Assembly: GCF_000021325.1 (NCBI RefSeq)
Contig: NC_011365.1
Span: 3,004,001-3,068,000 of the forward strand
Reading direction: 5' to 3'
DNA length: 64,000 bases
Source of the DNA: Gluconacetobacter diazotrophicus PA1 5
Lineage (GTDB): Bacteria > Pseudomonadota > Alphaproteobacteria > Acetobacterales > Acetobacteraceae
Shown here one piece after another: positions 1 to 64,000 of this stretch; the stretch's first letter is position 1; every line of letters begins with the position of its first letter. Below the pieces are notes generated by a model, which worked only from the letters and a program-made list of their open reading frames with translations, was not told where the DNA came from and made no database searches. The position numbers and the translations under genes were made by a program.

Positions 1-368
1 CCGACACGGGTTTCGCCAGCGGCAAAGCCGTCGAAACGTTGCAGGCCAGCGGCGTGGACCCGCTGGTCGCCATCGGACGCCCTGTGAATCGGCGCCCTTA
101 TGACTTCCGGCCAGAACCGCCACCCAGGGAGCCGCGCCGGATCACCGAGCCCTGGCGCCTGGAAATGAAGGCCAGGCTGCAACAGAACCCGGCAAAAGCC
201 CTTTACGCCTTACGCAAGCAGACCGTCGAACCGGTCTTCGGTATCATCAAGAGCGCCATGGGCTTCACCCGTTTCCATCTCCGTGGCCTCCCCAACGTCG
301 CAACAGAATGGACGCTCGTCGCCCTCGCATATAATTGCCGTAGGATCACGCGACTGACGGCCGCATAA
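1..368 (+). pseudogene. IS1182-type transposase, C-terminal part (cut by window edge)
   Basis: An open frame enters from the left edge (codons in phase with base 3) and ends at 368. The end of the protein contains EPVFGIIKSAMGF followed by FHLRGL and W-x-LVALAYN, the conserved C-terminal block, including the catalytic Glu, of IS1182-like DDE transposases. The start lies outside the window, so completeness cannot be judged. Its right end was later hit by the IS701 copy that follows. The family assignment is from motif memory only. Confidence 0.7.
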
Positions 369-426
369 ACGCCGTCGTCGCCATCACTCATCACTACGGC
401 AGCGCCCAATCCGACAGCCTGCTTAG

Positions 427-1837
427 CACTACAGTTGCGTTTTTGCCCTGAGGCGCGAGAGGTATGCTGCGGCCTGATGAGCACGTCGAAAGAACGACCA
501 TCGGAGGATATGCTCGATGGAGGCGCGGCTTCGGGTAATTTTCACGGCGAGGCGGCGGATTTCCTGGATTGACCAGCGGATGAGCGGCCGCGTTTGTGCA
601 ACTGGCTTTTTTTGAGCGCCATGGCGTTGGCCTGGGACCGCACAGCGGCCATCATGGCGTAAGCCAGCATGACCAACGAGACGTGACGGTGCCAGCCATG
701 CCAGGAACGGGTTTCATTATGGTCGAGTCCGAATTCGTTCTTGGCGGTCTCGAACCCTTCCTCGATTCGCCAGCGCGTGCCCTCGACACGCACCAAGATC
801 TCAAGCGGTGTTCCCTGAGGGCACCAGGTCGTGAAATATGCCAGATCGCCATCGGAGGGATTACGCCGGACCAGCAGCCCACGGGTCCATATCCCGGTTG
901 AGATACCTGAATATTCGGAGGCCTCGAGATCGGCCATCGGGCAATACAGCCAGTCATACAGTCGTTCGCCCTTGGTGCCGCGTCCGGCGGAACAGCGGAC
1001 CCAGGTCTCGTCCGGCAGGGTCTTGATGATTTCGCGCGCCTCGCCGGACCAGTGGATGTCCGGACGCCAGGAATGGAACCAGTGATTGGCGTTGACGCCA
1101 AGGACGAAGCCTTTGCCTGCGCGGCGCAAAGCCATTTCCAGTTCACCGACGCCATAGACGCTGTCGCCAGCCACCCACCGGAACGGCACATCGGCCGCAA
1201 GCGCCCGGCCGATCATCGCGGTGGCCAGGGACGGTTTGCTGGCAAACGTGACATCGCCCGGCACATGGGCCGCCGCCAACCGCTCAGGCTTTTCAGTCCA
1301 GGCTTTCGGCAGATACAAAGCCCGGTCGAGAAAAGCATGCCCCTTGTCAGAGACATAGGCTGCGAACACGCCAATCTGGCAATTCGTGATCTTGCCGGCA
1401 GACCCGGTATATTGCCGTCCCACTCCGCATGATGCAGAGCCCTTCTTGAGGAAACCAGTCTCGTCGACCACCAGTACCGCGTCGGCATCCCCCAGATGCT
1501 CGACAACATGATCGCGCACGACGTCCCGCAATGCATCGGCGTCCCAATGCCCGCGTCCAAGCAGGGCCTGCTGTCGCCATGGCCCCGGATCGCCCGCAGC
1601 TTCAGCCCGCATCCAGCCGGTCTTGCGCGGCTCGTTGCCCAGTAGTGTTTCCAGAAACCGGCCTGCCGATGCCGCCACCCGCTCCTGGCCGAATACCGGG
1701 CGCATTCGCTCCTTGGCGTCCCGCAGCGCCTCCAGCGTCAGAGCCAGAACATCCTCGACCGAAGCTGCGCTATTCATCTCGTTCAGAATCATGGTTACCC
1801 ATAGATTCAGAACTCTCAGAAAAACGCAACTGTAGTG
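427..1837 (-). mobile_element. IS701-family insertion sequence, complete
   Basis: Perfect 18-bp terminal inverted repeats CACTACAGTTGCGTTTTT at 427-444 and 1820-1837 bracket one transposase gene. The element is flanked by TTAG at 423-426 and at 1838-1841. A 4-bp YTAR duplication is the signature of IS701-family insertion, so this is a clean, probably recent event. Confidence 0.93.
542..1792 (-). CDS. IS701-family transposase
   Basis: 416-residue DDE transposase filling the IS701 element. Visible family motifs are VVDETGFLKKG (first catalytic Asp), QYTGSAGKITNCQIGVF, and RWRIEEGFETAKNEFGLDHNE with the catalytic Glu. It catalyses cut-and-paste movement of its own element. The length is usual for the family and the frame is intact, so the element may be active. 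The last ~25 residues are basic and Ser-rich. The start ATG at 1792 sits about 45 bp inside the right terminal repeat. Confidence 0.93.
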   Translation of the reverse strand: MILNEMNSAASVEDVLALTLEALRDAKERMRPVFGQERVAASAGRFLETLLGNEPRKTGWMRAEAAGDPGPWRQQALLGRGHWDADALRDVVRDHVVEHLGDADAVLVVDETGFLKKGSASCGVGRQYTGSAGKITNCQIGVFAAYVSDKGHAFLDRALYLPKAWTEKPERLAAAHVPGDVTFASKPSLATAMIGRALAADVPFRWVAGDSVYGVGELEMALRRAGKGFVLGVNANHWFHSWRPDIHWSGEAREIIKTLPDETWVRCSAGRGTKGERLYDWLYCPMADLEASEYSGISTGIWTRGLLVRRNPSDGDLAYFTTWCPQGTPLEILVRVEGTRWRIEEGFETAKNEFGLDHNETRSWHGWHRHVSLVMLAYAMMAAVRSQANAMALKKSQLHKRGRSSAGQSRKSAASP

Positions 1838-1959
1838 TTAGAGACTGTTTCAAAAGTCTAATTCGGCCTAAAAACTCATTTCCATGACCACTCCCCTTGC
1901 CTTCCACGGCCCTCTCACGGGACACTGGACCCCATCATCTTCTCAGGGGCTACGAAGGC

Positions 1960-2400
1960 ATGGGAATTCCGAGCGACCCGCTCTTGGACATCATGAGGCG
2001 GTCCCTGATCAACCTCGATTTCATTGAAGCCAATTACCAAGACCACGGCCTCTACGAGGTTACCCAACTCGTTAATACCTTCTTGGGGGCTTTCATTCAT
2101 CCCTTCGAGAAATCAGCCAAAGGGAAGGAATTCATCAGCTATTTCAGAGCAAGGCCCCCACCTGTTCCCTTTGCCGCAAAAACAGCAGAGGATTTCAATT
2201 ATCTCGAATTCATCTATTTCGTGAGGCACGCATTGGCTCATGGCGACCTGCATTATAATGCAAACAAGATCAAACAGATCGAGTCAATTACGCTTTGGAA
2301 TAGCAAATACGGGGAAAAGGCTATCAGGATTACCCTCTCCATTCGCGATATGAGGGTTCTACTTCTTGATTTTAAAAATATACTTGAAAAAATGTTTTAA
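1960..2400 (+). CDS. HEPN-motif protein, putative RNase/toxin-like
   Basis: About 146 residues from the ATG at 1960; a TTG at 1897 would add 21 residues that look non-coding. Near residue 90 the protein reads FVRHALAHGD, the R-x4-H motif of HEPN domains, and the helical pattern around it fits a four-helix HEPN fold. HEPN proteins are often metal-independent RNases in toxin-antitoxin and defence systems; that role is inferred here. The gene is AT-rich compared with the chromosome. Its 3' end overlaps the convergent membrane-protein gene by 42 bp. Confidence 0.55.
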   Translation: MGIPSDPLLDIMRRSLINLDFIEANYQDHGLYEVTQLVNTFLGAFIHPFEKSAKGKEFISYFRARPPPVPFAAKTAEDFNYLEFIYFVRHALAHGDLHYNANKIKQIESITLWNSKYGEKAIRITLSIRDMRVLLLDFKNILEKMF

Positions 2401-3036
2401 TTTTGAAATTATATTTATTTCATTTCCAATTTTTATGTCAGATCTAAAGTCCTTAATTTTAAGGAATGGCATAAAGGCATCAGTAAGCCCCCCGCCAAGT
2501 TCAAGCAACAATTCGTCTCGCAGACGACAAATTTCGTGAAAGGCTTTAATCTGAGATTCACGAGCGCCCGTGGAGTGAGGGGCCATTGCTTTATTGTTTT
2601 CTATAAAACGGCCCAATGATAACATTTTATCTAGCCTCATCAATATAGAAGATAAATATCCATAAGTTTTGTTATCTAATATGAACTGCGCCTGTTTAGA
2701 GGCATAGGAAGCCTCATCAACAATACTATAATCTTCATTTTGGTTATAATCCGCAATGCAGACCTTCCTAATCGCACGCACATGAATTTCATAAATTGCA
2801 TACCTACGCTCAAAGAGGTCAGAAATAACCTTCTCTTTGGCAATTCGGCGCTGCCAATTAGCAATCCAAACAGTAATAGAGCCGATCGCAACGGAAACGA
2901 CAAAAGTGAGAAAATCAGACGGCTTTATCGTAACCAGATACCCAAAGATTGAATATACATCGGGTGGAAGTGAGATGTGATTCCAGTTCGCAAACAAATT
3001 AGCCTCTCCAATAGAAATCATAGGAGAATAACCCAA
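2359..3036 (-). CDS. Hypothetical membrane protein
   Basis: 225 residues. One clear transmembrane segment lies near residues 42-60 (FLTFVVSVAIGSITVWIANW) after a short N-terminal part; the rest is predicted to be charged, helical and cytoplasmic. No known domain is recognised. The gene is AT-rich and overlaps the 3' end of the convergent HEPN-motif gene, so the two may be a functional pair in which one partner sits at the membrane. That pairing is only inferred from position. Confidence 0.55.
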   Translation of the reverse strand: MGYSPMISIGEANLFANWNHISLPPDVYSIFGYLVTIKPSDFLTFVVSVAIGSITVWIANWQRRIAKEKVISDLFERRYAIYEIHVRAIRKVCIADYNQNEDYSIVDEASYASKQAQFILDNKTYGYLSSILMRLDKMLSLGRFIENNKAMAPHSTGARESQIKAFHEICRLRDELLLELGGGLTDAFMPFLKIKDFRSDIKIGNEINIISKLKHFFKYIFKIKK

Positions 3037-3330
3037 TTAAATCAAGAAGGGAAGAAATCTCCCTTCTTTCGAAAATGGGCAATTGGGAGGCTTCAAATGC
3101 CTACGTTATTAAAACTTCTGATTGAAGCGCGAACACAACCCGGTATGGAGTGTACCGAGGCTGTTGAGGGGAATGAACCCCAGACGACAACGGATGTGCC
3201 GGGGTTTGGGAATTCAAGAAAACCTGAAGAGAGGACAATAGAAGAGGGTGGGTGACACCTCAAAGGTAAAAATTGCCCCCACCTATAGTAATAAACTATC
3301 AAAACAGTAGATTGCAAAATAAGTTAAGTA

Positions 3331-3621
3331 TTAATCAATTTTTTTCATAAACCCCCTCCAAACTTCTTCACTCTGTTTTTCTCGAAACGCGGAAATCATC
3401 ACCGAAGGTGGCGGCGGAAATGCAAGTTTTCCAGCCCTGCGGGCCATTATGAATTTGTTCCACGCTTGTCGAGCCTTCTGCTCCAACGAGGAATCAGTGA
3501 TCGGGAACGTCACGATTTTGATCCTTTCATCGTGATGCCCTGATGCGACGGTCGCAATCCGATGTGGCTGCGCGTGTCGCGGGGCGGTGGGGTGTCGCAT
3601 ACCCCACCGCCCAATTTTCAT
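3331..3621 (-). CDS. Hypothetical small protein
   Basis: 96-residue frame, basic, with a helical middle (SLEQKARQAWNKFIMARRAGK). No family is recognised. The first codons fall inside a strong hairpin (3582-3612), so the true start may be further downstream or the frame may not be used. The roughly 290 bp between this frame and the membrane-protein gene (3037-3330) show no convincing gene. Confidence 0.3.
   Translation of the reverse strand: MKIGRWGMRHPTAPRHAQPHRIATVASGHHDERIKIVTFPITDSSLEQKARQAWNKFIMARRAGKLAFPPPPSVMISAFREKQSEEVWRGFMKKID
3582..3612. repeat. Strong 12-bp stem-loop
   Basis: GGGCGGTGGGGT (3582-3593) and its exact complement ACCCCACCGCCC (3601-3612) are separated by a 7-nt loop. 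No U-run follows on either strand, so it is not a standard terminator. It stands just outside the IS5/IS630 block and may be a boundary, a replication or transfer hairpin, or an element end. Confidence 0.6.
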
Positions 3622-3860
3622 ACTCTTGTTTTATTGTCAATGTTTTTCTGAAAATGACGCCACATTAAACCCAACTCTTCCCTATCCTCGGAACAGGACA
3701 AAGCCGCCGCAGCGCCATACGAAGAATTGCCAGTTCAATCATATGGCAGGACACATCTGCCCTTTCTTCATAATCCTTATCCAGCCTACGATAGTCACCC
3801 AGCCACGCAAATCCTCGTTCGACCAGCCAACGCTTTTGCGCCGGAATAAAGCCGTCCTTA

Positions 3861-5037
3861 TACCAACTCCGGTCGGCCCTGACTCATATGTGATTGCCTG
3901 ACGGTATCGTTCTGGAACGAGCTGTGATTCACAGGATGCCGAACCGGGCGGGAGGCATCCGAATGGGCGGGGCGTTAGCGTTGCGTGAGGATTATGATGC
4001 GGCGGGACTGCGTGCTCTGGCGCGGACAACGAGGCATGCGGGCCAGGCGCGTCGGCTTCTGGCGCTGGCGGCGATCTACGATGGTGCGTCACGCGGAGAC
4101 GCGGCACGACTGGCTGGGACGGATCGGCAGATTGTGCGGGACTGGGTGGTGCGTTTCAACGCCGAGGGCCCGGATGGCGTGCGGGATCATCATGGGGGCG
4201 GTGTCGTTCCCCGCCTGACACCAGCCATGTTGGAAGCGCTGATGCGCCGGATCGAGGACGGCCCGATCGCTGCCGTGCATGGGGTGGTGCGCTGGCGGCA
4301 GGCTGATCTGGGGCAATGGCTTTATGAGGAATTCGGCGTCTCTCTTTCGCGCAGCCGGCTGAGCGCCGTTATCCGGGGCCTCGACTTCCGCCTTCTGACG
4401 GGACGCCCCCGGCACCATGCCCAGGATCCCGAGGCCCAGGACGTTTTTAAAAAAGCTTCCCCGACGTCATGGCCGGGATCCGGGCCCGGCATCCCGGCAA
4501 GGCCATCGAACTCTGGTGGGGCGACGAGGCGAGGGTCGGCCAGAAAACGAAGCTGACGCGCCGCTGGGCCAGACGCGGCACCCGTCCACGCGCGCCTGCC
4601 GATCAGCGCACACGTTCGGCCTGGATCTTCGGAGCGATCTGTCCGGCGCTAGGCAAGGGAGCGGCCCTCGTCCTGCCCTGGTGCAACCTCCACGCCATGA
4701 ACCGGCATCTCGACGAGATCTCGCAGGCCGTAGCGCCGGGCGCTCACGCTATCCTCATCGTCGATCAGGCAGCGTGGCATACCAGCCCGAAACTCGATAT
4801 CCCCGCCAACATCACCATCCTGCCGCTCCCGCCACGCTCGCCCGAACTCAATCCGGTGGAAAACGTCTGGCAGTTCATGCGCAATACCTGGCTGTCGAAC
4901 CGGATCTTCCGCACCTACGACGACATCGTCGATATCTGCTGCCACGCCTGGAACCAGCTCGTCGACCAGCCCTGGCGCATCATGTCCCTCGGGCTACGAC
5001 AATGGGCACATGGGTTTTAACAAACAGGAGTTGGTAT
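3861..5037 (+). mobile_element. IS630-family insertion sequence, copy 1
   Basis: Inverted ends TACCAACTCC (3861) and GGAGTTGGTA (to 5036) enclose a two-frame transposase. The insertion point is a CTTAG site, leaving TA on both sides, as expected for IS630. It sits inside the IS5 transposase gene. A second nearly identical copy is at 8325-9501. Confidence 0.92.
3963..5020 (+). CDS. IS630-family transposase, two frames joined by -1 frameshift
   Basis: The first frame (from the ATG at 3963) encodes the HTH region (SRGDAARLAGTDRQIVRDWV). The second encodes the DDE domain: WWGDEA, ILIVDQAAWHT, and SPELNPVENVWQ with the catalytic Glu. The frames differ by -1 and meet at a slippery run AAAAAAG at 4449-4455. 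Programmed -1 frameshifting at A-runs is common in IS630 elements, so this is probably functional rather than broken. It differs from copy 2 at least at NPVENV versus NPVENA. Confidence 0.88.
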
Positions 5038-5878
5038 TAGGATTTGTATGATTTTCCCCAATTTCGACCTCTCCTCCCAGAAACTTTTTCACGTATTTGC
5101 TGAGTTTCTCTCCTCGATAGCCTTTGTCAGCAACGACTTTCTGCACCGCGCTAACCTCATGCTTCTTTTTCAGTTTGCGGATTAGCTTTTTGCCACCCTT
5201 CACATCGTGGGTATTAGCTGATGTCACCACGACACCCACGATATTGCCAGCACCATCCACGGCCAAGTGGCGCTTGCGACCCTTTACCTTCTTTCCTCCA
5301 TCAAAGCCCTTGGAAAGATTAGACATTTTGGCGGTCTTAACGCTCTGGCTGTCTATGGTGAGCAAAGACGGTTCATCAGAGCGGCCATCCATCAACCGCA
5401 ATTGACGATAGAAGTCATTGAAAGCCATACCGAATTTCCTGCATACTCCAAATGCACGGAAATAGCGGTAAACGGTGCCCCACGGCGGAAAATCGCGAGG
5501 TAACCCGCGCCACATGCAACCATTCTTCAGCATATAGAAAATAGCGTTCAGTATCTCCCTCATATCTGTACTGCGTGGCCTACCACCCCATTTGGCATCA
5601 AAGATATAGGGCTTGATCAGTTCCCACTGGTCATCAGTCAGATCAGTATCGTAGGATCGTCGCTGCATTATAATATTCCGAAATATTTTTACATATTATT
5701 GCCCCCTTCTTCTATGGAGTAGGAATGCCATGAGTAGATGGTGTTCTTCTTTCAATGTTCAATATTGGCGCAAAAAAACATTTAATGCTTCAGATTTCTG
5801 AGATTCATTATTACAATGAATCACTTATCGGGCGAAGCTTGTTGGAAATCTCATTTTCCCATATCCTACGGGTGGCGT

Positions 5879-6099
5879 GTCGTAGCGCCTTTTCACACGA
5901 GGTCGCCCCTATGTCGGGTGGCCTGCCTAATGCAACACCCGGCTTTCGAGCCAAGGCGGTGAATGGGGGCACTCATTCTTCGTCCAAGGGAAATAAGCAG
6001 GGCGTGCCTATACCTCGTGTGAACACGCTACGACCCGCCCGACGCCAGGGAGGCGTCGATGGGAAACTATGCCCGTCGTAGGGCAGAACACGAGGTGTC
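5879..6099 (+). ncRNA. omegaRNA/HEARO-like structured RNA without iscB
   Basis: A long base-paired stem closes the region: GTCGTAGCG (5879-5887) with CGCTACGAC (6026-6034), then TTCACACGAGGT (5892-5903) with ACCTCGTGTGAA (6012-6023). CGCCC (5904-5908) can pair with GGGCG (6000-6004) as a pseudoknot. Further hairpins are CGGGTG/CACCCG, GAATG/CATTC, GACGCC/GGCGTC (6041-6057) and TGCCC/GGGCA. The stretches ATGTCGGGTGG, CCTAATGCAAC and AGCAGGGCGTGCC match my memory of HEARO, the RNA guide of IscB nucleases. No iscB follows; instead a bPH/SHOCT gene starts directly at the 3' end. A short frame across this region (5755-6081) is taken as spurious. Confidence 0.6.
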
Positions 6100-6104
6100 G
6101 TTCA

Positions 6105-6818
6105 ATGAGGGGGCTGGGCAATATACTTTTATTCTGTTTGTATGGGATTTTAGCAATAACACTTTCTGTCCCTACTATCGGTCTGACTCTGTTATTTTTT
6201 ATAGCTAACTGCTGTTTTATCTTCTGGGGCGCGCCCAATAGACGCGAAACTTTGATCAAAAAGATCGAATCTAACCTCACCGCTGACGAAACACTTGTCG
6301 CTGAGGTCGTAGAACTGAGGCCATTTGCCCTGTTTCATCGCAGGTTTGGAATTGCCGTTACCAATAACCGCATCATGTCGCTTCAAAGAAAAATATTGGG
6401 CGGTTACAAGAAGATGGAAGAGTGGCAATGGAAATATATCTCAGAAGTTTCTATAGAAGAAAATAATTTCCCAAGCATATTGGGATCGAATTTGTTTTTC
6501 TCATTTACCGATTCTCCTAATCACGATCCCGGATTTGATATAATTGGAGTGGATTCACAGGTCGCGTCGAAGATTTACGCAGTGGCGAACGCACAGAAAC
6601 AGGATTGGACTGAGAAAAACCGAATCCGAATGATGGAAGAACATCGGGCCAAGTCCGGGGGTGTGAACATCCAAGGATTTCCTTCAGCCACTCCAATGCC
6701 GACAGTGAGCTTGATCGAACAGAAATTGAAGGAAGCCAAATCGCTTCTTGATAGCGGATTAATATCAAACTCCGAATACCAAGAAAGAAAATCAAAAATA
6801 CTTAGCGATCACATTTAG
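6105..6818 (+). CDS. Membrane protein with PH-like and SHOCT domains
   Basis: 237 residues from the ATG at 6105, which has a GAGG ribosome site provided by the end of the upstream structured RNA. Two transmembrane segments lie near residues 5-45. A beta-rich PH-like region follows (about residues 60-165: LVAEVVELRPFALFHRRFGIAVTNNRI). The C-terminal ~35 residues (KLKEAKSLLDSGLISNSEY) are a typical SHOCT motif, an oligomerisation helix pair. Its biochemical role is unknown. It lies 13 bp before the next gene and is probably co-transcribed with it. Confidence 0.7.
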   Translation: MRGLGNILLFCLYGILAITLSVPTIGLTLLFFIANCCFIFWGAPNRRETLIKKIESNLTADETLVAEVVELRPFALFHRRFGIAVTNNRIMSLQRKILGGYKKMEEWQWKYISEVSIEENNFPSILGSNLFFSFTDSPNHDPGFDIIGVDSQVASKIYAVANAQKQDWTEKNRIRMMEEHRAKSGGVNIQGFPSATPMPTVSLIEQKLKEAKSLLDSGLISNSEYQERKSKILSDHI

Positions 6819-6831
6819 AAAGAAGACGGGA

Positions 6832-7860
6832 ATGAGACTCTTAACGCTCTCTTTATTGTCAGCATTGTTGTCGTTTGTCGTCGGAAACGCGCGGGCCGGA
6901 ACCATCTATTACAAATATCCAGACGGTAGCACTTTAACGTCCGGATCAACAAAAAAAGATTTGTGCGTAATAAGTAACGCGGATGAGCAATTAACCCTGT
7001 GGCACAGAGGAGGCGATCAGAAGATATTCTTCAAATACCCCGTGAATTATGAGGCAAATAATATCTACTTTATCAGAAATAGGACCTCTCACGCCAATTC
7101 AGATTTTCAGTTTAAATTTGATTATCAGGGACAGCAGGGGGAAGGTTCTGGACACGATCTGAATGACGACAATAATCATTTGTACGCTTTGGATATGACC
7201 CCTGATAATTACAGATCATTTGTAGACCAATTAACGACCCAGCAATCATTGCAAATTGATATATCTGCCGCAGGAGGGGACGCCGATAGCAACTTGGTTG
7301 AAGTTGAACAGATAAATATCGCATGGCCGAATTTTGGCCAGACTATGCAACATTTCCAAGATTGCATTGCCAATAACGGACCGGCCCCCGGCTGGGTCCA
7401 ACGCATTGATCCTGAATTGCAAGCGCAGCAACAAGAACAAAATGATAACGCTCTACAAACCGAATACAATAACTCTATAGATGTAAGTACATTTATTTCC
7501 TACGGGAAAGAGGCGGCAGGAAAGGAATTTCATATAAAAGGATACGTATATTGTGAAGATTTAGACAGTTGCAACGTTATAGACGATAGTGACGAGCTAA
7601 AAAGGATTTGGTTTTCTACGGATAATCTTTCTGGCCAAATCAGAAATCACCTGTTGCATTGCTCCTATGCCCAAGGTGACCCTAACAGGTGTGCGGTTAT
7701 CCTGTCGGGAAGAGGCCGAATGGCAAGTGTAACGACACTAGGGCGTTCGAAGGTGGAGGCCGGAATTGATCCCTCCAACATTAGGTTCGTCTCATGGGGA
7801 GAAACAGCGAACAATGTGATGAACCAAGCAATAAAGAATCTTAAATCTTACCAAAATTAA
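6832..7860 (+). CDS. Hypothetical secreted protein
   Basis: 342 residues. A clear Sec signal peptide (MRLLTLSLLSALLSFVVGNA) is followed by a likely AxA cleavage site near residue 22. The mature part has no recognised domain, is rich in Asn, Asp and Gln, and contains several Cys that could form disulphides (CVISN, CEDLDSC, CSYAQGDPNRC). It starts 13 bp after the bPH/SHOCT gene and is closed by a strong terminator, so the two genes form a small operon. AT-rich; acquired DNA is likely. Confidence 0.7.
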   Translation: MRLLTLSLLSALLSFVVGNARAGTIYYKYPDGSTLTSGSTKKDLCVISNADEQLTLWHRGGDQKIFFKYPVNYEANNIYFIRNRTSHANSDFQFKFDYQGQQGEGSGHDLNDDNNHLYALDMTPDNYRSFVDQLTTQQSLQIDISAAGGDADSNLVEVEQINIAWPNFGQTMQHFQDCIANNGPAPGWVQRIDPELQAQQQEQNDNALQTEYNNSIDVSTFISYGKEAAGKEFHIKGYVYCEDLDSCNVIDDSDELKRIWFSTDNLSGQIRNHLLHCSYAQGDPNRCAVILSGRGRMASVTTLGRSKVEAGIDPSNIRFVSWGETANNVMNQAIKNLKSYQN

Positions 7861-7882
7861 GATCGCTTTGTGTGTTTTTTGT

Positions 7883-7922
7883 ATTGATGGGATGAAGTGA
7901 ATCCTTCATCCCATCAATTTAT
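7883..7922 (+). terminator. Rho-independent terminator after the secreted-protein gene
   Basis: A perfect 15-bp stem ATTGATGGGATGAAG (7883-7897) / CTTCATCCCATCAAT (7904-7918) with a 6-nt loop lies 23 bp after the stop codon. The following TTTAT is a short U-rich tail. The near-symmetric flanks could also serve the opposite strand. Confidence 0.8.
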
Positions 7923-7974
7923 GACGGTATTCAAACTATTGGTCCGTCTCATAGAGTAAGGTATTTATTGAGTG

Positions 7975-8133
7975 TTAATTTTTATTGTTTTTCTCCTTAT
8001 CCCTATCAGCAAGATAAATTGCTCGCCGCAGGTCTCTTATCTCTGAATAATTGAGACATCCCAGCCGAATAGGATCTAACATTCGAGGGAATTGCGCGAG
8101 TAATGCGAGATGGTGTTCGGGAATATTCTGCAT
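7975..8133 (-). CDS. Hypothetical small protein
   Basis: 52 residues from the ATG at 8133, preceded by AAAGG about 7 bp upstream. The C-terminus is strongly charged (LADRDKEKNNKN). No family is recognised. It is the only plausible frame between the terminator at 7883-7922 and the inverted repeat at 8303, and could be chance. Confidence 0.3.
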   Translation of the reverse strand: MQNIPEHHLALLAQFPRMLDPIRLGCLNYSEIRDLRRAIYLADRDKEKNNKN

Positions 8134-8324
8134 TTTTTTGCCTTTCATGCAGGTTTCGGACACCTAGTGAAGAACGCTGTGCTGTGTCCGCAGCGTTCTT
8201 CACAGGGAAGTGGTTAGAAGCTGCCTGCTATAACCACTTCCCTTCCACCATAGACAATCTGACGCCTGAAATTCCACAACGAACTGAATTTTAGCGATGT
8301 GGAGACTTTTGAAACAGTCTCTTA

Positions 8325-9501
8325 TACCAACTCCGGTCGGCCCTGACTCATATGTGATTGCCTGACGGTATCGTTCTGGAACGAGCTGTGATTCACAGGA
8401 TGCCGAACCGGGCGGGAGGCATCCGAATGGGCGGGGCGTTAGCGTTGCGTGAGGATTATGATGCGGCGGGACTGCGTGCTCTGGCGCGGACAACGAGGCA
8501 TGCGGGCCAGGCGCGTCGGCTTCTGGCGCTGGCGGCGATCTACGATGGTGCGTCACGCGGAGACGCGGCACGACTGGCTGGGACGGATCGGCAGATTGTG
8601 CGGGACTGGGTGGTGCGTTTCAACGCCGAGGGCCCGGATGGCGTGCGGGATCATCATGGGGGCGGTGTCGTTCCCCGCCTGACACCAGCCATGTTGGAAG
8701 CGCTGATGCGCCGGATCGAGGACGGCCCGATCGCTGCCGTGCATGGGGTGGTGCGCTGGCGGCAGGCTGATCTGGGGCAATGGCTTTATGAGGAATTCGG
8801 CGTCTCTCTTTCGCGCAGCCGGCTGAGCGCCGTTATCCGGGGCCTCGACTTCCGCCTTCTGACGGGACGCCCCCGGCACCATGCCCAGGATCCCGAGGCC
8901 CAGGACGTTTTTAAAAAAGCTTCCCCGACGTCATGGCCGGGATCCGGGCCCGGCATCCCGGCAAGGCCATCGAACTCTGGTGGGGCGACGAGGCGAGGGT
9001 CGGCCAGAAAACGAAGCTGACGCGCCGCTGGGCCAGACGCGGCACCCGTCCACGCGCGCCTGCCGATCAGCGCACACGTTCGGCCTGGATCTTCGGAGCG
9101 ATCTGTCCGGCGCTAGGCAAGGGAGCGGCCCTCGTCCTGCCCTGGTGCAACCTCCACGCCATGAACCGGCATCTCGACGAGATCTCGCAGGCCGTAGCGC
9201 CGGGCGCTCACGCTATCCTCATCGTCGATCAGGCAGCGTGGCATACCAGCCCGAAACTCGATATCCCCGCCAACATCACCATCCTGCCGCTCCCGCCACG
9301 CTCGCCCGAACTCAATCCGGTGGAAAACGCCTGGCAGTTCATGCGCAATACCTGGCTGTCGAACCGGATCTTCCGCACCTACGACGACATCGTCGATATC
9401 TGCTGCCACGCCTGGAACCAGCTCGTCGACCAGCCCTGGCGCATCATGTCCCTCGGGCTACGACAATGGGCACATGGGTTTTAACAAACAGGAGTTGGTA
9501 T
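8325..9501 (+). mobile_element. IS630-family insertion sequence, copy 2
   Basis: Same inverted ends as copy 1 (TACCAACTCC at 8325; GGAGTTGGTA ending at 9500) and the same CTTAG-type target with TA on both sides. It inserted exactly between the right 19-bp repeat (ending 8321) and the next IS5 copy (starting 9504). Confidence 0.92.
8427..9484 (+). CDS. IS630-family transposase, two frames joined by -1 frameshift
   Basis: Virtually identical to the transposase at 3963-5020: HTH frame from the ATG at 8427, slippery AAAAAAG starting at 8913, and DDE frame ending at 9484 with WWGDEA, IVDQAAW and NPVENAWQ. The Val-to-Ala change next to the catalytic Glu is the one difference I noticed. The near identity of the two copies points to recent transposition. 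Confidence 0.88.
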
Positions 9502-9503
9502 TA

Positions 9504-10433
9504 GAGCCCGATCCGAAAGTTCTTCAACCGTGACAATGCCTTGCTGTCCGTCGTGTGAGCATTCGGATCGAGGCGATCAATGTCCATGCGGTTGAGGAAG
9601 CAATGGATTGTTCCCAGTCTTTGGCGAGCCGCCTGCACCGTCCCAGCCATGCGAATGTCCGTTCAACCACCCAGCGGCGCGGCAGGATCTGAAAGCCCTT
9701 CGCCGTATCGGACCGCCTGATGATTTCAAGGGTCCATTTTCCCATGGAGGCGAGCGCGGATCGCAATTTGTCGCCAGCATAGCCGCCATCAGCGAAGATG
9801 TGGCGCAGCCAGGGAAAGCGCCTGCGTATCGCTGCCAGGACATCAACAGCCCCATCACGGTCCTGGATGTCGGCGGCATGAACGAGGAGAAAGATCAGGA
9901 AGCCGCAGGTATCCGTCACAATATGGCGCTTGCGGCCCTTGACCTTCTTCCCCGCGTCATAGCCCGAAAGCCCGCCACTTTCCGTGGTTTTCACCGACTG
10001 GCTGTCAATCACGCCCGCGCTCGGAGAGGCTTCACGCCCCTCGATCTCGCGCAGGCTCATGACCAGCACCGTATTCATGACTTCGAACACTCCGGCACCA
10101 CGCCAGGCGTAAAAATAGCGCCTGACGGTCGAGACCGGCGGAAAGCATTTCGGCAGCAGGCGCCACGCACACCCGGCCGAGGCTATGTAGAGCATCGCGT
10201 TGACCACCTCGCGCATATCCGTAGTGCGGGGGCGACCGCCCCGTTTCGCCGGGGGTACAAATGGCATGATCAAAGCCCACTCCCCGTCCGTCATATCCGA
10301 TGGATATCGCAACCCTTCCCGGCTATGTTCACGTCGGGCAATACCAGTCCATGTCACCATTCACTCCATCTCTTCGCAAAGACGGATGAATCACAACAGG
10401 CTGGTATTGTTCAAAAACTTTCGGATCGGGCTC
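9504..10433 (-). mobile_element. IS5-family insertion sequence, complete
   Basis: Inverted repeats GAGCCCGATCCGAAAGTT (from 9504) and AACTTTCGGATCGGGCTC (to 10433) flank a single transposase. TA lies on both sides (9502-9503 and 10434-10435), within TTA on the left and TAA on the right. It is a different subgroup from the split IS5 copy at 3682-5668. Confidence 0.9.
9524..10360 (-). CDS. IS5-family transposase
   Basis: 278 residues, full length. The N-terminal DUF4096 region (DGEWALIMPFVPPAKRGGRP) is followed by the DDE domain: VIDSQSVKTTE, GKKVKGRKRHIVTD, HIFADGGYAGDK, and RRWVVERTFAWLGRCRRL with the catalytic Glu. All catalytic positions are present. An internal ATG at residue 23 is a possible alternative start. 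Confidence 0.92.
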   Translation of the reverse strand: MVTWTGIARREHSREGLRYPSDMTDGEWALIMPFVPPAKRGGRPRTTDMREVVNAMLYIASAGCAWRLLPKCFPPVSTVRRYFYAWRGAGVFEVMNTVLVMSLREIEGREASPSAGVIDSQSVKTTESGGLSGYDAGKKVKGRKRHIVTDTCGFLIFLLVHAADIQDRDGAVDVLAAIRRRFPWLRHIFADGGYAGDKLRSALASMGKWTLEIIRRSDTAKGFQILPRRWVVERTFAWLGRCRRLAKDWEQSIASSTAWTLIASIRMLTRRTARHCHG

Positions 10434-10523
10434 TAACATCATTTCCCGCTCATCGGTCGACACCATCAGCGTCGGCAATGTCAGACCAGGTGAGGGAAAG
10501 GGCGCGAGCCGCATAATCCACCC

Positions 10524-10672
10524 TCACATTTTCAGGAATGCCCGGACCCGTTCCAACTCGTCCGCTGTTTTCTCGCTAGTCCAGCCTTGCTTGGCTGCAT
10601 AAGCCAGGACATGCCCTTCGACATCCGTCCAGCCAAGACCGGCATTCTTGACCGCATCCCGGTAGATTTCCG
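10524..10672 (-). pseudogene. C-terminal stump of an unidentified gene
   Basis: About 48 codons (GLGWTDVEGHVLAYAAKQGW and an acidic helix ending in RAFLKM) end at a stop at 10524. The 5' part is missing because the IS6 fragment begins at 10673. The fragment looks like a real helical C-terminus, but I do not recognise the family. Confidence 0.4.
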
Positions 10673-10774
10673 GGACCTGTTGCAAAGTTTTTGGTGTTGC
10701 GTGAAACCGCGTTTGGTATTGGTGTGAGGCACTGCGCATGGGTGATTTCAAGGGTCGGCATTTTGGTGGAGCTG
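10673..10774 (+). mobile_element. IS6-family element, 5' end fragment
   Basis: Starts with the IS6-type end GGACCTGTTGCAAAG and includes the ATG at 10740 and the first codons of the transposase (MGDFKGRHFGGA). It stops abruptly at 10774, where an IS3-type end (TGAAGCGTCCCGGG) begins. It matches the start of the complete copy at 11299-13369, read in the opposite orientation. Confidence 0.8.
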
Positions 10775-10811
10775 AAGCGTCCCGGGTTTCCCGGAGGCCA
10801 TTTGGTTTGAG

Positions 10812-11351
<540 letters not shown>

Positions 11352-11356
11352 TCAGG

Positions 11357-12585
11357 TGTAGAAGTTTGCACTTAATCTGACGGACGGCTTGAAGTGGCCG
11401 GCGTGGATGCTACGCGTTCATGTGGTGTTCGACGTGGCGCCCGATATCTTTTTCGCGGGCGTGGTGGGCTGCGTCAAGGAAGGTTTGCATCGGGGTTTTG
11501 CCGAAGCAGTATCGTCCCTGGTGGGTGCGATTGCGGTTGAAGTCATCCATCCATTCGTCGAGGTCTGCCTGGAGTTCGTGGATGCTGTCGTAGATCTTGC
11601 GGCGAAAAGTGACACGATAGAACTCGTCGAGCATGGTCTTGTGGAAGCGCTCGACGATGCCGTTGGTCTGCGGGCTGCGCGCCTTGGTGCGGGTATGGTC
11701 GATGTTCTCCACCGCCAGATAGAGTTCGTATTCATGGCGGTCATGAGAGCCGCAGAATTCGGTGCCCCGGTCGGTCAGCACGCGCTGGAGCGGGAGATCG
11801 TGCAGCTCGAAGAAGGGGATGACGCGGTCGTTGAGCAGGTCGGCAGCGGTAACCGGGGTCTTGCGGTCATAGAGCTTGGCGAAGCCGACCTTGCTGTAGG
11901 TATCGACGAAGGTCTGCTGGTAGACGCGACCGACGCCCTTCAGGGTGCCGACATAGAAGGTATCCTGGGCGCCGCAATAGCCGGGACATTCGGTCTCGAA
12001 CTCGCCCCAGGCCTCCTTGTCGGCCTTGGCCTTCTCCAGGGCCGCAAGCTGGCTTTCGGTGAGGATCAGCCGTTCCTGGGCCATCTTGGCTTCGAGCGCC
12101 TTGAGGCGGAGCTTCATGGTAGCGAGGTCGTGGCGCAGCCAGATGCTGCGCACCCCGAAAGGAGAGACGGTGACGCCGCGCTTGAGCAGTTCGTTGGCCA
12201 CGCGGGCCTGGCCCCAGGCCGGTTGTTCGATGGCGATCGCGACCACTGCTTCCTCAACCGCCGGCTCGACGCGGTTTTTCAGCAAGGGTTTGCGGCGGGA
12301 GAGTTCCTGGAGCGCGATTTCGCCGCCTTTGTCGTAGAGCTCCTTGAAGCGGTAGAAGCTGTCGCGCGAATACCCCATCATCTTGCAGGCCTGGGAGACG
12401 TTGCCCAGTTGCTTCGATAGTTCCAGCAGGCCAACTTTGGCGCGGATGATCTTCTGGTCACGGGTCATGAGGATATCCTCCGATGGCTGCGGCGGGGGCT
12501 GCGTCGCCCGGCCACTCCGCCCCCGCCGCAGCCCTGGTTGAGCTTCAGCAGACACCATCCGTCAGATTTAGTCGAGACTTCTACA
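11357..12585 (-). mobile_element. IS481-family insertion sequence, complete
   Basis: Imperfect inverted repeats start with TGTAGAAGT at 11357 and at 12585 (inverse) and share AATCTGACGGA further in. The element is flanked by a 7-bp direct repeat TTTCAGG (11350-11356 and 12586-12592), a clear target duplication. Confidence 0.9.
11410..12468 (-). CDS. IS481-family transposase
   Basis: 352 residues from the ATG at 12468; the upstream in-frame extension to 12558 is low-complexity and unlikely. An N-terminal HTH ([21 protein letters not shown]) precedes an integrase core with [26 protein letters not shown] and [20 protein letters not shown], giving the D, D and E residues. Full length, and probably competent to move its element. 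Confidence 0.92.
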
Positions 12586-12587
12586 TT

Positions 12588-13304
12588 TCAGGCTGTGTAA
12601 ATCCCGAACTGCCTTTCGATCAGACGCACTTCTCCCATGATGCCTTTTTCCTGTTGCCAGGGTTTGGCCTGCCCTTTTTTCAAGGCCCGCATGACCTCGA
12701 AGCCCCTGATGGTCGCATAGGCCGTCTTCAGGGTCTTGAATCCGCGAACAGGCCGGATCAGCTGCTTCAGCTTGCCATGATCGGCCTCGATCACGTTGTT
12801 CAGATACTTCACCTGGCGGTGTTTCACCGTATCCGTCAGCTTGCCGTCCTTTTTGAGCTCGCCGATCGCAATCCCATAGGTCGGGGCCCTGTCCGTGTTG
12901 ATCGTCTCGGGCTTCTCCCAGTCCTTCAGACCGTTCACCGCCTTGCCCAGGAAGCGTTGGGCCGCCTTCGCGTTTCGGGTTGGCGACAGATAGAAATCAA
13001 TCGTATCCCCATCCTTGTCGACCGCCCGATATAGATACGTCCAACGCCCCTTCACCTTGATATACGTCTCATCCACCCGCCAGCTGCGGGAGAAGCCCGG
13101 GCGTTTCCAGTACCAGCGTAGGCGCTTTTCCATTTCGGGCGCATAGCGCTGCACCCATCGGTAGATCGTGGAATGATCCACGCTCACACCGCGCTCGGCC
13201 AGCATGGTTTCAAGGTCGCGATAGCTGATCCCGTAGCGGCAATACCACCGAACCGCCCACAGGATCACAGCTCCACCAAAATGCCGACCCTTGAAATCAC
13301 CCAT
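12588..13304 (-). CDS. IS6-family transposase
   Basis: 238 residues, the usual length. The protein shows DLETMLAERGVSVDHSTIYRWV (HTH; start of motif quoted only), WRVDETYIKVKG, INTDRAPTY and LNNVIEADHGKLK, giving an intact DDE triad. IS6-family enzymes form cointegrates by replicative transposition, which fits the three partial or complete copies within 7 kb here. The stop codon lies 3 bp from the inserted IS481. Confidence 0.92.
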   Translation of the reverse strand: MGDFKGRHFGGAVILWAVRWYCRYGISYRDLETMLAERGVSVDHSTIYRWVQRYAPEMEKRLRWYWKRPGFSRSWRVDETYIKVKGRWTYLYRAVDKDGDTIDFYLSPTRNAKAAQRFLGKAVNGLKDWEKPETINTDRAPTYGIAIGELKKDGKLTDTVKHRQVKYLNNVIEADHGKLKQLIRPVRGFKTLKTAYATIRGFEVMRALKKGQAKPWQQEKGIMGEVRLIERQFGIYTA

Positions 13305-13369
13305 GCGCAGTGCCTCACACCAATACCAAACGCGGTTTCACGCAACACCAAAAACTTTGCAACAGGTCC

Positions 13370-13535
13370 GGCTGTGCCGCGTTATTGCCCACATACAGAT
13401 ATCGAAGCGACCGCTGGCTAGCGGCGGTGGATCCGGCATGGTACCGTGCCGGATCAGGAATTCGAAGGCAAGGTGTTGCTGCCGTGGAGATTTCCATTCC
13501 GCGGCCCGATTAGCTTCGGGAAACCTCGTCTGCAC
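13370..13535 (+). other. Gene remnant between IS6 and IS256
   Basis: One forward frame (SDRWLAAVDPAWYRAGSGI, then a stop near 13513) could be the tail of a gene whose start was lost to the IS6 element. No family is recognised. The bases after it, interrupted by IS256 and resumed at 14892-14960, form the leader of the downstream lyase gene. Confidence 0.3.
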
Positions 13536-14891
13536 GGCTGTGTCCCGAGGTGTGGTGTAGGAGCGAGTCTGGCTGCTGAGGCGGCCATCGCCGGTCTTTG
13601 ATAGGGTTCGGGTGCGAACTGAACCTGAAGGACCTGACGATGACCGACGAGAAGATGGCGCTGCTGGAGCTTGTGGAGCAAGCGTCGGATGGCGATTTTG
13701 TTCGTGAGATGCTGGCGTTCGCTGCCGATCGGATGATGGAGATGGAGGTTGAGGCCGGGACCGGTGCGCCGCTTGGCGCGCGTTCGGCCTCCCGCTCGAC
13801 CCAACGCAACGGCTACCGCGCTCGGAACTGGGACACCCGGGCGGGCACGGTGGAGCTTGCGATCCCGAAGCTACGCAAGGGCAGCTATTTCCCGACCTTC
13901 CTGGAGCCGCGGAAAACGGCGGAAAAGGCACTGCTGGCGGTCATCCAGGAAGCCTACGTCCAGGGTATTTCCACGCGATCGGTCGATGATCTCGTCCGCG
14001 CGATGGGCGCCGGGGGCATCTCCAAAAGCCAGGTCAGTCGTCTGGTGGGCGAGATCGACGAACGGGTCAACAGCTTCCTGTCTCGGCCGATCGAGGGCGA
14101 ATGGCCGTATCTCTGGATCGACGCCACCTATCTGAAACTGCGCCAGGGTGGCCGGATTGTCTCGATTGCCGTGATAATCGCCGTGGGCGTAAATACGGAC
14201 GGCCGTCGTGAGGTGCTCGGCGTGGCGACGGGACCGTCCGAAGCGGAAGCGTTCTGGACGGATTTCCTGCGCTCCCTGGCCGATCGCGGCCTGCGCGGCG
14301 TGAAGTTGGTGGTGGCCGACGCGCATGCCGGACTGCGGGCCGCGGCCGGTCGCGTGTTCAATGCGACCCTGCAACGCTGCCGGGTGCACTGGCTGCGCAA
14401 TGCGCTCGCCCATGCCCATGCGAAGCAGCGTCCTGCCATCTCGGCCCTGTTGCGCACGATCTTCACGCAGGAAACCGCCGAGGATGCGTCACGCCAATGG
14501 CGGCACGTCACCGACAAGCTGCGCGAAGGCTTTCCGAAGCTGGCCGAATTCATGAAGCGGACGGAAGTGGACGTGCTTGCCTACATGGGCTTTCCTCGGG
14601 AGCATTGGACGCAAATCTCGTCGACGAACCCGATCGAGCGGGTGAACAGGGAGATCAAGCGTCGCTGCGACGTCATCGGCATTTTCCCCAACGATGCCGC
14701 CATTATCCGCCTCGTCGGCGCGCTGATGCTCGAACAGAACGACGAGTGGGCGGTCTGCCGACGTTACATGACGCTGGAAGGACTGGCCGCCATCAGCCAT
14801 AATCCCACAATCAGCCTGCCCGCCGTGGCCGCCTGATAACCTCGAACCCTTCGAGGAACGGTGCTCCTACACCACACCTCGGGACACAGCC
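13536..14891 (+). mobile_element. IS256-family insertion sequence, complete
   Basis: Long perfect inverted repeats (about 28 bp) begin GGCTGTGTCCCGAGGTG at 13536 and end with the inverse at 14891. TCTGCAC occurs just outside on both sides (13529-13535 and 14893-14899), consistent with the 8-bp duplication of this family, with one base of uncertainty. Confidence 0.92.
13640..14836 (+). CDS. IS256-family (Mutator-type) transposase
   Basis: 398 residues from the ATG at 13640. Family motifs: [44 protein letters not shown] (first Asp), [14 protein letters not shown] (second Asp), [10 protein letters not shown], and [17 protein letters not shown] with the catalytic Glu. The frame is intact. The element sits directly upstream of the lyase gene and may alter its expression. 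Confidence 0.95.
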
Positions 14892-14960
14892 TTCTGCACT
14901 CCCGCAAGCAATGGGTAACGCGGGCGAAAGCTCCGATACCGACCACTGAAAGGCCGAATC

Positions 14961-16382
14961 TTGGCAACCAGCGTCATCGACAGCCCCGTTTTCCGGGACC
15001 TCTTCACCGAACCGCGTGTTCGCAAGATCTGGTCGGACTCCGGACGGACCGAGCAGTACCTCGCCGTTGAAGCAGCACTCTCGGAGGTTCAAGGGCGGCT
15101 CGGCATTATCCCCGCAGACGCTGCGAAGAAAATTGCGTCCGTTTGCTTGCTCGAGAAGATCGACATGGTACGGCTCGCGGATGAAACGGCAGAGATCGGC
15201 TATCCGGTCCTCCCGCTCGTCCACCAGATCCAGTCGCTCGCCGGCGATGCGGGCGACTGGTGCCATTGGGGTGCCACTACGCAAGACATCACCGATACCG
15301 CTACCGTCCTGCAGATAAAGGCGTCGCTCGACGTGGTGGCCGATCTGCTCGAACGCTGCATCGCCGCAGCCTCCGGCCTCGCCCGTGCACATCGCGATTT
15401 GCCGATGGTGGGGCGCTCGAACCTACAGCAGGCGGTGCCAATCACCTTCGGCTTTAAGATGGCAAGACTGGCCGCTTGCCTGTTACGTCATCGCGAGCGG
15501 TTGGCGGAGCTACGTCCGCGTATTGAGGTTCTGGAGTTCGGCGGCGCCTGCGGGACGCTCGCCTCTCTCGGCGATCGCGGTCTCGATGTCCAGAAAGTCC
15601 TCGCCGACACGCTGGGCCTCGCCCGACCGCCCATCACCTGGCACACGGATCGCGACTCGATTGCTGAAACGGCATGTTTCCTTGGCCTTGTTACCGGGAC
15701 GCTGTCAAAGTTCGCTACCGATCTCAAGACCATGATGATGACGGAAGTGAACGAGGCAGCCGAGCCGTTCGTTCTTAATCGCGGCTCCTCCTCGACCATG
15801 CCGCAGAAGCGCAATCCGATCTCGTGCTGCTACATCACTGCCTGTGCGGCGAGTGTGCGCCAGTCGACCGCAGCCCTTCTCGGCAGCATGGATGCTGACC
15901 ATGAGCGCGCGACGGGGCCGTGGGAGATCGAGTGGATCGAACTGCCGCGTATATTTTCGCTCGCTAGCGGGGCACTGTCGCAAGCCGCTTTCGTAATCGA
16001 GGGGCTTGAGGTGAACGGGGATCGAATGGCCGCGAACCTCGGTATCACCAAAGGGCTCATCATGTCGGAAGCTGTCATGATGGCTCTGGCACCGAAGATC
16101 GGTCGGGGCCAGGCTCACGACATGCTCTACAAAGTCTGCCGCGCGGCGCTCGAACAAAACAGGTCGCTAGCCGAGATGCTAAAGGCGGACGACGCCGTCA
16201 CGGAGCAGCTTTCGCATCGGCAGATCGACCACCTGACCGATCCGGCGCGCTATCTCGGCTGTGCCGGAGAGATGATTGACGCGGTGCTCGCTCATTCGAC
16301 AACATCGGATCATGACCCTATTACTACTCTCGCAGAAAATTTGGACGAAGGATTCCCTTCGAGAGCGATCGCTGATTCATAG
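14961..16382 (+). CDS. PcaB-like lyase of the fumarase/aspartase superfamily
   Basis: 473 residues from a TTG start with AAAGG upstream. The superfamily signature RGSSSTMPQKRNPISC lies near residue 275, and WGATTQDITDTATVLQ and GRSNLQQAVPITFG mark the other active-site regions. The closest match by memory is 3-carboxy-cis,cis-muconate cycloisomerase (protocatechuate branch of the beta-ketoadipate pathway). No other pca gene is seen, because both flanks are IS elements. Housekeeping adenylosuccinate lyase is less likely. The gene seems intact in a heavily damaged region. Confidence 0.65.
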   Translation: MATSVIDSPVFRDLFTEPRVRKIWSDSGRTEQYLAVEAALSEVQGRLGIIPADAAKKIASVCLLEKIDMVRLADETAEIGYPVLPLVHQIQSLAGDAGDWCHWGATTQDITDTATVLQIKASLDVVADLLERCIAAASGLARAHRDLPMVGRSNLQQAVPITFGFKMARLAACLLRHRERLAELRPRIEVLEFGGACGTLASLGDRGLDVQKVLADTLGLARPPITWHTDRDSIAETACFLGLVTGTLSKFATDLKTMMMTEVNEAAEPFVLNRGSSSTMPQKRNPISCCYITACAASVRQSTAALLGSMDADHERATGPWEIEWIELPRIFSLASGALSQAAFVIEGLEVNGDRMAANLGITKGLIMSEAVMMALAPKIGRGQAHDMLYKVCRAALEQNRSLAEMLKADDAVTEQLSHRQIDHLTDPARYLGCAGEMIDAVLAHSTTSDHDPITTLAENLDEGFPSRAIADS

Positions 16383-16384
16383 GA

Positions 16385-16632
16385 TACCGGCTATGGCGGG
16401 AGCTGGCGATGGATGGCGATTGGCGGGTTGATCTTGATGCATGGCTGGCGCCCTCTCTGGCGGGGCGGGGCGGGGCGGGGCGGGGCGGGGCCGCAAGGCT
16501 CAGCGCAGCATGTGCCCGGCTTATATTGCGGGTCTGATCGGACTGGACGATCGCAAGAGTATCCAGCCGATGGCGGCGCGCACGAGCGAGATCCCCTACG
16601 ACCGGTTACAACAGAGCCGTTCTCCGAGCCTT
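16385..16632 (+). pseudogene. IS701-type transposase N-terminal fragment, frameshifted
   Basis: Upstream of a GGGGC repeat the second frame reads WRVDLDAWLAPSLAG; downstream the first frame reads RKAQRSMCPAYIAGLIGLDD then RKSIQPMAARTSEIPYDRL. Together these give the typical IS701 N-terminus. The two pieces are in different frames, so the repeat changed the length by a non-multiple of three. The rest of the gene is missing. Confidence 0.75.
16462..16491 (+). repeat. Six tandem GGGGC units
   Basis: A perfect pentanucleotide run of 30 bp inside the IS701 remnant. It lies exactly where the transposase frame shifts, so expansion or contraction by slippage is the likely cause. Confidence 0.9.
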
Positions 16633-16674
16633 CCATCTTCCGATCTATGAGTCATTGACGTATACTTGTTGTGA

Positions 16675-16729
16675 ATGTCAAAGCTGCAGACCGTTGTCGA
16701 ACTGCCTGAATTCATAAAGCGGGCAAAAG
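16675..16729 (+). pseudogene. 5' stump of a HigB/RelE-like toxin gene
   Basis: The ATG at 16675 opens MSKLQTVVELPEFIKRAK, which resembles the N-terminus of RelE/HigB-type toxins. It is cut after 18 codons by the IS6-type end at 16730. TTGACG and TATACT occur just upstream and may be promoter remnants. The antitoxin and the rest of the toxin are gone. Confidence 0.45.
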
Positions 16730-16982
16730 GGCTCTGTTGCAAAGTTGGCGTGCCTGTTGGAAACCGCGGTCAGTTTTGAGGCGGGGCGTTGTGGATGAAC
16801 GATTTCAAGGGTCGGCATTTTGGTGGAGCTGTGATCCTGTGGGCGGTTCGGTGGTATTGCCGCTACGGGATCAGCTATCGCGACCTTGAAACCATGCTGG
16901 CCGAGCGCGGTGTGAGCGTGGATCATTCCACGATCTACCGATGGGTGCAGCGCTATGCGCCCGAAATGGAAAAGCGCCTATG
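16730..16982 (+). mobile_element. IS6-family element, 5' part only
   Basis: Begins with GGCTCTGTTGCAAAG. The transposase starts at 16795 (MNDFKGRHFGGAVILWAVRW) and runs normally to MEKRL, where the next element cuts it at about 16982. It is a third, truncated relative of the IS6 element at 11299-13369, slightly diverged in its leader. Confidence 0.85.
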
Positions 16983-18026
16983 TGTTTGGTCCCGGGATTT
17001 GGTGGTGCATTATTTTCACATGAGTGGAAGGATGCGCTATGGGCCAGGTTCACCACGGAAGCGCCACGACGACAGCGGCAGTCCGTCGAGCGATACAACA
17101 TAGTCAAGAGAGCCTGAGGGTTCTGGCGAAACGCTACGGGATCAACCCGAAGACGGTCGCCAAATGGAAGGGGCGGACCGATACGTCGGATCGACGCACC
17201 GGTCCGAAGGTCGCATCCTCAACCATCCTGTCGACCGAAGAAGAAGCGATCGTTGTGGCCTTCCGTCGCCATACCCTGCTGCCTCTTGATGATTGCCTTT
17301 ATGCGCTTCAGGCGACGATCCCGCATCTGACGCGATCTTCCCTGCACCGTTGTTTTCAGCGCCATGGGATCAGCCGCCTGCCCGAGACCGAAGGCGACAA
17401 ACCAAAACGGTCGAAGTTCAAGAGTTATCCGATCGGCTATTTTCACATCGACATTGCTGAAGTCCGCACTGAAATGGGGCGCCTTTATCTTCTGGTGGCG
17501 ATCGACCGGACCTCGAAATTCGCTTTTGTCCAATTGCACGAGAAAGCGACACGTCGCGTTGCCGGTGACTTCCTGCGTGCTCTGGCCGCTGCGGTTCCCT
17601 ACCGCATCCATACCGTGCTGACCGATAACGGCACGCATTTTACCGATCCGGCCGGCAATGGATGGACACCCGAAGACATCAAGGCCATGCGGGCGGATGG
17701 TGTCCTGTTCCGGTGCCACTCTTTTGAACTGGCCTGTGCTGATCTCGATATCGAGCATCGACTGACAAAGCCGCGACATCCCTGGACGAATGGCCAGGTC
17801 GAGAGGATGAACCGCACGATCAAGGACGCCACCGTCAAGCGCTTCTACTACGAAACACATGACCAGTTGCGTCAACACCTCGCCGACTTCGTTACCGCCT
17901 ACAATTTCGCCCGCAGGCTCAAGACCCTGCGCGGCCTCACTCCATATGAATTCATTTGTCAGCAGTGGGAAAAAGAACCATCACGGTTCATACATAATCC
18001 GCACCACCAAATCCCGGGACCAAACA
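16983..18026 (+). mobile_element. IS481-like insertion sequence
   Basis: Perfect 25-bp inverted repeats begin TGTTTGGTCCCGGGATTTGG at 16983 and end at 18026 (inverse). No target duplication is visible: the left flank is IS6 and the right flank is a sigma-factor gene. Sequence was therefore probably lost by deletion or recombination after insertion. Confidence 0.9.
17039..18026 (+). CDS. IS481-like transposase, stop codon outside the element
   Basis: From the ATG at 17039 the protein has an N-terminal HTH (LRVLAKRYGINPKTVAKWKG) and an integrase core: GYFHIDIAEVRTEMGRLYL, HTVLTDNGTHF, and KPRHPWTNGQVERMNRTIKD with the catalytic Glu. The frame stays open through the right terminal repeat (NPHHQIPGPN), so the element does not supply its own stop. 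In this copy translation would continue antisense to the sigma-factor stump and msrA, as far as 18883. The natural protein should be about 330 residues. Confidence 0.85.
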
Positions 18027-18164
18027 ATCGATCATGGGGGGCGGCAGCCGGCGAAGGAAGAAACGCCTCAGCCACGCAGCGGCCTCGGCGAGGACAAGCC
18101 GATAGGCATTGGCGTCGCCCTGCTGGGCGGCCGCCATCCAGTGACTCCATTCGGCTTCCGTCAC
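18027..18164 (-). pseudogene. ECF sigma factor, N-terminal stump
   Basis: A GTG at 18164 with AGGAG upstream opens VTEAEWSHWMAAAQQGDANA and continues with an LRRFF helix, the usual start of region 2 of sigma-70 ECF factors. It is cut after 46 codons by the IS481-like element. The start is 30 bp downstream of the msrA stop on the same strand, so the sigma factor probably belonged to the msr operon. Confidence 0.7.
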
Positions 18165-18193
18165 TCTTGCTCCTGTTGCTGCCGCCCCCGCCC

Positions 18194-18898
18194 TTACGGT
18201 CCGCCGGGCGCGGCAAGCGTCAGGATCGGGTCATCGCGATACTGTGCGCCGTATACCATCTTCAGCGCCTCGATCCGAGGGGCGTCATACGTTGCGATGT
18301 AGGAATCTTCCGGATGGCGGGCCGCGAAATTCTGGTGATACTCCTCGGCCGGATAGAAGCCATGATCCGGAACGATCTGCGTTGCGATCGGGCGCGCGAA
18401 GACATGCGCGGCATTCAGCTGCCGGATATAGGCGCGCGCCGCCGTCGCCTGCTCCGGCGTGCGGGTGAACAGGGCGGAGCGATACTGGCTGCCGACATCC
18501 GGAAATTGCCTGTTCACCTGCGTAGGGTCCAGTGCGACCGAGAAGAAGATCTGCATCAGCGTGCCGTAACCGACCTGCGTCGGGTCGTATTCGACCGCGA
18601 CCGATTCCGCGTGCCCCGTATCGCCGCCGCTGACGGTCTCGTATTCGGCGGTGTCCTTCGTTCCGCCGTCATATCCCGCGCGCGTCGCGGTCACGCCGCG
18701 TATGTGCTGGAAGACACTCTGGACGCCCCAGAAACATCCTCCGGCGAAGACGGCGGTGGCACGATGGGTCGTCGCGGGCGCTTCGGCGGCTGCCGGCGGC
18801 GGCAGACGCGTGGCGAGCGGCGCGTCCGCGGCATGGCACGCCGTGCCGAGCGCCCCCATGGCAATGAGCGAGATGCCGAGTAGTCCTGACCGTGTCAT
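18194..18898 (-). CDS. msrA: Peptide methionine-S-sulfoxide reductase, exported
   Basis: 234 residues from the ATG at 18898 (AGAGGA upstream). An N-terminal signal peptide (GLLGISLIAMGALGTACHA) sends it to the periplasm or anchors it through a lipobox-like Cys. The catalytic motif FAGGCFWGVQSVF, then GYDGG, GHAESVAVEYDP and the family's YPAEEYHQNF are all present. It reduces the S-epimer of methionine sulfoxide in proteins. With msrB upstream on the same strand it forms an envelope repair pair; a MITE now separates them. Confidence 0.93.
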   Translation of the reverse strand: MTRSGLLGISLIAMGALGTACHAADAPLATRLPPPAAAEAPATTHRATAVFAGGCFWGVQSVFQHIRGVTATRAGYDGGTKDTAEYETVSGGDTGHAESVAVEYDPTQVGYGTLMQIFFSVALDPTQVNRQFPDVGSQYRSALFTRTPEQATAARAYIRQLNAAHVFARPIATQIVPDHGFYPAEEYHQNFAARHPEDSYIATYDAPRIEALKMVYGAQYRDDPILTLAAPGGP

Positions 18899-18914
18899 GG
18901 TTTTGGTCCTCTCA

Positions 18915-19076
18915 GAGCCTGACCGAAAATGTGAGCTGGTGAGCGAGAGCGGCCCGATAGGCCGCGCCCGGCGTGTGTTCCCGAGCACCGGAGCGGAGCG
19001 GCCTTGATGGCCGTGAGCACCGGAGCGCAGGAAACGCGCGTCGGATCGCCGCCAGCGCGCATTTTCGGTCAGGCTC
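18915..19076. repeat. MITE-like element between msrA and msrB
   Basis: GAGCCTGACCGAAAATG at 18915 is repeated inverted at the right end (to 19076). TCA flanks both sides (18912-18914 and 19077-19079), a TNA-type duplication as in some IS5 groups. The 162-bp interior has no gene and contains GAGCACCGGAGCG twice. The right TCA is also the msrB stop codon (TGA on the minus strand). Confidence 0.8.
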
Positions 19077-19541
19077 TCAGGCCGGGTGGAAGGACAGGGC
19101 GACGCCGTTCATGCAGTAGCGCAGGCCCGTAGGCGGCGGGCCGTCGTCGAAAACATGGCCGAGATGGCCGCCGCAGGTGGCGCACAGCACCTCGGTCCGA
19201 TCCCTGCCGAGCGAATGGTCGGCGCGTTCCTGCACGGCATGCGGCAGGGCGCGGTAGAAACTCGGCCAGCCGGTGCCGCTTTCGAATTTGGTGCCGGCGT
19301 CGAACGCGGCGGTATCGCACCCGGCGCAGGCGAAGCGGCCAGGTCGATGCTCGCCCAGAAGGGGGCTGGACCACGGCATTTCCGTGCCGGCCCGGCGCAG
19401 GACGTCGTATTGCGCGGGCGTCAGCAGGCGGCGCCATTCCGCATCCGAATGCGAGACGGCATAGGGCGGCGCGGCGCGGCCGGGGCGCGCGGCCAGCAGG
19501 AACGCGGCCGAGGCAAGGCAGAACTGGCGGCGGGAGGTCAT
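19077..19541 (-). CDS. msrB: Peptide methionine-R-sulfoxide reductase, Tat-exported
   Basis: 154 residues. The N-terminus TSRRQFCLASAAFLLAARPG is a twin-arginine signal. The MsrB fold follows, with two zinc-binding CxxC pairs (CAGCD; CATCGGHLGH), GTGWPSFY, and the catalytic Cys in GLRYCMNGVALSF. It reduces the R-epimer of methionine sulfoxide and complements MsrA. The gene ends exactly at the MITE, whose target duplication supplies the stop codon. Confidence 0.93.
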   Translation of the reverse strand: MTSRRQFCLASAAFLLAARPGRAAPPYAVSHSDAEWRRLLTPAQYDVLRRAGTEMPWSSPLLGEHRPGRFACAGCDTAAFDAGTKFESGTGWPSFYRALPHAVQERADHSLGRDRTEVLCATCGGHLGHVFDDGPPPTGLRYCMNGVALSFHPA

Positions 19542-19693
19542 GGAACCGCTCCTTCACGATGACAGGATGTCCGGTTCTTCGGCGTGCCGGGGCCATTGGT
19601 TACGAGCGGCGGCGGACTATCTTTTTGCGCAAGCCTGTAACCGTTTGCTGGTGCGGGACGAACGGACCGACATCAGTTCCAGGAGGCCCGCAG

Positions 19694-20317
19694 ATGCCCC
19701 GACCTCGCCGCACGCCCGCGCTGGTCATCAGGATCACCCACTGGATCGGCGCGCTGTCGATGCTCGCCATGATCGGCAGCGGGTGGCAGATCTACAATGC
19801 CTCGCCCATCCTGCCGTTCACCTTTCCGCCCTGGATGACCCTGGGGGGATGGCTTGCCGGCGGGATCGCCTGGCATTTCGCGGCGATGTGGACGCTGATG
19901 GGCGCAGGTGTCATCTACGTGGCGTATGGCGTCGTCTCGGGCCATTTCCGGCGCGACCTGCGACCGCAGGGCGTGCGCGCTATCGGCCGCGACATGGGTC
20001 TTGCGCTGCGCTTCCGGCTGTCTCACATGCCCGGTCGGTACAACGCGGTACAGCGGCTGCTCTATACGGGCGTGCTGATCGTGGCCGCCCTGACGGTGGC
20101 CTCGGGCCTTTCGATCTGGAAGCCCGTGCAGCTTGGATGGCTGACCTGGCTGTTCGGCGGCTACGACATCGCGCGCCGGGTTCACTTCACGATGATGGCG
20201 TTGATCGTCGGGTTCCTGATCGTCCACGTGGTGCTTGCCCTGATCGTGCCGTCGACCCTGTTCGGCATGGTGTTCGGCCGCAGACCAGTGCCGCATGATT
20301 CGGAGGCAGCCCGATGA
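19694..20317 (+). CDS. Cytochrome b561-type membrane subunit
   Basis: 207 residues from the ATG at 19694 (AGGAGG 7 bp upstream); longer upstream starts lie over a non-coding leader. Four hydrophobic segments and well-spaced His residues (RITHWIG, AWHFAAMW, RVHFTMM, IVHVVLA) fit a di-haem cytochrome b of the thiosulfate-reductase/b561 type. It should pass quinol electrons to the molybdoenzyme encoded next, whose ATG overlaps this stop. Confidence 0.85.
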   Translation: MPRPRRTPALVIRITHWIGALSMLAMIGSGWQIYNASPILPFTFPPWMTLGGWLAGGIAWHFAAMWTLMGAGVIYVAYGVVSGHFRRDLRPQGVRAIGRDMGLALRFRLSHMPGRYNAVQRLLYTGVLIVAALTVASGLSIWKPVQLGWLTWLFGGYDIARRVHFTMMALIVGFLIVHVVLALIVPSTLFGMVFGRRPVPHDSEAAR

Positions 20318-21063
20318 AGCGGCCGGACCTGGATCGCGCGGCCATCGCGCCGGAATTGCGCCGCCTGGAGTGTCGACTGATGCTGAAGGGCATGGTGTCG
20401 CTCGGGGGGCTTGCCATGTTGTCGGGCTGCGTGCTGGATGACGAACCTGCGGTCGAACGTGCGCTCGCGCGGGTGATGAACTTTACCGATCGCGCGCAGG
20501 CGCTGTTGTTCAGCCGGCATCGCCTGGCGCGCGAGTTCGACGCCTCGCGGATCACGCGTCCTTTCCCGTTCAATGCCTATTACGGGCAGGATGAGGTGCG
20601 TACGGTCGATCCGGCGCAATGGCGCCTGGAGGTGTCGGGTCTGGTCACGGACACGCGTCCCTGGTCGCTCGCGCGGTTCCGCGCCTTGCCGCAGAAGCGT
20701 CAGATCACGCGTCATATCTGCGTGGAGGGATGGAGCGCGATCGGCTGCTGGTCCGGCGTGCCGCTTTCGGTGTTCCTGCAGCATGTCGGGGCCGATCTGC
20801 GGGCGAAATACGTCGATTTTCATTGTTTCGACGATTATTCGACCAGCATCGACATGGCGACGGCCCTGCATCCACAGACCATCATGGTACTGGATTTCGA
20901 CGATGCCGCGCTGCCGGCGGCCTATGGCGCCCCCATGAAGGTCCGGATCCCGACCAAGCTGGGCTACAAGAATCCGAAATATCTGGCGGCGATCACTGTC
21001 ACGAACCGCTTTCCCGGCGGCTACTGGGAGGATCAGGGGTATGACTGGTTCGGCGGATCGTAA
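20314..21063 (+). CDS. Periplasmic molybdopterin-dependent oxidoreductase (sulfite oxidase/MsrP fold)
   Basis: 249 residues, starting in an ATGA overlap with the cytochrome gene. The N-terminus has a hydrophobic stretch ending in LSGC, a possible lipoprotein signal. The sulfite-oxidase fold is seen in PFPFNAYYGQDEV, W-x-L-x-VSGLV, and RHICVEGWSAIGCWSGVPL, where the Cys is the likely molybdenum ligand, and in KVRIPTKLGYKNPKYL. With the cytochrome b it resembles an MsrPQ-type pair, which would match the msrA/msrB neighbours, but its substrate is unproven. Confidence 0.85.
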   Translation: MKRPDLDRAAIAPELRRLECRLMLKGMVSLGGLAMLSGCVLDDEPAVERALARVMNFTDRAQALLFSRHRLAREFDASRITRPFPFNAYYGQDEVRTVDPAQWRLEVSGLVTDTRPWSLARFRALPQKRQITRHICVEGWSAIGCWSGVPLSVFLQHVGADLRAKYVDFHCFDDYSTSIDMATALHPQTIMVLDFDDAALPAAYGAPMKVRIPTKLGYKNPKYLAAITVTNRFPGGYWEDQGYDWFGGS

Positions 21064-21169
21064 AATAATTCGCTCTCTGTAACCTTCGGACCCGTACGGG
21101 CGAAGAACAAAACAGTGGGACGGAAATGTCCGTCTCCATGCAGATTTTTTCAATCAGGGAGCAAGCTTC

Positions 21170-21466
21170 ATGTCCATTCGTCATCTCATGGTCGCCGCCG
21201 CAATATGGTCCAATATCGCCGTCGTCGGTACGGCAGTCGCGCAGGACAGCATGTCGCGCGATGCGATGGCGCATGACGGCATGGCCAGGAATGCCATGTC
21301 GCATGACAAAATGGCACCGAATGCCATGTCCCAAGACGCCATGCGGAAACATGCGGACACGACCCGCCACGGCATGGAGAAGAATGCGATGTCCGGAGAG
21401 TCGATGAGCCATGACGGCATGATGATGGCGCCGTCGCATGAAAACGGCATGTCCAGGCCCAACTGA
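21170..21466 (+). CDS. Met-rich pentapeptide (MxKDx-type) repeat protein, exported
   Basis: 98 residues. A signal peptide (residues 1-24, ending AVAQ) is followed by about ten pentapeptide-like units such as MSRDA, MAHDG, MARNA, MSHDK, MAPNA and MSQDA. These proteins occur widely in proteobacteria without known function. The high Met and His content could bind metal or scavenge oxidants, which would fit the methionine-repair genes close by. AGGGAG lies 8 bp before the ATG. Confidence 0.8.
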   Translation: MSIRHLMVAAAIWSNIAVVGTAVAQDSMSRDAMAHDGMARNAMSHDKMAPNAMSQDAMRKHADTTRHGMEKNAMSGESMSHDGMMMAPSHENGMSRPN

Positions 21467-21719
21467 CAGGCTGGCGCGTTTTCCCGGTTGGCGGGCGGGC
21501 GCGGGAGAACCTCGTTTCCTGCACGCTACCGATTCTTTCGAAGTATTTACTCCATCTCGACCGCAGTATAGGGTGAATACCCGGCGGGAAAGGGCTGTCA
21601 GGAGAAAAGCTTCCGCACCGCGCGATGAAAAAAAATCGTTCGGCGTCAGTTTTTTTTCTCGATCATCGCCTGCCTCGGGTCGGAGGCAGGCTGCTTATGC
21701 CTGGGGATGGAGTGTACTG

Positions 21720-22601
21720 ATGCGACGGATGCTGTTTTCGCTTCTGCTCGTGGCGCCCGTCATGGCGCTGGCGGCGCCGCCGCCCGCTGCGGTGACCACC
21801 GATCCGCCCGTCGATCACGCGCATCCGGCGGCGATGACCGCCTTCGTCATCCCGTCGGGGGACGGCGCGCTGAATGCGGTGATGTACAGCGCGGCCGGTG
21901 CGCGGTCGCATCCGACCTTGCTGCTGCTCCATGGCTTTCCCGGCAACGAGCAGAATCTGGACCTGGCGCAGGCGGCGCGGCGTGCGGGGTGGAATGTTCT
22001 GACGTTCCATTATCGGGGGTCCTGGGACAGTCCCGGCCGCTTTTCCTTTGACCATTGCGTGCAGGATGCCGCCAGCGCGCTGGCGTATCTGCGCCGGCCG
22101 CAGGTGATCGCGCAATTCGCCATCGACCCGTCGCGGATAGCCGTCGCCGGGCACAGTCTGGGCGGGATCGTCGCCGCGCGGACCGCTGCGGACGATCCGC
22201 GTGTTATCGGCGCCTTCCTGATCGATCCGGCCGATTTTGCCGCGATCGGCCGCGGCTTTTCCGACCCCAAAAAGCGCGAGGCGTTCCTGGTCGGTGAAGT
22301 GCGCGGGGACCTGCCGCCGCTGACGGGCACCAGCGCGGACCAGATCATGGCCGAGGTGGCGCATGCCGGTCCGTCGCTGGATCTGGTCGCGACTATGCCG
22401 GCGCTGTCCGGGCGGCCCCTGGCGCTGATCGGCACGACGCGCGGGATCGGCTTCATGTCCGCCGCCGCCGCCCGGGCCGCGCGGCAGGATGGTGCGACAC
22501 ATCTGGAAGCCCGGACGCTGGATACCGACCACAGCTTTTCCGATGCGCGGATTGCCCTGGCCGGCCTGCTGGTGACATGGTTGGGGCAGTTCCAGAAATG
22601 A
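21720..22601 (+). CDS. Exported alpha/beta hydrolase
   Basis: 293 residues from the ATG at 21720, with a signal peptide (LLVAPVMALAAPPP). The fold shows the oxyanion strand LLLLHGFPGNEQN, the nucleophile elbow GHSLGG (Ser near residue 144) and a late acidic residue/His pair (TLDTDHSF). Substrate unknown; esterase or peptidase activity is likely. A 9-bp stem (GCCTGCCTC/GAGGCAGGC) lies about 30 bp upstream in the leader; the remaining 21467-21719 shows no gene. The stop overlaps the amidase start. Confidence 0.8.
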   Translation: MRRMLFSLLLVAPVMALAAPPPAAVTTDPPVDHAHPAAMTAFVIPSGDGALNAVMYSAAGARSHPTLLLLHGFPGNEQNLDLAQAARRAGWNVLTFHYRGSWDSPGRFSFDHCVQDAASALAYLRRPQVIAQFAIDPSRIAVAGHSLGGIVAARTAADDPRVIGAFLIDPADFAAIGRGFSDPKKREAFLVGEVRGDLPPLTGTSADQIMAEVAHAGPSLDLVATMPALSGRPLALIGTTRGIGFMSAAAARAARQDGATHLEARTLDTDHSFSDARIALAGLLVTWLGQFQK

Positions 22602-24199
22602 CATCCAGGGGCGCTGTGTCGGGTACCGAAGTCTTCTCGCGTTTTCGTCTTCCGAAAAAAACGGGACCTGTCGCGGCGCTGGCCGCAACGCTGGCGGTCT
22701 GCGCGCCCGGCCTGTCGCGGGCCGCGCCCGACAGCGCCGCCGGCCTGGTGGCGGACATGCATGCCGGGCGGCTGGCGCCCGATGACCTGGTGCGCCGCTA
22801 CAGCGCGCGTATCGCGCAGGTCGATGCGGGGCCCGGCGGGCTGCATGCGATCCTGGCGTTGAACCCCGATGCGGCGCAGCAGGCCGCCGCGCTGGCGCGG
22901 ATGCGGCGGGTGCCGGGGCCGCTTTACGGCCTGCCGATCGTGGTGAAGGACAATATCGAAACGCGGGACGACCTGCCGACCACGGCGGGGTCGCTGGCGC
23001 TGGCGGGCAATGTCTCGCATCGCGATGCGCCGGTGATTGCGCTGCTGCGCGCGGCGGGGGCGATCGTGCTGGGCAAGGCCAATCTGTCGGAATGGGCCAA
23101 TTTCCGCTCGGCCCACGCCAGCAGCGGATGGAGTGCGGTGGGGGGCCTGACGCACAATCCCCATGACCGGGCGCGGACCGCATGCGGGTCCAGCGCGGGC
23201 AGCGCCGTCGCGGTGGCGGCCGGGCTGGCCCCTGCCGCGATCGGCACGGAAACCGACGGGTCCATCACATGCCCGGCCTCGGTCAACGGGATCGTGGGGC
23301 TGAAGCCCACCGTCGGGCTGGTGTCGCGCAGCGGGATCGTGCCGATTTCCGCCAGCCAGGACACGGCGGGGCCGCTGACGCGCACGGTGCGCGACGCCGC
23401 CCTGCTGCTGGGCGTCATCGCGGGATCGGACCCGGACGATCCGGCGACGGCGGCGGCCGACCGGCATCATGCGGACTATCTGGCCGGCCTGCGGCCCGAC
23501 GCGCTGCGGGGCCGGCGCATCGGGGTGATGCGCTTCGCCCAGGGCGGCAATCCGGACGTGCGGGTGCTGTTCGAGGCGGCGCTGGCGCGGCTGCGCGACG
23601 GGGGGGCGGTCCTGGTCGATATTCCCGCCTTCGATTCCTCCGCGATCGACGGGCCGGAACTGACCGTCCTGCTGTCCGAATTTCGCGCCGGGCTGAACGC
23701 CTATCTGGCCCATACCCCGGCGGCGGTGACGGTGCGTGACCTGCCGGCGCTGATCGCGTTCAACCGCGCGCATGCCGATCGGGAAATGCCCTGGTTCGGG
23801 CAGGATCTGTTCGAACGGGCGCAGGACGCGCCGGCATTGTCCGACCCCGCCTATACGACCGCGCGCGACACGGCGCGGCGGCTGGCGGGGGCGCAGGGGA
23901 TCGATGCGATGCTGGCGCATGATCATCTGGACGCGCTGGTCGCGCCCACGATCGGGCCGGCCTGGATGACCGACCCGGTGCTGGGCGACCGCCCCGGGGA
24001 CGGGACGGGGGCCGGGTCGCTGGCGGCGGTCGCGGGCTATCCGCACCTCAGCGTGCCGATGGGGCAGGTGCGGGGGCTGCCGGTCGGACTGTCCTTCATC
24101 GGTCCCGCCTGGTCCGAGGCCACGCTGCTGGCCCTGGGCTACGGGTTCGAACAGGCCTCGGCCCCGGTGCAGGCCACGGCACAGGCCGGCGACCGGTGA
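22598..24199 (+). CDS. Amidase-signature family enzyme, exported
   Basis: 533 residues. The ATG at 22598 overlaps the hydrolase stop (ATGA). A hydrophobic signal-like segment (AALAATLAVCAPGLSRAAP) follows a basic start. The amidase triad is visible: Lys in GLPIVVKDNIET, cis-Ser in ACGSSAGSAVAVA, and the nucleophile Ser in GTETDGSITCPAS. It hydrolyses an amide or acyl ester of unknown identity in the periplasm. Coupled translation with the hydrolase suggests a shared substrate route. Internal GatA function is ruled out by export and context. Confidence 0.88.
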   Translation: MTSRGAVSGTEVFSRFRLPKKTGPVAALAATLAVCAPGLSRAAPDSAAGLVADMHAGRLAPDDLVRRYSARIAQVDAGPGGLHAILALNPDAAQQAAALARMRRVPGPLYGLPIVVKDNIETRDDLPTTAGSLALAGNVSHRDAPVIALLRAAGAIVLGKANLSEWANFRSAHASSGWSAVGGLTHNPHDRARTACGSSAGSAVAVAAGLAPAAIGTETDGSITCPASVNGIVGLKPTVGLVSRSGIVPISASQDTAGPLTRTVRDAALLLGVIAGSDPDDPATAAADRHHADYLAGLRPDALRGRRIGVMRFAQGGNPDVRVLFEAALARLRDGGAVLVDIPAFDSSAIDGPELTVLLSEFRAGLNAYLAHTPAAVTVRDLPALIAFNRAHADREMPWFGQDLFERAQDAPALSDPAYTTARDTARRLAGAQGIDAMLAHDHLDALVAPTIGPAWMTDPVLGDRPGDGTGAGSLAAVAGYPHLSVPMGQVRGLPVGLSFIGPAWSEATLLALGYGFEQASAPVQATAQAGDR

Positions 24200-24217
24200 T
24201 CCGGGCGGCCCGTCCGG

Positions 24218-24661
24218 TCACGATTCGGCGGGTAGGTCCTCGACATCGATGCACCAGCCGGCCTTGGATGCGGTGAAGATCTGCCGGCGCGGCGTCAGGC
24301 CCGGGTCGCAATCCAGCGTGCCGGCCGGAACGATCATCAGCCGTCCGTTGCGGGTCGCATGCGGGACCGGCGTGCCGCAGACGCGGCAGGTCGCGGTGGC
24401 GAAGCTGGCGGCCGTCGGCAGGTCCCAGCGCGCGACGCCGTCCGGCTGCCCCGTGGTCGCGTGCCCGCCCGTGGTCGAATGCCCGGAGGTCCAGGTCAGG
24501 TCGGCGGGCCGGGCGATCAGGTTGGCGGCGAAGGACGACCCCGTCGTCTTGCGGCAGCGGCCGCAATGGCACAGCACGAAATCCAGCGGCGCCCCGTCGA
24601 TGCGATAGGTCACGGCGCCGCACAGGCAACTGCCGTTCAGCGTGGGTGGGTTTTTCGTCAT
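24218..24661 (-). CDS. GFA (CENP-V) family zinc protein
   Basis: 147 residues. The family Cys pattern is complete: GSCLCGAVTYRI, CHCGRCRKTTGS and CRVCGTPVPH, which bind zinc in a beta-tent fold. Relatives include glutathione-dependent formaldehyde-activating enzyme, but most members have no assigned substrate. It lies convergent to the amidase gene with an 18-bp gap and 24 bp from the next minus-strand gene. Confidence 0.88.
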   Translation of the reverse strand: MTKNPPTLNGSCLCGAVTYRIDGAPLDFVLCHCGRCRKTTGSSFAANLIARPADLTWTSGHSTTGGHATTGQPDGVARWDLPTAASFATATCRVCGTPVPHATRNGRLMIVPAGTLDCDPGLTPRRQIFTASKAGWCIDVEDLPAES

Positions 24662-24685
24662 GAGGCCCGTTCCCCTTGTCGCTCC

Positions 24686-25129
24686 CTACTGGATCGTGAC
24701 GTGGAAGGTGGTGGTCCAGGCGCGGCCGCGCGGGAAGATGACCTGGATCGTGGCCTCGTCCGGGCCGATGGCGCCGGGGGCGGGGGTATAGACGGCCTGG
24801 ACGCCCGGTCGGGGTTCGGTGTTGCAGGCCCGGCGCTGGTTGCCGGCCGGATAGTCGGAATAGAACGACCCCTGCGCAATGCTGACGGTGCCGTGGGCGG
24901 GCGGCGACAGCAGCCGCACGGTGGGATAGCCGGCGAGCGAACAATCCGGATTCAGCGAGAACCAGTTGCCCAGCAGGCCGGGGTGCCCGGCCGCGACCGT
25001 GAAGTCGCGGACATGGTGGGCATTGTTGGCCGGACCATGAGAGCGGGCGCCGTCCTGTTCGCTACCTGTATCCGCGCAGCCGGCGAGCAGGACGGCCCCT
25101 GCGAGGAGAATGGGCAGGGCAGGCTTCAT
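24686..25129 (-). CDS. Hypothetical lipoprotein
   Basis: 147 residues from the ATG at 25129. The signal peptide ends in the lipobox LLAGC, so it should be lipidated. The mature part contains LSPPAHGTVSIAQG and YTPAPGAIGPDEATIQV, a pattern seen in Ig-like/cadherin-like periplasmic domains. No enzyme motif. It may be co-transcribed with the GFA gene downstream. Confidence 0.75.
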   Translation of the reverse strand: MKPALPILLAGAVLLAGCADTGSEQDGARSHGPANNAHHVRDFTVAAGHPGLLGNWFSLNPDCSLAGYPTVRLLSPPAHGTVSIAQGSFYSDYPAGNQRRACNTEPRPGVQAVYTPAPGAIGPDEATIQVIFPRGRAWTTTFHVTIQ

Positions 25130-25210
25130 TCCGGATCTCCATCTCTGCTGCATCGGCAGACCGTGCCACGGACCGGCGGCGAGGTCAGCGGGGTAAGCGC
25201 GATTTTAAGA

Positions 25211-26104
25211 TTATGCCTTTCCGCGCCGTACCAGTTCGTACAGGGCGACGGCGGCGGCGTTGGAGACGTTCAGGCTTTCCATGTCGCCGGGCATCGCCAG
25301 TCCGGCGATTTCGTCGCAATGCTCGCGGGTCAGGCGGCGCAGCCCGTCGCCCTCGGCGCCCAGTACCAGCGCCACCCGCCGCTGGCCGAAACTGGTGCCG
25401 TCCAGGATTCCGCCGCCGGCATCCAGCCCCACGACCCAGAAATCCAGGCTCTTCAGCGCGTCCAGCGTGCGGGCCAGGTTCACCACCCGCACCAGCGGCA
25501 CGATTTCCAGCGCCCCCGACGCGGCCTTGGCCAGGGCACCGGTCTCGTCCGGCGCGTTGCGTTCCATCACCACCACGGCGGCGGCGCCGAAGGCGGCGGC
25601 GGAGCGCAGGATGGCGCCGACATTGCGCGGATCGGTCACCTGGTCCAGCAGCAGAAGGGGGCCGGGCCGCCCGGTCATGTCCTCGATCGCCAGCGACGGC
25701 AGCGCATCGGCCAGGACCGCGATTCCCTGGTGAACGGCGTCGCGCCCGCACAGCGATTCCAGCCGGGCGCGATCGGTGCGGTGGGGCTGCATCGGCAGGG
25801 GAGCATTCAGGCGCTCGCGCAGCGCGGCCTCGCCGTCCTCGGTCGCCAGGATCTGGCGGATGCGGCGTTCCGGGTTGCCCAGCGCCGCCAGCGCGGGATG
25901 CAGCCCGTACAGCCAGTAGGTGCCACGCGGGGGGCCGCCGCGCGCCGCGCCGCCGCCGCGCCGCCCCTGGCGGCCCGGGGCCGCGCCCGGGGATGTACCC
26001 GAGGCCGGGGTCGAGCCCGCGTCGTGGGGGGCATTCTGGTCCGCCCGACCGGGCGAACGCGGGGTGGATCGTGCGTCGGGACGACGCGGGGGGCGGGTGC
26101 GCAT
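25211..26104 (-). CDS. rlmB: SpoU-family RNA 2'-O-methyltransferase (RlmB type)
   Basis: 297 residues from the ATG at 26104. A basic, Gly/Arg-rich N-terminal tail (about 55 residues) precedes the substrate-binding domain (GTYWLYGLHPALAAL) and the knotted SPOUT domain: LLLLDQVTDPRNVGAILRSA, ALVLGAEGDGLRRL and MESLNVSNAAAVALYEL. These three motifs bind SAM and define the family. By family knowledge it methylates G2251 of 23S rRNA; a tRNA target is an alternative. It is divergent from tRNA-Tyr. Confidence 0.85.
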   Translation of the reverse strand: MRTRPPRRPDARSTPRSPGRADQNAPHDAGSTPASGTSPGAAPGRQGRRGGGAARGGPPRGTYWLYGLHPALAALGNPERRIRQILATEDGEAALRERLNAPLPMQPHRTDRARLESLCGRDAVHQGIAVLADALPSLAIEDMTGRPGPLLLLDQVTDPRNVGAILRSAAAFGAAAVVVMERNAPDETGALAKAASGALEIVPLVRVVNLARTLDALKSLDFWVVGLDAGGGILDGTSFGQRRVALVLGAEGDGLRRLTREHCDEIAGLAMPGDMESLNVSNAAAVALYELVRRGKA

Positions 26105-26210
26105 GGCCCCGATATAGGCCGAACCACCGCCCCCGTCACGCCGTTGCGACACGATATGGAGACAGGGCATTGACATGCCCCGCGGATAGCCTTAACCACC
26201 CTTCCCACAC

Positions 26211-26296
26211 GGAGGGGTGCCCGAGTGGCTAAAGGGGGCGGACTGTAAATCCGCTGGCGTGCGCCTACGTTGGTTCGAATCCAACCCCCTCCACCA
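26211..26296 (+). tRNA. tRNA-Tyr (GTA)
   Basis: The acceptor stem GGAGGGG pairs with CCCCTCC, followed by A and an encoded CCA. The anticodon loop CTGTAAA gives GTA at 26245-26247. A long variable arm (GGCGTGCGCCTACG region) marks a class II tRNA, as expected for bacterial tRNA-Tyr, and the T-loop TTCGAAT is present. It looks intact, with no integrated element at its 3' end. Confidence 0.95.
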
Positions 26297-26400
26297 ATTC
26301 TCCCGATCAATCAGTATCATGACGTCTCACGCGGCTGGTTTTCCGCCTGCGTACGCCATTCTGCGTCTCGCATTCCGAATGAGGTCCCGCCCTCGACGCG

Positions 26401-26724
26401 TCAGATGACCTCGTAGGCGAAGAAGGTCGAGATCAGCGCGATCGCGATCAGGCCCAGCAGGAAGCATATGTCGGCCGCGGCTTCGCACAGGGGGCTCAGG
26501 CGTGGGCGGTTGGGGTGGCGCATCGCGATATAGGACCACAGCGCGCTGGCGAGGAACAGCAGCGAGGTCAGGGCGGCGTATTCGTCGACATGCGAGGGAC
26601 CGGTGCGGGCCTCGACGATCTTGACCAGGCCGATCAGCGTCACGCAGACGCCGATCATCGTTCCCGCGCTCGGCAGGATGTGGTGCGACAGCGTGCGCCT
26701 CTGGGTGGCCGGCGGGTCGTTCAT
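26401..26724 (-). CDS. Hypothetical membrane protein
   Basis: 107 residues with three hydrophobic segments (residues about 22-38, 50-68 and 86-104) and a short cytoplasmic N-terminus. A conserved-looking HVDEY lies between segments 1 and 2. No family is recognised. The gene sits on the minus strand 56 bp downstream of another small membrane protein. Confidence 0.65.
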   Translation of the reverse strand: MNDPPATQRRTLSHHILPSAGTMIGVCVTLIGLVKIVEARTGPSHVDEYAALTSLLFLASALWSYIAMRHPNRPRLSPLCEAAADICFLLGLIAIALISTFFAYEVI

Positions 26725-26780
26725 GGTCTCGCCCTCTTTTGCCCGGTCCTGGTCGTGGGGTCTGGCCGCCGCGGCGGACC

Positions 26781-27248
26781 TTATTCGGCGATCCCCTCCT
26801 TCTTCTTCTCGCGTTCGGCCCCGATGCTGATCCGCTGGAAGGCGGCCAGGGCGAGGACGATGATCGTCGCGACGACGAGCAGCGATGCCGGATACAGGAT
26901 ATCCACGGGGTGCTTGTTGCTGGCTTCGAACACGCCGACCAGGCCCTCGATGAAGACGGCGATCACGATGGTGGTGATGAACTTGGTCAGGCTTGCGCGG
27001 GCCTGGCTGAGGCTCTGCTTTCCCCGGGCCTCGATCACTTCCTCTTCGACGAAATACTTGGCGACGTCGAAGACCGCGACCGAAATGACGACGTAGCTGA
27101 TGGCTTGCAATACCGCGTCCCGCCCGTCATGCCACGATCGTCCAAGGGTCGCGAGCAGGTCGAACATACCGAACGCGATGAGGAGGAGTGCCAGAAGCAT
27201 CAGCATGATACTGGCAAAGGCGAAGGCTAGGCGTGACAGATGTTGCAT
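26781..27248 (-). CDS. Hypothetical membrane protein
   Basis: 155 residues from the ATG at 27248, with GAGGAGA upstream. Four transmembrane segments are visible (near 8-28, 44-60, 85-105 and 118-138), with a charged loop KYFVEEEVIEARGKQSLSQ between the second and third. No family is recognised. Probably in one operon with the 107-residue membrane protein downstream. Confidence 0.65.
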   Translation of the reverse strand: MQHLSRLAFAFASIMLMLLALLLIAFGMFDLLATLGRSWHDGRDAVLQAISYVVISVAVFDVAKYFVEEEVIEARGKQSLSQARASLTKFITTIVIAVFIEGLVGVFEASNKHPVDILYPASLLVVATIIVLALAAFQRISIGAEREKKKEGIAE

Positions 27249-27389
27249 GTCGGGGATGATTTCTCCTCTTTTCCCATGCTGGAGGCGGAATGCGGAGCGG
27301 CCTGACGTGCCGGCCATCCGTCGTCAACGCGTCGGGCGCCGGGAAGGTTTCTGATGCGCGACCCAACGGTTCCCGATGGACCGGAGAGG

Positions 27390-27403
27390 TTTTGAAACAG
27401 TCT
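27390..27403. repeat. Solitary IS-end-like sequence
   Basis: TTTTGAAACAGTCT matches the core of the 19-bp inverted repeats at 1841 and 8303. No partner or transposase is nearby, so this is a possible scar of the same element type in the 27249-27513 intergenic region, which otherwise shows nothing. Confidence 0.4.
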
Positions 27404-27513
27404 TTCACACGCATGGGCTTGCCCCATCGGGAAAGGCGGGGATATCTGTCCGCACGGATAAGGATGCGACGCCCCGTCGGGACGGCGTGTCGGGGCGACG
27501 ACGGGAATGATAC

Positions 27514-28641
27514 GTGACAGGTGATGTCATCGGCCGGGCACGCGCGTGGTGGCCTGGCCTGTGGCGGGACGGTGCGGTGTGGATTGTTCCGCTGCACGTG
27601 CTGCTGCTTCTGATTCTTGCAGTACAGGCCTGGCCCCAGGGTGGCGTGGCGAATGCGATGTGCCACTGGGACTGTGCCTGGTACGAGCAGATCGCCCGGC
27701 AGGGATACGATGTGCCGCCGCGCGTCGGTCCGGCGGATTTCGGCCAGGCCGCCTGGGCGTTCTTTCCGCTTTATCCGCTGATGCTGCGCGGGGTGATGGG
27801 TGCGACCGGGCTGGGGGCGCACGGGGCGGGATTCGCGATCAATGCGGTGCTGTTTCCCGTACTGGTGCTGCTGGCGGCGTCCTATATGCGCGGGCGGGTC
27901 GGCGACGGCGGGGCGGACGGCCTGTTTCGTATCGTAACCTTCATGGTCCTGCCGACAGGTTTCTGGTACCGCCTGCCTTATACCGAATGCCTGTACGGGG
28001 TCCTGCTGCTGGGCTGCGTGATGGCGATGGCGCGGGGGTGGACGATGGGGGCGGCCCTGCTGGCCTGCGCCCTGTGCCTGACGCGGCCGACGGGCCTGTT
28101 CTGCGTCATCATCGCCGGGGCCTGCCACGCGCTGGCGCCGTGCCCGGACGGGAAGGCCGACCGGCCCACCCGGCTGGTCGAGGGCGCGGTTGTCGTTCTG
28201 GCGGGGGCCGTGGGGCTGGCCCTGTTCATCTTCTTCCTCGACGCTTTGGTGGGGGACGGCCTGGCGTTCGCGCATGCGCAGGTGGCCTGGGGCCATCAGG
28301 CACGCCTGCCGATCCTGTGGATATGGAAGGGCTTCACCCACACCCGGACGCTGCATCTGAGCATTGCGGCGCTCCTGGAAATCGCGTTGATCGCCTGGGG
28401 GTTCAGGATCGGCTGGAGGATGGAGAGCAGCCTGCTGCTGGTGACGTTCCTGCTGGCCTGCAGCACGAGCGTGATGTCCATCCACCGTATCGTCCTGGCC
28501 AACCCGTTCGCCAACATGCTGATCGTGCTGCTGGCCTGCCGGGCGCCGCCGTCCTGGCGGCCCAGGCTGATCCTGCTCTGCCTCGGGCTGGATGCCACCC
28601 TTGCCGAGGCCTGGATGCATGGGGGCCGCTTCATTGGCTGA
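27514..28641 (+). CDS. PIG-V-like membrane glycosyltransferase
   Basis: 375 residues from a GTG start. About nine hydrophobic segments are seen. After the first one comes CHWDCAWYEQIARQGY, and then AFFPLYPLMLRG; this WD-x-x-WY...Y block and the FFPLYP motif are typical of PIG-V/mannosyltransferase-like GT-C enzymes, where the Asp is catalytic. They use polyprenyl-phosphate sugars at the membrane. The acceptor is unknown. The last codons overlap the following small gene. Confidence 0.75.
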   Translation: MTGDVIGRARAWWPGLWRDGAVWIVPLHVLLLLILAVQAWPQGGVANAMCHWDCAWYEQIARQGYDVPPRVGPADFGQAAWAFFPLYPLMLRGVMGATGLGAHGAGFAINAVLFPVLVLLAASYMRGRVGDGGADGLFRIVTFMVLPTGFWYRLPYTECLYGVLLLGCVMAMARGWTMGAALLACALCLTRPTGLFCVIIAGACHALAPCPDGKADRPTRLVEGAVVVLAGAVGLALFIFFLDALVGDGLAFAHAQVAWGHQARLPILWIWKGFTHTRTLHLSIAALLEIALIAWGFRIGWRMESSLLLVTFLLACSTSVMSIHRIVLANPFANMLIVLLACRAPPSWRPRLILLCLGLDATLAEAWMHGGRFIG

Positions 28642-28867
28642 CCGGCGCGGCAAGGCGTCCGAAGGGCGACCGGGGAATTGGCGGTCCGGACGGCTGCGCC
28701 TGCTGGGGCTGGCCGTCTTCGGTGTGTTCTGCGCGATGATCGACATGGCGGGGGTGTGGCGAGCCGAGCACCCGCACGTCAGCGATGCCTATCGTCGCCT
28801 CTATCTGGTGCCGGGCGGGATCGTGAACGGTGCGACCCGCACGGGGGCCCCGCCCCGCTGGCCGTGA
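28619..28867 (+). CDS. Hypothetical small membrane protein
   Basis: 82 residues from the ATG at 28619, or 77 from a TTG at 28634; both starts overlap the end of the PIG-V-like gene. One transmembrane segment (LLGLAVFGVFCAMIDMAG) lies near the middle. The overlap suggests translational coupling to the glycosyltransferase. No family recognised. Confidence 0.5.
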   Translation: MGAASLADRRGKASEGRPGNWRSGRLRLLGLAVFGVFCAMIDMAGVWRAEHPHVSDAYRRLYLVPGGIVNGATRTGAPPRWP

Positions 28868-28919
28868 AGCGCGGGGAGCCCGTAACCGGGCTCCCCGCAT
28901 CCGGCCGTGGAGGGTGAGG

Positions 28920-29111
28920 TCAGCCCGCGGCAGCCGAGGGGGCAGGGCATTTCGTGAATTTACCCTTGGCGTCGCGGCACTTCGTGGGGGCCGGCTTGGG
29001 GCAGGTCGTGAACTTGCCCTTGGCGTCGCGGCACGGCGCGGCCGAGGCGGGGGTGGCCATGCCGGCCAGGACGACGACGGACAGGGCGGACAGGAACAGG
29101 CGGACGCGCAT
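28920..29111 (-). CDS. Small secreted protein with two CRDAKGKF repeats
   Basis: 63 residues from the ATG at 29111. A signal peptide (LFLSALSVVVLAGMATPASA) leaves a 38-residue mature part that is nearly only two copies of CRDAKGKFTxCPxPAP. The four Cys could form two small disulphide loops or bind metal. No function is known. A longer upstream frame exists but lacks a sensible start. Confidence 0.65.
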   Translation of the reverse strand: MRVRLFLSALSVVVLAGMATPASAAPCRDAKGKFTTCPKPAPTKCRDAKGKFTKCPAPSAAAG

Positions 29112-29298
29112 CGGGACCGAATCCTTTGCAGGGGTGGACGTCCAGCATGCCAGTCCCGGCCCGTGCCGGACAAGGGGCGGCGAGGGGGCGGCAAGGGAAG
29201 GCGGATCGTGCGGATGTGATCGCGCGGCGGTCCTTGCCGCCGGGTCGGGGGTGCCTATGTGCTGGGGGTGAAAACCGCTTCGGAAGAAGGGGGCATCC

Positions 29299-29430
29299 AT
29301 GAACCACATGACCGCACCCAGACCATCCCCGCCCGGCCATTCGATCGGCTACTGGGCCGTCATGGTCGCCGGCATCACCATCATCGTCGCGCTGTACGCC
29401 GGTATCCTGGTCTTCGGACAGGCCTGGTAA
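29299..29430 (+). CDS. Tiny single-pass membrane protein
   Basis: 43 residues with AAGGGGG 7 bp before the ATG at 29299. One transmembrane helix (YWAVMVAGITIIVALYAGIL) fills its second half. It is followed after 17 bp by a second tiny membrane protein with its own AGGAGG, so the two form a pair. Similar tiny proteins often sit in respiratory or transport complexes; no partner is seen here. Confidence 0.55.
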   Translation: MNHMTAPRPSPPGHSIGYWAVMVAGITIIVALYAGILVFGQAW

Positions 29431-29447
29431 CAGGCAGGAGGGCCGCC

Positions 29448-29585
29448 ATGTCCGGCCGCACAACCGGTGCGCCCCGGGATTATGACCTGTTCTACTGGAT
29501 GGTCGCGTTCGCCGCCGCCGTGGCGTGGGTCACGCTTTATGCGCTGTGCGTCGCCATCCTGTTTCACGTGCATCTGCTTCTGTAG
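29448..29585 (+). CDS. Tiny single-pass membrane protein
   Basis: 45 residues from the ATG at 29448, with AGGAGG 6 bp upstream. One transmembrane helix covers YWMVAFAAAVAWVTLYALCV. It lies between the 43-residue membrane protein and the SH3-domain gene, all on one strand with short gaps, so a small envelope operon is likely. Confidence 0.55.
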   Translation: MSGRTTGAPRDYDLFYWMVAFAAAVAWVTLYALCVAILFHVHLLL

Positions 29586-29599
29586 GATCGGTGGTCCGG

Positions 29600-30319
29600 A
29601 TGACGAAAGACAGGAAGGTCTCGCGGGTGCTGCTGATCCCCGCGGCCCTGGCGCTGACCATCGGCGTGGCGGTGCCGGCCCTGGCCGCGCCAGGGGTGGT
29701 GGTGGGCGGCACCGACATCTTCGCCGGGCCGTCGCCCGCCTATCCCGTCGTGGGGTCGCTGCCGCCCGGCACGCCGGTCGAGATCTTCGGCTGCGAGTCC
29801 GGCTGGGGATGGTGCGACGTGGCCGAAGGGCCCTATCGCGGCTGGGTGCCGGCCGGTCAGGTGCAGGTCGTGTATAACGGCGTGGCGGGGCCGTTGAGCC
29901 AGTATGGCCCCATGGTGGGGCTGCCGCTGGTCGGCTTTGCCTTCGGCAATTACTGGGGCGCGCATTATCGCAACCGTCCGTGGTTCGCGACGCAGGATCG
30001 CTGGGGCGGCGGCGGGCGGCGGCCCGGCTTTGGCGGACCTGTCCGGGGCCCCGGAGGCGGTGGAATCGGCAGGCCCGAGGGCGGGCCTGGAAATAGGGGC
30101 GGAGGTGGCCGCTCCTGGCAGGGCGGTCCGCGCGGTGGCGAAATGCGCGGGGGCGGCATTCCCGGCGGGCAGCATGGCGCCCCGGGCGGGGGTGCGCCGC
30201 GCGGTGGGCCGCCGCATGCCCCCGGAGGAGGGGGCCGTGGCGGGGCCCCCGGCGGGGGGCATGGAGGTGGCGGTCATGAAGGCGGGCATGGCGGTGGCCA
30301 CGACAACCATCGCGGCTAG
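29600..30319 (+). CDS. Exported SH3-domain protein with Gly-rich tail
   Basis: 239 residues from the ATG at 29600. After a signal peptide (ending VPALAA) comes a bacterial SH3 domain of about 60 residues: GGTDIFAGPSPAYPVVGSLPPGTPVEIFGCESGWGWC (start of motif only), ending GWVPAGQ. The C-terminal half is Gly/Arg/Pro-rich low complexity ending in a GGGHGG-type His/Gly tail. Such domains bind cell-wall peptides; the tail may be disordered or bind metal. Confidence 0.75.
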   Translation: MTKDRKVSRVLLIPAALALTIGVAVPALAAPGVVVGGTDIFAGPSPAYPVVGSLPPGTPVEIFGCESGWGWCDVAEGPYRGWVPAGQVQVVYNGVAGPLSQYGPMVGLPLVGFAFGNYWGAHYRNRPWFATQDRWGGGGRRPGFGGPVRGPGGGGIGRPEGGPGNRGGGGRSWQGGPRGGEMRGGGIPGGQHGAPGGGAPRGGPPHAPGGGGRGGAPGGGHGGGGHEGGHGGGHDNHRG

Positions 30320-30679
30320 CATTCTCCGGCCAGTGTTCTCCCGTCCGTGTGTCGGAACTTTGCTGACGTCCACGGGTTCCGTGTGGGATCCCTGCGATGG
30401 AGGGCCAGGTCCATGACTCATGCTGCTGGAATTATCGGCCACATTCTGGTCAATGAATGGATGACCGGCAGGGTGCACCCCGGCGCGGGGGGCCATGGCG
30501 CGGAAGCGGGGCAGCGCGGGAGCGGACCCGATGCCCTGGGCCTGCGTCCCGTCTGGTCGGTGCGGCTGGGCGGCCGGGTGCCGTCATGGCCGGGCTATGT
30601 CGCCTCGGTCCGCCATATGTCGCGGCGTGTGGTGTTTCGACGGCATCGGTGACGAAGCCCCGGAACGGCATGTGCCGGC
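30320..30679. other. Intergenic stretch without a supported gene
   Basis: A forward frame (30347-30652, or from the ATG at 30414) has GC-rich composition with no recognisable domain, signal or membrane segment, and I do not call it. No terminator hairpin with a U-run is obvious. Confidence 0.5.
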
Positions 30680-30958
30680 TCAGTGCAGCGGCACGCCCGC
30701 CGTCGCCAGAAGCGCGTGAAGCAGGATCAGGATCAGCACCAGGCTGATCAGGACGGAAAACGCGCCGCCGAAGACCCGAAAGGCCGCGACGATCATCCCG
30801 ACCAGCAGGATGACCAGCAGGGCGGTCTGCAATTCCCCGACGATGCCCATGCTGGCCAGGATCTGGCGGGCCATATGTTCGATCGTCGCGATCGCGGTGA
30901 CGATCAGGCCGAACAGGCCCAGCGCGATGCCGGTGACGAGGGCGATGGCACGATCCAT
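30680..30958 (-). CDS. Hypothetical small membrane protein
   Basis: 92 residues from the ATG at 30958, with AAGGA 8 bp upstream. Three hydrophobic segments (ALVTGIALGLFGLIVTAIA; LLVILLVGMIVAAFRVF; FSVLISLVLILILLHALLA) make it an integral membrane protein. No family recognised. Confidence 0.65.
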   Translation of the reverse strand: MDRAIALVTGIALGLFGLIVTAIATIEHMARQILASMGIVGELQTALLVILLVGMIVAAFRVFGGAFSVLISLVLILILLHALLATAGVPLH

Positions 30959-31089
30959 GCGAGGGTCCTTACGGAAGAGATGACGCATGATACGCGTACG
31001 TCCGGCGACCTGTCGCGTCCCTGTTGCGGTTGCCCGCCGCTTGGCTGGATAATGGCCCTGCAGTTCGCGGCGCGAGGGGAGAAAGCGGG

Positions 31090-31395
31090 ATGGCCGTCTA
31101 CATGATCACGTACGACCTGAAGGCGTTCGAAAAGAGGAATTACACCGGCCTGTACGACGCCATAAAAGGATACGAGCACTGGTGCCGTCCCTTCGAAGCG
31201 GTCTGGTTCGTGGACACGGTCACGAAAAGCGAGGCGGATATCTCGATGGAGTTGAAGCCCCACCTGCAGAGCGAAAACGGCGATACGCTTCTGGTGATCC
31301 GGGTCATCCAGGAGCGCTCGGGCTATTACAGCGCGAAATGCGTGGACTGGATGCAGTCCGATTCGCGGACGTGGCGGACGCCTGCCGTCAGGTAG
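31090..31395 (+). CDS. SinR/Cas2-fold-like small protein
   Basis: 101 residues from the ATG at 31090, with GGGGAGA upstream. The start VYMITYDLKAFEKRNYTGLY and the later AVWFVDT and TLLVIRV strands match the ferredoxin-like pattern of SinR-like/Cas2-fold proteins. There is no CRISPR array or cas gene near, so it is not called Cas2. Some members act as RNA nucleases in toxin systems; the role here is open. Confidence 0.55.
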   Translation: MAVYMITYDLKAFEKRNYTGLYDAIKGYEHWCRPFEAVWFVDTVTKSEADISMELKPHLQSENGDTLLVIRVIQERSGYYSAKCVDWMQSDSRTWRTPAVR

Positions 31396-31513
31396 GACGG
31401 ACCCCCGCCACGCCCTTGCCCGGCGGGGGTACCGGGTCCTTCGTGACGGCAGTTTGTCGAAGCGATTGAACTTGCAGGGAATCATCGCGTTATCCTCAAA
31501 ACAGGAGAACGAG

Positions 31514-31681
31514 ATGAAGAGAATTCTTTTGGGCGCCGTGCTGCTGGCGATGGTCTCCGGCACGCTTGCGGCCTGCGAGCAGCACCGGACGTTCGGGCAG
31601 AAGGTCCAGGATACGCTCGACCCGCCCAAGGGCCCGGGTGAACGGGCAGGACGATCGATCGATCGCGCGACCGGAAATTGA
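31514..31681 (+). CDS. Entericidin-like small lipoprotein
   Basis: 55 residues with AGGAG 6 bp before the ATG. The signal peptide ends in the lipobox LAAC (Cys near residue 21), and the short mature part carries GQKVQDTLDPPKGPGERAGR and a helical end, like the entericidin EcnA/EcnB family. Likely an outer-membrane lipoprotein induced in stress. It is the last chromosomal gene before the ICE attachment site. Confidence 0.65.
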   Translation: MKRILLGAVLLAMVSGTLAACEQHRTFGQKVQDTLDPPKGPGERAGRSIDRATGN

Positions 31682-31706
31682 AGATGGCGCCATGATGATG
31701 GGAGAA

Positions 31707-31751
31707 TGGCGGACTCGAAAGGATTCGAACCTTCGACCTTCGCCTTCGGAG
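31707..31751 (-). other. ICE attachment site: 3' end of tRNA-Arg (CCG)
   Basis: On the minus strand the 45 bp read from the anticodon loop CTCCGAA through the T-arm (GAAGG TTCGAAT CCTTT) to the acceptor end CGAGTCC-G-CCA. The 5' half is missing: the sequence beyond 31751 cannot complete the anticodon stem. This is the pattern left when an integrase uses the 3' end of a tRNA gene as att core. The intact tRNA should stand at the other end of the element, to the right of the window. Confidence 0.75.
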
Positions 31752-31931
31752 CAATTTAACCTGCCCTTCGACGCTTTTCGATGGGTTTCGCTCCGATGCG
31801 CTACAGCACTGTAATCATTGAAGAAATTGAATTTTCGTCTCGCTTGCGCTACTCTCGCGCACGCTCCGATCCGCGTCCCACTGCTTACGTGGTGCTTACG
31901 CGAAGTCGGGTGTTTCGACGGGAGAATTCCC

Positions 31932-33290
31932 ATGGCTAAGCTCACGAAGCGCGTCGTCGACGCGGCCGAGTCTCGCGAGAAAGACTACGTCATCTGGGAT
32001 GACGAGCTACCAGGTTTTGGCCTGCGCGTCTTCGCATCCGGCAAGCGAAGCTATGTCCTGCAGTATCGAGCGCTCGGCCGCTCGCGCCGCTACACCATTG
32101 GCTTGCACGGCGTATGGACAGCGGAAAGCGCCCGTCAGGAGGCGAAGGTCCAATTGGGCCGCGTTGCCCAGGGCGACAACCCGGCGGAGGAGCGACAACT
32201 CGATCACAAAGCGATCACCGTCAAAGAGCTATGCGCGCTCTATCTCAAGGACCTGAACGCGGGTTTGATCCTTGGCAAGGGCGGCCGGCCAAAGAAGCCG
32301 CACACCATCGTCACCGACATCGGACGGATAAACCGCCACATCATTCCGCTCTTGGGCACGCGCCGAGTAAAGGACCTCACGAAGGCCGACATAAACAAGG
32401 CGCTCAAGGACATCATGGCCGGGAAGACGGCTGTGTCGATCAAGACGAGCAAATTGCGCGGCAAGGCTATCGTGACCGGTGGCGCTGGCACGGCGACCCG
32501 CACAATCGGCCTCTTCGGCGGCATCCTCACCTACGCGGTCGAAGCCGGTATAATCACGACCAATCCGGCCCATGGCCTGCGCAAACCGAAGGACAATGTG
32601 CGAACCCGCCGGCTCACGGAAGCTGAGTATCGAACGCTCGGCCTAATGCTGACCAAGGCCGGGGAGGACGAGAAGTATGCGACGACGGTGGAAATCATCC
32701 GCCAGATCGCGCTGACCGGATGCCGTCGAAGCGAGGTGATCGGTCTGAAGTGGGTCGAAGCCGATACGGAGGGGAGCTGCCTGCGATTGATCGATAGCAA
32801 GGAAGGCACTTCGGTCCGCCCCGTGGGACTTCCCGTCGTCGAGTTTCTCGAGGCGAAGCGGGAGGCGGCGTCCGGGACTTATGTCTTCCCCGGATACGGT
32901 GAAGACAATGCGTTCGGCGGCTTCCCAAATCACTGGGAGCAGATCTTCAAAGACTCACCGCTCTCCGACGTCACGCCGCATGTCCTGCGCCACAGCTTCG
33001 CGAGCGTCGGCAACGATCTCGGCTTCACCGAAGTGACGATCGCCGCGCTGGTCGGGCACTCGAAGGGCTCGGTCACCAGCAAGTACATCCACGCGCTAGA
33101 TACGGCCCTCATCATGGCGGCGGATACCATAGCCGGTTATATCGACGGACTTCTGGACGGGAAGGAATTCAAGCAGACCGCTTACGCTCTGGATCGCGGC
33201 TCCCGAAAGGCCGCGCTGGCTCGTTTCCTCCTCAAGGCTGCCGGCGAGGAAGACCGGCAGAGTGACGAGACGCAACGTCTAGTCGCATAG
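31932..33290 (+). CDS. int: ICE tyrosine integrase
   Basis: 452 residues from the ATG at 31932 (GGGAG upstream). An N-terminal DUF4102 arm-binding domain (MAKLTKRVVDAAESREKDYV) is followed by a core-binding region and the catalytic domain: Arg in TGCRRSEVIGLKW, H-x-x-R in TPHVLRHSFASV, GHSKG, and the nucleophile Tyr in VTSKYIH. It integrates the element at the adjacent tRNA-Arg site and, with the RdfS-like protein, should excise it. Confidence 0.93.
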   Translation: MAKLTKRVVDAAESREKDYVIWDDELPGFGLRVFASGKRSYVLQYRALGRSRRYTIGLHGVWTAESARQEAKVQLGRVAQGDNPAEERQLDHKAITVKELCALYLKDLNAGLILGKGGRPKKPHTIVTDIGRINRHIIPLLGTRRVKDLTKADINKALKDIMAGKTAVSIKTSKLRGKAIVTGGAGTATRTIGLFGGILTYAVEAGIITTNPAHGLRKPKDNVRTRRLTEAEYRTLGLMLTKAGEDEKYATTVEIIRQIALTGCRRSEVIGLKWVEADTEGSCLRLIDSKEGTSVRPVGLPVVEFLEAKREAASGTYVFPGYGEDNAFGGFPNHWEQIFKDSPLSDVTPHVLRHSFASVGNDLGFTEVTIAALVGHSKGSVTSKYIHALDTALIMAADTIAGYIDGLLDGKEFKQTAYALDRGSRKAALARFLLKAAGEEDRQSDETQRLVA

Positions 33291-33308
33291 CCTGTGACGC
33301 GGTTCGGG

Positions 33309-34793
33309 CTACGCGGAATGGGTCGCGCGCTCCTTCGAAGCCCTCGTCACGTCGGGGTCCTCAACCGTTTCAATCATCGCGATGTGTTCATCTAGGTAGT
33401 CCTGCGGGAGGCCGTGCTCTTTGGCGCCAGCCAAGACATGATCCTTGTACCAACTATAAGGCCTGAGGCTTTCGTCGATGGCGTCGGTTGAGGCAATATA
33501 TGTCAGGACCTTCCGCCTGCGGCCCTTGTCATTGACTACCGTCACCATGGCGGCGTCATAACCCTTACCGGCACCCTCAGCAGCATCGAGCTTTCGCCGT
33601 TCTGATGGGTCAAACCTGTAAAGGACACCGATCACCGCGCTCTCTTTGTCATCCGTCGCGAGCGCGTTGCACTTCCCCGAGCCGTCCTTGCTGCGCTTAT
33701 GAAACCGCAGCTCATGCCCAGCAAGCGTGGCGACGCCCAGCGGCGTGGCGCTCGGGATTCGTTGACGCAGGCGCGCCGTTGCCATGTTCGACCCGTATGC
33801 GAAATATTCGGTCGGCTCCGGCGGTCCGGTCTCGGCGTCTTCCAACGCCACGACCGCGGGATCGCCCGGCTTCCGGATTGCGCGTAACGGCACGGTCATG
33901 ATGCTGTGGTCATGCGTCTCCTCGCCCTCGCGGGTTATGAGCGGCCGCCCGTTCTCAGTATCAAGGATTGGGACAGGCCTGCCGGCCCATCCGCAGTCGG
34001 CACATCGCGGCCGTTCCCAAAGCACGCCCGGCGCCGCGGTATTTTCACCCTGTTCGGGCGCAAGATCGGGCGAGCCACATTCCGGGCAAGCCTCCGGCAC
34101 CCCGCGGAGTTCACGCAGAATGAGAGACGTGGCCATGCCGATAGCATGCTGGGTCAACGTGTGCGCCATGTCGGCATCGAGCCAGGTGGCCGACTTTGCG
34201 TGCGTCAGCCAGTTGGAGAAGGTCCAAGCGCTATCCAGCGCGCCCTTCAAGGCGCCGCGCCGCTCTCGATTGCTGCCGCCAGGCACGACGGCGTTACAGA
34301 TGATTTCTGACCACTCGCGAAAGTTGGCGCGCTGCGGTGGCGTCTCCGTCCAGACCGCCGCGTCCTGGGCGACGCCGATCAATTCAAGCAAGGTCTCTCG
34401 GCAACGAACCCCGACTGCTTGGTAGTCCGCGAGATTATGGGCGTGGGTGACAGCGTCGCCGGCCTCTTCCATCTTCTCCAAGACCGGCCCAAACGGGAGG
34501 AGCCGCATGTCGTCCCGCTGCTGCTCCTCCGAGCGCGGGATGCGAAGCATCAGGCCGATGTGGAAGGTCAGCGCCAGGTCCATGTTCGGAAACTGTTGCT
34601 GCGAATAGAGGTTGGTGCCGCCAGTGATAACCCACCAACGATCCTTGTTGGTGTGGATGTCCCACACGTCATGCCGCGTGTTCAACACCGCTTCGGAATA
34701 GACCTTTTGTAGGAACGTCACCTCCAGGTCGGGAGCTTGCCACTCGAAGTATTCTCGAATGGACTCGACCTCTTCTTCGCTGGCCTTCAGCAT
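33309..34793 (-). CDS. Three-part protein with C-terminal gamma-glutamylcyclotransferase-like domain
   Basis: 494 residues from the ATG at 34793. The N-terminal ~240 residues are helical without a known family (NWLTHAKSATW-type helix). Next comes a zinc ribbon (CPECGSP...CADCGW, about residues 250-285). The last ~160 residues are a GGCT fold: EYFAYGSNMATARL and the catalytic-type Glu in LDAAEGAGKGYDAA. GGCT enzymes release 5-oxoproline from gamma-glutamyl amines. It lies 73 bp after the TrlF gene on the same strand, so all three minus-strand genes may form one operon. Confidence 0.7.
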   Translation of the reverse strand: MLKASEEEVESIREYFEWQAPDLEVTFLQKVYSEAVLNTRHDVWDIHTNKDRWWVITGGTNLYSQQQFPNMDLALTFHIGLMLRIPRSEEQQRDDMRLLPFGPVLEKMEEAGDAVTHAHNLADYQAVGVRCRETLLELIGVAQDAAVWTETPPQRANFREWSEIICNAVVPGGSNRERRGALKGALDSAWTFSNWLTHAKSATWLDADMAHTLTQHAIGMATSLILRELRGVPEACPECGSPDLAPEQGENTAAPGVLWERPRCADCGWAGRPVPILDTENGRPLITREGEETHDHSIMTVPLRAIRKPGDPAVVALEDAETGPPEPTEYFAYGSNMATARLRQRIPSATPLGVATLAGHELRFHKRSKDGSGKCNALATDDKESAVIGVLYRFDPSERRKLDAAEGAGKGYDAAMVTVVNDKGRRRKVLTYIASTDAIDESLRPYSWYKDHVLAGAKEHGLPQDYLDEHIAMIETVEDPDVTRASKERATHSA

Positions 34794-34866
34794 CTTGTCT
34801 CCACTTGAAACGGGCGGCCACCGGACACGACACAACCCCCTACGGCGCCCGCCTAAGACACCACAT

Positions 34867-37845
34867 CTACCGTTCGAGCCTTACCCGCAGGCGGCGTGCT
34901 CGCTCTTGAAACGCGCCTTCGCCGCCCTCCAGAATGTCGCACACCGCCTTCCTGATCTCTGCGTTCTCAAGCCCTCCGGACTTGTAGGTGATCGGCGGAA
35001 GCGCGCCCTGCGGATGCGGCCCCGACTCGGCGATGATGATCTGGTCGGCGTCGGTGTTGATCACCAGGTTCGCGTTGTGCGTGACCATGATGACCTGCCG
35101 GTGGGCCTTTGCCTCAACGAAGAGATGGACCAACTCGTCGAACACCGACTTCGGGTCCAGATTCTCCTCTGGTTGGTCGATCACGAGCGGGCGATTGTCG
35201 CTGTCATCCAGCGCCAGATAGAGGAGCAGCAGGACGATGCCGCGCGTGCCCGGTGACAGCTTCCTGATGTCGACCCCATCATAGTCGATCCCGTAGCGGA
35301 TCGAGATATGGTCGGTGCTGAACAACCATTGCGCAAACCGCTTCGACCAGGCGCGGAATTCGACCTGGTCGGTATGCGCTACCGGCGAATGGTCCAGCAG
35401 CGCCCTTTGGTAGAGCCGTCGAAACTCGGCCATCGCGGTTCGCACCGCGGCCGCGTCGCCGGTTTCCCACGCCGACTTAATCACTTCGTTGGCCTTCTGC
35501 AGCAAGGTGCCCTTGCCACGGAACGCGCCCGCCTTGCGGAGATCGATCAGTCCGTCTTCCGCTTCCGACGCCCACTGCTCGACATTGGCCACGCGGGCGA
35601 CCGAGAACGACAGTTTCTGAAGCGTCCCGGAGGCCTTCGACAGGCGCTCCATCAGCGGCGCGTAGAGCGCCTCCAACACCGACTGTTCGGCGACAAGAGC
35701 GTCGAACGCCCGCCCGTAGGCATCTTCGCGATCGCGCTGCAGTTCCTTGGCGCGATCCTTGGCGCCCTGAGCATCCTTCAGCTTCTCGTTCAGCGTTTGC
35801 AGCGCCGCAGTCTCGGTCGCGATGTTGCCGGATAGGGCCGTGTAGCGACGCTGGGTCTCCTTGTCGGCGCTGACGAGCTTTTCCAGCCGCGACATCTCGG
35901 CGTCGAGCATGGCCTGGGACAGCTTGCTCAGATCGGCATCGTCCGGGAAATACGGTTTGTTTGGATCGCCCGGTACGGGAGGCGTGCCTTTCAGCTCGGC
36001 AATCTTCCCATCTGCCCATTTCACGTAGCCGTCGAGATCGTTGTCGACCGGCCCGGTGTAATCCAACAGGAAGGCGGACCATTGCTCCGCCGACATGCCG
36101 CTGTTCGAGTGGCGGGCCTGCGCCTGTCGAAGGCCCTCGGGGGCTTGATTGCGCCGCTGATCCTTCACCTCGTCCTGGAGGGCAAGGAAAGTCTGCCGCT
36201 GGCCCGTAAACCGACGCAGCGTAGCGCGCACCGTGTTCGCCGCACCAGCCAGTTCGGTATGCCGTTCGGCGCGCTTCTCGCTCCCGGCAGAGACCAATTT
36301 GGATCGATCAGCCGTGTAGGCGTCGACCAGCTTCTTCTTTTGCGCTGCCTGCGACTCATAGGTCGCGGCCATCTTTTCCTTCTCGATCTCCGTACTGATG
36401 CGATCGGAAATCTGGGCGACCGCGTCGGCTTCGCGCTCGCGCGCAAGGCGGTGCCGTGTCGCGCGCTGTTCGAGCAGCTCGTCGAAATCCAGTGCGCCAT
36501 CGCGCTCGTCGTCGGGGTGGGCCTCGAAGATCACCCGCTCGATCTCGCGCAACAGACCGTCGGTCAGCCCGTTGGAGGAGCAAAGCTCCTCCACGAATTG
36601 CTGCGACAGATAGCGGACGCGCTCGTAAGCGAAGGGGCCATTGGCGTCGGAGCCATCCAGCGCGCGGACGCTCGGCTCGCCCGCCGACCAACTAACCTTG
36701 ACCTTGCCTTCGCCGATCAGCGGTCGGGCCCGGACGAGGAATGACGGGTTCGCCCATTCATCCGCATTCCACGCCTCGTCCGTAATGGAGTCGCAGCCCG
36801 CCGCGATGACGTCCGCCAGCGCGGTCTTGCCCGAACCACGGGCGCCGACGATAGCGACAAGGCCGGGGTTCAGCGGGATCACCGGCGTTGCCGCCCACGG
36901 TGAGTCAAGAATCTCGATCTTCGAAATGACCTGCGACGGTGTGGCCGATGCCGGCGGCTCGGCGCCAACATAAGCGCGGCCGCCCGGGTCGATGCAGGCT
37001 TGGCGGAGGGCATCGAACTCAAGGCCGCCCTTGATCCACGAGAAGCGGTCGCCGAACGGCGTGGCGACGTCGTCCAGCTTGTGCGCGTCGCTGCCGTGCA
37101 GGCAGGGCTTGAGGCCGCCATAGCGCGTGCGGATCTCGGTGGGACTGAGATCGCGATCGCCGAGCCAGAACTCGCGCTGTGCAACGCTGCTGGCGAAAAT
37201 GACGTGGGCGAAGCCCTCGATCTCGCGCCGAATGGTCTGGTCGGCGGCTTCGCGAACGCCCGATGTGCCGTCGGTGGCGCCGCCGGCGACCGCAATCAGG
37301 ATATTCTTCTTCGCCCAACCGCTCTCCGAAAACACTTCGCGCAGCTTCTGGAAATTCACCTTGAACTGGTTTGCGCCGTAGGCGAGCGCGGCGCGGTCGT
37401 CGGTGATGTCCGGATCGGCTTTCTTACCGAGGCGGATCAGGTCGGCACGGGTACAGTCGAACCGATCCTGCATGACGTTGAACTGCAAGCGCGACAGCAG
37501 GCGCTGCAGCTCCTCAACATGGTTCGGGTCTTCAGGGCTCACGAAGAGGTGGAGATTGACGAAGCCGCCTTTGGCCGTCGCCACATCCAGCCGCAGCTCG
37601 ACATTCGGGAAGACCAGCGCGGCCGTGGGCAAGCGGCCCAGCGCCTTTTGGCGGAGCACTTCCTCGTAGGTGTCCGTCACATAATAGTCGGTCACCGCGA
37701 TCGCCTCGATCACCGGCGTCGCCTTCTCCAGAGCGGTCAGATAATCGTGCCACGCCGTCGGGCCGCTGAACTGGTTGTTCATGGCGGTGCCGGGCGCGTG
37801 AATGTGCGGCTCCCATCGCCGCCACTCGGAACCCCTGTTCAACAT
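34867..37845 (-). CDS. TrlF-type PHP-domain AAA/SMC-like ATPase
   Basis: 992 residues. The N-terminal PHP phosphoesterase-like region has WEPHIHAPG (residues 11-19) and CLHGSDAHKLDD (about 253). The ATPase part has Walker A VGARGSGKTAL (about 335), a long coiled-coil arm (about 440-800), the signature SPGTRGIVLLLL, Walker B RPLVIDQPEENLD (about 890) and a final HNANLV switch. This PHP-plus-SMC layout matches the TrlF family found beside defence genes. Its start overlaps the preceding nuclease-like gene by 7 bp, so they should be translated together. Its target is unknown. Confidence 0.8.
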   Translation of the reverse strand: MLNRGSEWRRWEPHIHAPGTAMNNQFSGPTAWHDYLTALEKATPVIEAIAVTDYYVTDTYEEVLRQKALGRLPTAALVFPNVELRLDVATAKGGFVNLHLFVSPEDPNHVEELQRLLSRLQFNVMQDRFDCTRADLIRLGKKADPDITDDRAALAYGANQFKVNFQKLREVFSESGWAKKNILIAVAGGATDGTSGVREAADQTIRREIEGFAHVIFASSVAQREFWLGDRDLSPTEIRTRYGGLKPCLHGSDAHKLDDVATPFGDRFSWIKGGLEFDALRQACIDPGGRAYVGAEPPASATPSQVISKIEILDSPWAATPVIPLNPGLVAIVGARGSGKTALADVIAAGCDSITDEAWNADEWANPSFLVRARPLIGEGKVKVSWSAGEPSVRALDGSDANGPFAYERVRYLSQQFVEELCSSNGLTDGLLREIERVIFEAHPDDERDGALDFDELLEQRATRHRLAREREADAVAQISDRISTEIEKEKMAATYESQAAQKKKLVDAYTADRSKLVSAGSEKRAERHTELAGAANTVRATLRRFTGQRQTFLALQDEVKDQRRNQAPEGLRQAQARHSNSGMSAEQWSAFLLDYTGPVDNDLDGYVKWADGKIAELKGTPPVPGDPNKPYFPDDADLSKLSQAMLDAEMSRLEKLVSADKETQRRYTALSGNIATETAALQTLNEKLKDAQGAKDRAKELQRDREDAYGRAFDALVAEQSVLEALYAPLMERLSKASGTLQKLSFSVARVANVEQWASEAEDGLIDLRKAGAFRGKGTLLQKANEVIKSAWETGDAAAVRTAMAEFRRLYQRALLDHSPVAHTDQVEFRAWSKRFAQWLFSTDHISIRYGIDYDGVDIRKLSPGTRGIVLLLLYLALDDSDNRPLVIDQPEENLDPKSVFDELVHLFVEAKAHRQVIMVTHNANLVINTDADQIIIAESGPHPQGALPPITYKSGGLENAEIRKAVCDILEGGEGAFQERARRLRVRLER

Positions 37846-38501
37846 TTCCCCGCTGCCCCTTGCTTCTTGTCGTGGGTTTGTCCTTCAGGTTCGGCGCCGT
37901 CCAGCCCAGGCGCGACATCAACGACCTCTCCACGGCTGCCAACCAGGGCAATCGCGATTCCAGCCAGGGCGCAGCGCGGGGCAAGGCGCTCGGCAAGCCG
38001 GACCGTGGCGTCGGTCTTTGGCACGACAGCGACCTGCCGGCCCGGCGATGGCGTCGCCATCAACATGCCGACCGTCTCGCACAGCCCTTTGTAGAGCCGC
38101 GATACCTGGCCCGAATGCCGCGTGTTGATGATGCCGCCCTTGCACTCGGCCGAGATCACCTGGCCACCAGCGTTCGCCACGACGTCCCCAAGGCCCGACC
38201 GGGGGTTGATCGTGATCGTCTGACCATCCGCGTTTCGATAGACGCCGCCATAGGAAGTGGTCCCAAGCGTCGACACCATCGAGAAGCCCCGACGCGACAG
38301 CCAACCGGCGAAGTCGAACTGCTTTCCGTGCTCGCCGTCGGGATGCACGCGGACATCACGCGCGCCCTCTGTGCGCAGCAGATGCATGGCATAGGCAACC
38401 ATCACCGCGCCCTCGTAGAGGTGGTGCTCATGTTCGCCGACCGCCTTCCCAACGCGGTTCGGCGGCGGCGCGAGTGCCGTCACAAGGTCATCGAAGTCCA
38501 C
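37839..38501 (-). CDS. PD-(D/E)XK-like nuclease candidate
   Basis: 220 residues from a GTG at 38501 with GGGGGAGG upstream. A restriction-enzyme-like core is visible: GLGDVVANAGG followed by QVISAECKGG, that is G-D ... E-x-K, near residues 100-125. The N-terminus (HEHHLYEGAVMVAYAMHLL) and the QFDFAGWL stretch are helical and strand-like around it. It is the first gene of the minus-strand cassette and overlaps trlF by 7 bp. DNA cleavage is an inference from the motif. Confidence 0.6.
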   Translation of the reverse strand: MDFDDLVTALAPPPNRVGKAVGEHEHHLYEGAVMVAYAMHLLRTEGARDVRVHPDGEHGKQFDFAGWLSRRGFSMVSTLGTTSYGGVYRNADGQTITINPRSGLGDVVANAGGQVISAECKGGIINTRHSGQVSRLYKGLCETVGMLMATPSPGRQVAVVPKTDATVRLAERLAPRCALAGIAIALVGSRGEVVDVAPGLDGAEPEGQTHDKKQGAAGKC

Positions 38502-38597
38502 GTTGGCCTCCCCCTCGCGACGACGCGCGAGTCGTCGTCATCGCCATTGACAGTCCCTTATAACCGGCCATATTTGCCCGGTAAAGGAGGCCCAGTC

Positions 38598-39152
38598 ATG
38601 ATTGCCTATAATCCAGATAAGTTCGCGTCGCTCTATGAGACCGACCTGGGCCAGCGACTCTGGGGGTTTCTGACCGAAGAGGCGAATATCGCCCGCCTGG
38701 AAACGGCCTCGCAACTCGGCAAGCCGGCCGTTGAGGGGATTGAAGAGCACCTCCTGGAGGTGTTTCGCGAGGACGTGCTGGCCGATCGCGTCAAGCAGAT
38801 GGTGGGCCATATGGTTCGCCAGATTCTCGAACAGCGCGATTGGGTCCTCGACCAGACGGATGTGAAGGTCCAGTCCGTGCCGTTCAGCAAGGCGGCCCGC
38901 TATCGGCGGGCCGACTGGATTACGTTTCACGCGTTTCGCAATACCAGCGACCCACGAGACGTCGTTATCACGGATCGCCGCCAGAACGCGCCGCTGCCCG
39001 CCGACGCGCGCTGGGCGTACTACGCGACCTTCGCGAGCCCGTTGAAGGCGTCCGTGGCGTTTGGCGTGCGCGACATCCGGCAGCTTCGCCGGCATGTGCA
39101 TTCGCACGGCTATCAGCGCATGCGCATCGAGCGGATGTTGCGGCGTGCCTGA
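38598..39152 (+). CDS. Hypothetical protein, first gene of divergent cargo operon
   Basis: 184 residues from the ATG at 38598, with AGGAGG 8 bp upstream. Mixed alpha/beta and basic at the C-terminus (RRHVHSHGYQRMRIERMLRR). No family recognised. It is divergent from the nuclease/TrlF cassette across a 96-bp promoter region, and its stop overlaps the next start. Gene order suggests regulation or assembly with the HEPN proteins downstream. Confidence 0.6.
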   Translation: MIAYNPDKFASLYETDLGQRLWGFLTEEANIARLETASQLGKPAVEGIEEHLLEVFREDVLADRVKQMVGHMVRQILEQRDWVLDQTDVKVQSVPFSKAARYRRADWITFHAFRNTSDPRDVVITDRRQNAPLPADARWAYYATFASPLKASVAFGVRDIRQLRRHVHSHGYQRMRIERMLRRA

Positions 39153-39760
39153 TGCCGATGCCCGATCACTCGCACATCGCGCTCAGCGACCGCGAAGAGC
39201 CCGTGCTGCTCGCCTGGCCGACGCAAGGCAATGCCGGCGGCTTCATTCAGTTCGAGAAGGCGGCGGACTGGCGCGCCTTCGTTGAGAGCCTCGGCATCGA
39301 TCCGCGTATCCCCGAGATCGTGCGCGCCAAGTTTGCCCGCGCGCAGACGCTCTATCTACTGGGCTGGGTGGATTTCAGCATCATCAAGGCCGGCGAGCTC
39401 GCGGCCCTGATCGCATTAGAGCTGGCGCTGATGGATCGCTATGGCGGCCACCTCTCGAAGAACAAGCGAAGCTTTGCGGCGCTCCTCAAATACATGGTCG
39501 AGGTCGACGGTCTCACCGACGCGCAGATCCCCATGGTCGTGCGCTGTGGAGGGACGGCATTAGGCCAGTTGACCGGCGACACACGTCCGACCCTTGCCGA
39601 GCGTCGAAACGCTCTCGCCCACGGCGATCCGTTCGATGGACTGCAAACGGGCGGTCTCCTTGAACTGGCCCGCGACCTCATCAATTTCGCCTACCGCCAC
39701 TACATCGCGGAGGCCGCGGGCCTTGGCCTCCATCCAACAACGACAGGGCGAGCCTCATGA
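39152..39760 (+). CDS. HEPN-motif protein
   Basis: 202 residues from the ATG at 39152 (a second ATG follows two codons later). Near residue 150 it reads LAERRNALAHGDP, the R-N-x3-H motif of HEPN RNases, in an otherwise helical protein. It overlaps the genes on both sides by 1-4 bp, so the cluster is translationally coupled. By family knowledge a HEPN pair could act as RNase and sensor in anti-phage response. Confidence 0.6.
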   Translation: MPMPDHSHIALSDREEPVLLAWPTQGNAGGFIQFEKAADWRAFVESLGIDPRIPEIVRAKFARAQTLYLLGWVDFSIIKAGELAALIALELALMDRYGGHLSKNKRSFAALLKYMVEVDGLTDAQIPMVVRCGGTALGQLTGDTRPTLAERRNALAHGDPFDGLQTGGLLELARDLINFAYRHYIAEAAGLGLHPTTTGRAS

Positions 39761-41073
39761 CGGCGAGTGCGTCGCTCATCGCCGCCGTGGACGCGGTCTG
39801 GCGACTTCCCCGGCCGGGCCCGGACAACCTTCTGGCCTCACCGCCCTTCGTCGCGTTGAGCGAGCTGTGCCTCGCGGAATACGGCGGTGGCAAACCGGTA
39901 TTCGCTCTGAGCACGGCTCTCCGATCGCTCGGGCTGCCATGTCATCTCCCTGCCAACAAGGCCGCACTGAGCCTCGATCCTGAAAGCGCCGCGAATGCGC
40001 TAGACGAAGCATATCGGCGCAGGACGACGCTGCGCCGCCACCTATGCCCGCTCGACCTGGCGGACGACATGCCAAACTTGAGCTTCGGCAATGCCCGCGT
40101 CGCGGACTTCACCGCGGACGATCTAGCGCGGCTGTTCAATGCCCCGCGGCTCGCCCGCAACTTTCACAATGAGACGCTCGATCCTAAGCGCCTGGCGCAG
40201 TTCCGATGGCTGGTTGTGGAGGAAGAAATCGCGCTCGACCCGCGCCCTGAAGCGCGCGCCGCCCCGTTCATGTACATGACGCTCGATCGAGATTTCGGCG
40301 AGATCGATCCGCATCTCGGTCGCTTTCCGCCGGCGGTCGAACGAGTGCTGTTCTTTCTCCTGCTGGCGCCGTGGGAACGGTGGTCCACGATGCAGGAGGT
40401 CGACTGGCGAGGCTTTCGCCTGCCTTGGATCTACACGGCCGACGACGATCTTTTCATTCGCCCGTCTCCACCCCCGAGCGCCGATAGCCTCACCCTTGAG
40501 CCATGGATCGTTCAGGACCAGTGGGGAGACGACATCGAACTCGAACGTCCAACGGTCTTGCCACTCGATGACGACGCGGCGTCGGGTCTGGCGCTCTTCA
40601 CCAATGATGCTTGGAAAGAGCTCGAGGGGGCACGGGCTACGGACCTGTTCGAGACGCCTATCGCGCATTTTCTCGTCCGGGCCTTCCTCGCCGATGGCAT
40701 GGACGAGGTGATGGCGCACATGACGGCCATCGAAGCGGCCGTCGGCCTCGAGATGGACCACAAGAAATGGCTTCGGCCCAAGCCTGACCCGCACAAGGCG
40801 GTTTCGTCTGCCACCGATCGCGTCGCGGCACGCGTCGCGGCTATCTTGAACGACGCCGTAAGCGTGCAGGCCTATAAGGATCTCTTCGACCTGCGCAGCA
40901 CCTTCGTCCACGGCCGCGCCGGGCTCCAGAAGGTGTCGACCAAGCAGCGCGTCATGGCGCGCAGCCTGGCGCGCGGCGTAGCCCGCGGCCTGGTCGACCT
41001 GGCGCTCAAGGGGCCGCGGCCGCGTGCAGACGTGCTGAGCGACCTCCTCACGCGGGGCGCACCCTATTTGTAG
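39757..41073 (+). CDS. Large protein with C-terminal HEPN-like domain
   Basis: 438 residues; the ATG overlaps the previous stop (ATGA). The N-terminal ~290 residues are unassigned. The C-terminal part has a long helix with FLADGMDEVMAHMTAIEAAVG and then LFDLRSTFVHGRAGL, with R-x4-H, resembling the ApeA-type HEPN pattern. A large N-terminal sensor with a C-terminal HEPN effector is a common defence layout; this is inferred. Confidence 0.6.
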   Translation: MTASASLIAAVDAVWRLPRPGPDNLLASPPFVALSELCLAEYGGGKPVFALSTALRSLGLPCHLPANKAALSLDPESAANALDEAYRRRTTLRRHLCPLDLADDMPNLSFGNARVADFTADDLARLFNAPRLARNFHNETLDPKRLAQFRWLVVEEEIALDPRPEARAAPFMYMTLDRDFGEIDPHLGRFPPAVERVLFFLLLAPWERWSTMQEVDWRGFRLPWIYTADDDLFIRPSPPPSADSLTLEPWIVQDQWGDDIELERPTVLPLDDDAASGLALFTNDAWKELEGARATDLFETPIAHFLVRAFLADGMDEVMAHMTAIEAAVGLEMDHKKWLRPKPDPHKAVSSATDRVAARVAAILNDAVSVQAYKDLFDLRSTFVHGRAGLQKVSTKQRVMARSLARGVARGLVDLALKGPRPRADVLSDLLTRGAPYL

Positions 41074-41102
41074 GCCCTCAGGGCAGGATGGTGTGATCGC
41101 GA

Positions 41103-42497
41103 ATGCCGGCCGAAACAGAATCTCTCCTGATCAAGCCCATCAGCGTGCGGCAGTTCGAGCTGTACGCCCTGTCGCTCGACCGTGGCCCGAACTTCGACCC
41201 CGCCAGTATTTTCGCCGCCTATCAAGTCGGCCGCGGCGGCGCCTGTGGCGCGATTCTCCTCGACCAGGAGGCCGGGACCTTCAGCACGATCGCGATGCGA
41301 CGCCGGGTCGATCATTGTTGGATCTGCGTCGCAAAAGGCGGTTCGTTCCCGGCGCCCGAACAGGCCCTCGACGCCCTCAGCGTCGACATGCGCGGCGGTG
41401 ACCCGCCTGAACCGCTTGCACCTGGCGTCCGCCGAAGGCCCTTGTTGATCGAGGTCGGGCCGCGTGGAAGCTCCCCGGAGTTTGACTTGCTCATCAAGTC
41501 CATGAGTCATCTGCCGGCGCTGATGGCGGTGGGAGAATGCTATCTCGCCTTGCCACGGCCAGATCGGAATTTCATCCCCGACTTGCAAACCAACAACTTC
41601 GCGTCGCGGCTCTTCGAGCTTTACCTGCTTGCCTGCTTTCGCGAGCAAGGCCTGCAGGTCCGCCAAGATCACGTTTCGCCCGATTTTCAAATCGAGAAGG
41701 ACGGCGTCACCTGCTGGGTGGAGGCGGTGACCGCGAACTCCGAAACCCCGCGCGCTGGCGGCATCGGAGATTGGGTTCATGCGCCTACCGATCGAACGGA
41801 GCGGCTGACCGGCGCCCCGGCTGAACGATTCGCCAAGACGCTGCGAGGAAAGTTGCAGCGGGAATATCACTGCCTGTCGCACGTGCAGGGGCATCCGTTC
41901 GCCATCGCGATCGCCGATTTCCACAGCTCGGGCTCCATGGTGTGGAGCCGTGAGGCGCTGCCAACCTATCTCTACGGCGTTCGCGCCGATGTCGAAGACG
42001 ACGGCACGAAACGACGCGCTGTCGGGACGGCGATATCCAATCTCACGGGCAAGAACGCGATCCCGGCCGGACTATTTCGAGACCCGGACTTCGCGCACTT
42101 GTCCGCCGTTTTCTTCAGCAACGCCGGCACCTTGGCAAAATTCAACCGTATGGGCTTTTTGGCCGGATGGCGTCCGCCCGGCCTGTCGATGATCCGTCGG
42201 GGCATCTTGTTCGATCGGACGCCGGGCGCGTTGGAACCGATCGACTTCGAGCTGGAAGTGGGAAGCCAGGAGTATGACGCACTATGGCCATGGGGCGAGG
42301 CCTGGTGTCAGGAACTCGAGGTCTTTCACAACCCGCTCGCCTCCCATCCTATTCCATTCGATCTGATCCCCGGCGCGACGCATTGGTTCGAGCGCGGCGG
42401 CGAAGTGGAATGCAGCACGATTTGGGCGAACTCGGTGATTTCATCGGTCACCCAGCTTCGAGCGCCGAAAGGCTATTACCCCGCAGCAGAAGGATAG
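41103..42497 (+). CDS. Hypothetical protein with nuclease-like core
   Basis: 464 residues, last gene of the four-gene plus-strand cluster, 29 bp after the HEPN gene. The centre (about residues 165-215) shows FASRLFELYLLACFREQG, then SPDFQIEKDGVTCWVEAVTAN. This has the helix-D-strand-E layout of PD-(D/E)XK nucleases, but the usual Lys is replaced (E-A-V). It could be a degenerate nuclease or a DNA-binding subunit. No other domain is recognised. Confidence 0.5.
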   Translation: MPAETESLLIKPISVRQFELYALSLDRGPNFDPASIFAAYQVGRGGACGAILLDQEAGTFSTIAMRRRVDHCWICVAKGGSFPAPEQALDALSVDMRGGDPPEPLAPGVRRRPLLIEVGPRGSSPEFDLLIKSMSHLPALMAVGECYLALPRPDRNFIPDLQTNNFASRLFELYLLACFREQGLQVRQDHVSPDFQIEKDGVTCWVEAVTANSETPRAGGIGDWVHAPTDRTERLTGAPAERFAKTLRGKLQREYHCLSHVQGHPFAIAIADFHSSGSMVWSREALPTYLYGVRADVEDDGTKRRAVGTAISNLTGKNAIPAGLFRDPDFAHLSAVFFSNAGTLAKFNRMGFLAGWRPPGLSMIRRGILFDRTPGALEPIDFELEVGSQEYDALWPWGEAWCQELEVFHNPLASHPIPFDLIPGATHWFERGGEVECSTIWANSVISSVTQLRAPKGYYPAAEG

Positions 42498-42504
42498 GCG
42501 CGCC

Positions 42505-43146
42505 CTAAGCTTGTTCGCCCTTTCGCGTGATGAACTTAAATTCTGTTTGCCCGGCTTTGGCCGCCAACTCGAACCATTTCTCACGGTAGTCCGGCAGCTC
42601 TGCTCGACTTACGGCAATGGCGGAGAGCGCCGAACAATAGGCGATCCCGGCATGCACCGTTTCGCCGAGATAATTGAGAAAGCGCGTTAGATCGGGTGGG
42701 TAAGCAAGGTCTGTGTCGCTCTCAAAAATCTTGTGGCGCTCACCGTCGACGAAAGTGTTGATCGCGGTTTCAAGAATAGCGTAACTCAGAAACGCGTCCG
42801 CGCCCGCGTCGGGCGCAGCGAGCACCGCGTTCAGCTCAGGGCGCCATTCGATCGCTTTCCGGCAGAGCGCCGGATTGACATGGCCGACCGCAATGTTTCG
42901 CATGTACTTCGCGAATTCGAAGCCGCGCCGATGTGTCGAGATGATCTCATTGAGCTCTGAGTGATCCTTGTAGAGTCCCCGGCTTATGCCCTCCAGGTCG
43001 GCGACATTCGCGCACGAAACGAGCAACTGCTTCAGTAGCACTAAACGCATGGCGTGATCGTCCGGCCCGGCTTCCAGCGCCTTATCCGCAGCAACCAAAT
43101 CGCCATGTGCGAGCCGCGCGGAGATTGCAATTTGAATGAAGTCCAT
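42505..43146 (-). CDS. Hypothetical helical protein with HEPN-like motif
   Basis: 213 residues from the ATG at 43146. Around residue 85 it reads FAKYMRNIAVGHVNPA, with R-N-x4-H, a spacing allowed in HEPN domains. The rest is helical. It begins 6 bp after the DUF4143 ATPase stop and overlaps nothing on its 3' side, where it converges with the 41103-42497 gene. HEPN membership is tentative. Confidence 0.5.
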   Translation of the reverse strand: MDFIQIAISARLAHGDLVAADKALEAGPDDHAMRLVLLKQLLVSCANVADLEGISRGLYKDHSELNEIISTHRRGFEFAKYMRNIAVGHVNPALCRKAIEWRPELNAVLAAPDAGADAFLSYAILETAINTFVDGERHKIFESDTDLAYPPDLTRFLNYLGETVHAGIAYCSALSAIAVSRAELPDYREKWFELAAKAGQTEFKFITRKGEQA

Positions 43147-43152
43147 AACGCC

Positions 43153-44373
43153 TTAGCCCCACAAACAGGATAGCGGCGCGGCGGCCAGTTTGTCGCCGAA
43201 CGGGACAATGTCCGAGCTATCGTAAAGGACGACGCCGAAGGCGAAGCGATCGCCACAAGCATCGGCCAGTGCCCGCAGGCCTGCGAAATCGCCGGCCTTG
43301 ACCGTGGCGCTCGCCTTGACCTCGATGCCTGCGATCATCCCGTCATCGCGCTCCAGCACGAGATCGACCTCACGCATGTCCCGGTCCCGGAAATGGTGCG
43401 GCGTAAGCCGTAAGTCCGAGGCCGTCATCAGCTTCAGCACCTCGGAAAATACGAAGCTCTCCAGCAGTGCGCCGAACGCCCCGCGATCCGCCTTCACTCG
43501 GTCGAAGGTGAGGCCGCGCACGCTCGCCAGCAGGCCGGAATCGAGGAAATGCAACTTCGGCGTCTTGACGATGCGCTTGAGCGCGTTCGTGAACCACGGC
43601 TGCACCGTCGCGATCAGAAAAACCTGCTCGAGGAGCGCGACGTAACGCTGCCCCGTCTTATGGGTCACGTTGATGCCGGAGCCGAACTGCGAATAGTTGA
43701 CCAACTGGCCGGAGTGTTCGGCCAACAGCCGCACAAATTTCGGAAGCTCGGTCAGTTTCTCCACATCGGCGATGTCGCGCAGATCGCGGGTCAGAATCGA
43801 AGTGAGGTAGGACCGTAACCAGTCCTGTCGCCGGCGCTCACTCTCGCGACTGATCGCTTCAGGGAAACCGCCCAGCAGGGCGAGCCGGACAAGATCGTCG
43901 CCGACGATCGCATCGCGCTGACTCTGGAGCTTCCCTTCAAAGAGGCGCTCCAGAAAGGTGGGGCGACGGCCTTCGATTTCGGCCTTCGCCAACGGCAGCA
44001 TCTGGATGGTTTCCATCCGCCCGGCCAGGCTGTCTGCGATCCGCGGCAAGGTCAGGACGTTTGCCGAGCCGGTGAGCAGGAAGCGGCCCGGTCGGTAGTC
44101 TTCGTCGACCGTCTTCTTGATGGCGAGTAGGAGGTCGGGCACGCGTTGGATTTCATCGATGATGGCCCGGTCGAGGCCGCGGATGAAACCCGCGGGGTCG
44201 GATTGGGCGGCCTCAAGAACCGTCTGATCGTCGAGCGTGATATACGTCCGCCCGGCTTCTCCCATTTTTCGGACGAGCGTGGTCTTGCCTGCGCGGCGCG
44301 GGCCCACGATCAGGACCACAGGGGTATCGGAAAGGGCTTCCTCCGCCCGTCGCTCCACAAACCGCTCGAACAT
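43153..44373 (-). CDS. DUF4143-type AAA ATPase
   Basis: 406 residues. The N-terminal AAA domain has Walker A LIVGPRRAGKTTLV, Walker B-like RAIIDEIQRVPDL and sensor FLLTGSANVL. The C-terminal DUF4143 part carries HFLDSGLLASVRG and a nuclease-like end (EVDLVLERDDGMIAGIEVKA, D...E-x-K). These ATPases are widespread in mobile islands, and their role is not settled. It is upstream of, and co-oriented with, the helical HEPN-like gene, so they may work as a unit. Confidence 0.85.
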   Translation of the reverse strand: MFERFVERRAEEALSDTPVVLIVGPRRAGKTTLVRKMGEAGRTYITLDDQTVLEAAQSDPAGFIRGLDRAIIDEIQRVPDLLLAIKKTVDEDYRPGRFLLTGSANVLTLPRIADSLAGRMETIQMLPLAKAEIEGRRPTFLERLFEGKLQSQRDAIVGDDLVRLALLGGFPEAISRESERRRQDWLRSYLTSILTRDLRDIADVEKLTELPKFVRLLAEHSGQLVNYSQFGSGINVTHKTGQRYVALLEQVFLIATVQPWFTNALKRIVKTPKLHFLDSGLLASVRGLTFDRVKADRGAFGALLESFVFSEVLKLMTASDLRLTPHHFRDRDMREVDLVLERDDGMIAGIEVKASATVKAGDFAGLRALADACGDRFAFGVVLYDSSDIVPFGDKLAAAPLSCLWG

Positions 44374-44554
44374 GACCCCTCCGAATCCGGAAGATTGGAA
44401 CTATCGCTGTCGGCTGATTGGGAGTCAATGGTCCGCTAATTGGAAGTCTCTCGGCCGCGATCTGGAAGGCCAGGAGGGGAAAGCCTTCCCCCTGGCCGGC
44501 GCCTCGGTCGCCGGCACACCCCCTTCTGGCGGGGAGGCCCCCGCAACGCCCCCT

Positions 44555-44639
44555 GTAGAGTGAGAGGGCGGATGGCTTCGCTGTGACGGGTTAAGGGCTG
44601 GAGGAGAGGCCTCCGGCGCCCGTCATGGAGTTTCGTCCC
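44555..44639 (+). promoter_or_regulatory. Structured leader 1 (before DUF932 gene)
   Basis: GACGGG (44585-44590) pairs with CCCGTC (44619-44624) around an inner hairpin GGAGG/CCTCC. The GGAG ribosome site follows directly. The same layout, with a different inner stem, is found before the ParB-like gene. The 180 bp upstream of it (44374-44554) hold no gene. Confidence 0.65.
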
Positions 44640-45833
44640 ATGAATATGCAGGTTCTCGATGCCCGCCGCGACGTGAGCGGCGGCTACAAGGTCGATGTGC
44701 GCCACGGCGAGCGCGTCGGACGCGTCTCGTCGGAATGGTTCTCGAGGCCCGACGACGAACGCTATCTGTCTCTATCCGATCTCGCGCGCACGGTCCGCGA
44801 GCGCTCCGACCGAAGCCGGACGCGCGTCGTGGAGAGCGCCCTCATCCATGTCGAGGCAAATCGCTCCGACCCCGAGCGGCTTTCACTGCTCCTGCCGGGC
44901 GCTGACACGCCGGTGTCGCCGACCCATTGGAGCTTCGGTCAGCTCGCCAGCCTGGTCGGCGCGCCGGCAGCCTATCTGCGCCAGCTTCCCGCAGCGCTCG
45001 CAGGCATCAATCTACAGTATGGCCTGACCTCGCATCGCGCAGAGCAGGTCAAGACGCTCGAACTCGAAGGCGGCCGCGTCGAGCTGCGCGCCGTCACCGG
45101 CCCCGATTACGGCCGCATCCACGACTACGAGCTGGTCGAGGCGGTGCAACGGATCGCCGGCAACGGCACCGGCGACACCCGCTGGAAGGTGCCCGGCGTG
45201 CTCGACTGGTCGACCGGGATCTACAATCCGCGCGTCGACATCACCAAGGATACGACGACGCTCTATGCCTCGGACCGCGACGTATTCCTTTTCCTGGTCG
45301 ACGATCTCAATCCGATCGAGGCCGGGAGGCTGCCGGACGGATCGCCTGACCTCTACTTCCGCGGCTTCTATGTCTGGAATTCGGAAGTCGGCGCCCGCAC
45401 GCTGGGCATGGCCAGCTTCTACCTGCGCGCGGTCTGCCAGAATCGGAATCTGTGGGGCGTGGAGGATTTCGAGGAGATCTCGATCCGCCATTCCAAATAT
45501 GCCGCGTCGCGCTTCGCGCATGAGGCGGCTCCAGCGTTGCTGAATTTCGCGAACTCATCGCCGATGCCCTTCATCAACGGGATCAAGGCGGCCCGCGAGC
45601 GGATCGTGGCCCGCAACGACGAGGACCGCACCGACTTCCTGCGCCGGCGCGGCTTCTCCAAGGCCGAGAGCGGCAAGATCATCGACGCCGTTCTCGCGGA
45701 GGAAGGCCGTCCGCCCGAGTCCATCTTCGATTTCGTCCAAGGCATCACGGCCGTCGCGCGCGACAAGCCGCACCAGGACGCCCGCCTCGACATGGAGGCC
45801 AAGGCGAAGAAGCTTCTCGACCGAGCCGCCTGA
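44640..45833 (+). CDS. DUF932 family protein
   Basis: 397 residues from the ATG at 44640; ATGs at 44625 and 44646 are alternatives, and the one chosen matches the leader-to-start distance of the next gene. DUF932 proteins are common on phages, plasmids and ICEs; motifs here include GLTSHRAEQVKTLEL, DYGRIHDYELVEAVQ, and VFLFLVDDLNPIEAG. Function is unknown, perhaps in DNA processing after transfer. It has its own structured leader and a strong terminator. Confidence 0.85.
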   Translation: MNMQVLDARRDVSGGYKVDVRHGERVGRVSSEWFSRPDDERYLSLSDLARTVRERSDRSRTRVVESALIHVEANRSDPERLSLLLPGADTPVSPTHWSFGQLASLVGAPAAYLRQLPAALAGINLQYGLTSHRAEQVKTLELEGGRVELRAVTGPDYGRIHDYELVEAVQRIAGNGTGDTRWKVPGVLDWSTGIYNPRVDITKDTTTLYASDRDVFLFLVDDLNPIEAGRLPDGSPDLYFRGFYVWNSEVGARTLGMASFYLRAVCQNRNLWGVEDFEEISIRHSKYAASRFAHEAAPALLNFANSSPMPFINGIKAARERIVARNDEDRTDFLRRRGFSKAESGKIIDAVLAEEGRPPESIFDFVQGITAVARDKPHQDARLDMEAKAKKLLDRAA

Positions 45834-45841
45834 CATCCGTG

Positions 45842-45875
45842 AAGCCGGAGACGCGGTTCTGCGTGTCTCCGGCTT
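45842..45875 (+). terminator. Terminator after DUF932 gene
   Basis: AAGCCGGAGAC and GTCTCCGGCTT form a perfect 11-bp stem, followed by a short T-run, about 8 bp after the stop codon. It separates this gene from the ParB-like gene, which has its own leader. Confidence 0.8.
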
Positions 45876-45915
45876 TGCGCTTCCGTGTGCTCCTGGCCCT
45901 CAGATCCGAAACGCT

Positions 45916-46006
45916 GCCCCTTTAGAGGAAGAGGGCGGCGCTTCGCTTCGTGACGGGTTTCGGTCCGAGAGAGAGTCTCTCGGCGCCCGTCGCGGAGTAT
46001 ATCCCG
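45916..46006 (+). promoter_or_regulatory. Structured leader 2 (before ParB-like gene)
   Basis: GACGGG (45952-45957) pairs with CCCGTC (45986-45991) around an inner hairpin CCGAGAGA/TCTCTCGG, then GGAG and the ATG. The upstream stretch (TTTAGAGGAAGAGGGCGGC) aligns with leader 1. The inner stems differ in sequence but keep pairing, which supports an RNA structure. Confidence 0.65.
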
Positions 46007-48151
46007 ATGGCTAGTGCTGTTCAGAAGATCATCCTGTCGTCCTCGCGCGACATTCCCTTCAACAAGCTGGTTCTGTCCCAGTCCAACGTCCGGCGGGTGA
46101 AGGCCGGCGTCTCGATCGAGGAGCTGGCCGAGGACATCGGCCGGCGTACCTTGCTTCAGGGCTTGAGCGTCCGGCCGGTCCTCGACGCCGAGGGCGCCGA
46201 GACCGGCATGTTCGAGATCCCCGCCGGCGGCCGGCGCTATCGCGCGCTCGAGCTGCTGGTGAAGCAGAAGCGCCTGGCCAAGACCGCGCCGATCCCGTGC
46301 GTGGTCCGCGACGCGGGCAGTGACATCCTCGCCGAAGACGACTCTCTGGCCGAGAACATCCAGCGTGCCCCACTGCATCCGCTGGATCAGTTTCGCGCCT
46401 TCCAGGCCCTGCGCGAGAAGGGCCGTTCCGAGGAGGACATCGCCGCCTCCTTCTTCACGTCGGTCAACGTCGTGAAGCAGCGCCTGCGCCTCGCCTCGGT
46501 CTCGCCGGCCTTGCTCGACGTCTATGCCGAAGACGGCATGTCGCTCGAGCAGCTCATGGCCTTCACCGTCACCGGCGATCACGCCCGCCAGGAGCAAGTC
46601 TGGCAGGCGATCTCCGGCTCCTGGCAGAAGGAGCCCTATCAAATCCGGCGAATGCTGACCGAGAAGACGGTGCGCGCCTCCGACCGGCGGGCGGTGTTCG
46701 TCGGCTTGGACGCCTATGAAGCCGCCGGCGGTGTGGTGCTGCGCGACCTGTTCCAGTCCGACGATGGCGGCTGGCTCGAAGACGTCGCGCTGCTCGACGG
46801 CCTGGTCGCCGAGAAGCTGAAGACCCAAGCGGAGGTGATCGCCGCGGCGGGCTGGAAGTGGATCGAAGTCGCGATCGACTTCCCCTACGGCCACACCCGC
46901 GGCCTGCGCGAACTGGAGGGCGTGGCCACCGATCTCTCGCCCGAGGAACACGCGGCGATCGAGGCGCTCAACGCCGAATACGCCAAGATCGAAGCCGAGT
47001 ATGACGGGGCCGAAGAGCTGCCCGACGAGGTGGACCAGCGGCTCGGCGAAATCGAAACCGCGCTGGCCGCCTTCGACGACCGGCCCGTCATTTACCAGCC
47101 GGCCGACATCGCCCGCGCTGGCGTGTTCGTCGGCATCGACGCCGAGGGCGCGTTGTCGGTCGATCGCGGCTATGTCCGGCCGGAGGACGAGGCGCCGGCG
47201 AGTGAACCGGAGCAGGATGGCGATGCCGGTTCCGCGATGCCGCACACGAACTCAGCCGATCCTGAGACGCCCGCGGTTCAACGCGCCGTCATCACGATCG
47301 GCGGACAGGTCGCCGGACCCGACGACGAGGATGACGAAGAGCTGAAACCTCTGCCGGACCGTCTGGTGACCGAGCTGACGGCCGAACGGACGCTGGCGCT
47401 GCAGGACAAGCTCGCCAACATGCCGTCGGTGGCGTTCCAGGCCGTGCTGCACAAGTTCTGCCTCGACGTCTTCTCCCGCTACTTCGCCTACGGCACGGCG
47501 ATGGAGGTGTCGGTGCGCAGCACCAGCTTCCCGGCACAGGCCCAAGGGCTGAACGACACGCCGGCGGCCAAGGCGATCGATGCGCGCCGCAAGGCTTGGG
47601 AAGAGCGCATGCCGAAGGACAAGGCCGACCTTTGGGATTGGCTCACCGGCCTCACGGGCGACGAGCAGGCGGCGCTCTTCGCGCATTGCGCTTCGTTCGG
47701 CGTCAACGCGCTCTACGAGAAGGGCGACCGCTACGGCGGCGGCACTTCGCCTCACACGGTCGAGCAGCGCATCGCCGACGCCGATCGCATCGCCCGGGCC
47801 GTCGATCTCGACATGGTGCAGGCTGGCTGGCGTCCGACCGTCGATAACTATCTCGGCCGCGTGCCGAAGCGCCGCATCCTGGAGGCGGTGCGCGAAGGCG
47901 CCGGTGACCGCGCCGCCCAGCTTATCGACCATCTGAAGAAGGGCGACATGGCCAAGGAGGCCGAACGGCTACTGGCCGAGACGGGCTGGCTGCCCGAACC
48001 GCTCAGGATGGCGGACGAGCAGGAGGTGGCGGCCGGCGAAGCCGCACAGACCGATGCCGACGGCGAGGAGCTGCCGGAATTCCTCACCGAGGATGACGAG
48101 GAATCCGTGGCCGACGAAGCGGACGAGCCGCACATGGTCGCGGCTGAATAG
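46007..48151 (+). CDS. ParB/Spo0J-like DNA-binding protein, long form
   Basis: 714 residues. The N-terminal ParB nuclease/CTPase region has the conserved GGRRYRALELL (about residue 72) and LAENIQRAPLHPLDQFRAF (about 118), then an HTH (DIAASFFTSVNVVKQRLRLA). Ordinary ParB is about 300 residues; here an extra ~400-residue acidic C-terminal part is added, as in ICE-encoded ParB-like proteins. Likely role: element maintenance or transcriptional control. Preceded by the second structured leader. Confidence 0.85.
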   Translation: MASAVQKIILSSSRDIPFNKLVLSQSNVRRVKAGVSIEELAEDIGRRTLLQGLSVRPVLDAEGAETGMFEIPAGGRRYRALELLVKQKRLAKTAPIPCVVRDAGSDILAEDDSLAENIQRAPLHPLDQFRAFQALREKGRSEEDIAASFFTSVNVVKQRLRLASVSPALLDVYAEDGMSLEQLMAFTVTGDHARQEQVWQAISGSWQKEPYQIRRMLTEKTVRASDRRAVFVGLDAYEAAGGVVLRDLFQSDDGGWLEDVALLDGLVAEKLKTQAEVIAAAGWKWIEVAIDFPYGHTRGLRELEGVATDLSPEEHAAIEALNAEYAKIEAEYDGAEELPDEVDQRLGEIETALAAFDDRPVIYQPADIARAGVFVGIDAEGALSVDRGYVRPEDEAPASEPEQDGDAGSAMPHTNSADPETPAVQRAVITIGGQVAGPDDEDDEELKPLPDRLVTELTAERTLALQDKLANMPSVAFQAVLHKFCLDVFSRYFAYGTAMEVSVRSTSFPAQAQGLNDTPAAKAIDARRKAWEERMPKDKADLWDWLTGLTGDEQAALFAHCASFGVNALYEKGDRYGGGTSPHTVEQRIADADRIARAVDLDMVQAGWRPTVDNYLGRVPKRRILEAVREGAGDRAAQLIDHLKKGDMAKEAERLLAETGWLPEPLRMADEQEVAAGEAAQTDADGEELPEFLTEDDEESVADEADEPHMVAAE

Positions 48152-48162
48152 CACCACCACAC

Positions 48163-48236
48163 GCGGGGCGGCTTCGGCCGTCCCGCGCTTTTCCAATCCA
48201 ACCGAACCCACAGCCCGGTCCCGTGCCGGGCTTTTC
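48163..48236 (+). terminator. Tandem terminators after the ParB-like gene
   Basis: The first hairpin is GCGGGGCGGC/GCCGTCCCGC with a TTCG loop (48163-48186) and TTTT soon after. The second is AGCCCGG/CCGGGCT (48212-48232) followed by TTT. Both fit Rho-independent termination. Confidence 0.85.
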
Positions 48237-48253
48237 GCATTCCGGAGGCCAGC

Positions 48254-48670
48254 ATGCCCCTCTTCACCATCGAGACCACCTACCGTCTGCCGGTCTATCG
48301 GCAACGGACCTACGAAGCCGACACGCTCGACCAGGCCTGCGATCTCGCCATCGCCGATGAAGGCTGGGACGACGAAAAGTCGGATGTCGAGACATCCGGC
48401 GACACCTATGTCACCGGCGCCTGGGAGGGCCGCGACGCCGCCTATCGTGGCCGCGCGCTGGATGTTCCCTCTCAGTTCGATGAGCAGACCCAGCGCAAGG
48501 CCGCGCATTTCGAGGTCCTGCTCGGTTTACTCAAGGTCTTCGCCCACGCGCCCGACGGGGAGCCGACCGACGGGCCGTTCTGGCGACGACGCTTGGAGGG
48601 CGCGATCGTCAAGGCCGAGGCGATCATCGCCGGTGCGCCGGATCCTCATACGGATGGAGACGCGCCATGA
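48254..48670 (+). CDS. Hypothetical ICE backbone protein
   Basis: 138 residues starting MPLFTIETTYRLPVYRQRTY. Acidic, with a likely beta-rich first half and a helical second half (KAAHFEVLLGLLKVFAHA). The family is not known to me by function, but such genes recur at this place in ICEs of this type. Its stop overlaps the next start by 4 bp. Confidence 0.65.
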   Translation: MPLFTIETTYRLPVYRQRTYEADTLDQACDLAIADEGWDDEKSDVETSGDTYVTGAWEGRDAAYRGRALDVPSQFDEQTQRKAAHFEVLLGLLKVFAHAPDGEPTDGPFWRRRLEGAIVKAEAIIAGAPDPHTDGDAP

Positions 48671-48882
48671 CCGAGCAGCCATCCTCCCGACGCGTCGTCT
48701 TCCAGTACCTCGTCCCCGTCCATGTCGAGGTTGAGGATGGCCTGGTCTGCCGCGTGACCGTGATCGACGAAACGCCGGTCGCCGAGCCGGCCGTCGTCGA
48801 AGGTGACGCGAGCTATCTGACGGAAGCGGTCGCCGCAGCCGATGACGGCCAGGCATGGCCGTCCTGGCAGTTCGGATACTGA
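48667..48882 (+). CDS. Hypothetical small ICE protein
   Basis: 71 residues, overlapping the preceding gene (ATGA) and closed by a strong terminator. Strand-rich start (RRVVFQYLVPVHVEVEDGLV), no known motif. Translationally coupled to the 138-residue protein. Confidence 0.6.
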   Translation: MTEQPSSRRVVFQYLVPVHVEVEDGLVCRVTVIDETPVAEPAVVEGDASYLTEAVAAADDGQAWPSWQFGY

Positions 48883-48898
48883 TGCTTGCCTTGATTTC

Positions 48899-48930
48899 GG
48901 CGCCCTGCCTTCCGGCGGGGCGCCTTTTTT
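48899..48930 (+). terminator. Rho-independent terminator
   Basis: GGCGCCCTGCC (48899-48909) pairs with GGCGGGGCGCC (48914-48924, one G-U) and is followed by six T. It closes the two-gene unit before leader 3. Confidence 0.9.
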
Positions 48931-48965
48931 CATGTCGGCCACGGCCATGGCGATGAGAGGGAGAG

Positions 48966-49050
48966 GTCGGCCGGGACGGGTTTGAGCCGGTGCGGTCGAA
49001 GAGAGAGCGCCGGTCGGCTCATCCGTTCCCGCTCTCCCGAGGTTCCCTTC
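48966..49050 (+). promoter_or_regulatory. Structured leader 3 (before the methylase/helicase gene)
   Basis: Contains the same GACGGGTTT block (48975) as leaders 1 and 2, followed by a longer stem GAGCCG (48984-48989) / CGGCTC (49015-49020) with an inner GCGGTC...GCGCCGG region. It diverges more than the other two but has the same position, 30-75 bp before the start codon. Confidence 0.5.
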
Positions 49051-52000
49051 ATGAACGACCTTTCCCCGATCGCGGCCGGTCAGGCCGCGCCGATCTCGCC
49101 TGCCTGCAGCGTCAGCGCCATCATCAATGCGGCGCAGCGGCTGCTCCCGCATCTCGAACGCGGCCAGTGTGTGGACGCCGCAGTCCTGCGCACCGCCATG
49201 GAGGCCGCTTTCGGCGGGTCCGACGCCTCTGGCGCCTGGGATTGGAAGTCGGCCTACGACGCCTGCGAGGCCACGACCGTCCTCTTCCTGCGCAAATACG
49301 GAAAGCCGCTGTTCCGTAAAGCCGACTCTCCGGCTTCACGGCTTTCAGCATTGGCGAAGATCGCCGGGCTCCTGCCGACCCACACGCGCCGCTCGATCGA
49401 GAGCGAGACCTTCCAGCAATTCTCGACGCCGATTCCGCTCGGCCTGGCCGCGCTCACCGCCGCCGCCATCACTCCGGCGGATCGCGTGCTCGAACCGTCT
49501 GCCGGCACCGGCCTGCTCGCCGTCCTGGCCGAGATCGCGGGCGGCGCGCTTATGCTGAACGAACTGGCCGAGACCCGCGCCGGGTTGCTCTCCTCCCTCT
49601 TTCCGGCCATCGCCGTCACGCGCTTCGACGCGGCCCAGATCGACGATCATCTCGATCCGGCCGTCGCCCCCAGCGTAGTGCTGATGAACCCACCGTTCTC
49701 GGCGATGGCGAACGTGTCGGGCCGCATGGCAGACGCCGCCTATCGTCACATCGCGTCCGCGCTCGCGCGCCTCGCCGATGGCGGGCGGCTGGTGGCGATC
49801 ACGGGTGCGAGTTTCTCGCCCGAGCTGCCGCTCTGGCGGGACTGTTTCGTTCGGCTACAAAAGCGCGGTCGCGTGGTGTTCACCGCGGCGATCGCGGGCT
49901 CGGTCTATGCCAAGCACGGCACAACTATCGAAACCCGCCTGACCGTTATCGACAAGGCGCCCGCCGATGATCCGGGTCGGTTTCCGGAATCGCCCGGGAT
50001 CGCACCGGATGTGACGACGCTGCTCGGCTGGATCGGCGAGCGTGTCCCGGCCCGTCAGACCATCACCTCAACAGGCTCGCTGCCCGTGTCGGCGACGCCA
50101 GCGCCTCGCACCGTGCGCGGCTATCTCGCCCGCGCTGGGGCAGATTCGGCCAAGCCGTCGGTTGCCGATCCGGAGGCCATCGATCTCGCCTACGAGACCA
50201 TCGACTGGACGCCGCCCGACGGCGCGCGTCTGAGTGACGCCATCTATGAGGAGTACCGCCTCCAATCGATCTGGCTTCCGGCGGCGAAAGCGCATCCCAC
50301 AAAGCTGGTGCAGTCGGCCGCGATGGCGTCGGTCGCGCCGCCGAAGCCGAGCTATCGGCCGCGCCTGCCAGCGCACATCGCCGGCGATGGCATCCTGTCC
50401 GACGCCCAGCTCGAGACAGTGATCTATGCTGGCGAGGCGCACGGCGACTATCTCGCGGGCGCCTGGACCGTGGACGAGACCTTCCATCTCGTCACCGCCG
50501 CCCGCGACGATGCCCCGAACGCCGTCCGCTTCCGCCGAGGCTTCATGCTCGGCGACGGGACCGGCGCCGGCAAGGGCCGCCAGTCCGCCGGCATCATCCT
50601 CGACAACTGGCTGCAGGGCCGGCGCAAGGCGGTCTGGATCTCCAAATCCGACAAGCTGCTGGAAGACGCCCAGCGCGACTGGTCGGCGCTTGGCATGGAG
50701 CGCCTGCTGGTCACGCCGCTGTCGCGATTCCCTCAAGGGAAGCCGATCACCCTCACCGAAGGCATCCTATTTTTAACCTACGCTACGCTGCGGTCCGACG
50801 ACCGCGGCGAGAAGCTTTCGCGCGTCCGGCAGATCGTTGAATGGTTGGGCTCCGACTTCGACGGAGTGATCATTTTCGACGAGAGCCACGCCATGCAGAA
50901 CGCCGGTGGCGGCAAGGGAGAACGGGGCGTTGTCGCGCCTTCGCAACAGGGCCGCGCGGGCTTGCGTCTTCAGCACGCGCTCCCGAACGCGCGTGTCGTC
51001 TATGTCTCGGCGACTGGGGCCACCACGGTCCATAATCTCGCCTATGCCCAGCGGCTCGGCCTATGGGGTGGCGAGGATTTTCCATTCGTCACCCGCACCG
51101 AGTTCGTGGCAGCGATCGAGGATGGTGGCGTCGCGGCGATGGAGGTGCTGGCCCGCGATCTCCGCGCGCTCGGGCTCTATACGGCCCGCTCGCTCTCCTA
51201 TGACGGCGTCGAATACGAGCTGGTCGAGCACCCGCTGACCGACGAGCAGCGGCGCATCTACGACGCCTATGCCGGCGCGTTCGCCATCATCCACAATCAT
51301 CTCGATGCGGCGATGGAGGCGGCCAACATCACCGGCGCGACCGGCACGCTGAACCGGCAGGCGAAGTCGGCCGCGCGCTCGGCCTTCGAAAGCGCGAAGC
51401 AGCGCTTCTTCGGCCATCTCCTCACCAGCATGAAGACCCCGACCCTGGTCCGCTCGATCGAGCGCGACCTGGCCGATGGGCATGCCGCCGTCATCCAGAT
51501 CGTCTCGACTGGCGAGGCGTTGATGGAGCGCCGGCTTGCAGAGATCCCGACCGAGGAATGGAACGACGTCCGCGTCGACATCACGCCCCGCGAGTACGTC
51601 CTGGACTATCTCGCCCATTCCTTCCCGGTGCAGCTCTATGAGCCCTTCACCGACAGCGAGGGCAATCTCTCGTCCCGGCCTGTCTTCCGGGATGGCCAAC
51701 CCGTCGAAAGCCGCGAAGCCGTCGCCCGCCGCGACGAGCTGATCGAGCGTCTCGCTTCGTTACCGCCGGTCCCCGGCGCGCTCGACCAGATCGTCCAACG
51801 CTTCGGTACGGACATGGTGGCCGAGGTGACGGGGCGCTCGCGGCGCGTGGTGCGCCAGGGCGACCGGCTCGCCGTCGCGACCCGTCCGGGCTCCGCCAAT
51901 CTCGCCGAGACGGCCGCCTTCATGGATGATCTGAAGCGCGTGCTCGTCTTCTCCGATGCGGGTGGCACGGGCCGCAGCTACCACGCGGAGCTGTCCGCGC

Positions 52001-53373
52001 GGAATCGCCGGCTGCGCGTCCACTACCTGCTCGAACCCGGCTGGAAGGCCGATGCCGCCATCCAGGGCCTCGGGCGCACGAACCGCACCAACCAGGCGCA
52101 GCCGCCGCTCTTTCGTCCGATCGCGACCGACGTGAAGGCCGAGAAGCGGTTCCTGTCGACGATTGCCCGTCGCCTCGACACGCTGGGCGCCATCACACGC
52201 GGTCAGCGCCAGACCGGCGGCCAGGGCCTCTTCCGGCCGGAGGACAATCTCGAAAGCCCCTACGCCCGGGATGCGCTACGCCAGCTCTATCTGCTGCTCG
52301 TGCGCGGCAAGGTCGAAGGCTGCTCGCTGCGGATGTTCGAGGACATCACTGGCCTCAAGCTCACCGACGATAATGGCATCAAGGATGAGCTGCCGCCGAT
52401 CACGACGTTCCTGAACCGGCTGCTGGCGCTGACCATCGACATGCAGGGCGTACTGTTCACGGCGTTCGAGCAGTTGCTGACCGCCAAGGTCGAGGGCGCG
52501 ATCGCCAGCGGCGTCTACGACATCGGGCTGGAGACGCTTCAGGCCGAGAGCTTCGTCGTCACCGACCGGCGCACGATCTACACCCATCCCGCCACCGGCG
52601 CGGAGACGCGGCTGCTGACCATCACCGAGCGCCGGCGCAATCGGCCGGTCACGCTCGACCAGGCGCTGGATCATCTTGCCGATCCGCGCGCCGTGCTGCT
52701 GGTCAACGAGCGCTCGGGCCGCGCTGCGGTGCAGGTTCCGGCGCCCAGCCTGATGCTCGACGATGGCGAGATCGAACGCCGCGTGCGGCTGATCCGGCCG
52801 ATGGAGCACCATCACGCCTCGCTGAAGATGATGGACGAGAGCCATTGGCAGCCGGCCGCTCGCGATGCCTTTGCCGCGGCCTGGAACGGTGAGGTCGCCG
52901 ACGTGACGGAATTCGCCGACAGCACGCTCCACATCGTCGCCGGCCTGCTGCTGCCGATCTGGAAGCGGCTACCGAACGAGTCGACCCGGGTCTATCGGCT
53001 CCAGACCGACGGAGGCGAGCGCATCATCGGTCGCCGGGTCTCGCCGGCCTGGGCGGCGAACGCGTCCATGTCGGGGACCGCGACCTTGCCCCCCGAGGCG
53101 GCCTTCGCGGCATTGCTGGAAGGGCGGACCATCCTCGACCTCGCCGAAGGGCTCCAGCTTCGCCGTGTCCGGGTCATGGGCGCCCACCGCATCGAACTGT
53201 CGGGTTTCACCGACACCATGCGCGAGCGGCTGCGCGCCTATGGCCTGTTCTCGGAGATCATCTCCTGGAAGCTGCGCATGTTCGTGCCGATCGACGCGAG
53301 CGGCGCGGCCGTGCTGGCGAAGCTGCTCGACCACTATCCGGTTGAGCGCACCGGCGAGCGGGAGGCCGCGTGA
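49051..53373 (+). CDS. Strawberry notch-like helicase with N-terminal methylase domain
   Basis: 1440 residues. The N-terminal part is a SAM-dependent N6-adenine methylase fold: VLEPSAGTGLLAVLAE (about 150) and VLMNPPFSAMANVSG (about 210). The middle is a superfamily 2 helicase: GDGTGAGKGRQSAG (Walker A, about 500), IIFDESHAM (about 608), VYVSATGATTV; the second helicase lobe has FSDAGGTGRSYHAE and GLGRTNRTNQAQP (about 970-1015). Such proteins are a hallmark of alphaproteobacterial ICEs and plasmids and may protect or process incoming DNA. The stop overlaps the next start. Confidence 0.9.
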   Translation: MNDLSPIAAGQAAPISPACSVSAIINAAQRLLPHLERGQCVDAAVLRTAMEAAFGGSDASGAWDWKSAYDACEATTVLFLRKYGKPLFRKADSPASRLSALAKIAGLLPTHTRRSIESETFQQFSTPIPLGLAALTAAAITPADRVLEPSAGTGLLAVLAEIAGGALMLNELAETRAGLLSSLFPAIAVTRFDAAQIDDHLDPAVAPSVVLMNPPFSAMANVSGRMADAAYRHIASALARLADGGRLVAITGASFSPELPLWRDCFVRLQKRGRVVFTAAIAGSVYAKHGTTIETRLTVIDKAPADDPGRFPESPGIAPDVTTLLGWIGERVPARQTITSTGSLPVSATPAPRTVRGYLARAGADSAKPSVADPEAIDLAYETIDWTPPDGARLSDAIYEEYRLQSIWLPAAKAHPTKLVQSAAMASVAPPKPSYRPRLPAHIAGDGILSDAQLETVIYAGEAHGDYLAGAWTVDETFHLVTAARDDAPNAVRFRRGFMLGDGTGAGKGRQSAGIILDNWLQGRRKAVWISKSDKLLEDAQRDWSALGMERLLVTPLSRFPQGKPITLTEGILFLTYATLRSDDRGEKLSRVRQIVEWLGSDFDGVIIFDESHAMQNAGGGKGERGVVAPSQQGRAGLRLQHALPNARVVYVSATGATTVHNLAYAQRLGLWGGEDFPFVTRTEFVAAIEDGGVAAMEVLARDLRALGLYTARSLSYDGVEYELVEHPLTDEQRRIYDAYAGAFAIIHNHLDAAMEAANITGATGTLNRQAKSAARSAFESAKQRFFGHLLTSMKTPTLVRSIERDLADGHAAVIQIVSTGEALMERRLAEIPTEEWNDVRVDITPREYVLDYLAHSFPVQLYEPFTDSEGNLSSRPVFRDGQPVESREAVARRDELIERLASLPPVPGALDQIVQRFGTDMVAEVTGRSRRVVRQGDRLAVATRPGSANLAETAAFMDDLKRVLVFSDAGGTGRSYHAELSARNRRLRVHYLLEPGWKADAAIQGLGRTNRTNQAQPPLFRPIATDVKAEKRFLSTIARRLDTLGAITRGQRQTGGQGLFRPEDNLESPYARDALRQLYLLLVRGKVEGCSLRMFEDITGLKLTDDNGIKDELPPITTFLNRLLALTIDMQGVLFTAFEQLLTAKVEGAIASGVYDIGLETLQAESFVVTDRRTIYTHPATGAETRLLTITERRRNRPVTLDQALDHLADPRAVLLVNERSGRAAVQVPAPSLMLDDGEIERRVRLIRPMEHHHASLKMMDESHWQPAARDAFAAAWNGEVADVTEFADSTLHIVAGLLLPIWKRLPNESTRVYRLQTDGGERIIGRRVSPAWAANASMSGTATLPPEAAFAALLEGRTILDLAEGLQLRRVRVMGAHRIELSGFTDTMRERLRAYGLFSEIISWKLRMFVPIDASGAAVLAKLLDHYPVERTGEREAA

Positions 53374-54434
53374 TGGCACGCCGCGACGTTTCCGAACTGG
53401 CCGATCGTCTCGCGCGCGACGCCGAGACGGTCTGCCGCCACTATCTTTCCGCCGGACGACGGGAAGGCCGCTACTGGCTGGTGGGCGATGTCCGCAATAC
53501 GCCCGGCCGCTCGATGTTCGTGCGGCTCAAGGACTCCGCGAAGGGACCAGCCGGCAAATGGACCGACGCTGCCACTGGCGAGCATGGCGATCTGCTCGAC
53601 GTGATCCGGGAGAGCTGCGGACTGATCGACTTCAAAGACGTCGCCGACGAGGCCCGATCCTTCCTCAGCATGCCGCATCCAGAGCCGGAGCCCGAGGAGA
53701 GCCGTTCGCGACCTCCGAGATCCAGCGCACCGGCCGGATCGCCCGAGGCGTCTCGCCGTCTCTTCGCGATGGCGCAGCCGATCGAACGCACTCTCGTAGA
53801 AACGTATTTGCGTAATCGCGGCATTACGGCTTTGCACGGAACCGGAAGCCTGCGCTTCCACCCACGCTGTTACTACCGGCCCGACGAGCATAGCCCGACC
53901 GAAACCTGGCCGGCGATGATCGCTTCCGTGACCGACCTCTCCGGCCATCTGACCGGCGCGCATCGCACCTGGCTCGATCCCCGCGGCTTCACCGAGGCAA
54001 CGCTCGGCAAGGCGCCGATCGACACGCCGAGACGGGCGATGGGCGACCTTCTCGGTCACGCCGTTCGTTTTGGCGTAGCGGGCGAGGTGATGGCGGCCGG
54101 CGAGGGCATCGAGACGATGCTGTCGCTCCGCTGTGTCTTGCCGTCCATGCCGATGGTCGCGGCGCTCTCGGCGGCGCATCTCTCGGCCATCCTATTCCCG
54201 GACACGTTGCGGCGGCTCTATATCGCCCGCGACGACGATCCTGCCGGTGATGGCGCAATGGCGACCCTTATCGACCGGGCGCAGGAGGCCGGGATCGAGG
54301 CGATTGTGATCTCACCACGGCTTGGCGACTTCAACGAGGACATCCGATTGCTTGGGATCGATGCGCTTCGGGCAGCAAGCCGGGTGCAGATCGCGGCGCA
54401 GGACGTCGCCCGCTTCATGGAGCTGGCGGCATAG
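53373..54434 (+). CDS. Toprim-domain protein (primase-like)
   Basis: 353 residues; its ATG overlaps the helicase stop (TGATG). The N-terminus (about 1-100) is the DUF7146-type zinc-free primase region (YWLVGDVRNTPGRSMFVRL). The C-terminal Toprim domain has the Glu in MAAGEGIETMLSL (about 245) and the D-x-D in LYIARDDDPAGDGA (about 285), which coordinate metal for phosphotransfer. It likely primes complementary-strand synthesis after transfer, coupled with the preceding helicase. Confidence 0.85.
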   Translation: MARRDVSELADRLARDAETVCRHYLSAGRREGRYWLVGDVRNTPGRSMFVRLKDSAKGPAGKWTDAATGEHGDLLDVIRESCGLIDFKDVADEARSFLSMPHPEPEPEESRSRPPRSSAPAGSPEASRRLFAMAQPIERTLVETYLRNRGITALHGTGSLRFHPRCYYRPDEHSPTETWPAMIASVTDLSGHLTGAHRTWLDPRGFTEATLGKAPIDTPRRAMGDLLGHAVRFGVAGEVMAAGEGIETMLSLRCVLPSMPMVAALSAAHLSAILFPDTLRRLYIARDDDPAGDGAMATLIDRAQEAGIEAIVISPRLGDFNEDIRLLGIDALRAASRVQIAAQDVARFMELAA

Positions 54435-54762
54435 CCGGAACGGGTGATGGGCGGCGCGGCAGCGCCGTCGCAGGACAGCCGGCGGTCACGCTTCCCCTGA
54501 TGCCGGAGAGGACCGCCCCCACTGCCTTCTGAGAGGGCGATCGGGCGGCAAGCGGCCCGGACCGGCAATAGCTGCGGCCAACGATTTTCCGGCGCGGCCC
54601 AAAGGGGCCGCTTTCCATCGCGAAGCAAAATCGCCGGCCTTCGCCATCCTCCGCTGCCGCTACGGCCCTCCGCTGCGCTGCGGGTGCAGGTCCGGACCGC
54701 CCGCCGCCTTCGTCGCCATGAAGCCCGCGATGGGCGCGGTCGATCCGACAAGGAAGCCTGCG
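54435..54762. other. Intergenic region with a recurring GC-rich block
   Basis: No gene is supported. The stretch around 54620-54690 (ATCGCGAAGCAAA, then GCCATCCTCCGCTGCCGCT and CGGGTGC) is similar to one at about 57695-57755, also ahead of an ICE gene. A short palindrome-like GGCGGCGCGGCAGCGCCGTC lies just after the Toprim stop. Confidence 0.5.
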
Positions 54763-55692
54763 ATGACCCCCGACCACGACGACGTTTTTGAGCCGCACCA
54801 CAGTTCATCCCCGACCGATCACGTCCTCCACGAACTTCAGCTCTATGGCTACCGTCCCTTCCAAGATGAACCCGACCCCCGGCCACTCCCCGAAGCGCAG
54901 ATCCTCGCCGGCGGCATCTCCGACATCTTCGACGCCTTGGTGGTGGCGCTGTCCGACACTCGACTTGAGCCCGACCTTGAAGACCTGCTCTGGTCGACGG
55001 TGAACATCTTCCACCGCGCCATCGACCGGATCGAACGCGAACTCGACGACAACGAGCTGGGCCAGCAGCGCTCGCAGCGGGAACAGGACGGCAGCGAGGT
55101 CAAATCCGTCGAGCTGGAGCGACTGACCGCGGAAGGCCAGACACTGATCGAGCGCCGCGACGCCTTCGAACTGATGCGCGACCAGGCCGCCGACCACTTC
55201 GAGCGGCACACCCACTCAGCCTGGCGGCCGCGCAACGGATCGAAGGTCAACCATCGCAATCTGACCTCGGCGATGATCGACAGCCGGGATTTCCTGGCAG
55301 CGAAGAAACGCGCCGCCAACCAGGTGCTCCTGCCCGCAGGCCCGAAGGTGGCACTGACCGGCGGTCTCGACTTCAACGATCACCGGCTGATCTGGGCCAA
55401 GCTCGATCAGGTCCACACCAAGCACCCCGACATGGTGCTGCTCCACGGCGGATCGCCCAAGGGCGCCGAGCTGATCGCCGCCAAATGGGCCGACAACCGC
55501 AAGGTCCCACAGATCGCTTTCAAGCCCGACTGGACGAAGCACGCCAAGGCTGCGCCGTTCAAGCGCAACGATGCGATGGTGGAGACGCTGCCGATTGGGG
55601 TGATGCACTTCCCAGGCACCGGCATCCAGGACAACCTCGCCGACAAGGCCAAGAAGCTCGGCATCCCGGTTTGGAAGTTCGGCGGCGCGTAA
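54763..55692 (+). CDS. DUF2493 (DprA/SLOG-like fold) protein
   Basis: 309 residues from the ATG at 54763. The N-terminal half is helical (LHELQLYGYRPF, a coiled region with ELDDNELGQQRSQREQ). The C-terminal ~110 residues are the DUF2493 Rossmann-like domain: KVALTGGLDFNDHRLIWAKL, MVLLHGGSPKGAELIAAKWA and KKLGIPVWKFGG. SLOG-related domains bind nucleotides or nucleic acid. It is a standard ICE backbone gene of unknown role. Confidence 0.85.
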   Translation: MTPDHDDVFEPHHSSSPTDHVLHELQLYGYRPFQDEPDPRPLPEAQILAGGISDIFDALVVALSDTRLEPDLEDLLWSTVNIFHRAIDRIERELDDNELGQQRSQREQDGSEVKSVELERLTAEGQTLIERRDAFELMRDQAADHFERHTHSAWRPRNGSKVNHRNLTSAMIDSRDFLAAKKRAANQVLLPAGPKVALTGGLDFNDHRLIWAKLDQVHTKHPDMVLLHGGSPKGAELIAAKWADNRKVPQIAFKPDWTKHAKAAPFKRNDAMVETLPIGVMHFPGTGIQDNLADKAKKLGIPVWKFGGA

Positions 55693-55838
55693 GCGCCGCC
55701 CTTACTCCTTCAGGCCAGCACGCTATCCGAAGATTAGATCGGCCGCCTGACAAGCATGCGATCTTGGCGACGATCGGTGCATCCGGCGGGATCGAATCTC
55801 CCGACCACTTGGAGTTCGCCGCCGCAAGATCTGGCTTC

Positions 55839-56210
55839 TCACTCGCCGGCGGCAACCAATCCATCGAGGTAGCGGCCCACAATCTTTGCGGCCGCAGTCA
55901 ATTCCTCCGCCCGGTCATGGTGGCCCGCCGCGCGATATTCCTCGGCAGCCGCTAAGCAAACAGTGCTCTCGCTTTCCAGCAATCGACGCAGGTCTTCGGC
56001 CCCCAGGTCCCGCCGTGGCACCTCGACCGAAGGATCGCCGAAGGCTCGGACGACATAAGTCTCGTGCAAACTGCCCACCGGCACGGCCTGCGCATCGTCG
56101 ATCGCGGCGATCAGGCCACGCAGCACCTTGACCTCTGCCAAACACCGGCCACGCATGGCCGCTGTCAGGTCCACCCGTAACCGCGCCGTCAGTTCTTGCA
56201 GATCGCTCAT
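55839..56210 (-). CDS. GatB/YqeY-like helical protein
   Basis: 123 residues. The N-terminus TARLRVDLTAAMRGRCLAEV followed by VLRGLIAAIDDAQAVPV matches the YqeY/GatB-tail pattern, but the protein is shorter than YqeY (about 150). These domains bind tRNA in amidotransferases; a free copy on an ICE has unknown use. It is antisense to its neighbours. The 258 bp after its start (56211-56469) hold no clear gene. Confidence 0.65.
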   Translation of the reverse strand: MSDLQELTARLRVDLTAAMRGRCLAEVKVLRGLIAAIDDAQAVPVGSLHETYVVRAFGDPSVEVPRRDLGAEDLRRLLESESTVCLAAAEEYRAAGHHDRAEELTAAAKIVGRYLDGLVAAGE

Positions 56211-56469
56211 TACGGAATCTTAGCCGGACATGACCTGCTCCGGCCGGAGACGTGACCTTCCCGCCCCAGCGGCGAGTGCCACCCCGCGTCTATCAGCGCT
56301 GATCCTTGGTCCGGCCGAGGGCCTGACGCCATCAACCCGTAAAGGGTCGGCTTACGCGAAGCGTGCCGCCGCTGCGTCTTCGCCTGCGCGGTGATTGCAG
56401 CCCTCGGCCGAACACATCGGGCGCCTGTCGCGCGGGGATGGCCCCCGCCTCAGCACAGGAGTCGGATCA

Positions 56470-56637
56470 ATGTCTCAGTCCCTCGCTTTCGCCAACGCCT
56501 GGAACCTCGCCAAGACCCTGATGGTCTGCATCGTCATCTTCCGGACCGACATGGGCGGATATGGAGTGATGCCTTCGGCCGAGTATGACGGTGATCCCGC
56601 AGCCATCGTCCATGAATACGACCCCTTCTCATGGTGA
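56470..56637 (+). CDS. Hypothetical 55-residue ICE protein
   Basis: From the ATG at 56470 (GGAGTCGG upstream): SQSLAFANAWNLAKTLMVCI, then a short acidic, aromatic end (HEYDPFSW). The frame extends upstream to 56395, but homologous-looking sequence starts at the second ATG. No known domain; small genes of this type recur in ICE backbones. Confidence 0.55.
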   Translation: MSQSLAFANAWNLAKTLMVCIVIFRTDMGGYGVMPSAEYDGDPAAIVHEYDPFSW

Positions 56638-56785
56638 CGGCGCGTCATAAGCCCCTGGCGGCGCAGCGAAAGTTCCCTCGGATTTCCGCTCCCAGCCGTG
56701 CCACGTTTCGGCTATACTTTGCGGTGCGCCGTGGTGGTGGTGGAAGGCGCGACCGTCAGACCTTCATCTTACGGAGTACACCGCC

Positions 56786-57226
56786 ATGATCATCTTTGGA
56801 CCTCTGCTTGTCCTCGTCGGCATCGGCTTCTTCTGCTGGCTGCTGTTCACCCTTGCTGTCTTCGCGCTGCCATTCTTCGTCGGTCTCACGGTCGGCATCT
56901 GGGCCTTCCACACCGGCGCCGGCGTGCTCGGGGGAATTCTTGTCGGCATCGTTGCTGGCGGCGCGACCTTCGGCATCGGCCAATTCGCCCTGGGCTTTAT
57001 CCCCTGGACCTGGCTCAGGCTGCTGATCATCCTGCTCTTCGTCGCGCCCGCCACCGTTGCCGGATACAGCGCCACCCACGGCATTGCCCAGATGGCCATG
57101 CCGTCAACGACGTGGCAGATGATCTTTTCGGTGATAGGCGCCATCGCGGTCAGCGTCACGGCGTTCGTCCGCTTCGCAGGGATGACCGCGCCCGGACCAG
57201 CCGGACAAGGCATGGTACGCGGCTGA
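56786..57226 (+). CDS. Hypothetical membrane protein
   Basis: 146 residues with four or five transmembrane segments (LLVLVGIGFFCWLLFTLAVF; GGILVGIVAGGATFGIGQFA; LLIILLFVAPATVAGY; MIFSVIGAIAVSVTAFV). Gly-rich helices suggest tight packing. No family is recognised. It is probably part of the ICE backbone rather than the mating channel. Confidence 0.65.
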   Translation: MIIFGPLLVLVGIGFFCWLLFTLAVFALPFFVGLTVGIWAFHTGAGVLGGILVGIVAGGATFGIGQFALGFIPWTWLRLLIILLFVAPATVAGYSATHGIAQMAMPSTTWQMIFSVIGAIAVSVTAFVRFAGMTAPGPAGQGMVRG

Positions 57227-57837
57227 CGCTACCGGGGAAACGGACCGAGGGCGCGACCAAGCCTCGCCGCAACCACGCGATCCTCGTCATCGGAGATGCA
57301 GTGTCGATGGGGGTGAACCTCGGACGACCACGTCTCGAATCCATCGCAACACGGCTCTCGTTGGGGCGATGAAAGGCCCAGCCGCGAAGCCCGACGCCAC
57401 GGCTCGATCAATACCGGGGCGGCCGGGACGTTCTCGCGAGCATCGGGGCACGGCGAAGCTTGGTTGGTCTTGTTCGCAAGGACGGGCTCGGTTCGCCGCA
57501 ACGTCTGAGCAGGTCTTTCAAGGCGTCTCGAGTGCCGCCACGTTCTCCTTGATGTCAGCTCTGTTCGGACCGAGCGCACCAAACGGCCTCTTCGATGGAT
57601 GGATCTGGCCGAAGGCCGGCTAAAGCCTCGACCGCCTATGGCGCAATGGCGCCGATCGACTTTCTTCCCCTGCCGGCTGCGCCGTCATTCCTCGCGAAAC
57701 AACAAAGTCGCCTGGCTGCCATCCTCCGCTGGCGCTGCGGCCCGCAAGCGGGTGCGCCGTCGATCGCCTCCGGCCTGTCGATCACCATCGAGGCCGCATT
57801 GGCGCGGGCTCGGAAACAGAGATCAAGGAGAACTACC
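57227..57837. other. Non-coding stretch in the ICE
   Basis: 611 bp without a convincing gene; short frames at 57369-57623 and on the minus strand lack ribosome sites and domains. It contains the second copy of the GC-rich block (CTCGCGAAACAACAAAG and GCCATCCTCCGCTGGCGCT, about 57693-57738) also seen before the DUF2493 gene. Confidence 0.5.
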
Positions 57838-58164
57838 ATGGCGACCATCGGCACCTTCAAGAAGACCAGCTCGAACGAGTTCAACGGCGAAATCGTCACC
57901 CTCTCGGTGCAGGCCAAGAACGTCCGCATCGTCCCCGAAGCCACCCGCTCGGGCGAGAACGCCCCCAGCCACCGGGTCTATGTCGGCCGCGTCGAGATCG
58001 GCGCCGCCTGGGCCAAGCGCTCCAACGAGGGCCGCGACTATCTGGGCCTCAAGCTGGACGATCCGAGCTTCACCGCCCCGATCTTCGCCAACCTCTTCGA
58101 CGACGAGGACGGTGAGGGCTACAGCCTGATCTGGTCCCGACCCAACGGTCGCCGCGGCGACTGA
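57838..58164 (+). CDS. DUF736 family protein
   Basis: 108 residues from the ATG at 57838 (AGGAG 8 bp upstream). It reads MATIGTFKKTSSNEFNGEIV, VGRVEIGAAWAKRSNEGRDY and LGLKLDDPSF, the DUF736 beta-barrel pattern. These small proteins always accompany conjugative elements and may bind single-stranded DNA. A second DUF736 gene starts at 63932. Confidence 0.9.
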   Translation: MATIGTFKKTSSNEFNGEIVTLSVQAKNVRIVPEATRSGENAPSHRVYVGRVEIGAAWAKRSNEGRDYLGLKLDDPSFTAPIFANLFDDEDGEGYSLIWSRPNGRRGD

Positions 58165-58172
58165 ACCGCTCA

Positions 58173-58203
58173 ATGCCCCGTCCGGCTAGTCCGGGCGGGG
58201 CAT
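58173..58203 (+). terminator. Terminator-like hairpin after DUF736 gene
   Basis: ATGCCCCGTCCGG pairs with CCGGGCGGGGCAT (one G-U) around a 5-nt loop, 8 bp after the stop. No long U-run follows, so efficiency is uncertain. Confidence 0.65.
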
Positions 58204-58260
58204 GCTCTTGGCTCCATAACGGCCGCCCACGTAAGTTCGGAGTTCTCGCGGCGACGCAAA

Positions 58261-58479
58261 TCAACTGCCGTCCTCCGGCGACACCAGTTCGACATGGCTG
58301 ACGCCCAGCGCCTGGGCCAACTCATAAAGCGTGATGACGGTCGGGTTTCTCCGGCCTCGCTCCAGGCTGCTGAGATACTGTTGGCTGAAACCGGAGCGCG
58401 CTTCGACTTCCTCCTGCGTCAGGCCCTTCTCCCGACGCAGGCGGGCGAAGTTCCTTCCGACCAGTTTGCGCATATCCAT
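58261..58479 (-). CDS. XRE-family HTH regulator
   Basis: 72 residues: RNFARLRREKGLTQEEVEAR then SGFSQQYLSSLERGRRNPTV, a complete Cro/CI HTH with almost nothing else. It probably represses its own promoter; an inverted repeat ACATACT...AGTATGT lies 20 bp upstream of its start. Its relation to the ICE switch genes next door is unknown. Confidence 0.9.
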   Translation of the reverse strand: MDMRKLVGRNFARLRREKGLTQEEVEARSGFSQQYLSSLERGRRNPTVITLYELAQALGVSHVELVSPEDGS

Positions 58480-58499
58480 GCGCCGCAGGATCGTGATTT

Positions 58500-58530
58500 A
58501 CATACTTTAAGTTTATCAACTATAGTATGT
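58500..58530. promoter_or_regulatory. Operator-like inverted repeat
   Basis: ACATACT (58500-58506) and AGTATGT (58524-58530) form a perfect 7-bp inverted repeat in an AT-rich stretch 20 bp upstream of the XRE gene at 58261-58479. It is a likely autoregulatory site. TTGATA inside it, on the minus strand, could be a -35 box. Confidence 0.6.
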
Positions 58531-58715
58531 AATCGGGCTTGCAAGGTATGTGCAGCGCTGTCTTGAAGAAACGGAATCCCCGTCGAAGGCATGGACCGAT
58601 TATGCGGCCACCAATCGCGGCAACGTCGATATACTGGAGAACCTCCCCGCTAGGCTCGCCGCTGGCTCCGTTCCATCCGCCCGGGAGTCGGCCTGACGCT
58701 TGGAAGGCAAGCCGG

Positions 58716-58946
58716 TTAAGCGTCACCTGCCTTTGGCGGCGTCCGCTGAAGCAGGTCGGTCGCTTCGACGCTGAGCGCCACGGCGATCCTGTCCAGGACG
58801 TCGATGCTCACGCCGTAGACGCAGCGTTCCAGCGCGCTGACATAGGTGCGATCGATTTCGGCTTTATGCGCAAGCTCCTCCTGCGACAGGCCGCGTTGCT
58901 GTCGGTAAATGCGCAGATTACGGGCGAGCACCTCTCGGATATCCAT
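58716..58946 (-). CDS. QseC-like XRE controller of ICE transfer
   Basis: 76 residues: NLRIYRQQRGLSQEELAHKA then EIDRTYVSALERCVYGVSID, a Cro/CI HTH. It is divergent from the DUF2285 gene at 59159, with a palindromic operator between them. In ICEMlSymR7A the QseC repressor and the QseM antiactivator have exactly this size and layout, so the same role is proposed: deciding whether the antiactivator is made. Confidence 0.75.
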   Translation of the reverse strand: MDIREVLARNLRIYRQQRGLSQEELAHKAEIDRTYVSALERCVYGVSIDVLDRIAVALSVEATDLLQRTPPKAGDA

Positions 58947-58964
58947 ATAGCCGAGAGCGCCGCA

Positions 58965-58999
58965 TTGTCGAGTATTTCACCACGGAGTATTCTCGACAA
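58965..58999. promoter_or_regulatory. Operator in the qseC/qseM-like divergent region
   Basis: TTGTCGAG (58965-58972) and CTCGACAA (58992-58999) are exact inverted 8-mers; GAGTATT occurs twice between and beside them. They stand 19 bp upstream of the HTH gene start and face the antiactivator gene, as expected for a QseC-type operator. Confidence 0.65.
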
Positions 59000-59158
59000 A
59001 GCGCAGGCGCTGGCTCTGTCTTGGGTCAAGCCAGAGGTCGCTCGCCGGCGCCTGCGACCCGCGTGATGCAACCTATGCATCACCTACGAAGTGGAACTGG
59101 CGCTATGGTGCAGTAAATAGCGCATGAATGCTTCTGCTAAACTTTCTGGAGGCGCGAG

Positions 59159-59422
59159 ATGAGCGTGCCGGCATTCGAAGATCGCCCGCCCGTGACCGAG
59201 CGGGTGAACGCTTACGACGAGCGACACCTCGTCACCTATATCCGCCTGCTCGACGCCGATGCGGAAGGCGCCGATTGGCGCGAAGCCGTCTCCGTCATCT
59301 TTGGCCTTGATCCCGATCGCGAACCCTACCGGGCGAAAATTGTCCACGACAGCCACCTGGCCCGCGCCCGCTGGATGACCGAAGCCGGCTATCGGCACTT
59401 GCTGGAACCACGGATGCAGTAG
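59159..59422 (+). CDS. QseM-like antiactivator (DUF2285)
   Basis: 87 residues from the ATG at 59159 with GGAGG 6 bp upstream: PAFEDRPPVTERVNAYDERH, then LRLLDADAEGADWREAVSV and SHLARARWMTEAGYRHLL, a short DUF2285 domain. By family knowledge QseM binds and blocks TraR and the excision activator FseA. The 250 bp between it and the divergent HTH gene form the control region. Name by analogy only. Confidence 0.75.
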   Translation: MSVPAFEDRPPVTERVNAYDERHLVTYIRLLDADAEGADWREAVSVIFGLDPDREPYRAKIVHDSHLARARWMTEAGYRHLLEPRMQ

Positions 59423-59575
59423 GGCTCGGAGCGCGAGCGGTGTACCAGAACGGTCCACCCCGCCAGGCGAATTGTAGCCGCACGCGATGCAACCTTAAGG
59501 TCTAGGCACAAACGGGAATCTCGCGATCGTGGTGCTTTCCCCTCTACGATCGAGGGGCCAGTCAGGGAGGCACCT

Positions 59576-60362
59576 ATGCCCATATCCGACTGGCGGTCGC
59601 CCGAGACGATCGAACAACTGAACCGTCTCGACCGCCCCGGCTTCGCCGCTGAACTTCTCCGCCGAAACAGCGCTTATCGCCGCGACTATGCCCGTACCTT
59701 GCGTCGGATCGAACGGGGCGCCGTCGATCCGGACCAGGCGCGATCGAACCTTGCCCGCCGATGGGGGTTGCGCTTTTGCCTACGACCCTGACCGCTCCGC
59801 CGTCCACCAACCCGTATTTTGGCTCCCGGAACATTCCCCCGGCACGCTGATCCTGGCGCCGGCGCGGGGTGGCATGAAGCGCCGCCCTCCATTCGACCTC
59901 GCGACTCTCGGGCCGATCCTGGCGGAGCGTGCAGATGCCGACGGACGCGAACTGATCATCCGCGACATATCGGGTGACGTGCATATCTGGTTGACGGACG
60001 AGACAGCCGCTGAACACCCCGCGGTCGTTGTGCCGCCCGATGGCGCACACCGCCTGCGCCTCGATCTCGCATCCCGCTTCATTCGCCGGCTGCTTGGCCA
60101 TCCCGTTGGTCTGTTGCCGCCAAAGCTGCGCCTCACCGATCTCCAGCGTCGGCATTACATGCACTTGCTGCATGCCGCAGATCTCTATGAAGAGGGCGGC
60201 GAACCACGCGATGTCGCATCCCACGTGCTCCGTTCCGAACAAGCCGCTCTGCCGGCGATCGAGTTCAAGGACACCGCTGCCCGAAAACGCGCCGACCGCC
60301 TGATCAAGGAAGCGGTCGCGATGGTCAGCCGTGAATATTTGAAGATTCTACGCGGCGGCTGA
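59576..60362 (+). CDS. FseA-like excision activator made by +1 frameshift
   Basis: The first frame (59576-59791) encodes DWRSPETIEQLNRLDRPGFA and ends RRWGLRFCLRP-stop. The second frame, offset +1, continues AYDPDRSAVHQPVFWLPEHS up to 60362 with a DUF2285 end (VGLLPPKLRLTDLQRRHYMH). Skipping one T at CGC-TTT-T-GCC (59771-59780) joins RWGLRF to AYDPDR and gives about 261 residues, the normal fused size. In ICEMlSymR7A the msi172-msi171 pair is fused by programmed +1 frameshifting into FseA, the activator of excision. A plain frameshift mutation is the alternative. Confidence 0.75.
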
Positions 60363-60454
60363 CGTTCGCCGATCTTCGCCTTTCCGCGCCGGTTCCGGAC
60401 GTTGCGCTTGCCTATCACACGCCGCCATACGCTGGCTCGCGCCTGAACATGGCA

Positions 60455-60494
60455 GGGGGTGGACACACCCCCGCGAAAATCTTTGTCCACCCCC
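60455..60494. promoter_or_regulatory. Inverted repeats upstream of the RdfS-like gene
   Basis: GGGGGTGGACA (60455-60465) has an exact inverse TGTCCACCCCC at 60484-60494. Its first seven bases can also pair with CACCCCC at 60466-60472. The two pairings exclude each other. The site lies 80 bp before the gene start and could be an activator site or an attenuator. Confidence 0.55.
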
Positions 60495-60574
60495 AACGCT
60501 CGTTTTCTTCGCCACCGTGACCTCGACATGCCGCGCTTTGGACGCGGCGCCCTCGACCGACACGGAGGCTCCCC

Positions 60575-60826
60575 ATGCTCGACAAGTCCGCGCAGCTCGC
60601 GACACGCTACGTCCGCACCCATGAGGCGGCGCGCCTCCTCGGCATCTCGCCGCGCACCCTGGAAAAGTACCGCTGCCACGGCAGCGGACCGACTTTCCGC
60701 AAACTCGGCGGCCGCGTCGTCTACGCCATCGGCGATCTCGAGGCCTGGGCCGACCAGGCGGCCTGCAGTTCGACGTCGGATCCCCGTTACGTCGAGGCCC
60801 GCGCCGCCGGCCACGCGCAGCGCTGA
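60575..60826 (+). CDS. RdfS-like excisionase/HTH protein
   Basis: 83 residues, GGAGG upstream of the ATG. RYVRTHEAARLLGISPRTLE, KYRCHGSGPTFRKLGGRVVY and YAIGDLEAWAD form a MerR-type winged HTH, as in recombination directionality factors. In ICEMlSymR7A RdfS, of similar size, stands at the head of the same gene series and both promotes excision and activates transfer genes. The gene is followed after 11 bp by repA. Confidence 0.75.
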   Translation: MLDKSAQLATRYVRTHEAARLLGISPRTLEKYRCHGSGPTFRKLGGRVVYAIGDLEAWADQAACSSTSDPRYVEARAAGHAQR

Positions 60827-60837
60827 GGCGATTTTTG

Positions 60838-61953
60838 ATGTCCTCGCGCCGCCTCATCACCGCCAGCGAACGGAGCAAGCTCGATCCGTTCGTCGTCGCC
60901 ACCGGCGACGCCAGCCCGCGCGACCAGCGCGACCTGATGGAGCGGCCGTTCTTTTCGCTCGCCAAGGCCAGGCGCACCGCGCCGATCCTCTACGAGGCCG
61001 GCGACGTGCGCGTGGAAGTCTATGCCGTGCCCGAACATGGCATGGCGACCATCTGGGATGCCGACGTGCTGATTTGGGCGGCGAGCCAGATTGTCGAGGC
61101 CGAGGACCTCGGCTTCAAGACCTCACGCTTCCTGCGCTTCACGCCTTACCAGCTCCTGACGTCCACCGGCCGACAGACCGGCGCACGAGATTACAAGCTC
61201 CTGAAGGGCGCACTCGCCCGACTGCAATCGACCATCATCCGCACGACGATCCGCAACGGCGAGCATTGGCGCCGCCATCAGTTCTCCTGGATCAACGAGT
61301 GGGAGGAATGCACGACCCGCGACGGCCGCGTCGAGGGCATGGAGTTCGTCCTCCCCGACTGGTTCTACCGCGGCGTCATCGATCGCTCGCTCGTGCTCGC
61401 CATCGACCCGGCCTATTTCAAACTCACCGGTGGCATCGAGCGCTGGCTCTACCGCGTCGCTCGCAAGCATGCCGGACGCCAACCCAAGGGATGGCTGTTC
61501 GAGATCGCGCATCTCCACGAGAAGTCGGGCAGCTTGGTGCGCGTCACTGACTTCGCGTTGCAGCTCCGGCGCATCGCGGCGCGCCAGCCGCTGCCCGGTT
61601 ACCGCCTGCGTATCGAACGCAATGGCCGCCGCGAATTGCTGCGGATCGTGCCCGCTCACTTATCCACAGTGCCTGTGGATGGCGCTGTGGACGGGGTCGG
61701 GACTTCGCACGCAAACGGTATCGGGATTTCGCACGCAGCCCTATCGGGACTTCGCACGCACCAACCGCAACTAACCCTTTGGCCTGAAACAGCGATTCCG
61801 GGCCTTAACTTAGAGTCTAACAAAGAATCTAACTCTTGTAGTTGGGCCGCCCAAACTGCGGATAACCCAGCCACCGCTGCTCAGCAGCGATCCAAACTCT
61901 CCTGCCGACAGCCGTCGCTGCCCCTCAGCCGCAAGCCGGGAGGGGAGCGATGA
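60838..61953 (+). CDS. repA: Replication initiator RepA (RPA family)
   Basis: 371 residues from the ATG at 60838. The RPA-type winged-helix core is seen in RDLMERPFFSLAKARRTAPI, VLIWAASQIVEAEDLG, SRFLRFTPYQLLTSTGR, and GIERWLYRVARKHAG. The C-terminal ~110 residues are low-conservation and overlap a DnaA box and three iterons in the DNA. Likely initiates replication of the excised ICE. The ParA gene overlaps its stop. Confidence 0.85.
   Translation: MSSRRLITASERSKLDPFVVATGDASPRDQRDLMERPFFSLAKARRTAPILYEAGDVRVEVYAVPEHGMATIWDADVLIWAASQIVEAEDLGFKTSRFLRFTPYQLLTSTGRQTGARDYKLLKGALARLQSTIIRTTIRNGEHWRRHQFSWINEWEECTTRDGRVEGMEFVLPDWFYRGVIDRSLVLAIDPAYFKLTGGIERWLYRVARKHAGRQPKGWLFEIAHLHEKSGSLVRVTDFALQLRRIAARQPLPGYRLRIERNGRRELLRIVPAHLSTVPVDGAVDGVGTSHANGIGISHAALSGLRTHQPQLTLWPETAIPGLNLESNKESNSCSWAAQTADNPATAAQQRSKLSCRQPSLPLSRKPGGER
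61660..61760 (+). other. Putative replication origin inside repA
   Basis: A perfect DnaA box TTATCCACA (61660-61668) is followed by two relaxed inverse boxes (TGTGGATGG, TGTGGACGG). Three iterons TCGGGAYTTCGCACGCA then follow at 61697-61713, 61721-61737 and 61744-61760, spaced 24 and 23 bp, about two helical turns. Directly repeated sites of this kind bind initiators in plasmid origins. Confidence 0.7.
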
Positions 61954-62588
61954 TCGTCGCCCTGCTCAATCAGAAGGGCGGCGTCGGCAAGACGACGCTC
62001 GCGCTGCACCTCGCCGGTGAATGGGCGTTGCACGGCAGGCGCGTCACGTTGGTCGACGCCGACCCGCAAGGCTCGGCGCTGGATTGGTCGCAGCAGCGGG
62101 CACGGGAGAATGTCTCGCGGCTCTTCGGCGTCGTCGGCCTGGCCCGCGACACGCTCCATCGCGAAGCGCCCGAGATCGCCCGCACCGCTGACCACGTCGT
62201 CATCGACGGGCCGCCGCGCGTCGCCGGGCTGATGCGCTCGGCGCTGCTTGCCGCCGACCTGGTGCTGATCCCCGTGCAGCCTTCACCGCTCGACGGCTGG
62301 GCCTCGGCCGAGATGCTGGCCTTGCTGCGCGAGGCGCGCATCTATCGCCCGCAGCTCGCCGCCCGCTTCGTGCTGAACCGCTGCGGCGCCCGCACGGTGA
62401 TCGCCCGTGAGACCGCCGAGACGCTGGCGGATCACGATCCGCCGGTGCTCGCCAGCACGGTCGGCCAACGCGTCGCCTTCGCCGACGCCGCACAGTCCGG
62501 CCGCCTGGTCTTCGAGCTGGCCGAGCAGAGCGCCGCCGCCCGTGAGATCGCCGCGCTCGCCGTCGAAGTCGCGAGGATCGCGCCATGA
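61950..62588 (+). CDS. parA: ParA-type partition ATPase
   Basis: 212 residues, overlapping repA (ATGA-type). The deviant Walker A LLNQKGGVGKTTLALHLAGE, Walker A' VTLVDADPQGSALDW and Walker B HVVIDGPPRV are complete; LVLIPVQPSPLDGWAS follows. This is the short ParA form of plasmids and ICEs. With the RHH protein encoded next it likely forms a segregation system for the circular form. Confidence 0.92.
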   Translation: MIVALLNQKGGVGKTTLALHLAGEWALHGRRVTLVDADPQGSALDWSQQRARENVSRLFGVVGLARDTLHREAPEIARTADHVVIDGPPRVAGLMRSALLAADLVLIPVQPSPLDGWASAEMLALLREARIYRPQLAARFVLNRCGARTVIARETAETLADHDPPVLASTVGQRVAFADAAQSGRLVFELAEQSAAAREIAALAVEVARIAP

Positions 62589-62839
62589 GCGAGCGATCCA
62601 CTAAGCGCGGCTTCGCAGCCCGACCAGGCGATGCCGAGGGCTGGATCAAGGCGCCCGAAGTCCCGGCGCGGCGCACCGATGACGCCGCGGCGTTCACCGC
62701 GCGCCTGACCATCGACGTCACGCCGGCGCTACGCGGCCGCATCAAGGTCGCGGCTTTCCGGCGCGGGATCACCGTCGCCGACATGCTGCGCGGCCTCCTG
62801 GCGCGCGAATTCCCCGACGATTCCGGAGAACCATCATGA
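62585..62839 (+). CDS. Ribbon-helix-helix partition/regulatory protein
   Basis: 84 residues overlapping parA by 4 bp. The second half, ARLTIDVTPALRGRIKVAAF and RRGITVADMLRGLLAREF, is a CopG/ParG-like ribbon-helix-helix; the first half is basic and probably flexible. It likely works as the centromere-binding partner of ParA and as autorepressor. Confidence 0.8.
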   Translation: MSERSTKRGFAARPGDAEGWIKAPEVPARRTDDAAAFTARLTIDVTPALRGRIKVAAFRRGITVADMLRGLLAREFPDDSGEPS

Positions 62840-63354
62840 GCGACAACGCGCTGTCGCCGCAGCATATCGCGTCGCCGCCAATTCGCGCGGTCGTCGCGCT
62901 CACGCATGTCGAGCTGACCTGGATCGAGAAGAAGATCGAGCGCTGGCTGCGCTTTGGCCGCCGCGCCGAGGAGAATATCCTGGATCGCCGCCGCAGCATC
63001 TCCAGCTTCAAACCGGGCAGCATCTTCGCCTTCGTCCGCTGGGCGTCGAATGACTTCGGCACGACCGTCTCGCGCATGGACATCGTGCGAGCGGTCGAAG
63101 CCGGCGCGCCCTACCAGACGCTGCCCTTCGTGCAGCCCGGCGGCGAGATCCTGTTGCGCGTCGATGGCTGGCCGAAGGTCGAGCGTGTGCTGCAGGCGAT
63201 CGATGCGGTCGAAGCCCTAGACATCGATCCCGCCGACGCCGCACCGGAATACTGGCGCCATCTGCACAACCGCCTGGCTGTCGGCGACGAGCCGCACGCC
63301 TACACGCGCGCGCAGCATGCGGCTTGGCTGAAGCGGCGGAGGGTCATGCCATGA
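62836..63354 (+). CDS. DUF2840 family protein
   Basis: 172 residues in a 4-bp overlap with the RHH gene. Contains LTHVELTWIEKKIERWLRFG, SFKPGSIFAFVRWASNDFGT and PYQTLPFVQPGGEILLRVDG, typical DUF2840. It is conserved between parA and traF in alphaproteobacterial ICEs; function unknown. Its stop overlaps the traF start. Confidence 0.88.
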   Translation: MSDNALSPQHIASPPIRAVVALTHVELTWIEKKIERWLRFGRRAEENILDRRRSISSFKPGSIFAFVRWASNDFGTTVSRMDIVRAVEAGAPYQTLPFVQPGGEILLRVDGWPKVERVLQAIDAVEALDIDPADAAPEYWRHLHNRLAVGDEPHAYTRAQHAAWLKRRRVMP

Positions 63355-63896
63355 GCCGCTTCGGCACCATCATGTCGACCTATGTCGCGATGCTCGCTGC
63401 CGGCGCGCTCGTGTTCTTCCATCCAGCGCCGCGGCTGATCTGGAACGCCACGGCCAGCACGCCGACGGGACTCTACGCACTACGCCCGGCGGGCAAGCTC
63501 CACGCGCTCGAACTAGTCGCCGTGCGCCCGCCTGAGCCGATCGCCAGCTACCTTGCCGATGGCGGTTTCCTGCCGAGAGGCGTGCCGCTGCTGAAGCATG
63601 TCATGGCGGTCGCCGGGCAGACCGTGTGCCGGGAAGGGGATGCCGTCATCGTCGATCACGTCGAAGCCGGCGTGGCCCGAGACCGCGATCATCTTGGCCG
63701 TCCCCTGCCTCGCTGGAGCGGCTGCCGCACGCTCATCCCGGGCGAAGTCTTCCTCATGAACCCAACCGTCCCGGACAGCCTGGACGGCCGCTATTTCGGC
63801 CCGCTCCCCGTCACTTCGATCGTCGCGCGCGCGGTCCCGCTGTGGACCGACGAGGCCGGTGACGGCCGCTTCGTGTGGCGCGCCGCCGCCGATTGA
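63351..63896 (+). CDS. traF: TraF conjugal-transfer peptidase (S26 family)
   Basis: 181 residues from the ATG at 63351. One N-terminal membrane segment (TYVAMLAAGALVFFHPAP) is followed by the catalytic Ser in NATASTPTGLYALRP and the catalytic Lys in LLKHVMAVAGQTV; GEVFLMNPTVPDSLDGRYFG closes the S26 fold. In RP4-like systems TraF matures and cyclises the TrbC pilin. The trb genes should lie to the right. Confidence 0.9.
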   Translation: MSRFGTIMSTYVAMLAAGALVFFHPAPRLIWNATASTPTGLYALRPAGKLHALELVAVRPPEPIASYLADGGFLPRGVPLLKHVMAVAGQTVCREGDAVIVDHVEAGVARDRDHLGRPLPRWSGCRTLIPGEVFLMNPTVPDSLDGRYFGPLPVTSIVARAVPLWTDEAGDGRFVWRAAAD

Positions 63897-63931
63897 TCCG
63901 CTTCTCAACCCGCCAACAAAGGAGATTTCCC

Positions 63932-64000
63932 ATGGCGCAGATCGGTCACTTCACCCGCGATAAGTCCGGCTTCAGCGGACGTATCCAGACGCTCACCTTC
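63932..64000 (+). CDS. DUF736 family protein, second copy (cut by window edge)
   Basis: Starts at the ATG at 63932 with AAGGAG 9 bp upstream and reads MAQIGHFTRDKSGFSGRIQT before the window ends. The N-terminus matches the DUF736 gene at 57838, with moderate divergence. Confidence 0.85.
   Translation, partial: MAQIGHFTRDKSGFSGRIQTLTF

Follow-up and report, generated by a model that had tools for sequence, protein, structure and literature searches.

The 5' leader of a bPH/SHOCT gene in Gluconacetobacter diazotrophicus: a copy of a mobile RNA family and most likely a cis-acting translational switch

Introduction

A compact, strongly structured element directly upstream of a gene for a bPH/SHOCT protein (Table 1) raises the question of which kind of RNA is encoded here and whether it serves the gene that follows. 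The element lies at positions 5879-6099 of a 64,000-nucleotide stretch of the genome of Gluconacetobacter diazotrophicus PA1 5 (NC_011365.1), which is referred to as the window throughout. A first, sequence-only reading took it for an orphan omegaRNA/HEARO guide, a relic of an ISC element or a regulator of the downstream gene. HEARO RNAs are compact, comprise several helices and a pseudoknot and are found near mobile DNA, and the RNA of the window resembles the omegaRNAs of IscB in all of these respects. As described below, the window RNA is one copy of a large and almost unnamed bacterial RNA family located before many unrelated genes. As the 5' leader of the bPH/SHOCT gene, and as one copy of a mobile leader family, the element most likely acts in cis as a translational switch.

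Fold and covariation of the leader RNA

Over positions 5870-6100, the computed fold reaches -109.2 kcal/mol, compared with -88.4 ± 5.2 kcal/mol for shuffled sequences (z -3.98; 0 of 200 shuffles as stable), which bears out the complex RNA-like fold proposed from the letters alone. The proposed ends fit as well: P1 begins with base 5879, and the copy at the ribosome site runs to 6099. The long composite stem is recovered as P1 (9 bp) and P2 (11 bp), with compensatory changes keeping this stem in homologues. The pseudoknot has to be redrawn: the original CGCCC/GGGCG pairing occurs solely as a nested pair in the single-sequence fold, while evolutionary support is found for GUCGGGUGG/CCGCCCGAC, i.e., for pairing of 5913-5921 with 6035-6043.

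Table 1 Features of the leader RNA and the genes behind it (positions in the window)
Feature	Position	Strand	Remarks
Weak promoter candidate TTGTTG-17-TATCCT	5839-5867	+	would place the transcription start close to the RNA 5' end
P1, 5' strand GTCGTAGCG	5879-5887	+	9 bp with 6026-6034; covariation
P2, 5' strand TCACACGAGGT	5893-5903	+	11 bp with 6012-6022; covariation
Pseudoknot (PK), 5' strand GTCGGGTGG	5913-5921	+	partner 6035-6043; covariation
P3, 5' strand CCTGC	5922-5926	+	partner GCAGG 5997-6001; covariation
Conserved block, read as unpaired, TAATGCAACA (family form GAATACAACA)	5928-5937	+	
P4, small hairpin	5941-5952	+	76% of cells paired, with many gaps; weakest of the family's helices
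P5, variable hairpin	5957-5982	+	94% and 80% of cells paired (two alignments)
Conserved block, read as unpaired, GGAAATA	5989-5995	+	
Strand R (P2 3' strand plus P1 3' strand)	6012-6034	+	partner 5879-5903 or 6075-6095
Pseudoknot, 3' strand CCGCCCGAC	6035-6043	+	partner 5913-5921; covariation
Alternative hairpin CGACGCC/GGCGTCG	6040-6058	+	overlaps the pseudoknot and would break it
Second copy of P1 5' strand (GTCGTAGGGC)	6075-6084	+	
Second copy of P2 5' strand (ACACGAGGT)	6088-6099	+	includes presumed ribosome site GAGGT
Gene behind the leader, 237-aa protein with bPH_3 and SHOCT domains	6105-6818	+	profile matches
Second gene of the presumed operon, 342 aa	6832-7860	+	no Pfam or NCBIfam match

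Computation establishes the helices and the pseudoknot for the family as a whole. In an alignment of 108 rows, 91.6% of the cells pair (66.6% in shuffles), and compensatory changes are present in the homologous loci, 37 of 44 pairs having changed on both sides. Double-changed cells number 1061; shuffles have 327 ± 18, and slid controls reach no more than 186. The fraction of paired cells is 87.5% for P1, 94.7% for P2, 99.1% for the pseudoknot, 99.3% for P3, 76.1% for P4 and 80.4% for P5, the 94% given for P5 in Table 1 being derived from the other covariation alignment. Most of the 108 rows were collected with a pattern fixing most of the pseudoknot 5' strand; position 8 of this helix, which the pattern leaves free, is the best-covarying position (C-G 66, G-C 22, U-G 11, U-A 6, A-U 2). 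The same position, together with two others, also changes in an alignment of hits of the covariance model R1 introduced below. Hardly any variation is seen in two blocks read as unpaired, GAAUANAACA and GGNGAAUA, of which the first lies partly inside the search pattern. Among the alignments used, A4 includes one partial row, one 5'-cut row and some weak matches, and A3 includes one antisense row (L009 +). A competing local hairpin, CGGGTG/CACCCG, is 99% paired in Acetobacteraceae; it was dropped because distant members lose it, while compensation keeps the pseudoknot with the 3' strand. A self-cleaving ribozyme was likewise set aside, as the fold appears to have no recognised ribozyme topology.

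For an orphan omegaRNA/HEARO guide or an ISC-element relic speaks the combination of a multi-helix, pseudoknotted RNA with a region rich in transposase-like frames. Yet the Rfam scan at gathering thresholds returned only a tRNA and no RF02033 (HEARO) in the whole 64 kb, and even at E ≤ 10 this model matched neither in 5600-6400 nor anywhere in the whole genome. The search of the genome for iscB likewise gave nothing above cut-off: the only match to the IscB RRXRR profile PF14239 has 14 bits (cut-off 25) and is located 277 kb away at C1:3286599. Matches to TTC28-AS1 and sR3 in 5600-6400 at E ≤ 10, which are weaker than the match to sRNA-Xcc1 discussed below, are read as chance. The three sequence blocks that had been quoted as HEARO-like overlap the most conserved positions of the family. 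Compared between members, the 5' flank of the RNA varies, and it is enriched in promoter-like sites; sites of this kind at the 5' edge of homologues further argue against a guide. Hence, differing from HEARO in the lack of a model match and of a nuclease gene above cut-off and in being followed by an open reading frame (ORF) with its own ribosome site, the element is, within the reach of these models, exceedingly unlikely to be an omegaRNA guide or an ISC relic.

Size and spread of the family

At the DNA level, a second copy is present in the same genome (27-kb contig). Related genomes gave matches in 14 of 147 cases (13 besides the own genome), with some copies in tandem at a spacing of approximately 390-420 bp, and among plasmid records 11 matched, all from Komagataeibacter. 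Covariance model R1, built from 32 sequences, detected members in 42 of 397 genomes of Acetobacteraceae (own included) and in 24 of 385 genomes of Alphaproteobacteria, two of the latter being Acetobacteraceae with the own genome among them; the scores range from above 200 down to about 25 bits, the weakest matches being uncertain. A pattern scan of named genomes yielded at least 120 stretches. Among the 80 matches listed with titles, Gluconacetobacter, Acetobacter, Nitrospirillum and Niveispirillum are found, and the titles of metagenome-assembled genomes (MAGs) among the matches listed name Gammaproteobacteria, Binatota, Gemmatimonadota, Acidobacteriota and Chloroflexi; these phylum labels are taken from the titles, and as several MAG bins have sample prefixes in common, mis-binning is possible. 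A further model, R2, confirmed examples from each MAG group (L136, L141, L150, L159, L171, L174, L198). At least one further match, from Bacteroidales (L177), lacks a convincing pseudoknot partner and probably arose by chance; four rows at contig or locus ends (L166, L167, L170, L172) were not used. The motif also occurs in eight viral contigs, and all four of those given to R2 matched. Of 398 genomes drawn at phylum level, R2 detected the family in only three (the own, one other of the Acetobacteraceae and one further genome), and the family is therefore patchy. When 13 named loci of this larger branch were scanned with Rfam at gathering thresholds, no match to the leader was obtained, the only RNA-family matches being two tRNAs.

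In Gluconacetobacter, units of leader plus small ORF repeat every 390-420 bp (L011, L016, L026, L030), and several of the encoded small proteins have the pattern ..RCxExxxxDxxxFWxxVRN... Three small proteins from similar units (L002, L004, L013) gave no protein family above cut-off.

Relation to sRNA-Xcc1

As judged from the model alignments, sRNA-Xcc1 (RF02221) is the only named relative of the family and a partial homologue. RF02221 matches the window copy with 27.3 bits (E 0.02) in the scan of 5600-6400 at E ≤ 10 and with 31.8 bits (E 0.002) in the own genome, which is below its gathering cut-off of 53 bits. Read from the alignments, the 87 positions of this model cover the segment that begins with the 5' strand of the pseudoknot and ends with its 3' strand, and the outer stem of sRNA-Xcc1 equals the pseudoknot helix of the window family (GTCGGG..CCCGAC). 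A similar P3 and AATACAA / GGGGAATA blocks are shared, so that outer stem, P3 and the AATACAA and GGAATA blocks form a homologous core. In contrast to sRNA-Xcc1, the window copy has additional upstream strands (P1/P2) and a longer domain (approximately 175 versus 87 positions). Among 20 alphaproteobacterial loci, RF02221 matched five at E ≤ 0.1 with up to 48.8 bits, all below cut-off; conversely, at E < 0.05, a model of the larger family found 8 of the 30 sRNA-Xcc1 loci searched. In a phylum draw of 299 genomes, 50 contain RF02221, 35 of them above cut-off.

In most sRNA-Xcc1 loci seen, an ORF with a ribosome site follows, as in the window family, and a strand of the RNA is complementary to that site. 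Many sRNA-Xcc1 loci (such as L265, L278-L281 and L285-L290) also have an upstream terminator-like block (CCGCACCCGTCAG..GCGGTATTTTT) in common, 30-75 nt before the match, which is probably the end of the preceding unit.

This relationship brings in a second explanation, namely a trans-acting small RNA as proposed for sRNA-Xcc1, whose folded part would be released to pair with distant mRNAs while the gene behind is a mere neighbour. By the title of a 2011 paper, sRNA-Xcc1 is reportedly a trans-acting, integron-borne small RNA. In one study, sRNA-Xcc1 was detected in Xanthomonas as a discrete band of approximately 100 nt (88 nt by end mapping), which suits an independent small RNA or a processed leader (PMC2996969). 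In Xylella, seven homologues are described, five of them clustered approximately 385 bp apart, and transcripts are reported for all seven (PMC12189769); the leader arrays of Gluconacetobacter resemble these clusters. In the open-access literature searched, no paper on the leader RNA or on a cis mechanism for sRNA-Xcc1 was found. The position of the RNA relative to genes and its complementarity to ribosome sites, both treated below, weigh against release in trans.

Leader position, promoter and terminator

Across the family, the RNA occupies a leader position. With start codons chosen by rule and ORFs of at least 40 codons preceded by a Shine-Dalgarno (SD) sequence, 85 of 108 units have such an ORF at +10 to +80 nt after the pseudoknot. 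The corresponding counts are 23 of 108 for the opposite side and 410 of 1914 for places chosen at random; the 108 units stem from 127 rows, the others having been dropped for a weak pseudoknot partner, a short contig or duplication. In 34 of the 85 leader units, the distance from pseudoknot to ORF is 35-41 nt. The gene of the window, which follows just downstream in the same orientation, starts 61 nt past the pseudoknot, i.e., beyond this commonest distance; most of the 13 Acetobacteraceae-type units have 58-104 nt, and 61 nt is thus usual for that type. The start at 6105 was chosen by the ribosome site, the longest frame starting at 6069. That a gene with its own ribosome site follows in 85 of 108 units, in 34 of these at 35-41 nt, speaks against a mere neighbour.

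Promoter-like sites scoring at least 9 of 12 were found in 34 of 109 units (7% in shuffles), and in 48 of 109 units (10.6 expected) the end of the best site falls 25-40 nt ahead of the pseudoknot, approximately at the 5' edge of P1. The peak had been near the edge of the range in a first scan and was kept in a wider one; the former, as well as the hairpin and T-run scans, used 110 of 127 rows and the latter 109 of 127, with slightly different limits. The candidate of the window (Table 1) is absent from the list of a standard promoter scan of the window. Intrinsic termination was set aside, as no terminator-like site was found in 5700-6200 and runs of at least five T within 60 nt occur in only 3 of 110 units, both of which also speak against a trans-acting small RNA.

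Genes behind the leaders and mobility

The proteins encoded behind the leaders are mostly unrelated: the proteins scanned (102 of the 135 from units with SD-preceded ORF, plus that of the window) match 58 Pfam families, none of which is found in more than 4 of 103. Commonest are outer-membrane barrels and SNase (four each), followed by GT25, SHOCT and TbpB-like proteins (three each). By a crude rule, an export signal or lipobox is present in 63 of 103 proteins outside the Acetobacteraceae type, in 5 of 32 within it and in 34 of 276 control ORFs; outside that type, export signals are hence about five times commoner than in control ORFs. Many MAG leaders precede exported proteins or lipoprotein-like ORFs starting ..LAACGGGGG.. 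(L139, L145, L158, L175, L203, L249, L188, L201 and others).

Some downstream proteins match defence models, and sRNA-Xcc1 has been described ahead of the toxin gene symE in Xanthomonas integrons, within a cassette found in 13 species, a site said to suggest a divergent regulatory mechanism (PMC12444791). Both would suit an RNA partner of a toxin-antitoxin or Abi-like pair, with the RNA as antidote to the protein behind; given that the downstream proteins are mostly unrelated, such a role is highly improbable for the family.

Similar leaders are also found with different genes. Among pairs of similar leaders, 53 of 116 have unrelated ORFs, although the pairs are interdependent and some of the rule-chosen ORFs are short; for L153/L190 and L005/L018, the ORFs span 110-311 codons. 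When window positions 5670-6830 are compared with G008, only 5838-6096 is shared (95% identity), i.e., the part from promoter candidate to ribosome site. The shared part leaves out the bPH/SHOCT gene and the DNA immediately upstream, while sequence of 1896-3231 is conserved nearby. The occurrence of similar leaders with unrelated genes, together with the promoter-like sites at the 5' edge of the RNA and the frequently exported products, would also suit a constitutive mobile expression module, in which promoter and stable 5' structure ensure expression of any gene behind without switching. Such a module leaves the nearly invariant core blocks unexplained, as well as the complementarity of strand R to the ribosome site of each gene described in the next section, and we consider it improbable, somewhat more so than a trans-acting RNA.

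Two 1184-bp copies in the same orientation, 99.9% identical and with transposase frames which we take to be IS630-like, are located at 3857-5040 and 8321-9504 of the window. They flank the leader, its two genes and one further, presumably IS5-like transposase in a composite-transposon-like layout. In several Acetobacteraceae (L001, L005, L008, L010, L015), a transposase frame, again presumably IS5-like, points away from the RNA approximately 80-205 nt upstream of the leader; this transposase may help the module to move.

Complementarity to the ribosome site of the own gene

Strand R, located between P3 and the pseudoknot, shows complementarity to the ribosome site of the very gene that it precedes, and this complementarity is gene-specific, though not found in every member. 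A first test on the main family gave a modest signal (65 units, p 5e-4), and a second one, whose narrow regular expression missed many Acetobacteraceae units, gave p 5e-5 for 70 nonredundant units. In the set limited to units whose ORF follows an SD sequence (135 in total, 109 nonredundant), the duplex of R with the downstream site (R:D) has a mean energy of -20.5 kcal/mol in the 109 units, compared with -17.6 for swapped genes (p 8e-8) and -17.3 for shuffled sequences (p 7e-9). For the 13 Acetobacteraceae-type units, the values are -26.0 versus -21.2 (swapped, p 0.002) and -20.8 (shuffled, p 0.0009). The excess is greatest at -26 to -5 of the start codon (-3.35 ± 0.47, n = 106) and approximately zero inside the gene. 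The same positional excess is observed for sRNA-Xcc1 (-4.72 ± 0.87, n = 24; again approximately zero inside the gene) among 25 loci, L282, L283, L286, L287 and L293 having been left out. Here, mainly the apical loop is complementary: among 26 of 30 loci (two were without ORF and two not located), 15 reach a score of 18 or more, compared with 8.7% with swapped genes (p 2e-8). The signal is uneven, being clear in sRNA-Xcc1 loci and window-like leaders and absent or unclear in many others; several array-type units with proteins of 74-93 aa, for instance, lack a clear R:D duplex around the rule-chosen start codon. A complementarity that targets the RNA's own downstream ribosome site and weakens when genes are swapped speaks against a trans-acting small RNA, which we regard as unlikely.

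For the window, R (ACCTCGTGTGAACACGCTACGAC) can pair either with the 5' strands of P1/P2 or with GTCGTAG (6075-6081) plus ACACGAGG (6088-6095). The latter two segments, which surround the ribosome site, are copies of the two 5' strands of the main stem; a repeat as long as these copies occurred in 15 of 2000 shuffles. The window's R:D duplex has -30.4 kcal/mol compared with -16.4 ± 2.9, and none of 1000 shuffles was as stable. A similar imitation of the 5' strands by the ribosome site is found in the relatives L044, L122, L123, L015 and L237. Hairpins of at least five pairs overlapping the pseudoknot strand are present in 92% of the units, compared with 69% with shuffled downstream sequence. 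Pairing that covers the ribosome site and excludes the main fold is thus predicted, unevenly between members. The computed energies, -116.4 with P1/P2 and -109.0 with R:D (both without pseudoknot), suggest a near-balance of two folds, which falls short of demonstrating switching.

Proposed mechanism

Since both 5' strands of the main stem recur at the ribosome site, a single strand, R, can enter either the RNA fold or a pairing with this site. The R:D pairing, the ribosome-site copies and the hairpin overlapping the pseudoknot therefore suggest two exclusive states, and the leader RNA appears able to hide or expose the ribosome site of the next gene. This agrees with a role as regulator of the downstream gene, the one part of the sequence-only reading's functional proposals that gains support, from both the family-wide leader position and the gene-specific complementarity.

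For transcription start, switching, direction of regulation and trigger, we infer the following course. Transcription would start near the 5' end of P1. In the first state, the 5' strands would pair with R (P1 and P2), P3 would form and the pseudoknot would lock the fold, leaving the ribosome site free. In the second state, R would instead pair with the two copies around the ribosome site, the inner hairpin at 6040-6058 would take part of the pseudoknot strand, and the gene would be off. The conserved core would be the place where a ligand or protein tips the balance.

Such a switch resembles translational riboswitches and other site-sequestering leaders in having a conserved pseudoknotted core and an exchangeable strand able to cover the ribosome site. 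Many unrelated genes are found behind one leader type in c-di-GMP-I, as in the window family. The window leader and several relatives differ from translational riboswitches in having a ribosome site that mimics the 5' strands of the core stem. Leaders of this family also stand before different genes and, judging from MAG titles, are spread over several phyla, and the ligand is putative here.

Implications

Tentatively, and as a possibility that may well prove too broad, the family could represent a new multi-phylum class of mobile ligand-sensing riboswitch. Promoter, pseudoknotted sensor and the imitation at the ribosome site would move together as a single module, and newly acquired proteins, many of them exported, would thereby come to respond to a shared signal. 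sRNA-Xcc1 would then be a shortened branch of this class and not primarily a trans-acting small RNA. If true, this would offer a testable cis mechanism for sRNA-Xcc1 and would illustrate how an RNA element that accompanies genes from species to species, its ribosome site copying strands of its own stem, can place newly acquired genes under shared control at once.
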